This document shows positions 1 to 36,656 of a stretch of 36,656 nt of DNA, in pieces. Position numbers and translations under genes: made by a program. The notes beneath the pieces are model-generated. The model made no database searches. It saw nothing but the letters and a program-made list of their open reading frames with translations, and was not told the DNA's origin. The stretch comes from a virus. Location: IMG/VR virus record IMGVR_UViG_3300043419_000216, positions 1-36,656 of that record; one strand, written 5' to 3'. The first letter of the stretch is position 1. Every line of letters starts with the position of its first letter.

Positions 1-127
1 CACTCTCAGGATCGTCAACGTCGGAACGATGGACGTGGGCACCGCCACGGTCATATATGACGGCCCCGCTGGATCCGCGTCTGGCGATACATTCATTCGC
101 TTTGTGCCAAACATCATCACCGACGAA
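1..127. repeat. Terminal overlap, left copy (assembly join of a circular genome)
   Basis: Bases 1-127 are identical to 36530-36656. The repeat lies wholly inside one reading frame that continues in phase across the join, as expected when a circular molecule is cut at an arbitrary point. A length of exactly 127 equals a common maximum k-mer of short-read assemblers, so this is most likely an assembly overlap and not a biological direct terminal repeat. Unique genome length would be 36,529 bases. Confidence 0.93.
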
Positions 128-178
128 ATCATTGAGATCAATCAGTTTCAAGGCGGCGGCTTTTACGGCTATAACTGA
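2..178 (+). CDS. 3' part of the gene that starts at 36096
   Basis: This is the C-terminal portion of the 203-residue beta-rich protein that begins at 36096. Bases 1-127 are the repeated overlap and bases 128-178 supply the unique last 16 residues and the TGA. The frame starts at base 2 because base 1 is the third base of a codon. The tail is Gly- and aromatic-rich (GGGFYGYN at the end). The stop is followed after 7 bases by the next start. Confidence 0.85.
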   Translation, partial: TLRIVNVGTMDVGTATVIYDGPAGSASGDTFIRFVPNIITDEIIEINQFQGGGFYGYN

Positions 179-185
179 GGCAACT

Positions 186-344
186 ATGGGCACTGAGATT
201 TGTCTGGGCGCTTATGCGACGGAGCAGGATGCGCTTGATGCGAAAGCTTTGCGCCCTGAGCCCCAGAACGAACTGACCGTCGTTGAGGATGGTGAACCCG
301 AGCATCCGTGGCGGGTGTGGTGGTTTAGGCCCGCTGAGGCGTAA
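186..344 (+). CDS. Small protein of unknown function, 52 residues
   Basis: The ATG at 186 was chosen because GAGG sits six bases upstream; the same frame is open further upstream but that part overlaps the end of the previous gene. The protein begins MGTEICLGAYATEQDA and is acidic, with a Trp-rich end (WRVWWFRP). Its TAA overlaps the next ATG (TAATG), which suggests translational coupling inside the late operon. No family is recognised. Its place among small structural genes suggests a minor virion or assembly factor, which is inference only. Confidence 0.75.
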   Translation: MGTEICLGAYATEQDALDAKALRPEPQNELTVVEDGEPEHPWRVWWFRPAEA

Positions 345-1072
345 TGTCGCTGCTGCTGTTCTTCAACGGCGGAGGTTCTGGGACACAGAACCTTAGCCCT
401 GCTCGATATGACAATGCCAATGCGTTCTACAGCCCGACGGTCACGCCTGGTGCTGTAACACTTTCGCCTGCGCGTTACGACAACAGCAACTCATTCTATA
501 GCGCAACTGTCACCGCCGGCACGGTCACACTGCTGCCTGCACGGTACGACAATACCCAGACTTTCTATAGCCAGATTGTTACGCAAGCTGGCGGCACGCA
601 ATACCTGCTGCCCCCGCTCGTCGTTAACAATAATCAGTTCTTTCCGGCTGTTGTCTCTCAAGTCTCGGAACTTGGTGGTGGGCCGAGCAAGGGCTGGTCA
701 GCTGAACGCCAGCGGCTTGAGTTATCTCTTGAGCAAAAATCGGCTGTCGAGACGCTTGCAAAGTCAAAGAACAAGACCGTCAAGCGGATCTCCAAGCGAC
801 TTGATCGCTACATTACCGCTCAACTCGATATTGACGCTGAACTGGCCGAGATTGCGAAACTAGAAGTAGAGTTTGCAAAACTTGAGTCTTTGCACAATAA
901 TCAGGCACAATTAGGTAACGATCTGCGCGAGGCTGCGCGGATCATGCAAGAATTCGTTCAGGATGAGCAGGATGCTGTAACCCTGCTGATGATGACAGAT
1001 GACTTCGACGCGAGATGCGTCATTGAGGCAACCGTCAGGCCTTTGAATCTGGCGAGTTTGGTAGGGTCGTAA
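344..1072 (+). CDS. Tandem-repeat protein with C-terminal coiled coil (probable virion protein)
   Basis: A 242-residue protein in two parts. Residues 16-106 hold three clear copies and one decayed copy of a unit of about 23 residues with the pattern L-x-PARYDN-x-x-x-FYS-x-x-VT-x-G. Residues about 115-235 are charged and helical (many Lys, Glu, Leu), likely a coiled coil. The gene lies directly before the scaffold gene, with start and stop overlapping on both sides (TAATG). Repeats followed by a coil suggest a fibrous or head-decorating protein, but no function is known to me. It is not a tail fibre by position. Confidence 0.8.
   Translation: MSLLLFFNGGGSGTQNLSPARYDNANAFYSPTVTPGAVTLSPARYDNSNSFYSATVTAGTVTLLPARYDNTQTFYSQIVTQAGGTQYLLPPLVVNNNQFFPAVVSQVSELGGGPSKGWSAERQRLELSLEQKSAVETLAKSKNKTVKRISKRLDRYITAQLDIDAELAEIAKLEVEFAKLESLHNNQAQLGNDLREAARIMQEFVQDEQDAVTLLMMTDDFDARCVIEATVRPLNLASLVGS
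389..661 (+). repeat. In-frame coding tandem repeats (units of about 69-75 bases, 3 clear copies plus 1 decayed)
   Basis: The repeat units encode residues 16-39, 40-62, 63-87 and a degenerate unit at 88-106 of the 242-residue protein. The conserved core is PARYDN followed by FYS three to four residues later. The DNA copies have diverged at synonymous sites while the peptide core is kept, which suggests selection on the protein rather than a recent duplication. Confidence 0.85.
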
Positions 1073-1932
1073 TGAGCGAACGGGCAGAAAATGAAGATGT
1101 GGTGATCGAGGAAGAAGTTTCCGAGATTGAACAGGAAGCCCCTGAGCAGGTAGTTTCTGAGCAGGAAGAACCTGAGCAACAGGAAGAATCTGACGAGGTT
1201 GTCGTATCAATTGGGGATGAGTCGCCTGCTCCCCAGGAAGATCAGAATCGCGCTCCTGATTGGGTTCGTGAACTGAGGAAGTCTCACAGGGAACTACTAA
1301 AGCGTAATCGTGAACTTGAAGCCAAGCTAACCACGCAACCTGAGAAGGTAACGTTGGGCAAAAAGCCGACGCTTGAGGAACATGACTACGACGCGGAAAA
1401 GTTTGAATCGTCCCTCGCGGATTGGTACGAACGCAAGCGCAAGTACGACGAAGAGCAGCACCAGGCCCGAGTTGCTGAAGAACAGCAGCAAAAGTCTTGG
1501 CAGGCTAAGTTGGATTCATACGGCAAAGCCAAGGCTGAGCTGAAGGTGAAGGACTTTGATGATGCTGAGGACGTTACGCAGCAGTCATTGGATGTCACCC
1601 AACAAGGCATCGTACTTCAAGGCGCTGATAATCCCGCCCTGTTGGTGTACGCACTCGGTAAGAACCCCAAGAAAGCGGCTGAACTTGGCTCGATCAAAGA
1701 CCCTGTGAAATTCGCTTTTGCGGTGGCGAAACTGGAGAAAGATTTGAAAGTGACACCTCGCAAAGCTGTGCCTCCTCCTGAAAAGACCGTCAGCGGCAAC
1801 GCTAGGGTTTCAGGTGGCGCAATTGATTCATCCCTTGACAGGCTGCGTGCTGAAGCGGAAAAGACGGGTGATTACACCAAGGTCATTCGCTACAAGGCGC
1901 AGCAACGAGCCAAACAATCTGAAAGGAACTAA
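1072..1932 (+). CDS. Capsid scaffolding protein (P22 gp8-like)
   Basis: This 286-residue protein lies directly before the coat gene, the usual scaffold position, and is close in length to P22 gp8 (303 residues). Residues 1-65 are extremely acidic (runs of Glu, Asp, Gln). The middle is a charged coiled coil (about 70-150) and the C-terminal 30 residues are basic (KVIRYKAQQRAKQ), matching the basic coat-binding helix at the C-terminus of P22-type scaffolds. The start overlaps the previous stop (TAATG). Scaffold proteins line the procapsid interior and leave before DNA packaging. The assignment rests on position, composition and size, not a diagnostic motif. Confidence 0.82.
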   Translation: MSERAENEDVVIEEEVSEIEQEAPEQVVSEQEEPEQQEESDEVVVSIGDESPAPQEDQNRAPDWVRELRKSHRELLKRNRELEAKLTTQPEKVTLGKKPTLEEHDYDAEKFESSLADWYERKRKYDEEQHQARVAEEQQQKSWQAKLDSYGKAKAELKVKDFDDAEDVTQQSLDVTQQGIVLQGADNPALLVYALGKNPKKAAELGSIKDPVKFAFAVAKLEKDLKVTPRKAVPPPEKTVSGNARVSGGAIDSSLDRLRAEAEKTGDYTKVIRYKAQQRAKQSERN

Positions 1933-1934
1933 TC

Positions 1935-3209
1935 GTGGCAAACGCATTTAACAAAGAAGAGCGGGTTGCATTTGAGAACCTGCTTGAAGGCTTTCAGGAC
2001 GCCCTCGTCCTGTCGCGCAACGTCGCCGTCTACAACACCGACCAGACGATGATGGAGCGCACCAACAACACCATCTGGCGTCCCCAGCCTTACATCGCTG
2101 AGTCGATCACTGCCGCTCCTGGCACCGACATCTCGTCGTCCTACAAGAACATGACCCAGTTGGCCGTCCCGGCCACCATCGGCTTTTCCAAGTCGGTGCC
2201 CTTCACACTGAACGCGCTGGAACTGCGTGATGCGCTGCAAGAGGGGCGTCTGGGTGAAGCTGCCAAGCAGAAGCTTGCCTCGGACATCAACATCGCCGTT
2301 ATGAACGTCGCTGCCAACGGAGGCACTCTGGTTGTCAAGCGCACCGCTGCTGCTTCTGGCTTTGATGATGTCGCCCAGTGCGACGCCATCATGAACGAGC
2401 AGGGCGTGCCGTCTTATGATCGGTATCTGGCTCTGTCCACCCGTGACTACAACGGCATGGCGTCGAACCTGCAGGGTCTGTCGCGCTCCTTCGGTAACCG
2501 CAAGTCGGACAGCGCCTACGAGCGTGCTTACGTCGGCATGGTGGCGTCGTTTGACACCTTCAAGCTTGACTACGCCAACCGCAAGGCTGCTGCTCTCGGC
2601 TCGGGCATCACCATCTCGACTCTGACTGCTGCCAACAACTACTACACTCCGAGGGCAACCAGCACCTCGGTGGGTGGTCAGATCAACGTTGATAACCGCT
2701 TCCAGACCGTGACTGTTTCCAGCACCACTAACGTGGCCGCTGGCGATTGCTTCACCATCTCCGGCGTCAACGCCTGCCATCACATCACCAAAGGTGATAC
2801 TGGTCTGCTGAAAACCTTCCGGGTGATGAGCGTGACCAACGCCACCACGATGGTGATTTCGCCCCCGATCATCTCCGATCAGGGCGCGACCGATGCCGAG
2901 GCTCAGTACCAGAACGTGATCGTTACCCCGTCCGCGACGGCTAACATCGTGTTCCTGAACACTGCTGCTGGCTACCTCAACCCGTTCTGGCAGAAAGACA
3001 GCATTGAGATTCTGCCTGGCCGGTATGCGGTGCCTGCTGACGCTGGCGTGGCAACGATGCGTGCGGCTACCGATCAGGGTATTGAACTGGTCATGCAGAA
3101 GTTCTACGACATCAACACCATGACGACCAAGTACCGTCTGGATACGCTGTTCGGTGTTGTAAATAAACAGCCTGAGATGTCGGGGGTAATTTTGTTCAGC
3201 CAAACCTAA
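1935..3209 (+). CDS. Major capsid (coat) protein, P22 gp5-like
   Basis: A 424-residue protein with a GTG start at 1935 behind AAGGA. The N-terminus carries features of the P22 coat family: an opening helix, then LSRNVAVYNTD and WRPQPYIAES, then VPATIGFSKSVPFTLNALELRD. P22 gp5 has 430 residues. Residues about 225-340 are Thr/Val-rich and probably correspond to the inserted I-domain. Coat subunits assemble on the scaffold into a T=7 shell in this family. The gene starts two bases after the scaffold stop and is followed by a strong hairpin. A 441-codon antisense frame covers the same DNA and is judged to be a shadow. Confidence 0.93.
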   Translation: MANAFNKEERVAFENLLEGFQDALVLSRNVAVYNTDQTMMERTNNTIWRPQPYIAESITAAPGTDISSSYKNMTQLAVPATIGFSKSVPFTLNALELRDALQEGRLGEAAKQKLASDINIAVMNVAANGGTLVVKRTAAASGFDDVAQCDAIMNEQGVPSYDRYLALSTRDYNGMASNLQGLSRSFGNRKSDSAYERAYVGMVASFDTFKLDYANRKAAALGSGITISTLTAANNYYTPRATSTSVGGQINVDNRFQTVTVSSTTNVAAGDCFTISGVNACHHITKGDTGLLKTFRVMSVTNATTMVISPPIISDQGATDAEAQYQNVIVTPSATANIVFLNTAAGYLNPFWQKDSIEILPGRYAVPADAGVATMRAATDQGIELVMQKFYDINTMTTKYRLDTLFGVVNKQPEMSGVILFSQT

Positions 3210-3228
3210 GCTGATTTGATGTAGCACC

Positions 3229-3252
3229 GGGGCCAGAGGAGACTCTGGCCCC
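3229..3252 (+). other. Perfect 10-bp hairpin with GAGA (GNRA) loop just after the coat gene
   Basis: GGGGCCAGAG at 3229-3238 pairs perfectly with CTCTGGCCCC at 3243-3252 around the tetraloop GAGA. It lies 20 bases after the coat stop and 17 bases before the next start. No T-run follows (ACTCACAGG), so it is not a classic intrinsic terminator. By comparison with hairpins after other phage coat genes, it may protect the coat mRNA 3' end, act as a processing site or lower downstream expression; this is inference. Confidence 0.85.
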
Positions 3253-3269
3253 ACTCACAGGAGCATGAG

Positions 3270-3434
3270 ATGCCGTTGAAGAAGGGATACTCGCAGAAGT
3301 CCATCTCAAGCAACATCAGCAAAGAGATGAAAAAAGGCATGCCCCAGAAGCAAGCAATCGCGGTGGCGCTGAGTACGGCTCGCACTGCGGCCATGAAGGC
3401 AGGCAAACCCGGCAAGGCTCCCAAAAAGAAATGA
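3270..3434 (+). CDS. Small basic protein, DUF6496-type
   Basis: A 54-residue Lys- and Ala-rich protein. The start is the second of two close ATGs, with GGAG seven bases upstream; the first ATG (3265) opens a five-codon dead end. The sequence [13 protein letters not shown], then a [18 protein letters not shown] stretch, matches the small DUF6496 family as I recall it. Such proteins occur near structural genes of phages and in bacterial genomes and have no assigned function. Its stop overlaps the next start (ATGA). The C-terminus is a poly-basic tail (KAPKKK), possibly DNA-binding. Confidence 0.8.
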
Positions 3435-3739
3435 GCATTGAGTTTCCCACTCTCGTCTACCGTTGCCCCGGTCCGCACTTCGGCCCCCGTGGCTCAACGT
3501 ACAATTACGTCGGAGTTGCCAACGAGGACGAACTGGTGCTGCGAGTGGCCGAGGGCTGGTGCGTGACGCTGGACGAGGCTGTGGATGGCAAGCCTGTTGC
3601 TATCCCGGCGGACGATGCGCCTGCGACACGCCTTGAGATGGAAGAAAAGGCCAAAGAACTGCAAATCAAGTTTGACGGCAGGACAACTGACCGTAAACTG
3701 TCGGCATTGATCGAGACTGCACTCAGGAACCAGAGATGA
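3431..3739 (+). CDS. Conserved phage protein of unknown function, 102 residues
   Basis: The N-terminal part ([20 protein letters not shown], then [12 protein letters not shown]) is a pattern common in phage structural operons after the coat gene. The C-terminal 35 residues ([19 protein letters not shown] and following) resemble a short HeH/SAP-like helical module that often ends such proteins. Both ends overlap the neighbours by ATGA. A head-completion or virion role is inferred from position; no catalytic motif is visible. Cys and His in the N-terminal segment could bind metal, but there is no clear four-ligand site. Confidence 0.75.
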
Positions 3740-4218
3740 GCTATAGCAAACGACAGTTCGTTGAGGCAGCGCTTGAGGAGATCGGACTGGCGTCTTATGT
3801 GTTCGACCTCCAGCCGCAGCAGGTTCAGTCGGCTGTGCGACGGCTCGACACCATGATGGCCGAGTGGAATGCCAAGGGCATCCGTCTGGCCTATCCGCTG
3901 CCGGGTAGCCCGCAGGACAGCGATCTTGACGAGATCACGACCGTACCTGACAGCGCTAACGAGGCGATCATTACGAACCTGGGCCTGCGGCTTGCGCCGA
4001 GTTATGGCAAGCAGGTGTCGAGCAACACCCTAGTGGCGGCCAAGAACGCCTACAATACACTGCTGGCCCGCGCTACGATGCCGCCGCAGCAACAACTGCC
4101 AGGCACGATGCCTGCGGGCGCTGGTAACAAGCCTTGGCGCACTTACGATGACCCGTTCCTGCGACCGCCGTATGATCCGGTTGATTCCGGCCCTGAAGGC
4201 GTTCTGGAGTACAACTGA
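3736..4218 (+). CDS. Tail accessory / head-completion protein, P22 gp4-like
   Basis: A 160-residue protein, close to P22 gp4 (166 residues). The family pattern is visible: an opening helix (SKRQFVEAALEEIGL), then VQSAVRRLDTMMAEWNAKGI, then an EAIITNLGLRLAPSYGK helix. P22 gp4 is the first protein to bind the portal after packaging and forms the platform for gp10. Order here (coat, gp4, gp10, needle) agrees. It starts inside the stop of the gene before (ATGA) and overlaps the next by TGATG. The C-terminal Pro-rich tail after residue 115 is probably extended. Confidence 0.85.
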   Translation: MSYSKRQFVEAALEEIGLASYVFDLQPQQVQSAVRRLDTMMAEWNAKGIRLAYPLPGSPQDSDLDEITTVPDSANEAIITNLGLRLAPSYGKQVSSNTLVAAKNAYNTLLARATMPPQQQLPGTMPAGAGNKPWRTYDDPFLRPPYDPVDSGPEGVLEYN

Positions 4219-4670
4219 TGCCTACCATCAATCAACTGCCGACTCTTTCGACTGTTTCGTCTGGCGATCAGTTGCCGGTCTACAACAGCGGTAACGGCGA
4301 CGCCCGCAAGATGTCGATTGGCTCGCTGCTGACGTTCTTTCAGCAGACCTTCGCTGCGCCTACGATGTCGGTGCAGTACGCGACGCCGGGCACGGGCTTC
4401 AACGTCACTGTGGCGACCAACAGCACGCAGGCATGGCTGCTGTTGCAGCCTGCTGGCACACTTGCCACCGGCACTGTGACGCTGCCGCTGAACACCGGCA
4501 TCCTTGATGGTCAGGAGGTGCTGGTGACGACGACTCAGCAGATTACCTCGTTCACGCTGGGCCTCAATGGCGCTGCTGCGGCGTTTGGCGACCCCACGAC
4601 GCTGGCCGCTGAGGACTTCTTCCGTATGCGGTACTACTCCGCGACTAACTCTTGGTACAGGATCGCGTAA
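4218..4670 (+). CDS. Beta-rich structural protein of unknown function, 150 residues
   Basis: The N-terminus (MPTINQLPTLSTVSSGDQLP) is a short motif that often opens phage fibre and virion-surface proteins, where a threaded, extended segment binds the particle. After about residue 50 the protein is Thr/Val/Leu-rich with alternating hydrophobicity, suggesting a beta-sandwich, and it ends with a Trp-Tyr strand (YYSATNSWYRIA). It lies between gp4-like and gp10-like genes and overlaps both neighbours, so a head-tail junction or decoration role is likely. The family is not otherwise recognised. Confidence 0.75.
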   Translation: MPTINQLPTLSTVSSGDQLPVYNSGNGDARKMSIGSLLTFFQQTFAAPTMSVQYATPGTGFNVTVATNSTQAWLLLQPAGTLATGTVTLPLNTGILDGQEVLVTTTQQITSFTLGLNGAAAAFGDPTTLAAEDFFRMRYYSATNSWYRIA

Positions 4671-4969
4671 TGGCTATTCAAGCACCGTTTCAGGCACAAC
4701 GAGGTGCCAACCAGGTTGTCACCCCCGGCGCTGCTTCGGCATCCGTGACCCTCTCGATCTTCCCCAAGTCGATTCGACTGGTCAACAGCGGCGCGAACAT
4801 CTGCCACGTTCGCGTTGGCGAGGGCGCTCAGACGGCCACGACCGCCGACACGCCCGTGCTGCCCAACAGCGAACTGATCCTGCACCGTCAGGAAGGCGAG
4901 ACAACCGTAGCCTACATCTCCGCTGCGGGCACCACGCTGCACATCCAGCCGGGTGAGGGTGGCATCTGA
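4670..4969 (+). CDS. Beta-sandwich-like virion protein, 99 residues
   Basis: The ATG at 4670 was chosen because it overlaps the preceding TAA (TAATG); a TTG 18 bases upstream is less likely. Residues about 15-99 alternate hydrophobic and polar residues with the pattern of a small jelly-roll: SASVTLSIFPKSIRLVNSG, then CHVRVGEGAQTATTADTPVL, and a final ISAAGTTLHIQPGEGGI. Its organisation resembles the 111-residue protein at 7430-7765, and the two may be distant relatives. A decoration or adaptor role is inferred from position. Confidence 0.75.
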   Translation: MAIQAPFQAQRGANQVVTPGAASASVTLSIFPKSIRLVNSGANICHVRVGEGAQTATTADTPVLPNSELILHRQEGETTVAYISAAGTTLHIQPGEGGI

Positions 4970-5229
4970 TGGCTAAAGACCCAAGGCTTGAGCGAGCCGG
5001 GGTCAGCGGCTTCAACAAGCCTAAGAAAACACCGAGTCACCCGACCAAGAGCCACGTTGTTGTGGCGAAGGTTGGCGATCAGGTCAAAACCATTCGATTC
5101 GGTCAGCAAGGCGTTTCTGGCTCACCTGACGGATCTGCCCGGAACAAAGCATTCAAGGCCCGCCACGCATCCAACATTGCCAAGGGCAAGATGAGCGCGG
5201 CGTACTGGGCGGACAAGGTGAAGTGGTAA
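4969..5229 (+). CDS. Conserved basic phage protein, 86 residues
   Basis: The protein carries a pattern I recognise from many phages: KTIRFGQQGVSGSP, then FKARHASNIAKGKMSAAYWA and a final DKVKW. It is strongly basic with no membrane segment. Members sit in structural regions and are usually annotated as hypothetical; a nucleic-acid-binding or injected role would fit the charge but is not shown. The start overlaps the preceding stop (TGATG) and the next gene begins three bases after its TAA, so it is co-translated with gp4- and gp10-like genes. Confidence 0.8.
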   Translation: MAKDPRLERAGVSGFNKPKKTPSHPTKSHVVVAKVGDQVKTIRFGQQGVSGSPDGSARNKAFKARHASNIAKGKMSAAYWADKVKW

Positions 5230-5232
5230 CTC

Positions 5233-6648
5233 ATGCAGATTCCCATCGTCAGCGGCATCTACACTGACCAAGGCCCAGACCTTCGCAGCAGCTATCCTGT
5301 GAACATGATGCCTGTGCCCAAGACGCAGGGCATCAGTTCTGGCTACCTGCGGCCTGCTGACGGGCTTGTCGAGATCCTGACAGGGCCGGGTGTGGATCGC
5401 GGTGGCATCCTGTGGAATGGCGTGATGTACCGCGTGATGGGCAGCAAACTGGTCAGTATCTCTGACGAGAACGTACTAACCATTCTGGGCGATGTCGGAG
5501 GATCGACAGGGCTGGTCGTGATGGATTACTCCTTCGACCATCTTGGCATCGTGTCTAACGGCAACATCTATTTCTGGGACGGCACGACGCTGGCTGTTGC
5601 TAGTTATTCCACCGTTCCTCCAGTTGGGTATGTTCTTGATTTTTGCTTCATCGACGGTCGTTTCATGATCACCGATGGCTTCAAGTTATTTTGCACCAAT
5701 GTAGGAGATCCGTTCACCATTGAGCCGTTTGCGTATATTGAGCCTGTAGCCGACCCTGATCCGATCATTGCCATCATCCGGCTCAGGAACGAGGTCTATG
5801 CGCTCAACCAGTACACCATAGAGGTGTACGAGAGCATCACAAGCAGCGTGCCGTTCCCGTTTCAAGTCATTGAAGGGGCGCAGGTTCAGAAAGGTGCCAT
5901 CGGCACTCAGGCTTGCTGCGTGTTCATGGAGGCGCTGGCTTTCATGGGTGGTGGCCGCAATGAAGCGCCCGGCATCTATATCGGTACTAACGCCATAGCC
6001 AACAAAATCAGTACGCAAGAGGTCGATGAGATCCTTGCCACTTACACAACTGCGCAATTAGCTCAAGTCAAACTTGAAGCTCGTAACCTGAAGGCGCAGC
6101 AACTGCTTTATGTCCATCTGCCCAATCGCACGCTAGTTTACGACGCTGCATCGAGCCAGGCGCTCCAGCAGCAGGTCTGGTCTGAGTTGACTAGCAGCAT
6201 TGACGGCTACTCTCAGTACCGCGCTCGCAACTTTGTCTGGGCATATGACAAGTGGATGGTCGGAGATCCAACCAGCAGTAAGATGGGCTACTGCGTGGAC
6301 AGTATCTCTACGCACTGGGGTGATACGGTGCGCTGGGAGTTTGGCACCACCATCGTGTATAACAAGGGCAACGGTGCGCTCTTCCATCAGATTGAACTCG
6401 TGGCGCTCACTGGCCGCGTAGCGCTTGGAACTAATCCCTGGATCAGCACCTCGTACTCTTACGACGGTCAGGCGTGGAGCCAAGACCGTGCAATCCAGGT
6501 GGGCACGACTGGGCAGACGCAAAAGCGCCTCGTGTGGTTCCAACAAGGCAACATGCGGAACTGGCGCGTGCAGCGGTTTAAGGGTGACAGCCAAGCGCAC
6601 CTGTCGTTCGTGCGTCTGGAGGCTCAAATTGAAGGCCTGAACTACTGA
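5233..6648 (+). CDS. Tail hub / packaged-DNA stabilisation protein, P22 gp10-like
   Basis: A 471-residue protein, almost exactly the length of P22 gp10 (472). Residues 1-35 show the family opening: IPIVSGIY, then RSSYPVNMMPVPK. The rest is Tyr/Trp/Gly-rich beta structure with repeats of VMDYSFDHLGIVSNGNIYFW type, consistent with a beta-propeller-like fold. P22 gp10 forms a hexamer between gp4 and the needle and closes the portal. It is followed immediately by the needle-like gene (TGATG). The length match, opening motif and order make this a firm call. Confidence 0.88.
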   Translation: MQIPIVSGIYTDQGPDLRSSYPVNMMPVPKTQGISSGYLRPADGLVEILTGPGVDRGGILWNGVMYRVMGSKLVSISDENVLTILGDVGGSTGLVVMDYSFDHLGIVSNGNIYFWDGTTLAVASYSTVPPVGYVLDFCFIDGRFMITDGFKLFCTNVGDPFTIEPFAYIEPVADPDPIIAIIRLRNEVYALNQYTIEVYESITSSVPFPFQVIEGAQVQKGAIGTQACCVFMEALAFMGGGRNEAPGIYIGTNAIANKISTQEVDEILATYTTAQLAQVKLEARNLKAQQLLYVHLPNRTLVYDAASSQALQQQVWSELTSSIDGYSQYRARNFVWAYDKWMVGDPTSSKMGYCVDSISTHWGDTVRWEFGTTIVYNKGNGALFHQIELVALTGRVALGTNPWISTSYSYDGQAWSQDRAIQVGTTGQTQKRLVWFQQGNMRNWRVQRFKGDSQAHLSFVRLEAQIEGLNY

Positions 6649-7430
6649 TGGCCTCGAACAAACTCAACCTGACGCGCGATGAACTCGCGTCATTTCTGAA
6701 GAATCACCATCAGATTCGTCAGTTTGAGCGGCTGTTTGCTGATGTCGAGCAGTTGGAGCCTACGACTCTTGATGATTTGGCCCTGTCTGGCGAGAACGCA
6801 GCTCAGAAGGCTGTCCAAGCACTGGACACCCTTGTGGCGCATAAGCAGGCGCTTGAGGTCACGGTGGCGGCGCTGGAGGCCAAGGTTAACCAAGCCGTCG
6901 GCGCATTGACCGCGATCAGTCAGGACTTGTCGTTCCTGATGCAAGCGCCGCCGCCGAGGGAGTTCAAGCGATCCCGCTACGGCTCGTTCTACGATACGAC
7001 GACGCAGACGGCCGCAGTCATCAACACTGCCTACGCCATGACGTTTAATACGACGAGCCTGAGCAGTGGTGTCTACGTCGGTAGCCCGACCTCGCGTATC
7101 TACGTTGACACGCCTGGTATATACAATTTCGACACATCGTTTCAGTTGGATAAGACCGCTGGCGGCGTTGGCCTGTTCTATATGTGGTTCAGGCTCAACG
7201 GCGTGGATGTACCCGATAGCGGCAGTCAGATCAGGATTCAGGGCAACAACGCGGAAATATTTTCGTCGCTCAACTTCTTTTTTGAGTTGGGCGCTGACGA
7301 TTACGTCGAACTAATGTTTTCTGTTGACGACATAACGATTCAACTTTTGGCAGAACCGGCTACTGCGCCCCATCCTGGCGTGCCGTCGGTTATTCTGACC
7401 GTGGCAAACAACATTCAAGGGGTTCAGTGA
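6648..7430 (+). CDS. Needle-like protein: coiled coil plus C1q/TNF-like C-terminal domain
   Basis: A 260-residue protein directly after the gp10-like gene, the place of the P22/Sf6 tail needle gp26. Residues 1-40 are a helical anchor (DELASFLKNHHQIRQFERLF). About 45-100 form a heptad-rich coil. From about 115 to 260 a beta-rich domain follows with the C1q/TNF hallmarks: TPGIYNFDTSFQL, then MWFRLNGVDVPDSGSQIRI and FFELGADDYVELMFSVDD. Sf6 gp26 has a TNF-like knob at its tip, so a trimeric needle with a knob fits well. The N-terminus does not clearly match P22 gp26, so a small adaptor fibre remains possible. Confidence 0.7.
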   Translation: MASNKLNLTRDELASFLKNHHQIRQFERLFADVEQLEPTTLDDLALSGENAAQKAVQALDTLVAHKQALEVTVAALEAKVNQAVGALTAISQDLSFLMQAPPPREFKRSRYGSFYDTTTQTAAVINTAYAMTFNTTSLSSGVYVGSPTSRIYVDTPGIYNFDTSFQLDKTAGGVGLFYMWFRLNGVDVPDSGSQIRIQGNNAEIFSSLNFFFELGADDYVELMFSVDDITIQLLAEPATAPHPGVPSVILTVANNIQGVQ

Positions 7431-7765
7431 TGGCTGTCATCGCTAAGGTTCTGGTTGCACCGCTTCAGTTGGCTACTGCGCAGACCACGCAGTACACCGC
7501 GACGAATGTAAAGGCGATCATTGACAAGGTTAGCGTGACGAACACGGGCGCGTCTAATGTTTCGTTCAACGTCAATCTGGTGACTTCTGGCGGTTCGGCC
7601 AATAACGGCAACTTGGTTATCGACACCAAGACTGTTGTTCCGAACGAGACGTATCTGTGCCCGGAGTTGATTGGTCAAGTGCTTGACTCAGGTGACTTTC
7701 TCAGCACATCGGCCAGCGCGGCTTCAGCGTTGACGTTCAGGGTATCCGGTCGGGAAATTGCGTGA
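7430..7765 (+). CDS. Beta-sandwich virion protein, 111 residues
   Basis: The ATG at 7430 overlaps the previous stop (TGATG); a GTG one codon earlier is possible. The sequence has alternating strands, VSVTNTGASNVSFNVNLV, then NLVIDTKTVVPNETYLCPEL, and ends in LTFRVSGREIA. This looks like a small immunoglobulin- or jelly-roll-like fold. Its arrangement recalls the 99-residue protein at 4670-4969. Placed between needle-like and ejection genes, it could be a fibre adaptor or particle decoration. No family name can be given. Confidence 0.72.
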   Translation: MAVIAKVLVAPLQLATAQTTQYTATNVKAIIDKVSVTNTGASNVSFNVNLVTSGGSANNGNLVIDTKTVVPNETYLCPELIGQVLDSGDFLSTSASAASALTFRVSGREIA

Positions 7766-7830
7766 TATATTCCGATCACTGAGCGCCGGGGCTTTCCAGT
7801 GGCCCAAACTCGTCCTTCTTGGATAGTCCC

Positions 7831-8283
7831 GTGAGCGATTGTGAATACTGGCTGCGCCAGAACTTCCAACAGGTGTTTGACCTTCCTGCACCAGCCGTTG
7901 ACTGGCTGTTGATGCTGTGGAATGCCATTCAGGTTTTTGATGATGTGGCTGATGGTGATGCCATCAAGCCCGCCGACCTGAACGCTGCTATCTGGCAAAC
8001 ACTGGTCGCTATGCCTGCCAATTCGTTTTTCATGCAGCACTCGGCGACGATGCTGCCGGTGTTGGCTGCGGCCATCCTCAAGTGGCATGGCGCAAACGAG
8101 GCCGAGCGGGCGCGAGATCATGACGCTAAGTCGTTTGTGTGGCGAGCGGGCTATTACGATGTGGTTTTGATGGTCGTGCAGTGCTGCAAAGGGCTGGAGT
8201 TTGCGACCGAAAATGCGTCCAAAGTCATGCGCTTGTACGGCGAGGACTTCAGCAAGTACATGAAGGAATTTGAAAATGCCTGA
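7831..8283 (+). CDS. Helical protein of unknown function in the gp14 position
   Basis: The likely start is GTG at 7831 (150 residues); a TTG at 7819 would add four residues, and neither has a strong ribosome site. The protein is all-helical with several aromatic and hydrophobic stretches (WLLMLWNAIQVF, then SFVWRAGYYDVVLMVVQCC). It contains DDVAD at residues 37-41, followed by DGDAIKPADL. It occupies the slot of P22 gp14, between needle and gp7, and overlaps the next gene by eight bases. Injection-apparatus membership is inferred from order only. Confidence 0.65.
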   Translation: MSDCEYWLRQNFQQVFDLPAPAVDWLLMLWNAIQVFDDVADGDAIKPADLNAAIWQTLVAMPANSFFMQHSATMLPVLAAAILKWHGANEAERARDHDAKSFVWRAGYYDVVLMVVQCCKGLEFATENASKVMRLYGEDFSKYMKEFENA

Positions 8284-9013
8284 TCCAGTAACCGCAATTG
8301 TAGGCGGCGGCTCCGCGCTTTTGTCCTCTAGCGCACAACGCAGCGCAGCTAAGTCCGCCGCTGGGGCGCAGACCCAAGCTGCCCAGATGGGTATTGATGA
8401 GCAGCGGCGTCAGTTTGATGTGATGCAGGAACTGCTCTCGCCTTATGTGCAGGGTGGCGCTGGGGCTTTTCAGGCGCAGCAGAACCTGCTTGGGCTAGGC
8501 GCTCCCGGTACACAAGAGGCTGCTATTCAGGCGCTTGAGCAGTCGCCAGGATTTCAGTACCTCGCTCGTCAGGGCGAGAACGCACTTCTTCAGAACGCCG
8601 CTGCGACGGGTGGGCTGCGTGGTGGCAATCTTCAGGCGGCTCTGGCGCAGTATCGGCCTGCGCTGCTGCAACAGCAGATCCAGCAGCAGTTCGCTAACCT
8701 TGGTGGTCTTGCCCAGTACGGTCAGGCTTCTGCTACTCGGGTAGGCGCAGGCGCACAGGCATCCGGTACCAACATCGCCAACCTGCTTCAGCAGCAGGGT
8801 GCTGCTCAGGCGGGCGGTGCGTTGGGCGCTGGTGCTGCGCGAGCACAATTGTTTGGCCTCCCGGCTCAGTATGCTGGCTTTCAAATTGGTCGCGGGCAGC
8901 AGTCGCCGTTTGGCTCTTTGTTTGGTGGTCAAGGATTGCCTTCATCCAATGAGATGTACGCACTCCAGAACGAAGCGGCCATGAATATTGCTGGCGGCGC
9001 TGCCGGTCTGTAA
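8276..9013 (+). CDS. DNA ejection protein, P22 gp7-like
   Basis: The ATG at 8276 follows AAGGA by nine bases and overlaps the previous gene. The 245-residue protein is rich in Ala, Gly and Gln. It begins with a hydrophobic Gly-Ser segment (PDPVTAIVGGGSALLSSSAQ), then a long Gln-rich helix with FDVMQELLSPYVQGG and QSPGFQYLARQGENALLQNA. This pattern is typical of phage DNA-transfer proteins packaged in the head and injected with DNA. P22 gp7 has 229 residues. The next two genes are further large ejection-type proteins, as in P22 (gp7, gp20, gp16). Confidence 0.78.
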   Translation: MPDPVTAIVGGGSALLSSSAQRSAAKSAAGAQTQAAQMGIDEQRRQFDVMQELLSPYVQGGAGAFQAQQNLLGLGAPGTQEAAIQALEQSPGFQYLARQGENALLQNAAATGGLRGGNLQAALAQYRPALLQQQIQQQFANLGGLAQYGQASATRVGAGAQASGTNIANLLQQQGAAQAGGALGAGAARAQLFGLPAQYAGFQIGRGQQSPFGSLFGGQGLPSSNEMYALQNEAAMNIAGGAAGL

Positions 9014-9022
9014 GGAACGATC

Positions 9023-10540
9023 ATGGTCGCACCACTGAATTACACACTGAACGTTGCATCGCCTTTTGAGCAGGCGGTGCAGGGGTTGAAGCTTGGGGCT
9101 ACTGTTGCGGATATTGAGGCGCAGCGCAACCAAGCTGAACTCAAAGCTAGGCAGCAGCAAGCCGCGCTAGCAGAGCAACAGAGATTCTTCGGCCTTGAAA
9201 ACCCGACGGTGCAGGATTTGATGCGCTACTCGGCGTTTATTCCTCCAGAGCAAGCCAATGCCATGCGCCAGCAGTTTGAACTGATGGGCAAGGAGCGAGC
9301 GCAAGCCAGCGTGACAAGAGGGCAACAAATTCTGTCAGCAGTTGAAGCAGGCAACATTGATGCTGCTTCCAATCTGGTCAGGCAATACGCAGAAACCACC
9401 ACTGATCCGCAGGAAAAGCAGACGTACACGACTGCCTTGCGATTGCTTGAGACTGATCCTGCGGCGGCGTTTAAGATTGTCGGTGTGGCAGTTGCTGCGT
9501 CTCCAGAAGGCAAGACTTTGCTTGAAAACCTTGCCAAAGCCTCAGAAACAAGGCGTCAAGAGGCGTTGTTTGGGCCTGGATTACGCAAGGCAAACGCCGA
9601 AGCTGATACCGCAACAGAAGCTGCAAAACAAGCAGGCGTTGCTAGTGAATTTGCTCGCCCATTGGCTGTTGCTAGTTTGAGCAGCGCAAACTCAAAAGCT
9701 ATCAGAGACGCCAGCGATGCAAAATTTGCTGATCAATTAAATCAGGCAAACCTTAACGAGAGAACTTGGAACGTCAGGAATCTGCAAAGCCAGATCAGCG
9801 ACAGAACTTCCCGTCTTGGATTGGATGCTCAAAACATTCAATCTCAGATTGCCGAGCGTTACGCAAAAATCTCGAACGAGTTGACTTCCATTCCTGCTGG
9901 ATCTCAAAAGCTTGTTAATGATGCTGCGGTTGTTGCCGCTTCTTCCAAACAACAAGCCGGGCAACTTAATGCGTTGGCCACTAACCTTGAGAAGTTGGGC
10001 GGTGGCTATGGTGTTGCCTCAACGGCAGGCGAATGGTTCAAAAGGACAACTGGCAATCAAGATTATGTTAGCCAGTTGCGCCAAGAGTACGTCAGGCTTA
10101 GGAACAGTGCTGCGATTCAGTCTCTGCCTCCAGGCCCTGCAACTGATAAAGATATTTCTCTTGCTTTGTCTGGCTTTCCTCCAGAGACGGCTAACGCGCA
10201 AACGCTTGCATCATTCATGCGCGGTATGGCTAAGTTGCAAGACATCAACGCTGGCGTTGAAGGCGCAAAGGTAGATTGGCTGGCAGGCAACAAAGGCGTG
10301 CTGACGCGGGCTAATCGAGACTTTATTGCAGGCGACTACACCGTGAGGGCTGGTGAGACGTTCACTGACTTTGCCAAGCGGGTTGGAGATGATGTCTCCA
10401 AGCGGTATCGTGGCCAGACTGAGGCTATGGTTGAACAGATTCCAGGGCAAGGCCCTCCGATTCCTTCACAGCCTGCAAGTGCTGCATCTGCTGCTAATGT
10501 CATGAGCCAAGCTGATGCTATTTTGCGTGGAGGACGCTAA
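9023..10540 (+). CDS. DNA ejection protein, P22 gp20-like
   Basis: A 505-residue protein (P22 gp20: 471) with an ATG behind AAGGA. The opening (PFEQAVQGLKLGATVADIEA) is followed by a long Gln/Ala/Glu coil to about residue 95, then helical repeats with TPR-like spacing (SAVEAGNIDAASNLVRQYAE), and a C-terminal region from about 300. It is soluble and helical with no membrane segment. Order and composition match the second ejection protein of P22-like phages, which forms part of the trans-envelope conduit. Function is inferred from family and place. Confidence 0.75.
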   Translation: MVAPLNYTLNVASPFEQAVQGLKLGATVADIEAQRNQAELKARQQQAALAEQQRFFGLENPTVQDLMRYSAFIPPEQANAMRQQFELMGKERAQASVTRGQQILSAVEAGNIDAASNLVRQYAETTTDPQEKQTYTTALRLLETDPAAAFKIVGVAVAASPEGKTLLENLAKASETRRQEALFGPGLRKANAEADTATEAAKQAGVASEFARPLAVASLSSANSKAIRDASDAKFADQLNQANLNERTWNVRNLQSQISDRTSRLGLDAQNIQSQIAERYAKISNELTSIPAGSQKLVNDAAVVAASSKQQAGQLNALATNLEKLGGGYGVASTAGEWFKRTTGNQDYVSQLRQEYVRLRNSAAIQSLPPGPATDKDISLALSGFPPETANAQTLASFMRGMAKLQDINAGVEGAKVDWLAGNKGVLTRANRDFIAGDYTVRAGETFTDFAKRVGDDVSKRYRGQTEAMVEQIPGQGPPIPSQPASAASAANVMSQADAILRGGR

Positions 10541-12429
10541 TGGCTACCGCTGCCGAATACGCTGCTTGGATCGTCCAGAACAAGGCCAAGCAAGGCACGC
10601 CTGAGTTCAACACGGTTGCTCAGGCGTATGAGATGGCCAAATCTCAGGAGAACATGTCTGCTCAAGCTGCCGCAGCCCCTCCTGTACAGCCTGAGCCTAG
10701 CATTGGTCAACGTATTGGCGGTGCGATTGAGACGGGTGCCACGCTTGTTACTGGAGCGACTGGTGGCATGCTAGGTGGTTTGCTTGGCGGTGGTCGCCAG
10801 ATGGCCAGCGATATTCTGTCTGGGCGCTTTGGTACTGAGCAGTCCAACCAGATGATTCAAGCGGCTGCTGGCGAAGGCGCTCGTGCGTTAACGTATGAAC
10901 CGCGCAGTGCAACGGCTAGAGAGATGGCCGCTGCTACTGGTAAGTTCTTGCAGACTTTGCCTCCGTATGTGCCGGTTATTGGCCCTGCTGGTGCGATTGC
11001 CTCTGGTGTATCTCAGGCTCGGCCTGCGGTGTCTTTAGCTGCTCGAGAGGCTGGTGCAACGATGGCTGCGCCAATCCAGCGAGCAGCGCAGACGGTTGGC
11101 CTTGGTGGTGAGGGTGGCATTGGAAGGCGAGCGCCTGCTGGTGGTTCTGTAGGTGCTGCGGCGACGCCTCTGGAGTTGCAGCGAGCAACAGAGGCCGAGA
11201 TGGCTGGCTTACGCCTGACAGAAGGCGAAGTCAAGCGATCACCTGAGTTGCTGGCTTTTGAGAAAGAAAAGGCAAAGACACCTGAGTATCAAGCGCCTTT
11301 CCTTGAGCGGCAGCAAGAGAACAACCGTGCAGCACTGGCCAAGCTCAATCAAATCCTTGATGACACGGGCGCAGAGGCTGGCGACTATTCCAACACCGGC
11401 ATTAAGACGGTTGATGCTTTGATGGCTGGATGGAAGGCAGAGAAACGTAAGACCAGTGATCTATACAACAAGTTCAAAGCATCTCCAGAAGCTCAGACCA
11501 CGGTTGACATCACTCCAGTGATGGATTTTATGAACAGTCAACCTAGAAATATAGCGAATCAGACTGGAGTGACAGACGTAGCGCGTCAGAACGCCATCAA
11601 TTTTGGTATTGCTCAAGTTGATGAGGCTGGCAATCTGGTAGCCAACCCAAACACTACGCTTGGGCAGTTAGAGGAATTTCGCAAGTCTGTTTCTGCAACC
11701 AGTGCGGCTGCGCCTAACGATAAACGCCTCATTGTTTTGCTCAAAAACTCAATTGACGAAGTTGGCGATCCTATTGGCGGTGCGGCCACCAAGGCTATGC
11801 GTTTGCAACGCCAGAGGCAGGCTCAAAAGTACGAGAATCGTGCGATTGTGTCTCGCCTTTTGCTGGAAAAAAAGGGCATGTCTGACCCTCAGACGCCGAT
11901 TGAAGATGTGTTCAAGAAAACCATTCTTGATGCTAGGCCGAGCGAAATCCAGCACATCAAGCGCGTTTTGTTCACCATCAAAGATGATGATGGAAAGCGA
12001 GCGTGGGGTGAGTTGCAGGGCGCAACGGTGCGGCACTTGCTTGAAAAGGCAGAGGCAGGCATTGGCGCTGACAATCTGCCGGTGATCTCTGGAGCAAAGC
12101 TCAACACTGCGCTGAAGGCACTTGATCAGAATGGCAAGTTAGACTTGGTGATGGGCAAGCCAGCAGCGGAGCAGATCCGCAACTTGAACCAAGTTTTGCA
12201 GTACATTCAATCTACGCCTCCGCTCACCTCAATCAACAATTCCGGCACGGCAAGAACAGTGGCAGCATTGATCGCTGAATCTGCTATGCAGGGTGCTGTT
12301 TTTGGCGTGCCTGTACCTGTTGTGCAGGGCATGAAGATGCTGCGAGACAACATCAAGGATCGTGAGATCAAGGCGAAGATTAACAAGGCGCTGAATTACA
12401 AGCCACCTGGCACTACTGCCAACCCGTAA
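10540..12429 (+). CDS. Large ejection protein, P22 gp16-like
   Basis: A 629-residue protein (P22 gp16: 609), with its ATG overlapping the previous TAA. Residues 1-30 form a helix; residues 55-90 are a Gly-rich hydrophobic stretch (TGATGGMLGGLLGGGRQMA) of the type that could insert into membrane, followed by another hydrophobic segment (PYVPVIGPAGAIASGV). The remainder is charged and helical. It is the third and last ejection-type gene before the tailspike, as in P22. No lytic transglycosylase motif is visible, so the envelope conduit would not itself digest peptidoglycan. Confidence 0.75.
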   Translation: MATAAEYAAWIVQNKAKQGTPEFNTVAQAYEMAKSQENMSAQAAAAPPVQPEPSIGQRIGGAIETGATLVTGATGGMLGGLLGGGRQMASDILSGRFGTEQSNQMIQAAAGEGARALTYEPRSATAREMAAATGKFLQTLPPYVPVIGPAGAIASGVSQARPAVSLAAREAGATMAAPIQRAAQTVGLGGEGGIGRRAPAGGSVGAAATPLELQRATEAEMAGLRLTEGEVKRSPELLAFEKEKAKTPEYQAPFLERQQENNRAALAKLNQILDDTGAEAGDYSNTGIKTVDALMAGWKAEKRKTSDLYNKFKASPEAQTTVDITPVMDFMNSQPRNIANQTGVTDVARQNAINFGIAQVDEAGNLVANPNTTLGQLEEFRKSVSATSAAAPNDKRLIVLLKNSIDEVGDPIGGAATKAMRLQRQRQAQKYENRAIVSRLLLEKKGMSDPQTPIEDVFKKTILDARPSEIQHIKRVLFTIKDDDGKRAWGELQGATVRHLLEKAEAGIGADNLPVISGAKLNTALKALDQNGKLDLVMGKPAAEQIRNLNQVLQYIQSTPPLTSINNSGTARTVAALIAESAMQGAVFGVPVPVVQGMKMLRDNIKDREIKAKINKALNYKPPGTTANP

Positions 12430-12464
12430 TCAGTGACAAAATACATCACCCAGGATAACTAACA

Positions 12465-14825
12465 ATGTCCGCACTGTCCGTCAATCCGCCGTTTCCCATC
12501 TTCCTCGACATTGACGGCCAGCCGCTCGATGCCGGGTACATCTACTTGGGCGTGGCTAACCAGGCCACCGAGGCCAATCCGATCCAAGCCTATTGGGACG
12601 CAGCGCTGACGGTTGCAGCGACGCAGCCGATTCTGACTCGTGCCGGCTTCCCTGTGAACGCTGGCGTACCGGCTCGGGTGTACGTCAACAGCGACTTCTC
12701 GATTGTGGTCAAGAACCGCAACGGGTTTCAGGTGTTCTCATCGCCCACCTGCACCGACAAGTTCAACGACGCCGTGGTGCAGGTTGACTCGTCAGATGTC
12801 ACGTTCCTCCAAGCAGGCACCGGCGCAGTCACGCGCACCGCTCAAAGCAAGATGCGCGATACCGTGAGTGTCAAGGACTTTGGGGCTGTCGGTGATGGAG
12901 TGACGGATGATACGGCGGCTTGGCAATTGTGGATCAATTATTGCGCGTCAGCGAAGGTGTCGTTCGCGTGCCAAGAACGATTAACTTCGCGTATCACTGG
13001 CAAGCTGGTGTTTCCGAAGGTGTTGGTCACGATCAACGGTGTTTCCCGTGCGTTGCCTATTGATTTGCGCGGCGTGGACTTTCTTTATGATGGCCCGAGG
13101 AATGACATCGCAATTGACATTGGTGAAGCCCCAAGCGCCACCGGGTATTACCTTGAAACAGATATTTTTCTCCCGCGTCTGACTGCTGCAGGTTCGCTGC
13201 AATGGCCCGGAACAATCGGTGCAACCGACATTGGTGTGCGTATTCGACAAGGGTTCCGCTGCCGCATACATGAGAACTATATTTACGGTTTTACCAATGG
13301 CATTGTGTACTCAGGTTGTGCCTATAACACAATCATCGCCAAGCACATCCAAGACTCAAAATTCAGTCTGGTTTACACCACCCAAGGATCAAACCACAAT
13401 CATAGTTTCACAAACGAAAACACTCGCATAGGCGGACGTATGTCCACCAGCAGTACAGCAATTCCGCTGGGCGATGCTTTCCGGGTTGTGTTTACTTGGG
13501 ACAAGGTAAGCAGCTACCAAGGCCACAACGCTAATCGTTTCATTGCGCCGTGCTTTGAGGGAAACGGCGCTGGCACCTATCAGATGCCAATTTGGTTCGA
13601 CGGCGCGGGTGGTATTAACTCTTTCAGCAATGCTCGACTTGAGGGAATGAAAGGTCCGGTTGGATTGTTCGACGGTGGCGGAGGCGCTAGGGCTTTCGGA
13701 ACAACAATTCACTTGGACTACATCGCGTCATCCAACCAGCAGATTTCACTTCGTCAGGTCAACGGCGCTTGCGGAAATACCTTGACTGGTGTCGGGTGCA
13801 GCACAGACGAGTGGCACAGCGGCGATCTTCAAAAACTCGTGACGAGTGCTGGCGCGGCTGGAACTGCATGGTTACGTGGCGAAGAGCTTTTCTTCATCAA
13901 TGCCGGAACACCAACAATCAGTGATTTCAAGCGCATTGAAACAGTCTTTACGACCGCCGTGATAATGAACCGCAACGGCATTCAACTTGCGGCTGGCGGC
14001 GCGTTTCGTGTCGGCGTAGCGATTGACGCCACCCGTATTAAAGACTTTGAGTGCTCTTTTGAAAGCCAAGACGGATTTAACGGCAGGCCAACCTTTATCG
14101 CGCTTAATAATCAGGGTCAAATACTTAGTGGATTGGCGACGGAGACCTTTGCAAACCCTCTTACGGGGGTTACCTATGCAAATGAACAGCACATAAAGGG
14201 GACCTATTATACCGGAGACAGCGGCCAGCAACTGGGGTCAACGGTTGCAGCAAGTATTTCTTCTGACTCTCCGTTTGGCAGAACGATGCGTATTACTGTT
14301 CGGCCAGAAGTGAATACTCTTGTATTTGCGGTGACGGCTGCATCCACTGTGGCACTCATCAAGAGCTTGAGCGTAAAAGGCTTTGCCACAAACAACAAGC
14401 TGGGCGAAGCATATTTGCTGGCCGGTGGTAGAGGCGCTTTGCGTGTGTTTTCGCTGACGGATGACGATGGCGGTGAGCGCATTGCTACAGCAAACCCGGC
14501 AACCGCTGGGACGTTGGGGTACTACGGGCGTGGCGCTGTTGTTTACAACCGCAGTGCAGCGTCAGGCGTTACTGCGGGCTGGCAGTGTACTGCCGCCGGG
14601 TGGCTTTGCCCTGCGTGGGTAGGATCAACGGCGTATGCAACCCCAGGAATGCTGGTCACAAACGACACCGGTAAGGTATACGAATTGACCACGCCGGGCA
14701 CTTCTGCTTCGTCTGGTGGCCCAACTGGCACGACGGCGACTTGGGACGGCATTACAGACGGCACCTGCAAGTGGCGTTACATCGGAACTCTTGCCACCTT
14801 TACGGCATTGCCAAATAACCCATGA
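12465..14825 (+). CDS. Tailspike 1 (head-binding domain plus pectate-lyase-like beta-helix)
   Basis: A 786-residue protein with AGGA upstream of the ATG. Residues 1-110 are a P22 tailspike-type particle-binding domain (GYIYLGVAN, YWDAALT, VYVNSDFSIVVK). At 134-152 lies the neck motif VSVKDFGAVGDGVTDDTAA that opens pectate-lyase-fold beta-helices. Residues about 150-600 would be the polysaccharide-binding or cleaving helix. The C-terminus (about 720-780) has a separate module, WVGSTAYATPGMLV then SASSGGPTGTTATWDG, common at the ends of phage fibres and probably carbohydrate-binding. Shares its first 150 residues with the spike at 16179 but not the rest. Confidence 0.88.
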   Translation: MSALSVNPPFPIFLDIDGQPLDAGYIYLGVANQATEANPIQAYWDAALTVAATQPILTRAGFPVNAGVPARVYVNSDFSIVVKNRNGFQVFSSPTCTDKFNDAVVQVDSSDVTFLQAGTGAVTRTAQSKMRDTVSVKDFGAVGDGVTDDTAAWQLWINYCASAKVSFACQERLTSRITGKLVFPKVLVTINGVSRALPIDLRGVDFLYDGPRNDIAIDIGEAPSATGYYLETDIFLPRLTAAGSLQWPGTIGATDIGVRIRQGFRCRIHENYIYGFTNGIVYSGCAYNTIIAKHIQDSKFSLVYTTQGSNHNHSFTNENTRIGGRMSTSSTAIPLGDAFRVVFTWDKVSSYQGHNANRFIAPCFEGNGAGTYQMPIWFDGAGGINSFSNARLEGMKGPVGLFDGGGGARAFGTTIHLDYIASSNQQISLRQVNGACGNTLTGVGCSTDEWHSGDLQKLVTSAGAAGTAWLRGEELFFINAGTPTISDFKRIETVFTTAVIMNRNGIQLAAGGAFRVGVAIDATRIKDFECSFESQDGFNGRPTFIALNNQGQILSGLATETFANPLTGVTYANEQHIKGTYYTGDSGQQLGSTVAASISSDSPFGRTMRITVRPEVNTLVFAVTAASTVALIKSLSVKGFATNNKLGEAYLLAGGRGALRVFSLTDDDGGERIATANPATAGTLGYYGRGAVVYNRSAASGVTAGWQCTAAGWLCPAWVGSTAYATPGMLVTNDTGKVYELTTPGTSASSGGPTGTTATWDGITDGTCKWRYIGTLATFTALPNNP

Positions 14826-15037
14826 CCACCATGCTCAATAAACTCAAAGGCTCCCTCTACTCCAAGACCAGCAACGCGGCCATCGTCGTTGCGGTCATTG
14901 GAGTGCTTGAGCAGTTGGCTCCTGGCCTGCTGCAATCCGTCATCCCGGCTGACTATTCCGGCTTGGCGCTCTCGCTCGTCGGCGCGGCTTTCTGGCTCCT
15001 GCGCTGGGTCACCAGCAAACCTCTTGATCTCAAATGA
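14822..15037 (+). CDS. Small holin-like membrane protein, 71 residues
   Basis: The ATG at 14822 overlaps the stop of tailspike 1 (ATGA). Two hydrophobic segments are visible: residues about 18-34 (NAAIVVAVIGVLEQLAP) and 46-63 (GLALSLVGAAFWLLRWV), followed by a short Lys-containing tail. Size, two membrane spans and position in a lysis cassette before a coiled-coil membrane protein, muramidase and second holin suggest a class II-type holin or antiholin. Its first dozen codons resemble a stranded 12-codon remnant at 18517. Confidence 0.72.
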   Translation: MTTMLNKLKGSLYSKTSNAAIVVAVIGVLEQLAPGLLQSVIPADYSGLALSLVGAAFWLLRWVTSKPLDLK

Positions 15038-15294
15038 CGACAGACGAAGACTTCCGCAGGCTTGAGAGCAAAGTAGACAAACTGACCGATGCGGTCATGC
15101 GTCTGGTGCTGATCGAAGAGCGCCAGTCAACTCAAGGTGAGCGCATCGGCAAAGTCGAGACGAAAATCGCCGTCCTTGAGACTTCGCAGACCAAGACCGA
15201 CCGCACCCTCCATATGTGGATCAACCGAGGTGTCGGCGTGTGGGTCACGGTCGCGGCCGTCTGGGCCATCGTTCAGTTCGTGTTCAAGCGATGA
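15034..15294 (+). CDS. Lysis-cassette coiled-coil protein with C-terminal membrane anchor
   Basis: An 86-residue protein. Residues 1-60 form a charged coiled coil (FRRLESKVDKLTDAVMRLVL, VETKIAVLETSQTKTDRT) and residues 66-84 a single membrane span (GVGVWVTVAAVWAIVQFVF), ending KR. This is the layout of XhlA-like and related phage lysis accessory proteins. It overlaps the genes on both sides by ATGA. It most likely modulates holin or endolysin action at the inner membrane. It is not an Rz-type spanin, since it has no N-terminal anchor. Confidence 0.72.
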   Translation: MTTDEDFRRLESKVDKLTDAVMRLVLIEERQSTQGERIGKVETKIAVLETSQTKTDRTLHMWINRGVGVWVTVAAVWAIVQFVFKR

Positions 15295-15770
15295 ACTTCG
15301 ATCAAGCAGTTGAGAAAGTCCTCGCGCACGAGGGTGGCTTCGTTGATCACCCTGATGATCCTGGCGGCGCCACCTGTTGGGGGATCACTGAGCGCGTCGC
15401 TCGCCGGGTAGGCTACAAAGGTGACATGCGCGAGCTTCCGGTGGATCTCGCCAAGCGGATCTATCGTGAGGACTACTGGAACGAGGTCAGGGCCGACGAA
15501 CTTCCTGCCGAAGTGCGCTATGTCGTGTTTGACGCTGCGGTCAACTCAGGCCCACGACAGTCGGTCTGCTGGCTGCAGCAGGCGCTCGGCGTCTACGTCG
15601 ACGGCGTGATCGGACCGCAGACTCTTGGCAAGGCGCACCAGGCTGACCCTGAGCAACTCAGACGCGCCTGCCTCGCAAGCCGCCTGCGCTTCATGACCAA
15701 TCTGACCACCTGGCCCACGTTCGGTCGAGGCTGGGCACGGCGCATCTGCGACCTGATGGAGCAAGCATGA
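15291..15770 (+). CDS. Endolysin: GH108-type N-acetylmuramidase
   Basis: A 159-residue enzyme; the ATG at 15291 overlaps the previous stop and opens MNFDQAVEKVLAHEGG. The HEGGFVDHPDDPGG motif (residues 13-26) contains the family catalytic Glu (E14), and WGITERVARRVGY follows. The C-terminal half holds VVFDAAVNSGPRQSVCWLQ and VDGVIGPQT, the peptidoglycan-binding-3 signature. GH108 enzymes cut the MurNAc-GlcNAc bond. There is no signal peptide or N-terminal membrane anchor, so release depends on a holin. Length is normal for the family. Confidence 0.92.
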   Translation: MNFDQAVEKVLAHEGGFVDHPDDPGGATCWGITERVARRVGYKGDMRELPVDLAKRIYREDYWNEVRADELPAEVRYVVFDAAVNSGPRQSVCWLQQALGVYVDGVIGPQTLGKAHQADPEQLRRACLASRLRFMTNLTTWPTFGRGWARRICDLMEQA

Positions 15771-16168
15771 ATCCGTTGCTGCTCGGCCCTATTTTCGAGA
15801 TCGGCAAGACCCTGCTTGACCGGTTCGTACCTGACCCCGCAGCCAAACAAGCCGCTGAACTAGAATTGGTACGCATGGCGGCAGACGGCGAACTGAAGCA
15901 AGTCATCGCGCAGCTTGAGATCAACGCCCGCGAGGCTCAGCATCCGTCGATCTGGACGAGTGGGTGGAGGCCCGCATTCGGCTGGTGCGGTGCAGCAGGG
16001 TTTGTTTACGCTACCATCGTGCAGCCGGTGCTGGCGTGGGTGGGCGCGATCAAGGGCTGGCCTGCGCCGCCTGAATTGAATTTGGATCTTCTGTGGGTTG
16101 TGATCACTGGCCTGCTCGGCATCGGCGGCCTCAGAAGTATGGAAAAGATCAAAGGCGTAGCCAAGTAA
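15767..16168 (+). CDS. Phage holin, GTA/3TM type
   Basis: A 133-residue protein matching the three-TM holin family (Pfam GTA_holin_3TM type) in its layout: an amphipathic N-terminus with LLDRFVPDPAAKQAAELEL, a charged helix (KQVIAQLEINAREAQHPS), then the conserved WTSGWRPAFGWCGAAGFVYA, a membrane span around VQPVLAWVGAI and a last span LLWVVITGLLGIGGLRSMEK. It overlaps the endolysin stop by ATGA. It would form the inner-membrane lesion that releases the muramidase. With the 71-residue protein at 14822 the phage has two candidate holins. Confidence 0.88.
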   Translation: MNPLLLGPIFEIGKTLLDRFVPDPAAKQAAELELVRMAADGELKQVIAQLEINAREAQHPSIWTSGWRPAFGWCGAAGFVYATIVQPVLAWVGAIKGWPAPPELNLDLLWVVITGLLGIGGLRSMEKIKGVAK

Positions 16169-16178
16169 AGGGAACATC

Positions 16179-18467
16179 ATGTCTGCTCTGTCCGTCACCC
16201 ATCCGTTTCCGATCTTCACTGACTCGGACGGTACTCCCCTCGATAATGGCTACATCTGGATCGGTCAGGCCAACCTCGACCCTCAGGGCAATCCGATCAA
16301 TGTGTACTGGGATGCAGCACTGACCCAGATCGCAGGCCAGCCGATCCGCACGATGAACGGCTACCCGGTTCGCAATGGATCGCCCACGACCCTGTACGTT
16401 AACGCCGACGACTACAGCATCCGGGTGCAGAACAAGAACGCCGCGACGTTGTATAACGCTGCGTCTGCCGCTCAGGATCTTGGCAACATCTCGTCTGCGC
16501 TGATCACGTTTGTACAGGCAGGTACTGGTGCTGTCAGTAGGTCAGTGCAGAGCAAACTGCGCGACACGGTGTCGGTCAAGGACTTCGGGGCGGTTGGCGA
16601 TGGGGTGACCGATGACACGGCGGCGATTCAGGCGGCTGTGACGTATGGGCTTGCCAATAACGTTGCTGTGTATTGGCCCAAGGGCACTTACCTGTGTGGT
16701 GCGCTCACCGCCTACAGCGGCGGCGATTTGATCTGGTACGGTAACGGTGATGCCGAGATCAAGCGCACTGGCACCGACATCACGCTGATCTCGCCAACCG
16801 GCGATGTGAGTTGCAGCGGCCTGAAGTTCACCGATTACATGATCGGGTTCAACTTCACTGGCATTGCGGCGGACAAGATTATCTCGTTCAAAGACTGCAA
16901 CATTGAAAACTGCGGCACGACTGCGACTGGTGCAGGCCGCGTTGACTTCCAAGGGTTCATCACCAACAAAAACGCTACGTCGAACAAGATTGCCCGACTT
17001 GAGGTGCTGAACTGCAACTTTGTTGGAGATGACTTCTGCATCAGTTGGCAGGGCAAACTCTCCAGCGCCTTGGTGAGCGGGAACTCATTCACGACTGTGC
17101 GACGTATGGCAGTGCTGATCGGTTTGCAGGCAGCAGGGCGCACGTCGAAGGATTGCGAGAACATTGTCATCACAGACAACGTATTCCGCGACATCGTTTC
17201 CAACGATGCGGCGGAGTATGAGATTCACGCCGTGCTGATTTACGGCTACCGAGTTGTGGTGTCCAACAACACTGTCGATACCTGCGCTGACATTAATGCC
17301 TCAACGCACGACAGTGAAGCGATCTATCTGAAAGCGGTGCTGGCAACTGTTGAAGGCAACATCGTGCAGGACGGCGGTCGCGGCGACGGGATGATCACCG
17401 TCAAGGGGGATGCGTTTGCCAATGAGCCAGATGATGTACCAGACGCAAATAGGGCAAAGTATGTCATTGTGTCTGGCAACGTTCTAAACATTAGCGACGA
17501 TTTTGTCGCAACTTACAACACACCGGCTTCTGCAATTTATGCTGCTGGTTCTAGGGTTGACGTTAAGGACAACACCATCTCAGGAACCCGTGACCGAGGG
17601 ATAAATCACACCTCGTCCGGTGAAATTTCCGGCAATGCAATCAACGCGGTGTCAGGGTACGGGGTTCTCCATGTAGCAGGATCTTCTACCACGACGGCTG
17701 ACAGTTCGTTCATCCGCATCCTTAACAACATCGTAGAATTTTCAGGGCTGATGTCATCTGGGATTCAGACGCGAATTGACTCGGCAACGGCGACGACGTT
17801 CCCGGCTGTGCAGATTGACGGGAACATTGTCCGTATGGGCGCAGCGTCTTCGCTTGGCGGTGAATCAGCGCTTATCAGCGTCAAGCCACAGCGTATTGCT
17901 GTTGGGAATAACACTTACACGCTCGTTCAGTGCAACAACAATCAGTTGTTTGGACTCGGGAGCGGCGTATTTCCAGAGGGCGTTCTGCTGGTGACCAATG
18001 TCGGCACTGGAAATAATGGCCTTGTTACGACGCTCCATTGCATTGGAAACAGCGGGAACAATTTCAACAACGCAGTCCGGCTTGACGCTACTGCGGGCGA
18101 TGTTGCGTATATGCACGTTGCTGACTGCACATTTCAAAGTGTCAACAACCTTGCGTTTTCAAACCCCAGCTTGGCTACCACTGCCAAAATTCGCAACATT
18201 CGCGGCAACCGCGTACTGACGAACAGTGGCACGGCGACGATAACTGCGGCTGTTACTGAGGTTACTGTGACGATGGGTATTCAGAGCACGATGCGACCCA
18301 CATCACTTAGCCTGATCAGCGTGCGCCCAACCAACAACCTTGGCACTGCAACCAAGTGGTGGATCGACACGCTGTCTGGTGACACATTCAAGATCAAGGT
18401 GGACGCGGTTCCTGGCGCAACGACGGCAACCTTCGCGTGGGAAGCGAAGAATGAGTATTACTACTGA
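16179..18467 (+). CDS. Tailspike 2 (paralogue of tailspike 1 in the head-binding domain)
   Basis: A 762-residue protein with GGGAAC before the ATG. Residues 1-150 closely follow tailspike 1: MSALSV, PFPIF, GYIWIGQAN, YWDAALT, QAGTGAVSRS and DTVSVKDFGAVGDGVTDDTA (129-148). After that the proteins diverge. The body has many short turns with Asn ladders (VVVSNNTVDT, VVSGNVLNI, VDVKDNTISG, GEISGNAINA), the mark of a right-handed parallel beta-helix. The C-terminus (about 690-762) is a compact beta domain ending in EAKNEYYY. A depolymerase or receptor-binding role is inferred. Only one of the two C-terminal types carries the fibre-end module seen in tailspike 1. Confidence 0.88.
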   Translation: MSALSVTHPFPIFTDSDGTPLDNGYIWIGQANLDPQGNPINVYWDAALTQIAGQPIRTMNGYPVRNGSPTTLYVNADDYSIRVQNKNAATLYNAASAAQDLGNISSALITFVQAGTGAVSRSVQSKLRDTVSVKDFGAVGDGVTDDTAAIQAAVTYGLANNVAVYWPKGTYLCGALTAYSGGDLIWYGNGDAEIKRTGTDITLISPTGDVSCSGLKFTDYMIGFNFTGIAADKIISFKDCNIENCGTTATGAGRVDFQGFITNKNATSNKIARLEVLNCNFVGDDFCISWQGKLSSALVSGNSFTTVRRMAVLIGLQAAGRTSKDCENIVITDNVFRDIVSNDAAEYEIHAVLIYGYRVVVSNNTVDTCADINASTHDSEAIYLKAVLATVEGNIVQDGGRGDGMITVKGDAFANEPDDVPDANRAKYVIVSGNVLNISDDFVATYNTPASAIYAAGSRVDVKDNTISGTRDRGINHTSSGEISGNAINAVSGYGVLHVAGSSTTTADSSFIRILNNIVEFSGLMSSGIQTRIDSATATTFPAVQIDGNIVRMGAASSLGGESALISVKPQRIAVGNNTYTLVQCNNNQLFGLGSGVFPEGVLLVTNVGTGNNGLVTTLHCIGNSGNNFNNAVRLDATAGDVAYMHVADCTFQSVNNLAFSNPSLATTAKIRNIRGNRVLTNSGTATITAAVTEVTVTMGIQSTMRPTSLSLISVRPTNNLGTATKWWIDTLSGDTFKIKVDAVPGATTATFAWEAKNEYYY

Positions 18468-18631
18468 CATGACCCCCGCCCAACGTCATCCGCTGGTTCC
18501 TGCAAATTATTAGACCATGACCGACTTCCTCTACAAACTTCGCGGCTCCCTGTAACCCACCTCCCTCGTGTCCGTGAGCGGGCACCTTGCGGTTAGCATC
18601 CCTTAGACGCCCTTTTGCTGGCGCTACTGCT
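18468..18631. other. Convergent intergenic region between late and early operons
   Basis: This 164-base stretch separates the end of the rightward late block from the end of the leftward early block. It holds the holin-like remnant and a hairpin at 18568-18585 (GTGTCCG and CGGGCAC around TGAG, seven pairs with one G-U). No T-run follows the hairpin on either strand, so an intrinsic terminator is not clear. A 14-codon frame starting at 18470 is probably not a gene. Some two-way termination is expected here from the layout. Confidence 0.5.
18517..18555 (+). pseudogene. Possible 12-codon remnant of a duplicated holin gene start
   Basis: Fifty bases after tailspike 2 the sequence reads MTDFLYKLRGSL and stop. 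The holin-like gene after tailspike 1 begins MTTMLNKLKGSLY. Eight of the first 12 residues and 27 of 39 bases match, including GGCTCCCT; TAC is TAA here. Both sit just after a tailspike, so this may be the scar of a tandem duplication carrying the spike and the start of its neighbour. The match is short and could be chance or convergence. Confidence 0.45.
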
Positions 18632-18976
18632 TCATTCGTGTTTTTCTGACTCAATGATGATCTGCCGCTTCGCATCTTCTGCGCCTTTAGCCACAAAGCA
18701 TGTATAGCCGCTTGAATTTAGATAAGCCATCCAGTCTTTCTGCTCTGGGCTGACAGATCCGCCTTTGATGCGCTTCATCTCGATCCAAAGCCCCCAGGCA
18801 GGGATGAACAGGTCTGGCACGCCTGCTGATACGCCTTCGGCCTTTAAGCGTCCTGCGGTGGCTTTGCTTCTGGCTCCGCCATTAGGGGTGGCCAAAATCC
18901 TGACATTAGGCCAGCACTGACGGAACCAGCGCACCACTTCACATTGTTCTTCGTGTTCAAGTGGAATGCGATCCAT
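18632..18976 (-). CDS. VRR-NUC domain nuclease
   Basis: A 114-residue protein, last gene of the leftward operon. The ATG at 18976 overlaps the previous stop (TGATG). The VRR-NUC fold is shown by EEQCEVVRWFRQCWPN, then ATPNGGARSKATAG, GVPDLFIP (D55), WIEMKR (E66, K68) and SPEQKDWM (Q79), which give the PD-D/E-x-K metal site. Stand-alone VRR-NUC proteins of phages act on DNA branches such as Holliday junctions. Here it could resolve recombination intermediates before packaging. All expected catalytic residues are present. Confidence 0.92.
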   Translation of the reverse strand: MDRIPLEHEEQCEVVRWFRQCWPNVRILATPNGGARSKATAGRLKAEGVSAGVPDLFIPAWGLWIEMKRIKGGSVSPEQKDWMAYLNSSGYTCFVAKGAEDAKRQIIIESEKHE

Positions 18977-19284
18977 CAAGATTCCTTGATGAACACGCCA
19001 TCAGACCGCAGCGTGCCCTTGCGATCCTTTATCTGGTCATAGGCAACAGCCAGGCACCCAACCAAGTTAACCCCTGCCAAGCGTGCTGCAATGATCAGGG
19101 TCACCAGGATGTCGCCAAATGCATCAATCGTCTCGGTCAGGTCTTCCCGGTACAGGGCAGAGATCAACTCACCAAGCTCCTCATGCGTCTTAATGCTTTG
19201 TGCGAGCGCGGTGCTGTTCGGGATGATCTGGCGTGCGCGTGCCCAATCGAGCACTTGGGCCTCGAGTTCACTGAAGGTGTTCAA
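18976..19284 (-). CDS. MazG-like nucleotide pyrophosphohydrolase
   Basis: A 102-residue all-helical protein. The start is TTG at 19284, chosen because AAAGGAGAG lies just upstream and the TTG overlaps the previous TGA. The metal site EExxE is at residues 35-39 (HEELGELISA) and ExxD at 51-54 (ETIDAFGD), with a further Asp at 58. MazG-type enzymes hydrolyse NTPs, or in some phages lower host (p)ppGpp. It overlaps the VRR-NUC gene downstream. Whether it cleans nucleotide pools or affects host stress signalling cannot be told from sequence. Confidence 0.85.
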   Translation of the reverse strand: MNTFSELEAQVLDWARARQIIPNSTALAQSIKTHEELGELISALYREDLTETIDAFGDILVTLIIAARLAGVNLVGCLAVAYDQIKDRKGTLRSDGVFIKES

Positions 19285-19451
19285 TTGCTCTCCTTTCTTT
19301 TCTTGGTCAGGTTTGATGCAAAGGTTTTAATCATGGGATGATCATCTTGGTGCGCGTATAGCTCCAGGCGCTTGATGCCAGAGCTTGCCCTGCGTTGTCG
19401 CATTGCTGCCACCCTGGAGGTAGTTGTCTTGGGTTTTGGTGTGGTGGTCAA
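19281..19451 (-). CDS. Small basic phage protein, 56 residues (possible RHH-like)
   Basis: A TTG start at 19451 is preceded by GAGGT at good spacing. After a Thr/Lys-rich head comes RVAAMRQRRASSGIKRLELY then AHQDDHPMIKTFASNLTKKR. This pattern recurs in small phage proteins: a basic RMRxRR-x-x-G-KRLELY segment followed by a helix, which recalls a ribbon-helix-helix DNA-binding unit. The stop overlaps the MazG start (TTGA). No partner or function can be assigned, but coupling and ribosome site make it a real gene. Confidence 0.75.
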   Translation of the reverse strand: MTTTPKPKTTTSRVAAMRQRRASSGIKRLELYAHQDDHPMIKTFASNLTKKRKESN

Positions 19452-19460
19452 GACTACCTC

Positions 19461-19586
19461 TTATTTGCACTTAGCAGCCTGCAGCCTGGCCAGCAGGCGT
19501 GCCTTGCGGAATGTGCGCCGGATGTCGGTCTTATAGCTCGGCACATACTTGAATCGCGGATCAAGGATTGATCGGGTCGGTGTCAT
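19461..19586 (-). CDS. Small basic protein, 41 residues
   Basis: ATG at 19586 lies just after the stop of the 53-residue membrane protein gene. The sequence begins MTPTRSILDPRFKYVPSYKT and continues with an Arg/Lys-rich helix (DIRRTFRKARLLARLQAAK). Small phage proteins opening with ILDPRFKYVP are familiar to me from other phage early regions, which supports a real gene. The basic helix could bind nucleic acid. Function is unknown. Confidence 0.72.
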   Translation of the reverse strand: MTPTRSILDPRFKYVPSYKTDIRRTFRKARLLARLQAAKCK

Positions 19587-19589
19587 GGT

Positions 19590-19751
19590 TCAGTCCAGAA
19601 TGGTGAGTAAAACGATCAGAACAGCAGCCAGCAGACCAAGCAGCAGGAAGGTGTGAGATATCGGCGGCACAGATGGTGGCGGGTCACGGTAGGGGCAGGT
19701 TCTGCCTTGCTGGCAATCCCCATGGCAGCAGATGTCGGGCGGTCTCACCAT
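19590..19751 (-). CDS. Cys-rich single-span membrane protein, 53 residues
   Basis: The ATG at 19751 overlaps the stop of the 26-residue gene (ATGGTGA). The N-terminal part holds CCHGDCQQGRTCPYRDPPP, a motif common in small phage membrane proteins, and the C-terminal part is one hydrophobic span (TFLLLGLLAAVLIVLLTIL) ending in Asp. A longer frame exists upstream but runs through neighbouring genes. The Cys cluster could bind metal or form disulfides. It is the second of two adjacent tiny membrane proteins; role unknown. Confidence 0.78.
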   Translation of the reverse strand: MVRPPDICCHGDCQQGRTCPYRDPPPSVPPISHTFLLLGLLAAVLIVLLTILD

Positions 19752-19825
19752 GGCAGAAACGGCCAGCCTGCCAGCAGGGCACCGAGCACGACACCGCAAG
19801 TAATGCAAGCGATCCAGTCTTTCAT
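19745..19825 (-). CDS. Tiny membrane peptide, 26 residues
   Basis: The sequence MKDWIACITCGVVLGALLAG followed by WPFLPW and a TGA is one hydrophobic span with a short charged head. GAGGT lies six bases before the ATG at 19825, overlapping the stop of the gene before. Its own stop overlaps the next ATG. The strong ribosome site and coupling support translation despite the small size. Function unknown; such peptides may act on host membrane enzymes. Confidence 0.68.
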   Translation of the reverse strand: MKDWIACITCGVVLGALLAGWPFLPW

Positions 19826-19833
19826 GATTTACC

Positions 19834-20037
19834 TCAAAATGGCGCAGGCTCAAAGTCCTGCTCGGTTGCTGGTGGAGGCGTGTAACGCTTGAGCCTGGCC
19901 ACCGGGACACGGACATTCTGCGGAAAGGGCCAGCCATCTGGACTGGCAAAGCGAACGATGGCGATCGGGCCATCAATCCCGACCACCACACCGGGTGGCG
20001 TGTAGTCGGGGTGCTGGACTTGGGTGCCGGGTTTCAT
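19834..20037 (-). CDS. Small beta-rich protein, 67 residues
   Basis: ATG at 20037 is two bases after the previous stop, so translation is probably by re-initiation; the upstream in-frame TTG at 20052 has no better support. The protein opens MKPGTQVQHPDYTPPGVVVG, then GPIAIVRFASPDGWPFPQNV and VPVARLKRYTPP, which reads like a small SH3-like or KOW-like barrel (PGT-V-HP...GVVVGI...A-VRF). The C-terminus is acidic and Pro-rich. No function is assigned. Confidence 0.72.
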   Translation of the reverse strand: MKPGTQVQHPDYTPPGVVVGIDGPIAIVRFASPDGWPFPQNVRVPVARLKRYTPPPATEQDFEPAPF

Positions 20038-20039
20038 GG

Positions 20040-20321
20040 TTAGGCGGGGCAACTAGCCATCCACCAGCGGGCAACGGTGACGGCCTGTGCGCGATCTTCT
20101 GTGAGATGAACGCGACGACCGTCAATGTGAACTTCGAAGTCGGTGTAATCATCACACCACGACTCGATGATGCTCACGCGATAACCACCACCGCTGGTCA
20201 TACGACCGATGACACGATGTCCCATATCGGGGCCGCTATTAGAGTCGCCACGGTCAAAACCATCCCAGCGGCTGTTGTCGGGCTGGCTTGCGAGGTGCTC
20301 TTCGTACTGGTTGCTGAACAT
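20040..20321 (-). CDS. Protein of unknown function, 93 residues
   Basis: ATG at 20321 with GGAG eight bases upstream. The protein opens MFSNQYEEHLASQPDNSRWD and then has a predicted alternating beta region (YRVSIIESWCDDYTDFEVHI, RRVHLTEDRAQAVTVARWW). It is acidic, soluble and short. It begins a sub-block after a 94-base gap from the helicase gene, so it may have its own promoter or depend on readthrough. I do not recognise the family. Confidence 0.7.
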   Translation of the reverse strand: MFSNQYEEHLASQPDNSRWDGFDRGDSNSGPDMGHRVIGRMTSGGGYRVSIIESWCDDYTDFEVHIDGRRVHLTEDRAQAVTVARWWMASCPA

Positions 20322-20415
20322 TTTTTTACTCCAGGTTGGTGCTGCGTTGTCGATGGATGAATCTTACACGGTTTCCGGTAACGAAACAAGAGGAGCGTGA
20401 CATTTTTGCAAACAA

Positions 20416-22014
20416 TCACCACTGCCTACGCACAACCCGATGGAACTTGCCATCGCGCTTGAATTCAATTTGATGCGGTGGTGATGCGTTGCTCATGCTT
20501 GAGGCCAAGTACTCCAAGCCATGATCTTCATCCATTGTTGTTTGATAGTTCAGGGTTGCGCCTGCGTGTCTGGCCATTGCCATCAACTGTTCCATCGCCC
20601 GTTGGCCAGCATAGCCCTGATGAAATACCGGCAGGTACTCAGTGATCGGCTTGTCGGACAAGCTGCCATAGTAGGTGCAGGACAGCATTTGCTTTCCTGA
20701 TGCTTTGCTGATGTGCTTGCGCCAGTTCCAACTGCTCACATCCATGTTCTGACCTTCCAGACCCATGATGTCGTCTTGGCGCAGTTCAAGTTTCTTGCGC
20801 TCTGGCTCAGGAAACGCATGGCCGCAAGCAGGGCACTCAGACACCGCAATAGCGCACAACTCACCGCAGGAATCGCATAACTTGACTGGAACCTCTCCAG
20901 TGCCTTCTCCGGCTTTCTTGGGCGGCTGTACCGCAGTAATCGGCCCATGCGTAGCCACCACACCGGCAAAGTCCAGCACTAGGCAATGATCAGTGTGGCT
21001 CTTGACCCGCATGCCACGGCCTGCCATCTGGACGTACAAGCCTGGCGACATCGTGGGCCTGAGCATTGCGATCATGTCAATGTCAGGGTAGTCAAAGCCT
21101 GTCGTCAGTACGTTTGCGTTCGTTAATGCTCTCAGCCTTCCTGCCTTGAAGTCATCGAGCAGTCGCTCGCGTTCTTTTTTTGGAGTTTCTCCCGTTACAC
21201 AAGCGGCAGGAACGTTGTACATGTTCAACAAAAACGCAATGTTCTCCGCATGCTTGACGCCTGCACAGAAAAAAAGCCATGCTTTTCTTTCCTCAGCAAG
21301 CTGAATGACCTCGCGCACAACCTTCTGATTGTTGTCATCCGTATCGACTGCGGCTTGCAGTTCTGATTCGATGAACTCTCCGCCTCGCTTATGCACGCCA
21401 GAAGTGTCCAGCTTGGCCTTGGTGATTTTGCTGCGGAGCGTGGCCAGAAACCCCTTGTAGATCAGTTCTTCAATGCTGACCGGCTCGATCAGGTCGTCGA
21501 ATAGCGCAGGTTTGTCAGTGATCAAACCATGGCCCAAGCGGTAAGGCGTGGCTGTAAGCCCCACAACCCGCAACGATGGATTGATTGTTTTTAGTTCTGA
21601 CAACAGTTGCCGATAGCCGCCTTCCTGCTTGTGCGAAACGGTATGAGCTTCGTCGATAATGCAGATGTCAACGTGGCCAAGCAGATCGGCCTTGGTTCGC
21701 ACTGACTGAATTCCAGCGAATGTGATCGGCTCGCCAAGTTGGCGTTTGCCAACGCTTGCCGAGTAGATTCCCATTGGAGCGCCAGGCCAGTGCAGGCGCA
21801 TCTTCTCGGCGTTCTGCTCAATCAATTCCTTCTGATGGGTGAGCATCAGGATGCGAGTCTCTGGCCAGTTTTGCAGCGCGTCCTTGCACAGCGCCGCAAT
21901 GATGTGGCTCTTGCCAGACCCGGTTGGCAGCACCAGGCAGGGATTGCCTGCGTGACCTGCCTCAAACCACTGATAAAGTTGGTCAATGGCTCTTTGTTGA
22001 TAATCTCTAAGCAT
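20416..22014 (-). CDS. SF2 DEAH-box helicase with C-terminal zinc ribbon
   Basis: A 532-residue protein. The helicase motifs are: Q-motif region RDYQQRAID at the start, Walker A LPTGSGKS (29-36), DEAH (121-124), motif III LTATP (153-157), motif V TTGFDYP (304-310) and motif VI QMAGRGMR (329-336). A CX2C...CX2C zinc ribbon follows (C380, C383, C394, C397), and then a further C-terminal domain (about 420-532) with EYLPVFHQGYAGQRAM. It resembles phage SF2 helicases related to RecG/XPB-like enzymes and could remodel forks or open DNA. ATG at 22014 has an in-frame stop three codons upstream and no clear ribosome site, and follows a hairpin. Confidence 0.9.
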   Translation of the reverse strand: MLRDYQQRAIDQLYQWFEAGHAGNPCLVLPTGSGKSHIIAALCKDALQNWPETRILMLTHQKELIEQNAEKMRLHWPGAPMGIYSASVGKRQLGEPITFAGIQSVRTKADLLGHVDICIIDEAHTVSHKQEGGYRQLLSELKTINPSLRVVGLTATPYRLGHGLITDKPALFDDLIEPVSIEELIYKGFLATLRSKITKAKLDTSGVHKRGGEFIESELQAAVDTDDNNQKVVREVIQLAEERKAWLFFCAGVKHAENIAFLLNMYNVPAACVTGETPKKERERLLDDFKAGRLRALTNANVLTTGFDYPDIDMIAMLRPTMSPGLYVQMAGRGMRVKSHTDHCLVLDFAGVVATHGPITAVQPPKKAGEGTGEVPVKLCDSCGELCAIAVSECPACGHAFPEPERKKLELRQDDIMGLEGQNMDVSSWNWRKHISKASGKQMLSCTYYGSLSDKPITEYLPVFHQGYAGQRAMEQLMAMARHAGATLNYQTTMDEDHGLEYLASSMSNASPPHQIEFKRDGKFHRVVRRQW

Positions 22015-22032
22015 TTGATTTCAGTTGTTAGT

Positions 22033-22054
22033 GCCGGGGATAACGCGCCCCGGC
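22033..22054 (-). promoter_or_regulatory. Leader hairpin upstream of the helicase gene
   Basis: GCCGGGG and CCCCGGC form a perfect seven-base stem around an eight-base loop, 18 bases upstream of the helicase ATG on the minus strand. The helicase start has no good Shine-Dalgarno sequence. The hairpin could control entry of ribosomes or act as a processing site. No T-run follows, so intrinsic termination is unlikely. Confidence 0.55.
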
Positions 22055-22060
22055 CCGCGA

Positions 22061-22129
22061 TCAGATCACGACAACAGGAGAGCTAGGCGTCGCTCTGACT
22101 GCCTCCGTTAATGCACGGTGGGCTTGCAT
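22061..22129 (-). CDS. Possible 22-residue peptide
   Basis: The ATG at 22129 overlaps the stop of the winged-helix gene (TGATG), and a TGA follows after 22 codons (MQAHRALTEAVRATPSSPVV and VI). It fills part of the 114-base gap before the helicase. There is no independent ribosome site, but coupling by overlap is the normal mode in this operon. It could equally be non-coding leader for the helicase. Confidence 0.3.
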   Translation of the reverse strand: MQAHRALTEAVRATPSSPVVVI

Positions 22130-22665
22130 CAGAACCAAGCTGCTGCCGGATCACGGCGGGGGACAACGACCGTCTTTCGAACAATCGACAAAGGCTTTGC
22201 TTCAACAATCACTGCATCGGGCCTGCCGTCCGACAGATCGTAGAGCGGCATTGCAGCGCCGCGAGAGCGGGGGATATACGAGCAGATCCTAACCAACCGC
22301 GCCGCGCTCAACTTGGCGATGCAGTCAATCACGGTTGTCTTTCCAAGTGCAGTTGCAAGCGAGATCTGAGCGCGGGTCTTTGGCCCTCTTTTGAGCGCAT
22401 CCAGAACAAGTTGCCGTCCAGATAACTTCGCAGGCTTTTGTGCAGGCTTGGGCACGGTGACGCCGGCGACGATGGCCCATCGGCGTGCGCTGCTGTCATA
22501 GCCTCTTTGCCGACTGACCACTCTAATCATCTTCTTGCCGTGCAGTTCTCGCAGTGCTGCCTTAACACTCGTCTCGCCGTGGAACAACGCCTTGCTCAGT
22601 TCCTTCGCGGTCATTTGCTTTCCCATAGCAAGGTGCCGAAGAACTCTTTCAACGCAAGTTGCCAT
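22129..22665 (-). CDS. Winged-helix (possibly two-domain) DNA-binding protein
   Basis: The start is the second of two adjacent ATGs (22665), six bases after GGAG; a longer frame exists upstream but overlaps the previous gene. The 178-residue protein has two segments with winged-helix features: residues about 1-60 (VERVLRHLAMGKQMTAKELS then KAALRELHGKKMIRVVS) and about 85-135 (VLDALKRGPKTRAQISLATA then VIDCIAKLSAARLVRICSYI). It may regulate early genes or assist replication. Its first 17 bases overlap the end of the previous gene. No exact family is named. Confidence 0.72.
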   Translation of the reverse strand: MATCVERVLRHLAMGKQMTAKELSKALFHGETSVKAALRELHGKKMIRVVSRQRGYDSSARRWAIVAGVTVPKPAQKPAKLSGRQLVLDALKRGPKTRAQISLATALGKTTVIDCIAKLSAARLVRICSYIPRSRGAAMPLYDLSDGRPDAVIVEAKPLSIVRKTVVVPRRDPAAAWF

Positions 22666-22855
22666 CATCTCTCCTTGGTTTTTTGGGCAGCGGCGACCAT
22701 GCCACGAAGTTTGAATCATCAACCCAGTCACCAATGACGGCCACACCACCGGATGTGAGAATCAAAAGCTTTGACCCGCGAGGCGGGGCCTCGGTGGCCG
22801 GATCACGCCAGTAGACCTGCCCAGATGCGGCAGGCATGTTCTTATTCTCACTCAC
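22649..22855 (-). CDS. DUF551-like small protein, 68 residues
   Basis: A GTG start at 22855 overlaps the preceding stop (GTGA). Residues 15-60 follow the DUF551 pattern as I know it: YWRDPATEAPPRGSKLLIL, a beta hairpin with VAVIGDWVDDSNFVAWSPLP and KKP. This short domain recurs in phage and prophage early genes and has no known function. The end overlaps the winged-helix gene start by 17 bases, where the same DNA also provides that gene's ribosome site. Confidence 0.75.
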   Translation of the reverse strand: MSENKNMPAASGQVYWRDPATEAPPRGSKLLILTSGGVAVIGDWVDDSNFVAWSPLPKKPRRDDGNLR

Positions 22856-23526
22856 TGCAAAGCCTCGCTCACCCGGTAGTCTTTGAACACGACACCCTTG
22901 CTGGCATCCCCCACCTTGCAAGCTTTGACCCAGACCCGCTTCCCGGTTGCCTTGATCAGTCGCCAGTGACCGCGGCGATCGTGCAGCCTGGGGCTGGCGT
23001 GCGTGCCACCCTGCGGCTCCGACTTGCCGACCCATGGCCCAATCTCAACAGTGTGCCAATCGAATGCCACCGGGCTTTTGCCTTTGGCTGCTCGCTTGCG
23101 GTTGATGAAGGTGTTTTTGACCAGTGGCATGTGAGCTTCTGACTTGCGCTCGGCCAGCTTAAGCAGCGTGGCGCAGACCATGCGAAAAGCAGGGCGCACT
23201 TCATCTTGGTCGATCATCGGGCCATCCTTGCGGTAATACCGCAGCCCTTCGTCAGTCTTAATGTAGGCGAACGGCTCCATGTACTTGCCATGCCACATCG
23301 ATGCACCGGCCACCGTCACACTGTCCGTGCCCTGCGTGAGCCAGAGCGCAAAGTCTTTGCCATCCTGGTCGTACCCGACGATGCCGGTGCGCGGGAAAGG
23401 GAGGTTCAGCACTAGATCTGCTGGCACCTGGCCACCCTCCCACCGCTCCATCGGGCCTACGTCAAACCACATGGCAGTCTCAGGCTCAGGGGCCATGCGG
23501 ACCGCTTTCTGAATAAGTGGAGTCAT
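22852..23526 (-). CDS. Conserved phage protein of unknown function, 224 residues
   Basis: ATG at 23526 has GAGGT six bases upstream and overlaps the previous stop (ATGA). The N-terminal half (MWFDVGPMERWEGGQV, LPFPRTGIVGYDQDGKDF) is beta-rich. The middle helix (FRMVCATLLKLAERKSEAHM) is followed by a linker and a C-terminal motif RRGHWRLIKATGKRVWVKAC and then VGDASKGVVFKDYRV. That C-terminal module (RGH-R...G..WV..C.VG) recurs in phage proteins. Its function is unknown to me. There are no membrane segments. Confidence 0.75.
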   Translation of the reverse strand: MTPLIQKAVRMAPEPETAMWFDVGPMERWEGGQVPADLVLNLPFPRTGIVGYDQDGKDFALWLTQGTDSVTVAGASMWHGKYMEPFAYIKTDEGLRYYRKDGPMIDQDEVRPAFRMVCATLLKLAERKSEAHMPLVKNTFINRKRAAKGKSPVAFDWHTVEIGPWVGKSEPQGGTHASPRLHDRRGHWRLIKATGKRVWVKACKVGDASKGVVFKDYRVSEALQ

Positions 23527-23750
23527 TCCATCACCTCTCGCCCATCAATCCGGGCTTTAATTTCCTCTGCCATGGCAGCGTCGCGCAGCTTGCTCGGGTT
23601 CGTCTTGGCGAACACGCGCAGGGCGATCGCGCAGAACGTCTCGATCTGTGCCAGAGAATCCTCCCCCTCTGGCGGTATGTACTGCCGGATGTCTTGGATA
23701 GCCGCAACAAGGTCGGCAGTGATCTCGCCCACATCTGATTTAGCCCTCAT
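23523..23750 (-). CDS. Small helical protein, about 75 residues
   Basis: Likely start is ATG at 23750 (MRAKSDVGEITADLV), which overlaps the previous stop region; ATG at 23771 and TTG at 23777 are also in frame and would add 7 or 9 residues. None has a strong ribosome site, as expected for coupled translation. The protein is acidic and helical: DLVAAIQDIRQYIPPEGEDS, then QIETFCAIALRVFAKTNPSK. Its stop overlaps the next ATG. No function recognised. Confidence 0.65.
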   Translation of the reverse strand: MRAKSDVGEITADLVAAIQDIRQYIPPEGEDSLAQIETFCAIALRVFAKTNPSKLRDAAMAEEIKARIDGREVME

Positions 23751-24018
23751 TGGATCTTGCACGGATGGCATCTGCAAAAACCTCGCGGCCTTTCAGTTTC
23801 ACTCTTTCGCACACTTTCGCACACGCCTCGCGCTCTCGCTCCACCGCCCTCCGCACATTGACGCAAGCAGGCCGGTCGCAGTCTGGGCCGCAGGAGTGGA
23901 TGCTGTCGTACGACAGGTGAGTGGCGATCATTCGGGCGAAGTTGATGAGGTCGAGTTGATCCCAATGCCCGCCGTCCCGAATCATCCGGGCAAAGGAAAT
24001 GATCTTTTCGTCGGTCAT
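23740..24018 (-). CDS. Cys-containing phage protein, 92 residues
   Basis: ATG at 24018 is preceded by GGAGG at ideal spacing. N-terminal helices (KIISFARMIRDGG, LDLINFARMIATHLSYDS) are followed by CGPDCDRPACVNVRRAVERE then EACAKVCERVKLKG and a terminal ADAIRARS. The REREACAKVCE and IRARS phrases recur at the C-terminus of small phage proteins. The Cys set could bind zinc. The gene overlaps its neighbours at both ends. Role unknown. Confidence 0.75.
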   Translation of the reverse strand: MTDEKIISFARMIRDGGHWDQLDLINFARMIATHLSYDSIHSCGPDCDRPACVNVRRAVEREREACAKVCERVKLKGREVFADAIRARSNEG

Positions 24019-24179
24019 ACATCCCTCCGCCAAAACCGAAAGTCCTCGTTCAATTGCAGGCGTACAAGGTCGTCAATATCAGCGGGCAAACCACGGGTCA
24101 TCTCATCAACCAGCATATGCACTCGTTCGCTGATCGTTTCCCTGATTTCGTGGACTTGATCCAGTTCGTCTTCAGTCAC
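24015..24179 (-). CDS. Small helical protein, 54 residues
   Basis: A GTG at 24179 overlaps the TGA of the gene before (GTGA), and its own stop overlaps the next ATG (ATGA). The sequence VTEDELDQVHEIRETISERV, then HMLVDEMTRGLPADIDDLVR is highly charged and helical. Close fit between two overlapping genes, with no other frame explaining the 160 bases, is the main support. No ribosome site of its own is obvious. Confidence 0.7.
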   Translation of the reverse strand: MTEDELDQVHEIRETISERVHMLVDEMTRGLPADIDDLVRLQLNEDFRFWRRDV

Positions 24180-24649
24180 TTGTTCTTCTCCTTGAGCGCG
24201 GCCTCGATGGCGCGGGCAAAGTCCTCAACAGAGTGTTCTTCGCCGCTAACTTCATCCGCAAACTTGACGATCTCCTCCTCCGTCAACGAGCGCCACTCGC
24301 GGCGGGGTGGGTGGGTGTAGAGGGGTGTCAGCGGATAGCTGGGCAGACGTTCCTGTGAAGGCTCATTCGTGGTCATTGACCACAGCGGACCATTGCGAGG
24401 ATACACCGGAACGAATGCCACCGGCTCCTGCTCCGGCTGCTCCTTCGCCTTTGCTTCCATCGCAGCCCACCAGCCAGCGCAGTAGGCAATCTTCTCGGCT
24501 TCGGTCTGGGCCTCTGGGGGAACTGTTGGCTGCTCCAGCGCGGCGCGGAGGGCGGCAACAACCTCGGGCGCACCATCCCCGCGTTTCGCTCTAGCAAGCA
24601 ACGCCTCCAGCGCCTGCTGGGCGGCGGTTCTCAAGTTACTCGTAGTCAT
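24176..24649 (-). CDS. Accessory phage protein, 157 residues, with Pro-Val-Ala module
   Basis: ATG at 24649 was chosen because LRTAAQQALEALLARAKRGD, with an ALRAALEQP repeat after it, is the normal start of this accessory family; a longer upstream frame overlaps the 34-residue gene. It continues with PEQEPVAFVPVYPRNGPLW, then PLTPLYTHPPRREWRSLTEE and a charged C-terminal helix. Similar composite proteins occur in early regions of betaproteobacterial phages, by my recollection. The EQEPVA segment is shared by an exact 24-base repeat with the gene at 24753-25013. Function unknown. Confidence 0.72.
   Translation of the reverse strand: MTTSNLRTAAQQALEALLARAKRGDGAPEVVAALRAALEQPTVPPEAQTEAEKIAYCAGWWAAMEAKAKEQPEQEPVAFVPVYPRNGPLWSMTTNEPSQERLPSYPLTPLYTHPPRREWRSLTEEEIVKFADEVSGEEHSVEDFARAIEAALKEKNK
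24417..24440. repeat. 24-base direct repeat, copy B
   Basis: Exact copy of 24829-24852, with the same frame relation to its host gene (minus strand, EQEPVA). It sits in the middle of the 157-residue protein at the junction between its helical head and the Pro-rich part, suggesting a module boundary. Confidence 0.85.
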
Positions 24650-24740
24650 GGTTCCGCCCCCATGAAAACCCAACAATTATTCCCATGACAAACATGAACA
24701 GAGCAAAAGCAATCCGCTCGTAAACAGTCCAATCGTTCAT
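24636..24740 (-). CDS. Single-span membrane peptide, 34 residues
   Basis: ATG at 24740 follows GGAGG by six bases. The sequence MNDWTVYERIAFALFMFVMG and then IIVGFSWGRNHDYE is a membrane span with short polar ends. It lies in the small gap between two larger genes and overlaps the next one by 14 bases. A strong ribosome site supports translation. Function unknown; it resembles other tiny inner-membrane peptides of phage early regions. Confidence 0.75.
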   Translation of the reverse strand: MNDWTVYERIAFALFMFVMGIIVGFSWGRNHDYE

Positions 24741-24752
24741 CCATGTCCTCCT

Positions 24753-25013
24753 TCATTTTTGGCGCGATGCGATCTGGTTGCGGCTTACGGCTCCTTGAAA
24801 GTCGTCGTACTCGGCAGGGTCACAGAGCGCCACCGGCTCCTGCTCCGGCTGCGAGCAGCAGTGTCCGCACCTCGGGCAGTCAAACCTCTTAAGCGCATCC
24901 TGGTAGTCGGCCCAAGTCTGTTTTAAAGCTTCGCTTGGTTCGTCTGCCCAACGGCCACAGACGCTGCAACGGATACCAGCCCAGAGTGGGTGGCTGCAGT
25001 GATCACAGCTCAT
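24753..25013 (-). CDS. Small zinc-ribbon-like protein, 86 residues
   Basis: ATG at 25013 has GGGAG five bases upstream and overlaps the previous stop (TAATG). Cysteines are arranged as CDHC (residues 3-6), CSVC (16-19) and CPRCGHCC (46-53), suggesting one or two zinc sites. A helical region lies between (EALKQTWADYQDALKRF). The C-terminal tail carries the shared PEQEPVA words and then a short charged end. Probably a nucleic-acid- or protein-binding accessory factor; function unknown. Confidence 0.78.
   Translation of the reverse strand: MSCDHCSHPLWAGIRCSVCGRWADEPSEALKQTWADYQDALKRFDCPRCGHCCSQPEQEPVALCDPAEYDDFQGAVSRNQIASRQK
24829..24852. repeat. 24-base direct repeat, copy A
   Basis: This 24-base sequence is identical to 24417-24440. 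On the minus strand it encodes the C-terminal EQEPVA-type segment of the 86-residue zinc protein. The other copy encodes the same words within the 157-residue protein. Recombination between such short in-frame segments could shuffle modules. Confidence 0.85.
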
Positions 25014-25183
25014 TATTGCTCCCTCGCACGGACGAACTTCTCCGCATCGCGCTGACGTTGCAGATCGCTCTTGTTCTCAACGTCGATCTGGTCGATCAAC
25101 GCCTCAAACTCACGGCACTGCCTGCATTTGAAGCATTGCTTATCGCAGCGCTTGTACACCTTCGTTGACCATTTCTCGTTCAT
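25013..25183 (-). CDS. Small Cys-rich protein, 56 residues
   Basis: ATG at 25183 overlaps the previous stop (ATGA), with GGAGGG about nine bases upstream. The sequence opens MNEKWSTKVYKRCDKQCFKC and continues with RQCREFEALIDQIDVENK. The four Cys (about residues 13, 17, 20, 23) could coordinate a metal. A charged helix fills the rest. It is co-translated with another small zinc protein just downstream, so the two may work together. Function unknown. Confidence 0.75.
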   Translation of the reverse strand: MNEKWSTKVYKRCDKQCFKCRQCREFEALIDQIDVENKSDLQRQRDAEKFVRAREQ

Positions 25184-25389
25184 AGTTCACCCTCCGTTTC
25201 GTACCTCGCAGACACTTCTTCTTCAGGCTGGCCAATCCAGTCCATGAGCCTCTTGAGCCTGAGATAGATCAGCTTTTCATCCGGCTCGCCGTAAGGATCA
25301 CCCAGCCACGCCTCGTGCAAGCTGGCGACCAGTCTGTGCATGTACTGAAGTTCTTTTAAGTACTCCTTGGATATTTGTACGTTGCTCAT
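25180..25389 (-). CDS. Small helical protein, 69 residues
   Basis: ATG at 25389 overlaps the stop of the Cas4-like nuclease gene. The protein is helical and amphipathic (SKEYLKELQYMHRLVASLHE, then EKLIYLRLKRLMDWIG) with an acidic C-terminus. It overlaps the 56-residue gene downstream by ATGA. Position directly behind the nuclease suggests, without proof, a partner or regulator. No family recognised. Confidence 0.72.
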   Translation of the reverse strand: MSNVQISKEYLKELQYMHRLVASLHEAWLGDPYGEPDEKLIYLRLKRLMDWIGQPEEEVSARYETEGEL

Positions 25390-26438
25390 CCGACAATCCT
25401 TCCGTCAAACGCTGCTCTCAGTTGTTTAACAAACTCAGGCGGGTTCACACAAGCCAACGGGTTGCAAACAATCTCTCGACTGCTAAACACCGTCGCATCC
25501 GGTTCGCCGTTAGCTACAGCCTGATCATCAATCAAAAACACCGCAGTCCACTGGTCGCGGGGTTCAGCCATTTTCCACGGAACTAGATCAAAATGCAAAA
25601 CATGGCTATCGCAACCCTGTTGCTGCCAGTCCAAAGGAATGCCATCAGCATCATGCCTCTCGCATCTCCAAGAGCCATCCGCCTTGGCTGTGCTATGGGC
25701 GCAAGTCCGGCAGTTCACTTCCTTGGTCAACTTGCTACCGTGGCATAGGTCGTGAGCCGCGCAGAACTTGCACTGATACCACGACGGATCAGCACTGATC
25801 GGAGGCGGCATCCGATCCTCTAGTGTCAGACGCTTGCCTCGCTCCAGATACTTTTGCGCCAACTCTTCATCAAACCTCACTCGCTCGGTATAGATCCGAT
25901 CATCGTCTTTGCAGACCGCAACGTACAAGGCCCGCTCAATCTTCATGCCGAGCATGTACAACTGCATCTGGACGAAGTGCTGGGGCTTGGACTTCTCGAC
26001 TCCGTTTTTCTCCAAGTCATCAAATGACTTCTTGCTATGCGTCTTGATCTCCAAAATATGCTTGGTCTTTTCCGCTCCAGGCACCCCGGCATGAATGATC
26101 CCGTCCACATGGCCACCAATGTGACCACCAAAGTCACAGCGGCTTTGCTGCGCTCCAGTGGCCCGCACATCCATGCCAATGGCCCGTAGGTCAGACACGA
26201 CCATTGCCTCCTCGTGATGTCCACGACGAAACACCCGCAGGATTCGGCCAGGGAACTGCTCGATCACAGCCCAGCGAAATGACAGCCAGAGCCATCTGTC
26301 ACATGGATGGCCAAGGACGGACGCCCCAAGATAGTTACGCTGCGGCTCACCGTTCCTGATTTTCTCGTGCGCCTTGTCAATCAGTGCAGAGATTGAGTGG
26401 CTAGATTCTGGTATGGCCGTCACAATTCTTGACTCCAT
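25386..26438 (-). CDS. Cas4/RecB-like Fe-S exonuclease (PD-(D/E)XK)
   Basis: A 350-residue protein with the nuclease core GHVDGII (D112), ILEIKTHSK (E130, K132) and a following QHFVQMQLY helix. The Fe-S cysteines of Cas4/AddB-type nucleases fit C46 (HPCDRWLW) and C223, C226, C232 (CKFCAAHDLC). After that comes a second Cys set (C243, C246, C259, C276) within a C-terminal extension of about 110 residues, which Cas4 proteins lack. There are no CRISPR genes, so a recombination role (end resection for the Sak4-like ATPase) is favoured. Overlaps the HTH gene upstream. Confidence 0.88.
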   Translation of the reverse strand: MESRIVTAIPESSHSISALIDKAHEKIRNGEPQRNYLGASVLGHPCDRWLWLSFRWAVIEQFPGRILRVFRRGHHEEAMVVSDLRAIGMDVRATGAQQSRCDFGGHIGGHVDGIIHAGVPGAEKTKHILEIKTHSKKSFDDLEKNGVEKSKPQHFVQMQLYMLGMKIERALYVAVCKDDDRIYTERVRFDEELAQKYLERGKRLTLEDRMPPPISADPSWYQCKFCAAHDLCHGSKLTKEVNCRTCAHSTAKADGSWRCERHDADGIPLDWQQQGCDSHVLHFDLVPWKMAEPRDQWTAVFLIDDQAVANGEPDATVFSSREIVCNPLACVNPPEFVKQLRAAFDGRIVG

Positions 26439-26689
26439 GTATGCAGTTGCACGATCTTCTCAATCGTTCTTCGATGTACGCCGAACTTGTCAGCAAGAGC
26501 CTGATTGCTCAGATTGTTTCTGATGTGCTCTCTTAACCCATCACGCTGTCGCACAGCAGACCGAATCGCATGAACATCATCAGGACACAGTTTTGTCTGA
26601 GGCAAGTCAGACCCTCGCTTGGCAAATTCATGAGCGCGACTGAGATATTCCTCTCGCTGCAACGTACTATCTGGTCGCGCCTGTTTCAT
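26420..26689 (-). CDS. HTH DNA-binding protein, 89 residues
   Basis: ATG at 26689 follows the previous stop by one base. The C-terminal part contains a helix-turn-helix of recombinase/Hin type: NLSNQALADKFGVHRRTIEK (about residues 59-78). The N-terminal half is charged (EYLSRAHEFAKRGSDLPQTK). The pattern SNQALADKFGVHRRTIEKI is typical of small phage HTH proteins that bind DNA in sequence-specific fashion. It ends 19 bases inside the nuclease gene. It might regulate the early operon or mark replication sites. Confidence 0.78.
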   Translation of the reverse strand: MKQARPDSTLQREEYLSRAHEFAKRGSDLPQTKLCPDDVHAIRSAVRQRDGLREHIRNNLSNQALADKFGVHRRTIEKIVQLHTWSQEL

Positions 26690-26690
26690 A

Positions 26691-27179
26691 TCACTTCTTC
26701 ATCCAAGGCGGCGTCTTGGCACCGGCACTCGGTGCAACAGCGGGCTTGCTCGGCGCAGGAGCCGCCGACATCGCACCAGCCTCTGCCTTAAAGCCACGAA
26801 CTTCGTTCTGCGCTGCGTACTGCTCCGTCGCAGGCCGGATATCCAACTTGATCGACAACTGACCGCCGATCAACTGGTCCGTGTCCGTCACCCGGCTCAG
26901 ACCAATCGCCCGCATGATCTCGCCCAACTGCTGCCGACCGATCTCCTCGGCCTTGGTGCTAGCGTTCTTGATGTTCAGGTTGCCAAACACCACCCGCCCT
27001 TGATGCGTCGGCCCAGTGATGTCGTACCGCACGCGAATGTACTCCCCTCGGCCATCCTTGGTCGGCCTGACCTCAGCCTGGTTAATGGTTGCCGAATACC
27101 AGCCAGCAGGCAGCGGGTCGTAGGAACTGGTGGACTGCGGCAGATCTGCAGCGTCAAACGATTGTGAAAGTTGTGCCAT
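26691..27179 (-). CDS. DUF669 family, ssDNA-binding-type protein
   Basis: A 162-residue protein matching DUF669: LPAGWYSATINQAEVRPTKD, then IRVRYDITGPTHQGRVVFGN and LGEIMRAIGLSRVTDTDQLI. The OB-like beta core ends near residue 130 and is followed by a disordered Ala/Pro tail finishing in PPWMKK, the SSB-like acidic/basic tip. DUF669 proteins sit beside phage recombinases and are thought to act like SSB. Here it neighbours a Sak4-like ATPase and a Cas4-like nuclease. It starts three bases after the previous stop. Confidence 0.88.
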   Translation of the reverse strand: MAQLSQSFDAADLPQSTSSYDPLPAGWYSATINQAEVRPTKDGRGEYIRVRYDITGPTHQGRVVFGNLNIKNASTKAEEIGRQQLGEIMRAIGLSRVTDTDQLIGGQLSIKLDIRPATEQYAAQNEVRGFKAEAGAMSAAPAPSKPAVAPSAGAKTPPWMKK

Positions 27180-27182
27180 TTT

Positions 27183-27581
27183 TCATTGCTCCTTGGTCGG
27201 GACAAATTTGAATGAAGGCCGTCCAGGCTTGGCAGTAATTGCGCCAGCCAACGGGCCAGTGATTGCATCGTCAGCCTGTTTCCAGGCCGTCATGTTCAGT
27301 TCGGGCTTCCAGCGAAACAGGCTCGATAGGTGATCCATGAGGCCATGCTCTGCCGCTAATTCCTGCACCTTTTCTGCATCAACCGTTCGATTGATACGCG
27401 ACTCAACTTTCATCTGCGAGCCGTCAGTCAGTTTCAGCGTCGATATTCCTTCCACCTCCTCCTTGATGCCAGCCAGCGCCTTGATCTTGTCCTCAATCTC
27501 TCGGCGCTCGTCTTTGGCAGAGTCCTCGACGTTCTTGGCCACGCACCAATCAGATATCAGTTGCTTCATCTCGTCAGTCAC
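27183..27581 (-). CDS. Recombination-module protein of unknown function, 132 residues
   Basis: A GTG start at 27581 overlaps the Sak4-like stop (GTGA). The sequence has a helical, charged N-terminal half (SDWCVAKNVEDSAKDERREI then EDKIKALAG) and a beta part (ISTLKLTDGSQMKVESRINR) followed by FRWKPELNMTAWKQADDAIT. This type of protein is common between Sak4 and DUF669 in phages (DUF7173-like, low certainty). A partner role in recombination or replication is inferred from the conserved order. Confidence 0.75.
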   Translation of the reverse strand: MTDEMKQLISDWCVAKNVEDSAKDERREIEDKIKALAGIKEEVEGISTLKLTDGSQMKVESRINRTVDAEKVQELAAEHGLMDHLSSLFRWKPELNMTAWKQADDAITGPLAGAITAKPGRPSFKFVPTKEQ

Positions 27582-28255
27582 GCCACACCCCCAATCTTGC
27601 GAATGATCAGACCCAGATCAGGCGCTTCCCACTGACCCAATTTGCCAGACCGATCCTTAGCCAGCCACAGTCCGTCCGAATCGCACATCAGCGCTCGCTG
27701 GGTGCCGTTGTCAGCATCTTTTTCAACGCGCAGAGCCAGCACTTCATCAAAGAAGTACGGCAGCATCTGACCCGTCTTGTTCCCCGGCATGCTTGGCGCA
27801 TACAGCATCCGACCCATCTCATCCTGACTCTTTTCCAGCTTTGCACTCATGTAGACATGCTTGCCCGGCAGGTCACGGAACGAACGGATCAGGTCGGCCA
27901 TCTGCTCTTGCATCGCACCGTAGGCCTGGCGCGGGTCTTTCGTCGCCTTCTTCTCAGCGTTCAGCACGACCTCTGCAATCTCGCTGATCGAGTCAATCGA
28001 CACCGACTCAAAATGCTTGGCCTCAGCAGATTCAGTCAGCCAGGTGTAAGCCTCCGTCAACGCCGCCATGCTGTTGATCTCAATGAAAGGCAGGTCTGCG
28101 TCTTGAATCGACAGCAGGCCACCCTCTGCCGATAACACAACAGGCGTCGGCAAGGTTGGGATGAGACTGGTCTTACCAGCCCCAGCCTGACCATAAACCA
28201 GCAGCTTGGTGCCGCTGGCCGTCAGGCTCTTGGTAGTGCGAAGGTTAATTGCCAT
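27578..28255 (-). CDS. Sak4-like RecA-fold ATPase (AAA_24)
   Basis: The start is ATG at 28255, with GGAG and five bases spacing; the longer frame has no ribosome site. The 225-residue protein has Walker A GQAGAGKTS (22-30), Walker B-like VSIDSISEI (85-93) and a DFN-less RecA core with DPRQAYGAMQEQMADLIRS and KHVYMSAKLEK. It matches the Sak4 single-strand annealing ATPases that work with a phage SSB. First gene of the leftward operon, closest to the promoter, so expressed early. Downstream genes (DUF669, Cas4-like nuclease) complete the module. Confidence 0.9.
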   Translation of the reverse strand: MAINLRTTKSLTASGTKLLVYGQAGAGKTSLIPTLPTPVVLSAEGGLLSIQDADLPFIEINSMAALTEAYTWLTESAEAKHFESVSIDSISEIAEVVLNAEKKATKDPRQAYGAMQEQMADLIRSFRDLPGKHVYMSAKLEKSQDEMGRMLYAPSMPGNKTGQMLPYFFDEVLALRVEKDADNGTQRALMCDSDGLWLAKDRSGKLGQWEAPDLGLIIRKIGGVA

Positions 28256-28369
28256 TTTTGCTCCATCTGCGCCTTCGGCCATTCCGTTCGCGCAGTGGTT
28301 GCAAGATTACTCTTGTTCGGTTAGGATTGCAACACCAAACGAAAGTTTTTTTCCGAAAGAGGAAAAACA
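28256..28369. other. Divergent early control region
   Basis: This 114-base gap separates the leftward Sak4-led operon from the rightward HTH/primase operon. It holds the inverted repeat GTTGCAA...TTGCAAC with the overlapping promoters and, close to the right end, a run of T followed by GAAAGAGGAAAAAC, the ribosome site of the HTH gene. The adjacent small HTH protein is a natural candidate for a regulator of this region. Confidence 0.7.
28297..28335. promoter_or_regulatory. Overlapping divergent promoters built on a TTGCAA palindrome
   Basis: TTGCAA is its own reverse complement and occurs at 28299-28304 and 28327-28332, flanked as GTTGCAA and TTGCAAC. Rightward, TTGCAA plus 17 bases leads to TAGGAT (28322-28327). 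Leftward, TTGCAA plus 17 bases leads to TAATCT (28304-28309). Each -10 touches the other's -35, so the two promoters would exclude each other. Box matches are moderate, so this is a hypothesis. Confidence 0.55.
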
Positions 28370-28552
28370 ATGCCAGAACTTGAGAAGCTGCGGCAGATGC
28401 TGGCAGACAGAAACATCCAAGCCGTTGCGCGAGGAGCAGGCGTTCATCCGAATGTTCTGTACCGAATGATGGCTGGAGCAAGCCCGAAGTACGAGACAGT
28501 CCAGCGCGTGATGGCCTACTTGAACCGCCAAGAGGCAGTCACTAATGGCTGA
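28370..28552 (+). CDS. Small HTH regulator, 60 residues (Cro-like)
   Basis: ATG at 28370 follows AGAGGA by seven bases. The sequence LEKLRQMLADRNIQAVARGA then GVHPNVLYRMMAGASPKYET and VQRVMAYLNR is a compact helix-turn-helix of the short phage type (QAVARGAGVHPNVLYRMM; the NVLYRMMAG recognition helix). The gene is first of the rightward operon and lies next to the divergent promoters, so autoregulation is likely. Its last eight bases overlap the primase-helicase gene. It is too small to be a CI-type repressor with a dimerisation domain. Confidence 0.85.
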   Translation: MPELEKLRQMLADRNIQAVARGAGVHPNVLYRMMAGASPKYETVQRVMAYLNRQEAVTNG

Positions 28553-30602
28553 CTTATCAAGGGTGTTTGGCGGGCCGTGGTCGCCGCCTCCAGAAAAGCC
28601 ACTTGCCTCTCCAGATCAACAACTGATTGACGCCATCAGAAACGCTGGTCTTGAGCCGCCAGATCAGGTGATTTTTGACGGCAAGATTCACCGATTCAAA
28701 ACCGGCACCAAAGGCAGCGCAAGCAAAGGCGGCGACAAGTCCGGCTGGTACGTTGTATTTGGCGACGGTATCCCTGCTGGTCGCTTTGGATGCTGGCGCA
28801 TGGGGTTTGAATCTCCTTGGCGTGCCGATATCGGCAGGAAGTTTTCTGCCGTAGAAGAAATGGCGCATGTTAAGCGCATGGCAGAAGCCAAGGCTCTTAG
28901 AGACGCTGCGCTAGACAAGCAGCACGAAGTCGCAGAAAGCATCGTCGATACGATCTGGAGCCAAGCATCTCCAGCCAACGCAGAGCATCCATATCTCAAG
29001 CGCAAGGGGATTCAGTCGCACGGCGCTCGCATCACTGGCGACGGGAGGCTGATGCTGCCTCTGTTTGGCCATGACGGGACATTGTGTTCTTTGCAGTACA
29101 TCGACAATGAAGGCGGCAAACTCTATCACCCAGGCGCAGAAGCCGGTGGCAAGTTCTGGATGGTCGGGACAATGGACGAACCCGGCACGTTATACGTTGC
29201 CGAAGGTTTTGCCACAGCCGCCACAATCCATGAGACAACCGGCAGGCCGTGCATCGTTTCGTACAGCGCCAGCAGCCTGGTGCCAGTGACCGCCAGCCTG
29301 CGCGAGATGTATGGCAACACGCAGGACATCGTTATCGTAGCCGACCACGACAAGCATGGCGTGGGCCAGAAGTATGCCGACCAAGCCAGCGCAAAATACG
29401 GCGTCCGCGTTGTCATGCCTCCCATCGAAGGCATGGACGCTAACGACTACAAACAAGCCGGGCACGATCTCACAAGCCTGCTGGTGCAGCAAACCGGAAC
29501 TGCGGTAATCGACAAACTGCAAGTCGTCTTTGGCGATCAACTCGGTAGTGACTACGAAGCTCCAGACGAACTGGTCGAAGGCCTGATGACCATTGGCAGC
29601 TCGGTGGTGGTCTACGGCGACAGCAACTCAGGCAAGACATTCTGGGCACTGTCAGTGGCAACAGCAATTGCCAATGGAACAGACTGCTACGGACGCAAGA
29701 CCGATCCCGGCCTAGTTGTCTACTTGGCCAGCGAAGCACCAGCAAGCATCAGATCTAGGATGCAAGCCATCAAGAAATTCTACGGATGCAGCCTGGAAAA
29801 CCTTGCAATGGTGCCGGTTCCAATGAACTTCTACACCGGGCCTCAAGACGCCCACGACGTCATCGAAATGGTTCGATCAGTAGAACAGATCAAAGGCAAA
29901 CCCGTCCGACTTATCATCGGAGACACACTCGCCAGGATGAGCGCAGGAGCCAACGAGAACAGCGGCGAGGACATGGGGCCAGTTATGGCCAGATTCGATC
30001 AGGTAGCTACCGCCACCGGAGCCGCCATGATGATCATTCACCACAACGGCAAGGACGCCGCTCGAGGCGCTCGAGGATGGTCAGGCATCCGCGCACACAT
30101 CGACACAGAAATAGAAGTCACAGAAAAAGAAGGCGTTCGATCCGTCTCTGTCACCAAGCAAAGAGAATTGCCAAGCAAAGGAGAAACAATATATTTCAAA
30201 CTTGAAGTCATTGAAATGGGAACCACAAAATTCGGAGGCGCTGCAACTACTTGCGTGGCCGTTCCAGACCTTGAATCAGAAACAAATAAACCTCACAAGA
30301 AACCAACAAAACACGACGAAAACACAAGAACATTTGAAAGAGCATGGTGGGCATCAGGTGCAGAAGAACGCGACGGCATGCCTTATGTCTCCAGATCAGC
30401 ATTGCGTGATCTTTTAATTAAAGACGGCAACGCAGAACGAACCGCAAAGAATAAAACTGAATCCTCCAGATCAGATAGCTTGGTCGGACAACTCATCAAC
30501 TCGGACACCATCGAACCCTACGAACACGGCTGGATCGTCTCCAACAAGGTGCAATCCAGCGCCATGATCATGCAGAAAACAGGCCGACAGAAACGCCCCT
30601 AA
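28545..30602 (+). CDS. Toprim primase / RepA-like helicase
   Basis: A 685-residue two-part protein. Residues about 130-310 form the primase: HPYLKRKGI, RLMLPLFGHDGTLCSLQYI, TLYVAEGFATAATIHE (catalytic E220), and IVIVADHDKHGVGQ (D267, D269), followed by GMDANDY. From 340 to about 590 lies a RepA/AAA_25-type ATPase: Walker A YGDSNSGKT (357-365), Walker B LIIGDTLARM (456-465) and IIHHNGKD...ARGWSG (498-513). No zinc-binding CHC2 head is seen. Residues 590-685 are a charged tail. It would prime and unwind for host polymerase. Its stop codon lies in the first repeat unit of the candidate origin. Confidence 0.92.
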   Translation: MADLSRVFGGPWSPPPEKPLASPDQQLIDAIRNAGLEPPDQVIFDGKIHRFKTGTKGSASKGGDKSGWYVVFGDGIPAGRFGCWRMGFESPWRADIGRKFSAVEEMAHVKRMAEAKALRDAALDKQHEVAESIVDTIWSQASPANAEHPYLKRKGIQSHGARITGDGRLMLPLFGHDGTLCSLQYIDNEGGKLYHPGAEAGGKFWMVGTMDEPGTLYVAEGFATAATIHETTGRPCIVSYSASSLVPVTASLREMYGNTQDIVIVADHDKHGVGQKYADQASAKYGVRVVMPPIEGMDANDYKQAGHDLTSLLVQQTGTAVIDKLQVVFGDQLGSDYEAPDELVEGLMTIGSSVVVYGDSNSGKTFWALSVATAIANGTDCYGRKTDPGLVVYLASEAPASIRSRMQAIKKFYGCSLENLAMVPVPMNFYTGPQDAHDVIEMVRSVEQIKGKPVRLIIGDTLARMSAGANENSGEDMGPVMARFDQVATATGAAMMIIHHNGKDAARGARGWSGIRAHIDTEIEVTEKEGVRSVSVTKQRELPSKGETIYFKLEVIEMGTTKFGGAATTCVAVPDLESETNKPHKKPTKHDENTRTFERAWWASGAEERDGMPYVSRSALRDLLIKDGNAERTAKNKTESSRSDSLVGQLINSDTIEPYEHGWIVSNKVQSSAMIMQKTGRQKRP

Positions 30603-30669
30603 ACGCCCCTAAACGCCCCCAGGGGCAAAAGGGGCAGCAGGGGCAAAAGCCCGGAAAAACGCCCCTCCC

Positions 30670-30697
30670 TGCCCCTATACCCTAGAGGGTAGGGGCA
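30670..30697. other. Imperfect hairpin in the candidate origin
   Basis: TGCCCC (30670-30675) pairs with GGGGCA (30692-30697), and TACCCT pairs with AGGGTA, with a two-base bulge and a short AG loop. Twelve base pairs in total. It could extrude as a cruciform or form a terminator-like stem, but no T-run follows. Confidence 0.7.
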
Positions 30698-30732
30698 GAG
30701 GGGCACCGGGATGCGGGGAAAACGGGGCAAAG

Positions 30733-30741
30733 TTATCCACA
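30733..30741 (+). other. Consensus DnaA box TTATCCACA
   Basis: TTATCCACA is the strongest-binding DnaA box sequence known from bacterial origins. Here it stands 30 bases before the DUF3310 gene and a few bases after the last GGGGCA unit. Only one perfect box is seen in this region. Host DnaA could help load the replisome. Confidence 0.7.
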
Positions 30742-30762
30742 GGAAAGTGAGGAACCACTAAC

Positions 30763-31002
30763 ATGACAAGTGATGCTAAGTTGACCGCCAACGACACCCA
30801 GGTCGGCGGGGATCACTACAAGCGTAAAGCAGTGCAGCCGTGGGATTTTATTGCCGCCAATAACCTCGGATATTTTGAAGGCAACATCGTAAAATATATT
30901 TCCAGATGGAGAGATAAAAACGGAATGGACGATTTACTCAAGGCTCGGCATTATTTGGATAAACTCATTGAGATTGAAAATGGCAAAAACTCCATCAGAT
31001 AA
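30763..31002 (+). CDS. DUF3310 (SaV-like) protein
   Basis: A 79-residue protein with the full DUF3310 pattern: QVGGDHYKRKAVQPWDFI, then NNLGYFEGNIVKYISRWRDK and DLLKARHYLDKLIE. This small helical family is common in phages and of uncertain function; it is often near nucleotide or replication genes. GAGGA lies nine bases before the ATG. The gene overlaps the small terminase by 23 bases and leads the packaging genes. Confidence 0.92.
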   Translation: MTSDAKLTANDTQVGGDHYKRKAVQPWDFIAANNLGYFEGNIVKYISRWRDKNGMDDLLKARHYLDKLIEIENGKNSIR

Positions 31003-31396
31003 AAAAAAGAAAGCCGTTGAATATATTCTCAACGCAGTTAGCAACGGTATTCCTCTGGCCCACGCAGTCAAAGACCAAAAGATCGGACTCAATACTTGGT
31101 ACGACTGGTGTAATGAGAGCGAAGAACTGGCCGGAGCCATCGCGCGTGCGCGTAAGGCTGGCCACGACGTTATCGCTACCGAAACGCTCAAAATCATCGA
31201 CGAGCAGCCGCCACTGACGCAGAACGGCGCAACGGATGCGGGCTTCGTTAGTTGGCAAAAAAATCGTGTCTGGACACGCATGCAACTGCTGGCCAAGTGG
31301 GATCCAAAGCGCTATGGAGACAAACTTGAACTGTCTGGCGACCCTGACCGCCCGCTGGCCATCCAGAAGATCGAACGCGTGGTGGTCGATAAGTGA
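30980..31396 (+). CDS. Terminase small subunit, Sf6 gp1-like
   Basis: The ATG at 30980 begins MAKTPSDKKKKAVEYILNAV (138 residues); an upstream TTG frame is less likely. An HTH unit follows (NGIPLAHAVKDQKIGLNTWY, then DWCNESEELAGAIARARKAG), then a helix ETLKIIDE and the family C-terminal part RVWTRMQLLAKWDPKRYGDK. Sf6 gp1 has 140 residues and binds pac as an octamer. It partners the large subunit at 31393, which overlaps by four bases. Packaging likely starts at a site in or near this gene. Confidence 0.9.
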   Translation: MAKTPSDKKKKAVEYILNAVSNGIPLAHAVKDQKIGLNTWYDWCNESEELAGAIARARKAGHDVIATETLKIIDEQPPLTQNGATDAGFVSWQKNRVWTRMQLLAKWDPKRYGDKLELSGDPDRPLAIQKIERVVVDK

Positions 31397-32616
31397 CAAC
31401 CCTACGCATTGAGACTCCGAAGTGGGCTGTTCCTCTGCTTGAGCCTGCACGGTATAAAGGCGCGTTTGGTGGCCGTGGCTCTGGCAAGTCTCACTTCTTT
31501 GCCGAGGCCGTCATCGAGGCGCATCTCATGGATGCCAAGCGCCGCACCGTCTGCGTGCGCGAAGTTCAGAAGTCTTTGGCTCAGTCCGTCAAACGCCTGC
31601 TTGAACTCAAGATCGAACAACTCAACGCTGGCGCATACTTTGAAGTCCAAGAAGCCGTTATCAAGTCCAAGCGCGGCGACGGAATGATCATTTTCCAGGG
31701 CATGCAGAACCACACCGCTGACTCAATCAAGTCCCTTGAGGGCTACGACTGCGCTTGGGTCGAAGAAGCACAAAGCCTGAGCCAGCGTAGTCTGGACTTG
31801 CTGCGACCAACCATCCGTAAGCCTGGCTCAGAACTCTGGTTCACTTGGAACCCAAGCCAAGAGAGTGACCCTGTAGATCACCTCCTGCGCGGCCCTAAAC
31901 CGCCTCCAGATGCTTGCGTCATCCAAGTCAACTGGCAAGACAACCCGTGGTTCCCTGGCGTTCTGCGGGACGAAATGGAGTACGACCGCGACCGAGATCC
32001 GGACAAGTACGCCAACGTTTGGCAAGGAGCTTACCTTCGCAACTCCCAAGCCAGAGTATTTCGCAACTGGCGAATTGAGGAATTCGACGCACCGCCAAAC
32101 GCTATCCACCGGCTCGGCGCAGACTGGGGATTTGCAATCGACCCGACAGTTTTGGTGCGCTGCCACATTGTCGGACGAAAGCTATTTATCGACCACGAGG
32201 CCTACATGGTGGGATGTGAGATCACCGCCACGCCTGACCTGTTCATGACCGTCCCGGAGGCCGAGAAATGGCCCATCGTTGCAGATTCAGCGAGACCGGA
32301 AACGATCAGCCACATGCGGAGGCACGGATTTCCGAAGATTATGGGTGCAATCAAAGGGCCAAAAAGTCTTCAAGAAGGCATAGAATGGCTAAAATCCTAC
32401 GAAATCATCGTTCACCCTCGATGCAAGCACGCTATTGACGAGTTGACCTTGTACAGCTACAAGACCGATCCGCTGACAGGACAAGTTCTTCCGGTCTTGC
32501 AAGATACAAAAAACCATGTTATTGACGCTTTAAGGTATGCTTGCGAAGGCGTCCGTCGGGCTGCTCCGCCTAAAGCTATTGACTTCAGGCCAATGCCTAC
32601 GATCAATCGCTGGTAA
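31393..32616 (+). CDS. Terminase large subunit (Terminase_3 / Sf6 gp2-like)
   Basis: A 407-residue protein with a GTG start. ATPase: Walker A GGRGSGKS (26-33), Walker B CAWVEEAQ (120-127) and coupling motif FTWNPSQ (149-155). Nuclease: D243 (GADWGF), D297 (VADSAR) and D377 (NHVIDALRY). The length is a little under Sf6 gp2 (470). It cuts concatemeric DNA and pumps it into the procapsid through the portal encoded next. Headful packaging would fit the circular assembly. All key residues are present. Confidence 0.94.
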   Translation: MTTLRIETPKWAVPLLEPARYKGAFGGRGSGKSHFFAEAVIEAHLMDAKRRTVCVREVQKSLAQSVKRLLELKIEQLNAGAYFEVQEAVIKSKRGDGMIIFQGMQNHTADSIKSLEGYDCAWVEEAQSLSQRSLDLLRPTIRKPGSELWFTWNPSQESDPVDHLLRGPKPPPDACVIQVNWQDNPWFPGVLRDEMEYDRDRDPDKYANVWQGAYLRNSQARVFRNWRIEEFDAPPNAIHRLGADWGFAIDPTVLVRCHIVGRKLFIDHEAYMVGCEITATPDLFMTVPEAEKWPIVADSARPETISHMRRHGFPKIMGAIKGPKSLQEGIEWLKSYEIIVHPRCKHAIDELTLYSYKTDPLTGQVLPVLQDTKNHVIDALRYACEGVRRAAPPKAIDFRPMPTINRW

Positions 32617-32627
32617 ACAGGAACTCT

Positions 32628-35009
32628 ATGGCCAGAATCTCAAATGAACAGCGGTTACATAACCTCCATGCTGAGGCGCTGGCCGAGTTCGACAAAGTGC
32701 AGTCCGCTCTGCGAGACGAACGACTTCAGTGTCTGCAAGATCGGCGTTTTTACAGTATTTCCGGCGCTCAGTGGGAAGGCCCACTGTGGGATCAGTACGA
32801 AAACAAACCGAAGTTTGAAGTCAACAAGATCCACATGGCGGTCATTCGGATCATCAACGAATACCGAAACAACCGCGTCACGGTCGATTTTGTCAGCAAG
32901 GAGGGCTCTGAGTACGACAAACTCTCAGACACGCTTGATGGACTGTACCGCGCCGACGAGCAGGACTCCGTAGCATCCGAAGCCTACGACAATGCCTTTG
33001 AAGAAGCCGTCGGTGGTGGATTCGGTGCCTGGCGGCTGCGTACAGAGTACGAAGATGATGAGGATGACGAGAACGAAAAGCAGCGGATCTGCATTGAGCC
33101 GATCTTTGATGCCGACTCGTCCGTGTTCTTTGACCTTCAAGCTAAGCGCCAAGATAAATCAGACGCCAAATTTTGCTATGTCCTCACTGCGATGACCAGA
33201 GACGCCTACCGCGAGGCGTATGAGGACGACCCGACAACCTGGCCCAAGACCGTCCACCAGTATGAATTCGATTGGATGACGCCCGACGTCGTTTTCATCG
33301 CTGAGTATTACCGGGTCGAAGAAGTCAACGAAACAATTCGCATCTTCCAGCGCATTGACGGCGAAGAAGAACGATACCGCCGAGAGGACTTTGAGAACGA
33401 CGAGACGCTTGAGGACACTCTCGCGGCTATCGGCACAGTCGAAGTGCGCCAGAAGCGTGTCAAGCGTCGCAAGGTTCGCAAGTACATCATGAGCGGCGGA
33501 CGCGTTCTTGAGGATTGCGGCTATATCGCAGGCAAGAACATTCCTATCGTGCCGACCTACGGCAAGCGCTGGTTTGTGGATAACATCGAACGCTGCATGG
33601 GCCACGTTCGCCTGGCCAAAGACGCTCAGCGCCTTCGCAATATGCAGTTGTCAAAGCTCGGTGAGATTGCTGCACTGTCCAGCGTCGAAAAGCCCATCCT
33701 GACCCCTGAGCAGGTCGCTGGGCACCAATTGATGTGGGCAGAGGACAACATCAAGGATTACCCGTACTTGCTGATCAATCCTGTCACTTCGGCAGATGGA
33801 TCAATGCAGGTAAGTCCGCCTGTCGGCTATACGCGCTCGCCTGCCATCCCGCCCGCTCTGGCCGGAATCATCTCGGTTACTGAGCAGGACATGAAGGACG
33901 TTCTTGGCAATCAAGAACAGGGTGACAAGATTGTCAGCAACATCAGCGGCAAAGCCGTAGAGATGATCCAGCAGCGGCTGGATATGCAGACGTTCATCTA
34001 TATGTCCAACTTCGCCAAGGCCATGAAACGCTGCGGCGAGATTTGGCTTTCAATGGCGCAGGAAATCTACGTTGAAGAAGGCCGCAGCATGAAGGCCGTC
34101 AACGAAAACGGGGACGTATCATCAGTCGAACTGATGAAGCCTGCGATCAACACAAACGGCGAGATGGAGTACGAGAACGATATCTCGTCTGCTAATTTTG
34201 ACGTTGACGTTCAGGTTGGCCCGACCAGCCAATCCAAGCGAGCAGCAACCGTAAAAGCATTGACCGGCATGCTGGCCATTACAACTGACCCTGAGACCCA
34301 GCAGGTTCTGCAAGCAATGGCGATGATGAACATGGAAGGCGAAGGTATCTCCGATGTCCGGGACTTTTTCCGCAAGAAACTTCTGAAACTTGGCGTCATC
34401 AAGCCAACTGATGAAGAGGCGCAGCAGTTGATGATTGAAATTCAGGGTCAGCCGCAAGACCCCAATACAATCTTCTTGCAAGCCGCTGCTGAAGAGGCTG
34501 TTGCCAAGGCAGCTAAGGCTAGAGCAGACACGGTTCTTACAGTTGCCAAAGCCGAAGAAACACAAGCCAAAACGCTTGAAACAATGTCCAAGATTGGCGG
34601 AGAAGTCACAATTACGGCGCAGCCGGAGACATCATCCCCCACCGGCCAATCTCAAGCGCAGCCTGCGCCAATGAACGATAATTCTGACATTGAGCGGATG
34701 AAGATGGAGCTTGAGCTTGAATCTTTGCGAGCAGACACTGCAATCAAAATTGCAAAGCTTGCAGACATGGAATCTCAAATTGTAAAAACCAGAGAAGAAA
34801 GTCAGTCAACTGTTGCCATGACTGAGGCCATGCAAGCTATGCGTGAGATGATGCAGAGCCTGAACAACGCAGGAAATGGCTTGAAAGAATCTCTTGAAAG
34901 TATGTCAAGATCAAGCAAAGAAACAGCAGACAAGGCCGTCGCAGCAATCAAACGCCCAAAGCGGATTATCCGTGAGAATGGCAAAATCGTAGGCATTGAA
35001 ACGGAGTAA
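32628..35009 (+). CDS. Portal protein, P22 gp1-like
   Basis: A 793-residue protein (P22 gp1: 725) following the terminase after 11 bases, with CAGGAA before the ATG. Features of the P22 portal family: early WEGPLWDQYENKPKFEVNKI, then RIINEYRNNRVTVDFVSKEG, acidic DDEDDENEK, and IPIVPTYGKRWFVDNIERCM. Residues about 620-793 form a long Ala/Glu/Lys coiled coil, the barrel-like C-terminal extension seen in this family, here longer than usual. Portal dodecamers are the packaging channel and bind gp4. Confidence 0.92.
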   Translation: MARISNEQRLHNLHAEALAEFDKVQSALRDERLQCLQDRRFYSISGAQWEGPLWDQYENKPKFEVNKIHMAVIRIINEYRNNRVTVDFVSKEGSEYDKLSDTLDGLYRADEQDSVASEAYDNAFEEAVGGGFGAWRLRTEYEDDEDDENEKQRICIEPIFDADSSVFFDLQAKRQDKSDAKFCYVLTAMTRDAYREAYEDDPTTWPKTVHQYEFDWMTPDVVFIAEYYRVEEVNETIRIFQRIDGEEERYRREDFENDETLEDTLAAIGTVEVRQKRVKRRKVRKYIMSGGRVLEDCGYIAGKNIPIVPTYGKRWFVDNIERCMGHVRLAKDAQRLRNMQLSKLGEIAALSSVEKPILTPEQVAGHQLMWAEDNIKDYPYLLINPVTSADGSMQVSPPVGYTRSPAIPPALAGIISVTEQDMKDVLGNQEQGDKIVSNISGKAVEMIQQRLDMQTFIYMSNFAKAMKRCGEIWLSMAQEIYVEEGRSMKAVNENGDVSSVELMKPAINTNGEMEYENDISSANFDVDVQVGPTSQSKRAATVKALTGMLAITTDPETQQVLQAMAMMNMEGEGISDVRDFFRKKLLKLGVIKPTDEEAQQLMIEIQGQPQDPNTIFLQAAAEEAVAKAAKARADTVLTVAKAEETQAKTLETMSKIGGEVTITAQPETSSPTGQSQAQPAPMNDNSDIERMKMELELESLRADTAIKIAKLADMESQIVKTREESQSTVAMTEAMQAMREMMQSLNNAGNGLKESLESMSRSSKETADKAVAAIKRPKRIIRENGKIVGIETE

Positions 35010-35011
35010 TC

Positions 35012-35416
35012 ATGGCGAATGCCATTTATCCGAAGTACAAGGAAACTATCCTTGGCGCGGCGACTAACACGAACCTGTTGTCTGGCACGGTCAAGGTCGC
35101 GCTGGTCGATACGGGCGTCTACACCTACAGCGCGTCGGATCAATTCCTTACTTCGCTGACCGGCGTTGTTAGCACCGCGCAGACCATTGGTGCAACTAAG
35201 TCTGTGACCAACGGTGTCTTTGATGGTGGTGACGTTACTTTCCCAACTGTGACGGGCAACACGGTCGAGGCGCTGGTCATCTATGTTGACACTGGGTCTG
35301 CTGCGACATCTCCACTGGTGGCGTACATCGACACAAGCGTGACGGGCTTGCCTGTGACGCCTAATGGCGGGGACATCACGGTGACTTGGAACGCTTCCGG
35401 CATTTTTGCGCTGTAA
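35012..35416 (+). CDS. Conserved beta-rich virion protein, 134 residues
   Basis: ATG at 35012 lies two bases after the portal stop. The pattern MANAIYPKYKETILGAATNT, then GTVKVALVDTGVYTYSASDQ and a final GDITVTWNASGIFAL recurs in phage structural regions next to portal or fibre genes. It is probably a small beta-sandwich. No known function; possibly capsid decoration. First of five small genes inserted between portal and scaffold. Confidence 0.8.
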   Translation: MANAIYPKYKETILGAATNTNLLSGTVKVALVDTGVYTYSASDQFLTSLTGVVSTAQTIGATKSVTNGVFDGGDVTFPTVTGNTVEALVIYVDTGSAATSPLVAYIDTSVTGLPVTPNGGDITVTWNASGIFAL

Positions 35417-35427
35417 GGGGCTGAACC

Positions 35428-36096
35428 GTGGCTGATAACGTACCCATCACACCCGGCACTGGCGCGGATATCGCCACGGATCAGGTCACCGGAACGGGTG
35501 AACAGATCCAGTTGATGAAGCTCGCCATTAGTGCGGATGGCGACAGGACTCTGATCCCTGCGGATGCCAGCAATGGCATGCTAGTTGATGTCAGCCGGGT
35601 GCAGGGTCAGGTGCAGGTTGGCGATGGCACCAATCCAGTCTCTGTAGATACAGCAGGCACTGACGCCGAAACTAACGCCGTTAACCAGTTGCACACGCAG
35701 GCGAGGCTGTACGGGTTCAACGGCACGACTTGGGATCGTATTCGCAGCAGCGTATCCAATTGGAAGGCGGCGCAGTACACCACTGCTCAGACCGGCACGG
35801 CGCTTTGGACACCTGCGTCAACTAAAGCGGTCGTCATTACCTCGCTTCAGATTCAATCGGGCGGCACGACTGCCGGCACTTGCGTTTTGTGGTTCGGGGC
35901 CACCGGCGACACGACCTACACCCGAGGCACCGATGCCGCCGTGTTCGACGGCGAGTTCGTGCCGAGCGCAACGAACAAGCCCGGCGTGGTTATGACTTTT
36001 CCGACCCCGATCCGAGGGACGGCTGACTATGTGTTGCGCGTGACGACAACTGGATCCCAGACGGTGACGTTTACTGTCTGGGGCTATGAGATCTGA
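35428..36096 (+). CDS. Beta-rich virion protein, 222 residues
   Basis: A GTG start at 35428 after AAGGGGCTG. The N-terminus (MADNVPITPGTGADIATDQV) is a familiar opening of phage surface proteins, followed by QIQLMKLAISADGDRTLI. The rest, from about residue 105, is an alternating beta domain ending in SQTVTFTVWGYEI. It overlaps the next gene by TGATG. Its order after the 134-residue protein and composition suggest decoration or a fibre adaptor. Confidence 0.8.
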   Translation: MADNVPITPGTGADIATDQVTGTGEQIQLMKLAISADGDRTLIPADASNGMLVDVSRVQGQVQVGDGTNPVSVDTAGTDAETNAVNQLHTQARLYGFNGTTWDRIRSSVSNWKAAQYTTAQTGTALWTPASTKAVVITSLQIQSGGTTAGTCVLWFGATGDTTYTRGTDAAVFDGEFVPSATNKPGVVMTFPTPIRGTADYVLRVTTTGSQTVTFTVWGYEI

Positions 36097-36656
36097 TGGC
36101 GACAGATTTTTTCTTGCGCCCGCTGGCGTCATCTGTGGGTGGCGCAGGGGGTCGTGTTGCCAGCCAGATGCGCGGTCGAAGCACGACTAGTGCTATTACG
36201 ACAACGACCGCGAGCGGCACAAACATCCCCGTCACTGCGACCGCAGGAGGTCAGGCGCTTACATGGTTTACTGAGCCGATTACGGTACAGGTGACGATTC
36301 CTGCCACAGCAGGGCAGGTAACCCCTTTTATCAGGGCTTTTGAGTCCGTTGCGACAGTCAATGCTGGCGTGGCAATTACGATTGATCGGTGTGACAACTC
36401 AGGTACCGTCCTTAGTAATATTTTGACCACCGCTGCTATTGGCGCTGAGTTAGGGACATCTCAGGCAGTAAGGACTCTAAGTTACTCTGTAACCGCCACC
36501 ACAATGAACGTCGGTGAGCGCATCAAGTTCACTCTCAGGATCGTCAACGTCGGAACGATGGACGTGGGCACCGCCACGGTCATATATGACGGCCCCGCTG
36601 GATCCGCGTCTGGCGATACATTCATTCGCTTTGTGCCAAACATCATCACCGACGAA
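36096..36656 (+). CDS. Beta-rich probable virion protein, 5' part (gene crosses the circular join)
   Basis: The ATG at 36096 overlaps the stop of the 222-residue gene before it (TGATG). The frame is open for 187 codons to the window end and, on the circular map, continues at base 128 for 17 more codons, giving a 203-residue protein. The sequence is rich in Thr, Ala, Val and Gly with alternating hydrophobic residues, suggesting a beta-sandwich. It has no signal peptide or membrane segment. It belongs to a group of small beta-rich genes between portal and scaffold, so a decoration or virion-surface role is inferred. I do not recognise the family. Confidence 0.85.
   Translation, partial: MATDFFLRPLASSVGGAGGRVASQMRGRSTTSAITTTTASGTNIPVTATAGGQALTWFTEPITVQVTIPATAGQVTPFIRAFESVATVNAGVAITIDRCDNSGTVLSNILTTAAIGAELGTSQAVRTLSYSVTATTMNVGERIKFTLRIVNVGTMDVGTATVIYDGPAGSASGDTFIRFVPNIITDE
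36530..36656. repeat. Terminal overlap, right copy
   Basis: Exact copy of bases 1-127. It sits inside the gene starting at 36096, and the window ends on a complete codon (GAA). Continuing from base 128 keeps the frame open to a stop at 176-178. Reads spanning the join would confirm circularity; a depth step at both ends would instead support real terminal repeats. Confidence 0.93.

Follow-up and report, generated by a model that had tools for sequence, protein, structure and literature searches.

A repeat array behind a phage primase-helicase gene as a probable replication origin, with a repeat word that tracks a predicted recognition helix

We found that the repeat array at positions 30591-30741, directly behind a phage primase-helicase gene, is very likely the replication origin of this phage, and that the primase-helicase itself very likely recognizes the array via its C-terminal winged helix. 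Origin activity and binding are both inferred here, with no replication data for the one and no binding data for the other, and all of the evidence is comparative. The window, by which we mean the whole stretch of DNA analyzed, is a 36,656-base IMG/VR virus record. Its two ends share 127 identical bases. This length is probably that of an assembler k-mer overlap, for which it is typical, rather than a true terminal repeat, suggesting that the genome is circular as assembled.

The array and the gene before it

The primase-helicase gene (28545..30602, plus strand) encodes 685 amino acids comprising a Toprim primase, a RepA-like hexameric helicase, and a C-terminal winged helix. A Toprim-type primase domain was detected at residues 216-305 (Toprim_3, E 4.6e-11), followed by a RepA-like AAA_25 domain at residues 327-505 (E 2.2e-29). 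When solved structures were searched with phmmer, RSF1010 RepA (1g8y) was matched by residues 348-509 (E 5.9e-7). The winged-helix domain, the proposed reader of the repeats, spans residues 589-682 (30309..30590, plus strand), as placed by an AlphaFold2 model of the homologous domain and a full-length model. The homologue's domain was predicted with pLDDT above 90 throughout. The nearest solved folds included winged helices of the ArsR/MarR type, which are ordinary repressors, at Z 6-7 (VIA-align, at most 7.1), and Foldseek with the winged helix returned nothing below E 0.001. The structural neighbors thus show the common winged-helix fold only.

We confirmed the anatomy of the array by computation. 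The sequence-only reading had described four AAACGCCCC units, six GGGGCA units, a 12-bp hairpin, and a TTATCCACA box behind this gene, with the first unit overlapping the stop codon, and all of these elements were found where it had placed them. The AAACGCCCC units start at 30591, 30601, 30611, and 30657, the first three at a 10-bp period, and the first of them ends on the T that begins the TAA stop codon (30600-30602). The GGGGCA units start at 30622, 30631, 30640, 30692, 30700, and 30724. Together these form two dyads. The left dyad consists of three forward units AAACGCCCC(T) with a 10-bp period (30591..30619, plus strand) and three inverted units TGCCCCT with a 9-bp period (30621..30645, minus strand). 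The right dyad (30650..30710, unstranded) runs in the order two forward units, hairpin core, two inverted units, and comprises an outer stem (30650-30654/30706-30710), a unit stem (30661-30665/30700-30704), and an inner hairpin stem (30671-30682/30687-30696) closed by a loop at 30683-30686. The hairpin, TGCCCCTATACCC-TAGA-GGGTAGGGGCA, is real, and it has 11 pairs and a 2-nt bulge in place of the 12 bp first described. The sixth GGGGCA unit (30724..30729, minus strand) lies between the hairpin and an exact DnaA box, TTATCCACA (30733..30741, plus strand).

The clustering of units exceeds chance. The window contains 50 GCCCC pentamers, and 11 of them lie inside 135 bp, against an expectation of 0.2 for an even spread, and the whole window holds fewer of these pentamers than shuffled versions of it. 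No second GCCCC cluster was found in the window. A 158-nt stretch folded better than all 200 of its dinucleotide shuffles (z -3.5 as DNA, -4.2 as RNA). The sequence, read without a melting calculation, revealed no obvious AT-rich opening region from 30588 to 30762.

We analyzed the remaining genome for replication functions. As the sequence-only reading had proposed, no phage DNA polymerase was matched among the large open reading frames and proteins scanned, and neither a separate RepC initiator nor a RepB' primase was matched among the window proteins scanned. A GC-skew check had also been suggested. On the 36.5-kb circle, cumulative GC skew reached its minimum at 32.7 kb and its maximum at 18.1 kb. 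We dropped skew as an origin locator: the minimum lies 2.0 kb off, the floor is flat from 28 to 34 kb, and the result is confounded by gene direction, which switches at 28.3 kb. The skew is compatible with an origin at the array but uninformative, and decides nothing. Elsewhere in the window, two tail-spike-like proteins (12465-14825 and 16179-18467) have near-identical N-terminal starts (MSALSV..PFPIF.D.DG.PLD.GYI) and are probably paralogous receptor-binding proteins.

Downstream of the array lie a DUF3310 gene, the genes for the small and large terminase subunits, and a portal gene. The terminase genes start ~240 bp past the array, where pac or cos sites often lie, so we considered whether the array could be a packaging site read by the terminase small subunit. 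We regard this as very unlikely. There is no fixed proximity to terminase: in relatives the distance to the large-subunit gene ranges from 0.8 to over 3 kb and the intervening genes vary, and the array-bearing Alteromonas phage PB15 has no annotated terminase large subunit within 5 kb downstream. In addition, the repeat word follows the primase-helicase and not the terminase.

Conservation of the array in related phages

The first relatives collected were 80 primase-helicases from viral contigs, 97 to 50% identical to that of the window. The full comparison set comprised 236 loci with distinct ends, including those from further queries and six annotated phage records. Most of these loci come from contigs of uncultured phages, and related sequences contribute to the E-values and counts. 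The array was found behind the primase-helicase gene in nearly all relatives, with a varying gene after it. When the whole viral collection was searched with nothing but an array pattern, 48 contigs were retrieved, and the primase-helicase gene was directly before the array in 48/48; the pattern was built from the GCCCCT family and therefore tests that family only. The same two-dyad plan (forward-inverted, then forward-hairpin-inverted) occurs in the relatives, whose distinct repeat words number 15 or more. These include GCCCCT in the window family, TCCCCC (L044), TCACCT (L050), GGTAAC (L066), GGGAAC (L070), GGGACA (MW202867), GGGGACA (L306), GGTTCA (PB15 and XX1924), GGTACA (1N2-2), GGTACC (L251), CGCAAC (L231), CGTAAC (L232), GGGACTA (L229), and GTGACA (L245). 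The sequence-only reading had held that a lack of conservation of the repeats in relatives would count against an origin. The letters are indeed not conserved, but the architecture is, as is a match between the word and a residue of the protein, described below.

Several loci depart from the plan. No recognizable array was present behind the gene in L069, L213, and L085 (MW202475), and in these three the recognition helix was altered or shortened. L148 carries two full tandem arrays, ~30-400 nt past the stop codon, GGTAAC then GGGACA, with one hairpin each, which could reflect capture of a second origin. In L159, L043, L046, L053, and L058, genes are inserted between the primase-helicase and the array, which is kept; the L159 insert is ~960 bp long (6025-6984) and carries an acyltransferase-like gene. 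L417 appeared to have an array away from the gene, and this was rejected: the gene precedes the array and a second gene fragment follows it. In L011, L012, L016, L018, L019, and L030, the right half is a variant that lacks the DnaA box; its hairpin is longer and GC-rich, and a T-run and paired CCTATAGG motifs precede the next gene. The block GTTATCCACAGGAAAGTnAGnAnnCACTAACATG (window 30733-30765) is common to the window and L002-L031, with different genes beginning exactly at its ATG, a sharp mosaic boundary. The helicase part (window residues ~325-585) appears to differ in subtype from that of L066-type proteins, the N-terminal part and array position being common to both, which looks like a possible domain swap. 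A search for plasmid-borne relatives found no record with the whole protein, the best matches being Toprim/LPD7-domain proteins with partial coverage. A host search by contig scan of GTDB genomes matched only two distant Spirochaetales MAG loci. We found no description of the array in the literature searched, which left out most subscription papers.

To characterize the hairpin, we compared its 20-pair structure across 22 window-type relatives and found 96.6% of the 440 cells paired. Nine pairs were changed on both sides, and the covariation score was 0.235 versus 0.052 for shuffles and at most 0.027 for slid partners. Variants of the outer stem included CCCGG/CCGGG, CCCGTT/AACGGG, CCAGTT/AACTGG, and CCCAG/CTGGG. 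Because neither the outer stem nor the core consists of repeat words, this compensation cannot come from word switching alone. Template-switch correction of palindromes remains a possible contributor. We rejected a G-quadruplex reading, as the G-runs of GGGGCA are lost in relatives with GGTAAC, GGTTCA, or GGTACA words.

A compensated hairpin with a good RNA fold could also be an RNA element on the primase-helicase transcript, such as a terminator, attenuator, or regulatory RNA. This is very unlikely, since Rfam gave only chance matches far under the gathering scores, and the helical-turn spacing, inverted units, and DnaA boxes indicate duplex DNA. The word also co-varies with a winged helix, normally a reader of duplex DNA.

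We also found that DnaA boxes are enriched behind the gene. An exact TTATCCACA occurred at most 400 nt from the gene end in 40/68, 60/65, 26/44, and 11/15 loci of four families, with 166 boxes in all in the 60/65 family, and in 4/37 of the other loci. The background elsewhere in the same loci was 0.004 per 400 nt, and the overall enrichment was more than 100-fold. The window has a second exact box inside the portal gene (33575-33583, minus strand), probably by chance. The single exact box in the window's array is unremarkable alone, and its conservation in relatives carries the weight. The earlier proposal of assistance by host DnaA held in part: boxes are enriched but absent from some lineages, suggesting that DnaA help is common but not obligatory.

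A recognition-helix residue that tracks the repeat word

The predicted recognition helix of the window protein, placed from models and comparison, spans residues 631-637 (RTAKNKT; 30435..30455, plus strand). We analyzed a clade of 67 phages whose arrays carry either GGTAAC or GGGAAC and found 407 variable protein columns, of which a single one predicts the word in every phage. This column, residue 628 of L070, is Gln in 34/34 GGTAAC phages and Val in 33/33 GGGAAC phages, and corresponds to N635 in the window. The residue is predicted to sit in the recognition helix (model residue 85; helix 80-86). Two phages, L134 and L137, have a flank of the Val type yet carry Gln, and their words are GGTAAC. 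L159 seemed to break the rule, and this was rejected when its Gln was found to go with a GGTAAC array behind the ~960-bp insert.

At the nucleotide level, association with the word was complete at codon 628 (MI 1.00) and high at codons 634-635. The DNA between the codon 628 region and the array, though nearer the array, was only weakly associated (mean MI 0.08-0.14), so simple linkage does not account for the match. For the same reason we judged it unlikely that helix and array are inherited as a linked cassette, although recombination could still take part in the switches. On a tree of residues 1-540, residue 628 changed 11 times, at least 9 of them on supported branches, and word and residue switched together in 9/9 independent pairs (p = 0.004). 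A rival explanation is that the repeats are read by a different, linked protein for which the helix residue is merely a marker, given that phage modules move together. This is very unlikely in view of the single fully associated column, the unassociated DNA nearer the array, and the recurrence of the switch on the tree, bearing in mind that the scan did not cover every other protein of these phages.

Further positions and clades extend the pattern and set its limits. Three residues further along, a second position pairs with the word in the GGGACA clade, where 42 phages have Gln but the 5 with GGGGACA have Lys; these 5 look like two lineages. Among distant members, Gln at the first position goes mostly with GGT words (L246, L248, L251, L252, L317), and in our comparison Met there also accompanies GGT-type words (L230, L232). 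The mapping of helix to word is not one-to-one over long distances, as L036 combines a GCCCC-type helix with TCCCC units. Of the 33 GGGAAC-type arrays in the Val class, 23 keep one forward GGTAAC, as the first or second unit of the left dyad (e.g., L070, L068, L080). Specificity may therefore not be absolute, or this unit could have a role of its own or be a relic of an older word.

Recognition does not by itself establish an origin. The array could be bound by the primase-helicase yet serve as a regulatory or maintenance site, for autoregulation, incompatibility, partition, or transcription termination. In favor of this, the co-variation shows recognition and not origin firing, and an intergenic element behind a gene could also stop transcription. 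We consider it unlikely. The array would be a poor operator because it lies behind the gene rather than before it, and unrelated genes follow it in relatives. In L159, L043, L046, and L053, another gene separates the primase-helicase from the array. DnaA boxes together with recognition by the primase-helicase best suit an origin.

Proposed mechanism and comparison with known systems

We propose that the winged helices of a primase-helicase oligomer would bind the repeat units (in the window GCCCCT, in both orientations) in the two dyads. Binding would bring the RepA-like hexamer onto the origin; the probable loading point is the central hairpin, extruded or unwound, or melted DNA next to it. 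The Toprim primase would then prime, and a host polymerase would extend. In most lineages host DnaA would bind alongside and aid opening of the DNA. Recognition helix and repeat word change in step within the family. Binding, loading, opening, and priming are inferred steps, and we regard the model as a whole as likely. The replication origin put forward by the sequence-only reading, served by a phage primase-helicase, is thus supported and sharpened by comparative evidence, in the absence of a replication or binding assay.

A bolder reading is that this is a switchable origin code, in which single substitutions on one recognition-helix face, together with concerted rewriting of the units, repeatedly re-address replication. 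This would create mutually blind origin alleles among close relatives, driven by conflict at the origin. Taken jointly, these claims are not excluded, but we lean slightly against them. The sources of conflict can only be guessed at; co-infecting relatives in competition are one candidate, and word-copying satellites or origin-directed nucleases another. Origin-directed nucleases and swapping of replication modules are known from the conflict between ICP1 and PLE (PMC8263062).

If the model holds, the origin of a large phage family is located and its reader named, and the rule linking residue to base is testable by swapping a single residue. The roughly fifteen natural origin words, each paired with a reader, could be raw material for mutually compatible plasmid origins. 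The family also offers a clean case of a protein and its DNA site changing together many times.

Three known parts are joined here in one chain, namely a Toprim primase, an RSF1010-type helicase, and a putative iteron-reading winged helix. By analogy, the logic of the model has its precedent in the alpha protein of satellite phage P4, and the place and hairpin have theirs in pRN1 and BPP-1. One polypeptide, P4 alpha, unites a Toprim-type primase, a helicase, and a C-terminal winged helix by which it binds the repeats of its origin (PMC4234260). The window protein shares this layout, with the winged helix predicted and repeat binding inferred, but the P4 helicase is of the SF3 type whereas that of the window is of the RepA/AAA_25 type. 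P4 also has an ori and a separate crr, in contrast to the single array behind the gene with a compensated central hairpin and a DnaA box. In pRN1 plasmids and Bordetella phage BPP-1/BIP-1, a stem-loop lies behind a primase-helicase gene with a C-terminal winged helix; its structure is kept, its sequence varies, and specific binding was undetected (PMC4234260). The window likewise has a stem-loop directly behind the replication gene with structure conserved over sequence. However, those systems combine a Prim-pol primase with an SF3 helicase and lack iterons, whereas the window combines Toprim with AAA_25 and has iterons, and in its family both the word and the proposed reader residue can be named. 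This suggests where to seek specific binding in stem-loop origins of that type. Since its helicase is of the RepA type and not SF3, the window system belongs to neither the P4 alpha nor the pRN1/BPP-1 type.

The IncQ plasmid RSF1010 uses repeats and stem-loops for priming (PMC4234260). Its RepA is related to the window's helicase domain, and repeats and stem-loops are common to both. In RSF1010 the work is divided among RepA, RepB', and RepC, with RepC reading the repeats, whereas in the window the proposed reader, motor, and Toprim primase are one chain. With its short-repeat array, whose reading by the cognate initiator is inferred from co-variation, and an adjacent DnaA box, which is not present in all lineages, the window resembles iteron origins as a class. 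Lambda O is a phage initiator with origin repeats. It is a separate initiator that recruits a host helicase, with the origin inside the O gene, unlike the window (for O proteins of Stx phages, see PMC7466680). The short iterons of geminiviruses vary among close relatives, in each case fitting the cognate Rep (PMC12548392). The matching of word and reader is the likeness to the window family; geminivirus Rep is a rolling-circle HUH protein of single-stranded DNA plant viruses, unrelated in protein and mechanism.
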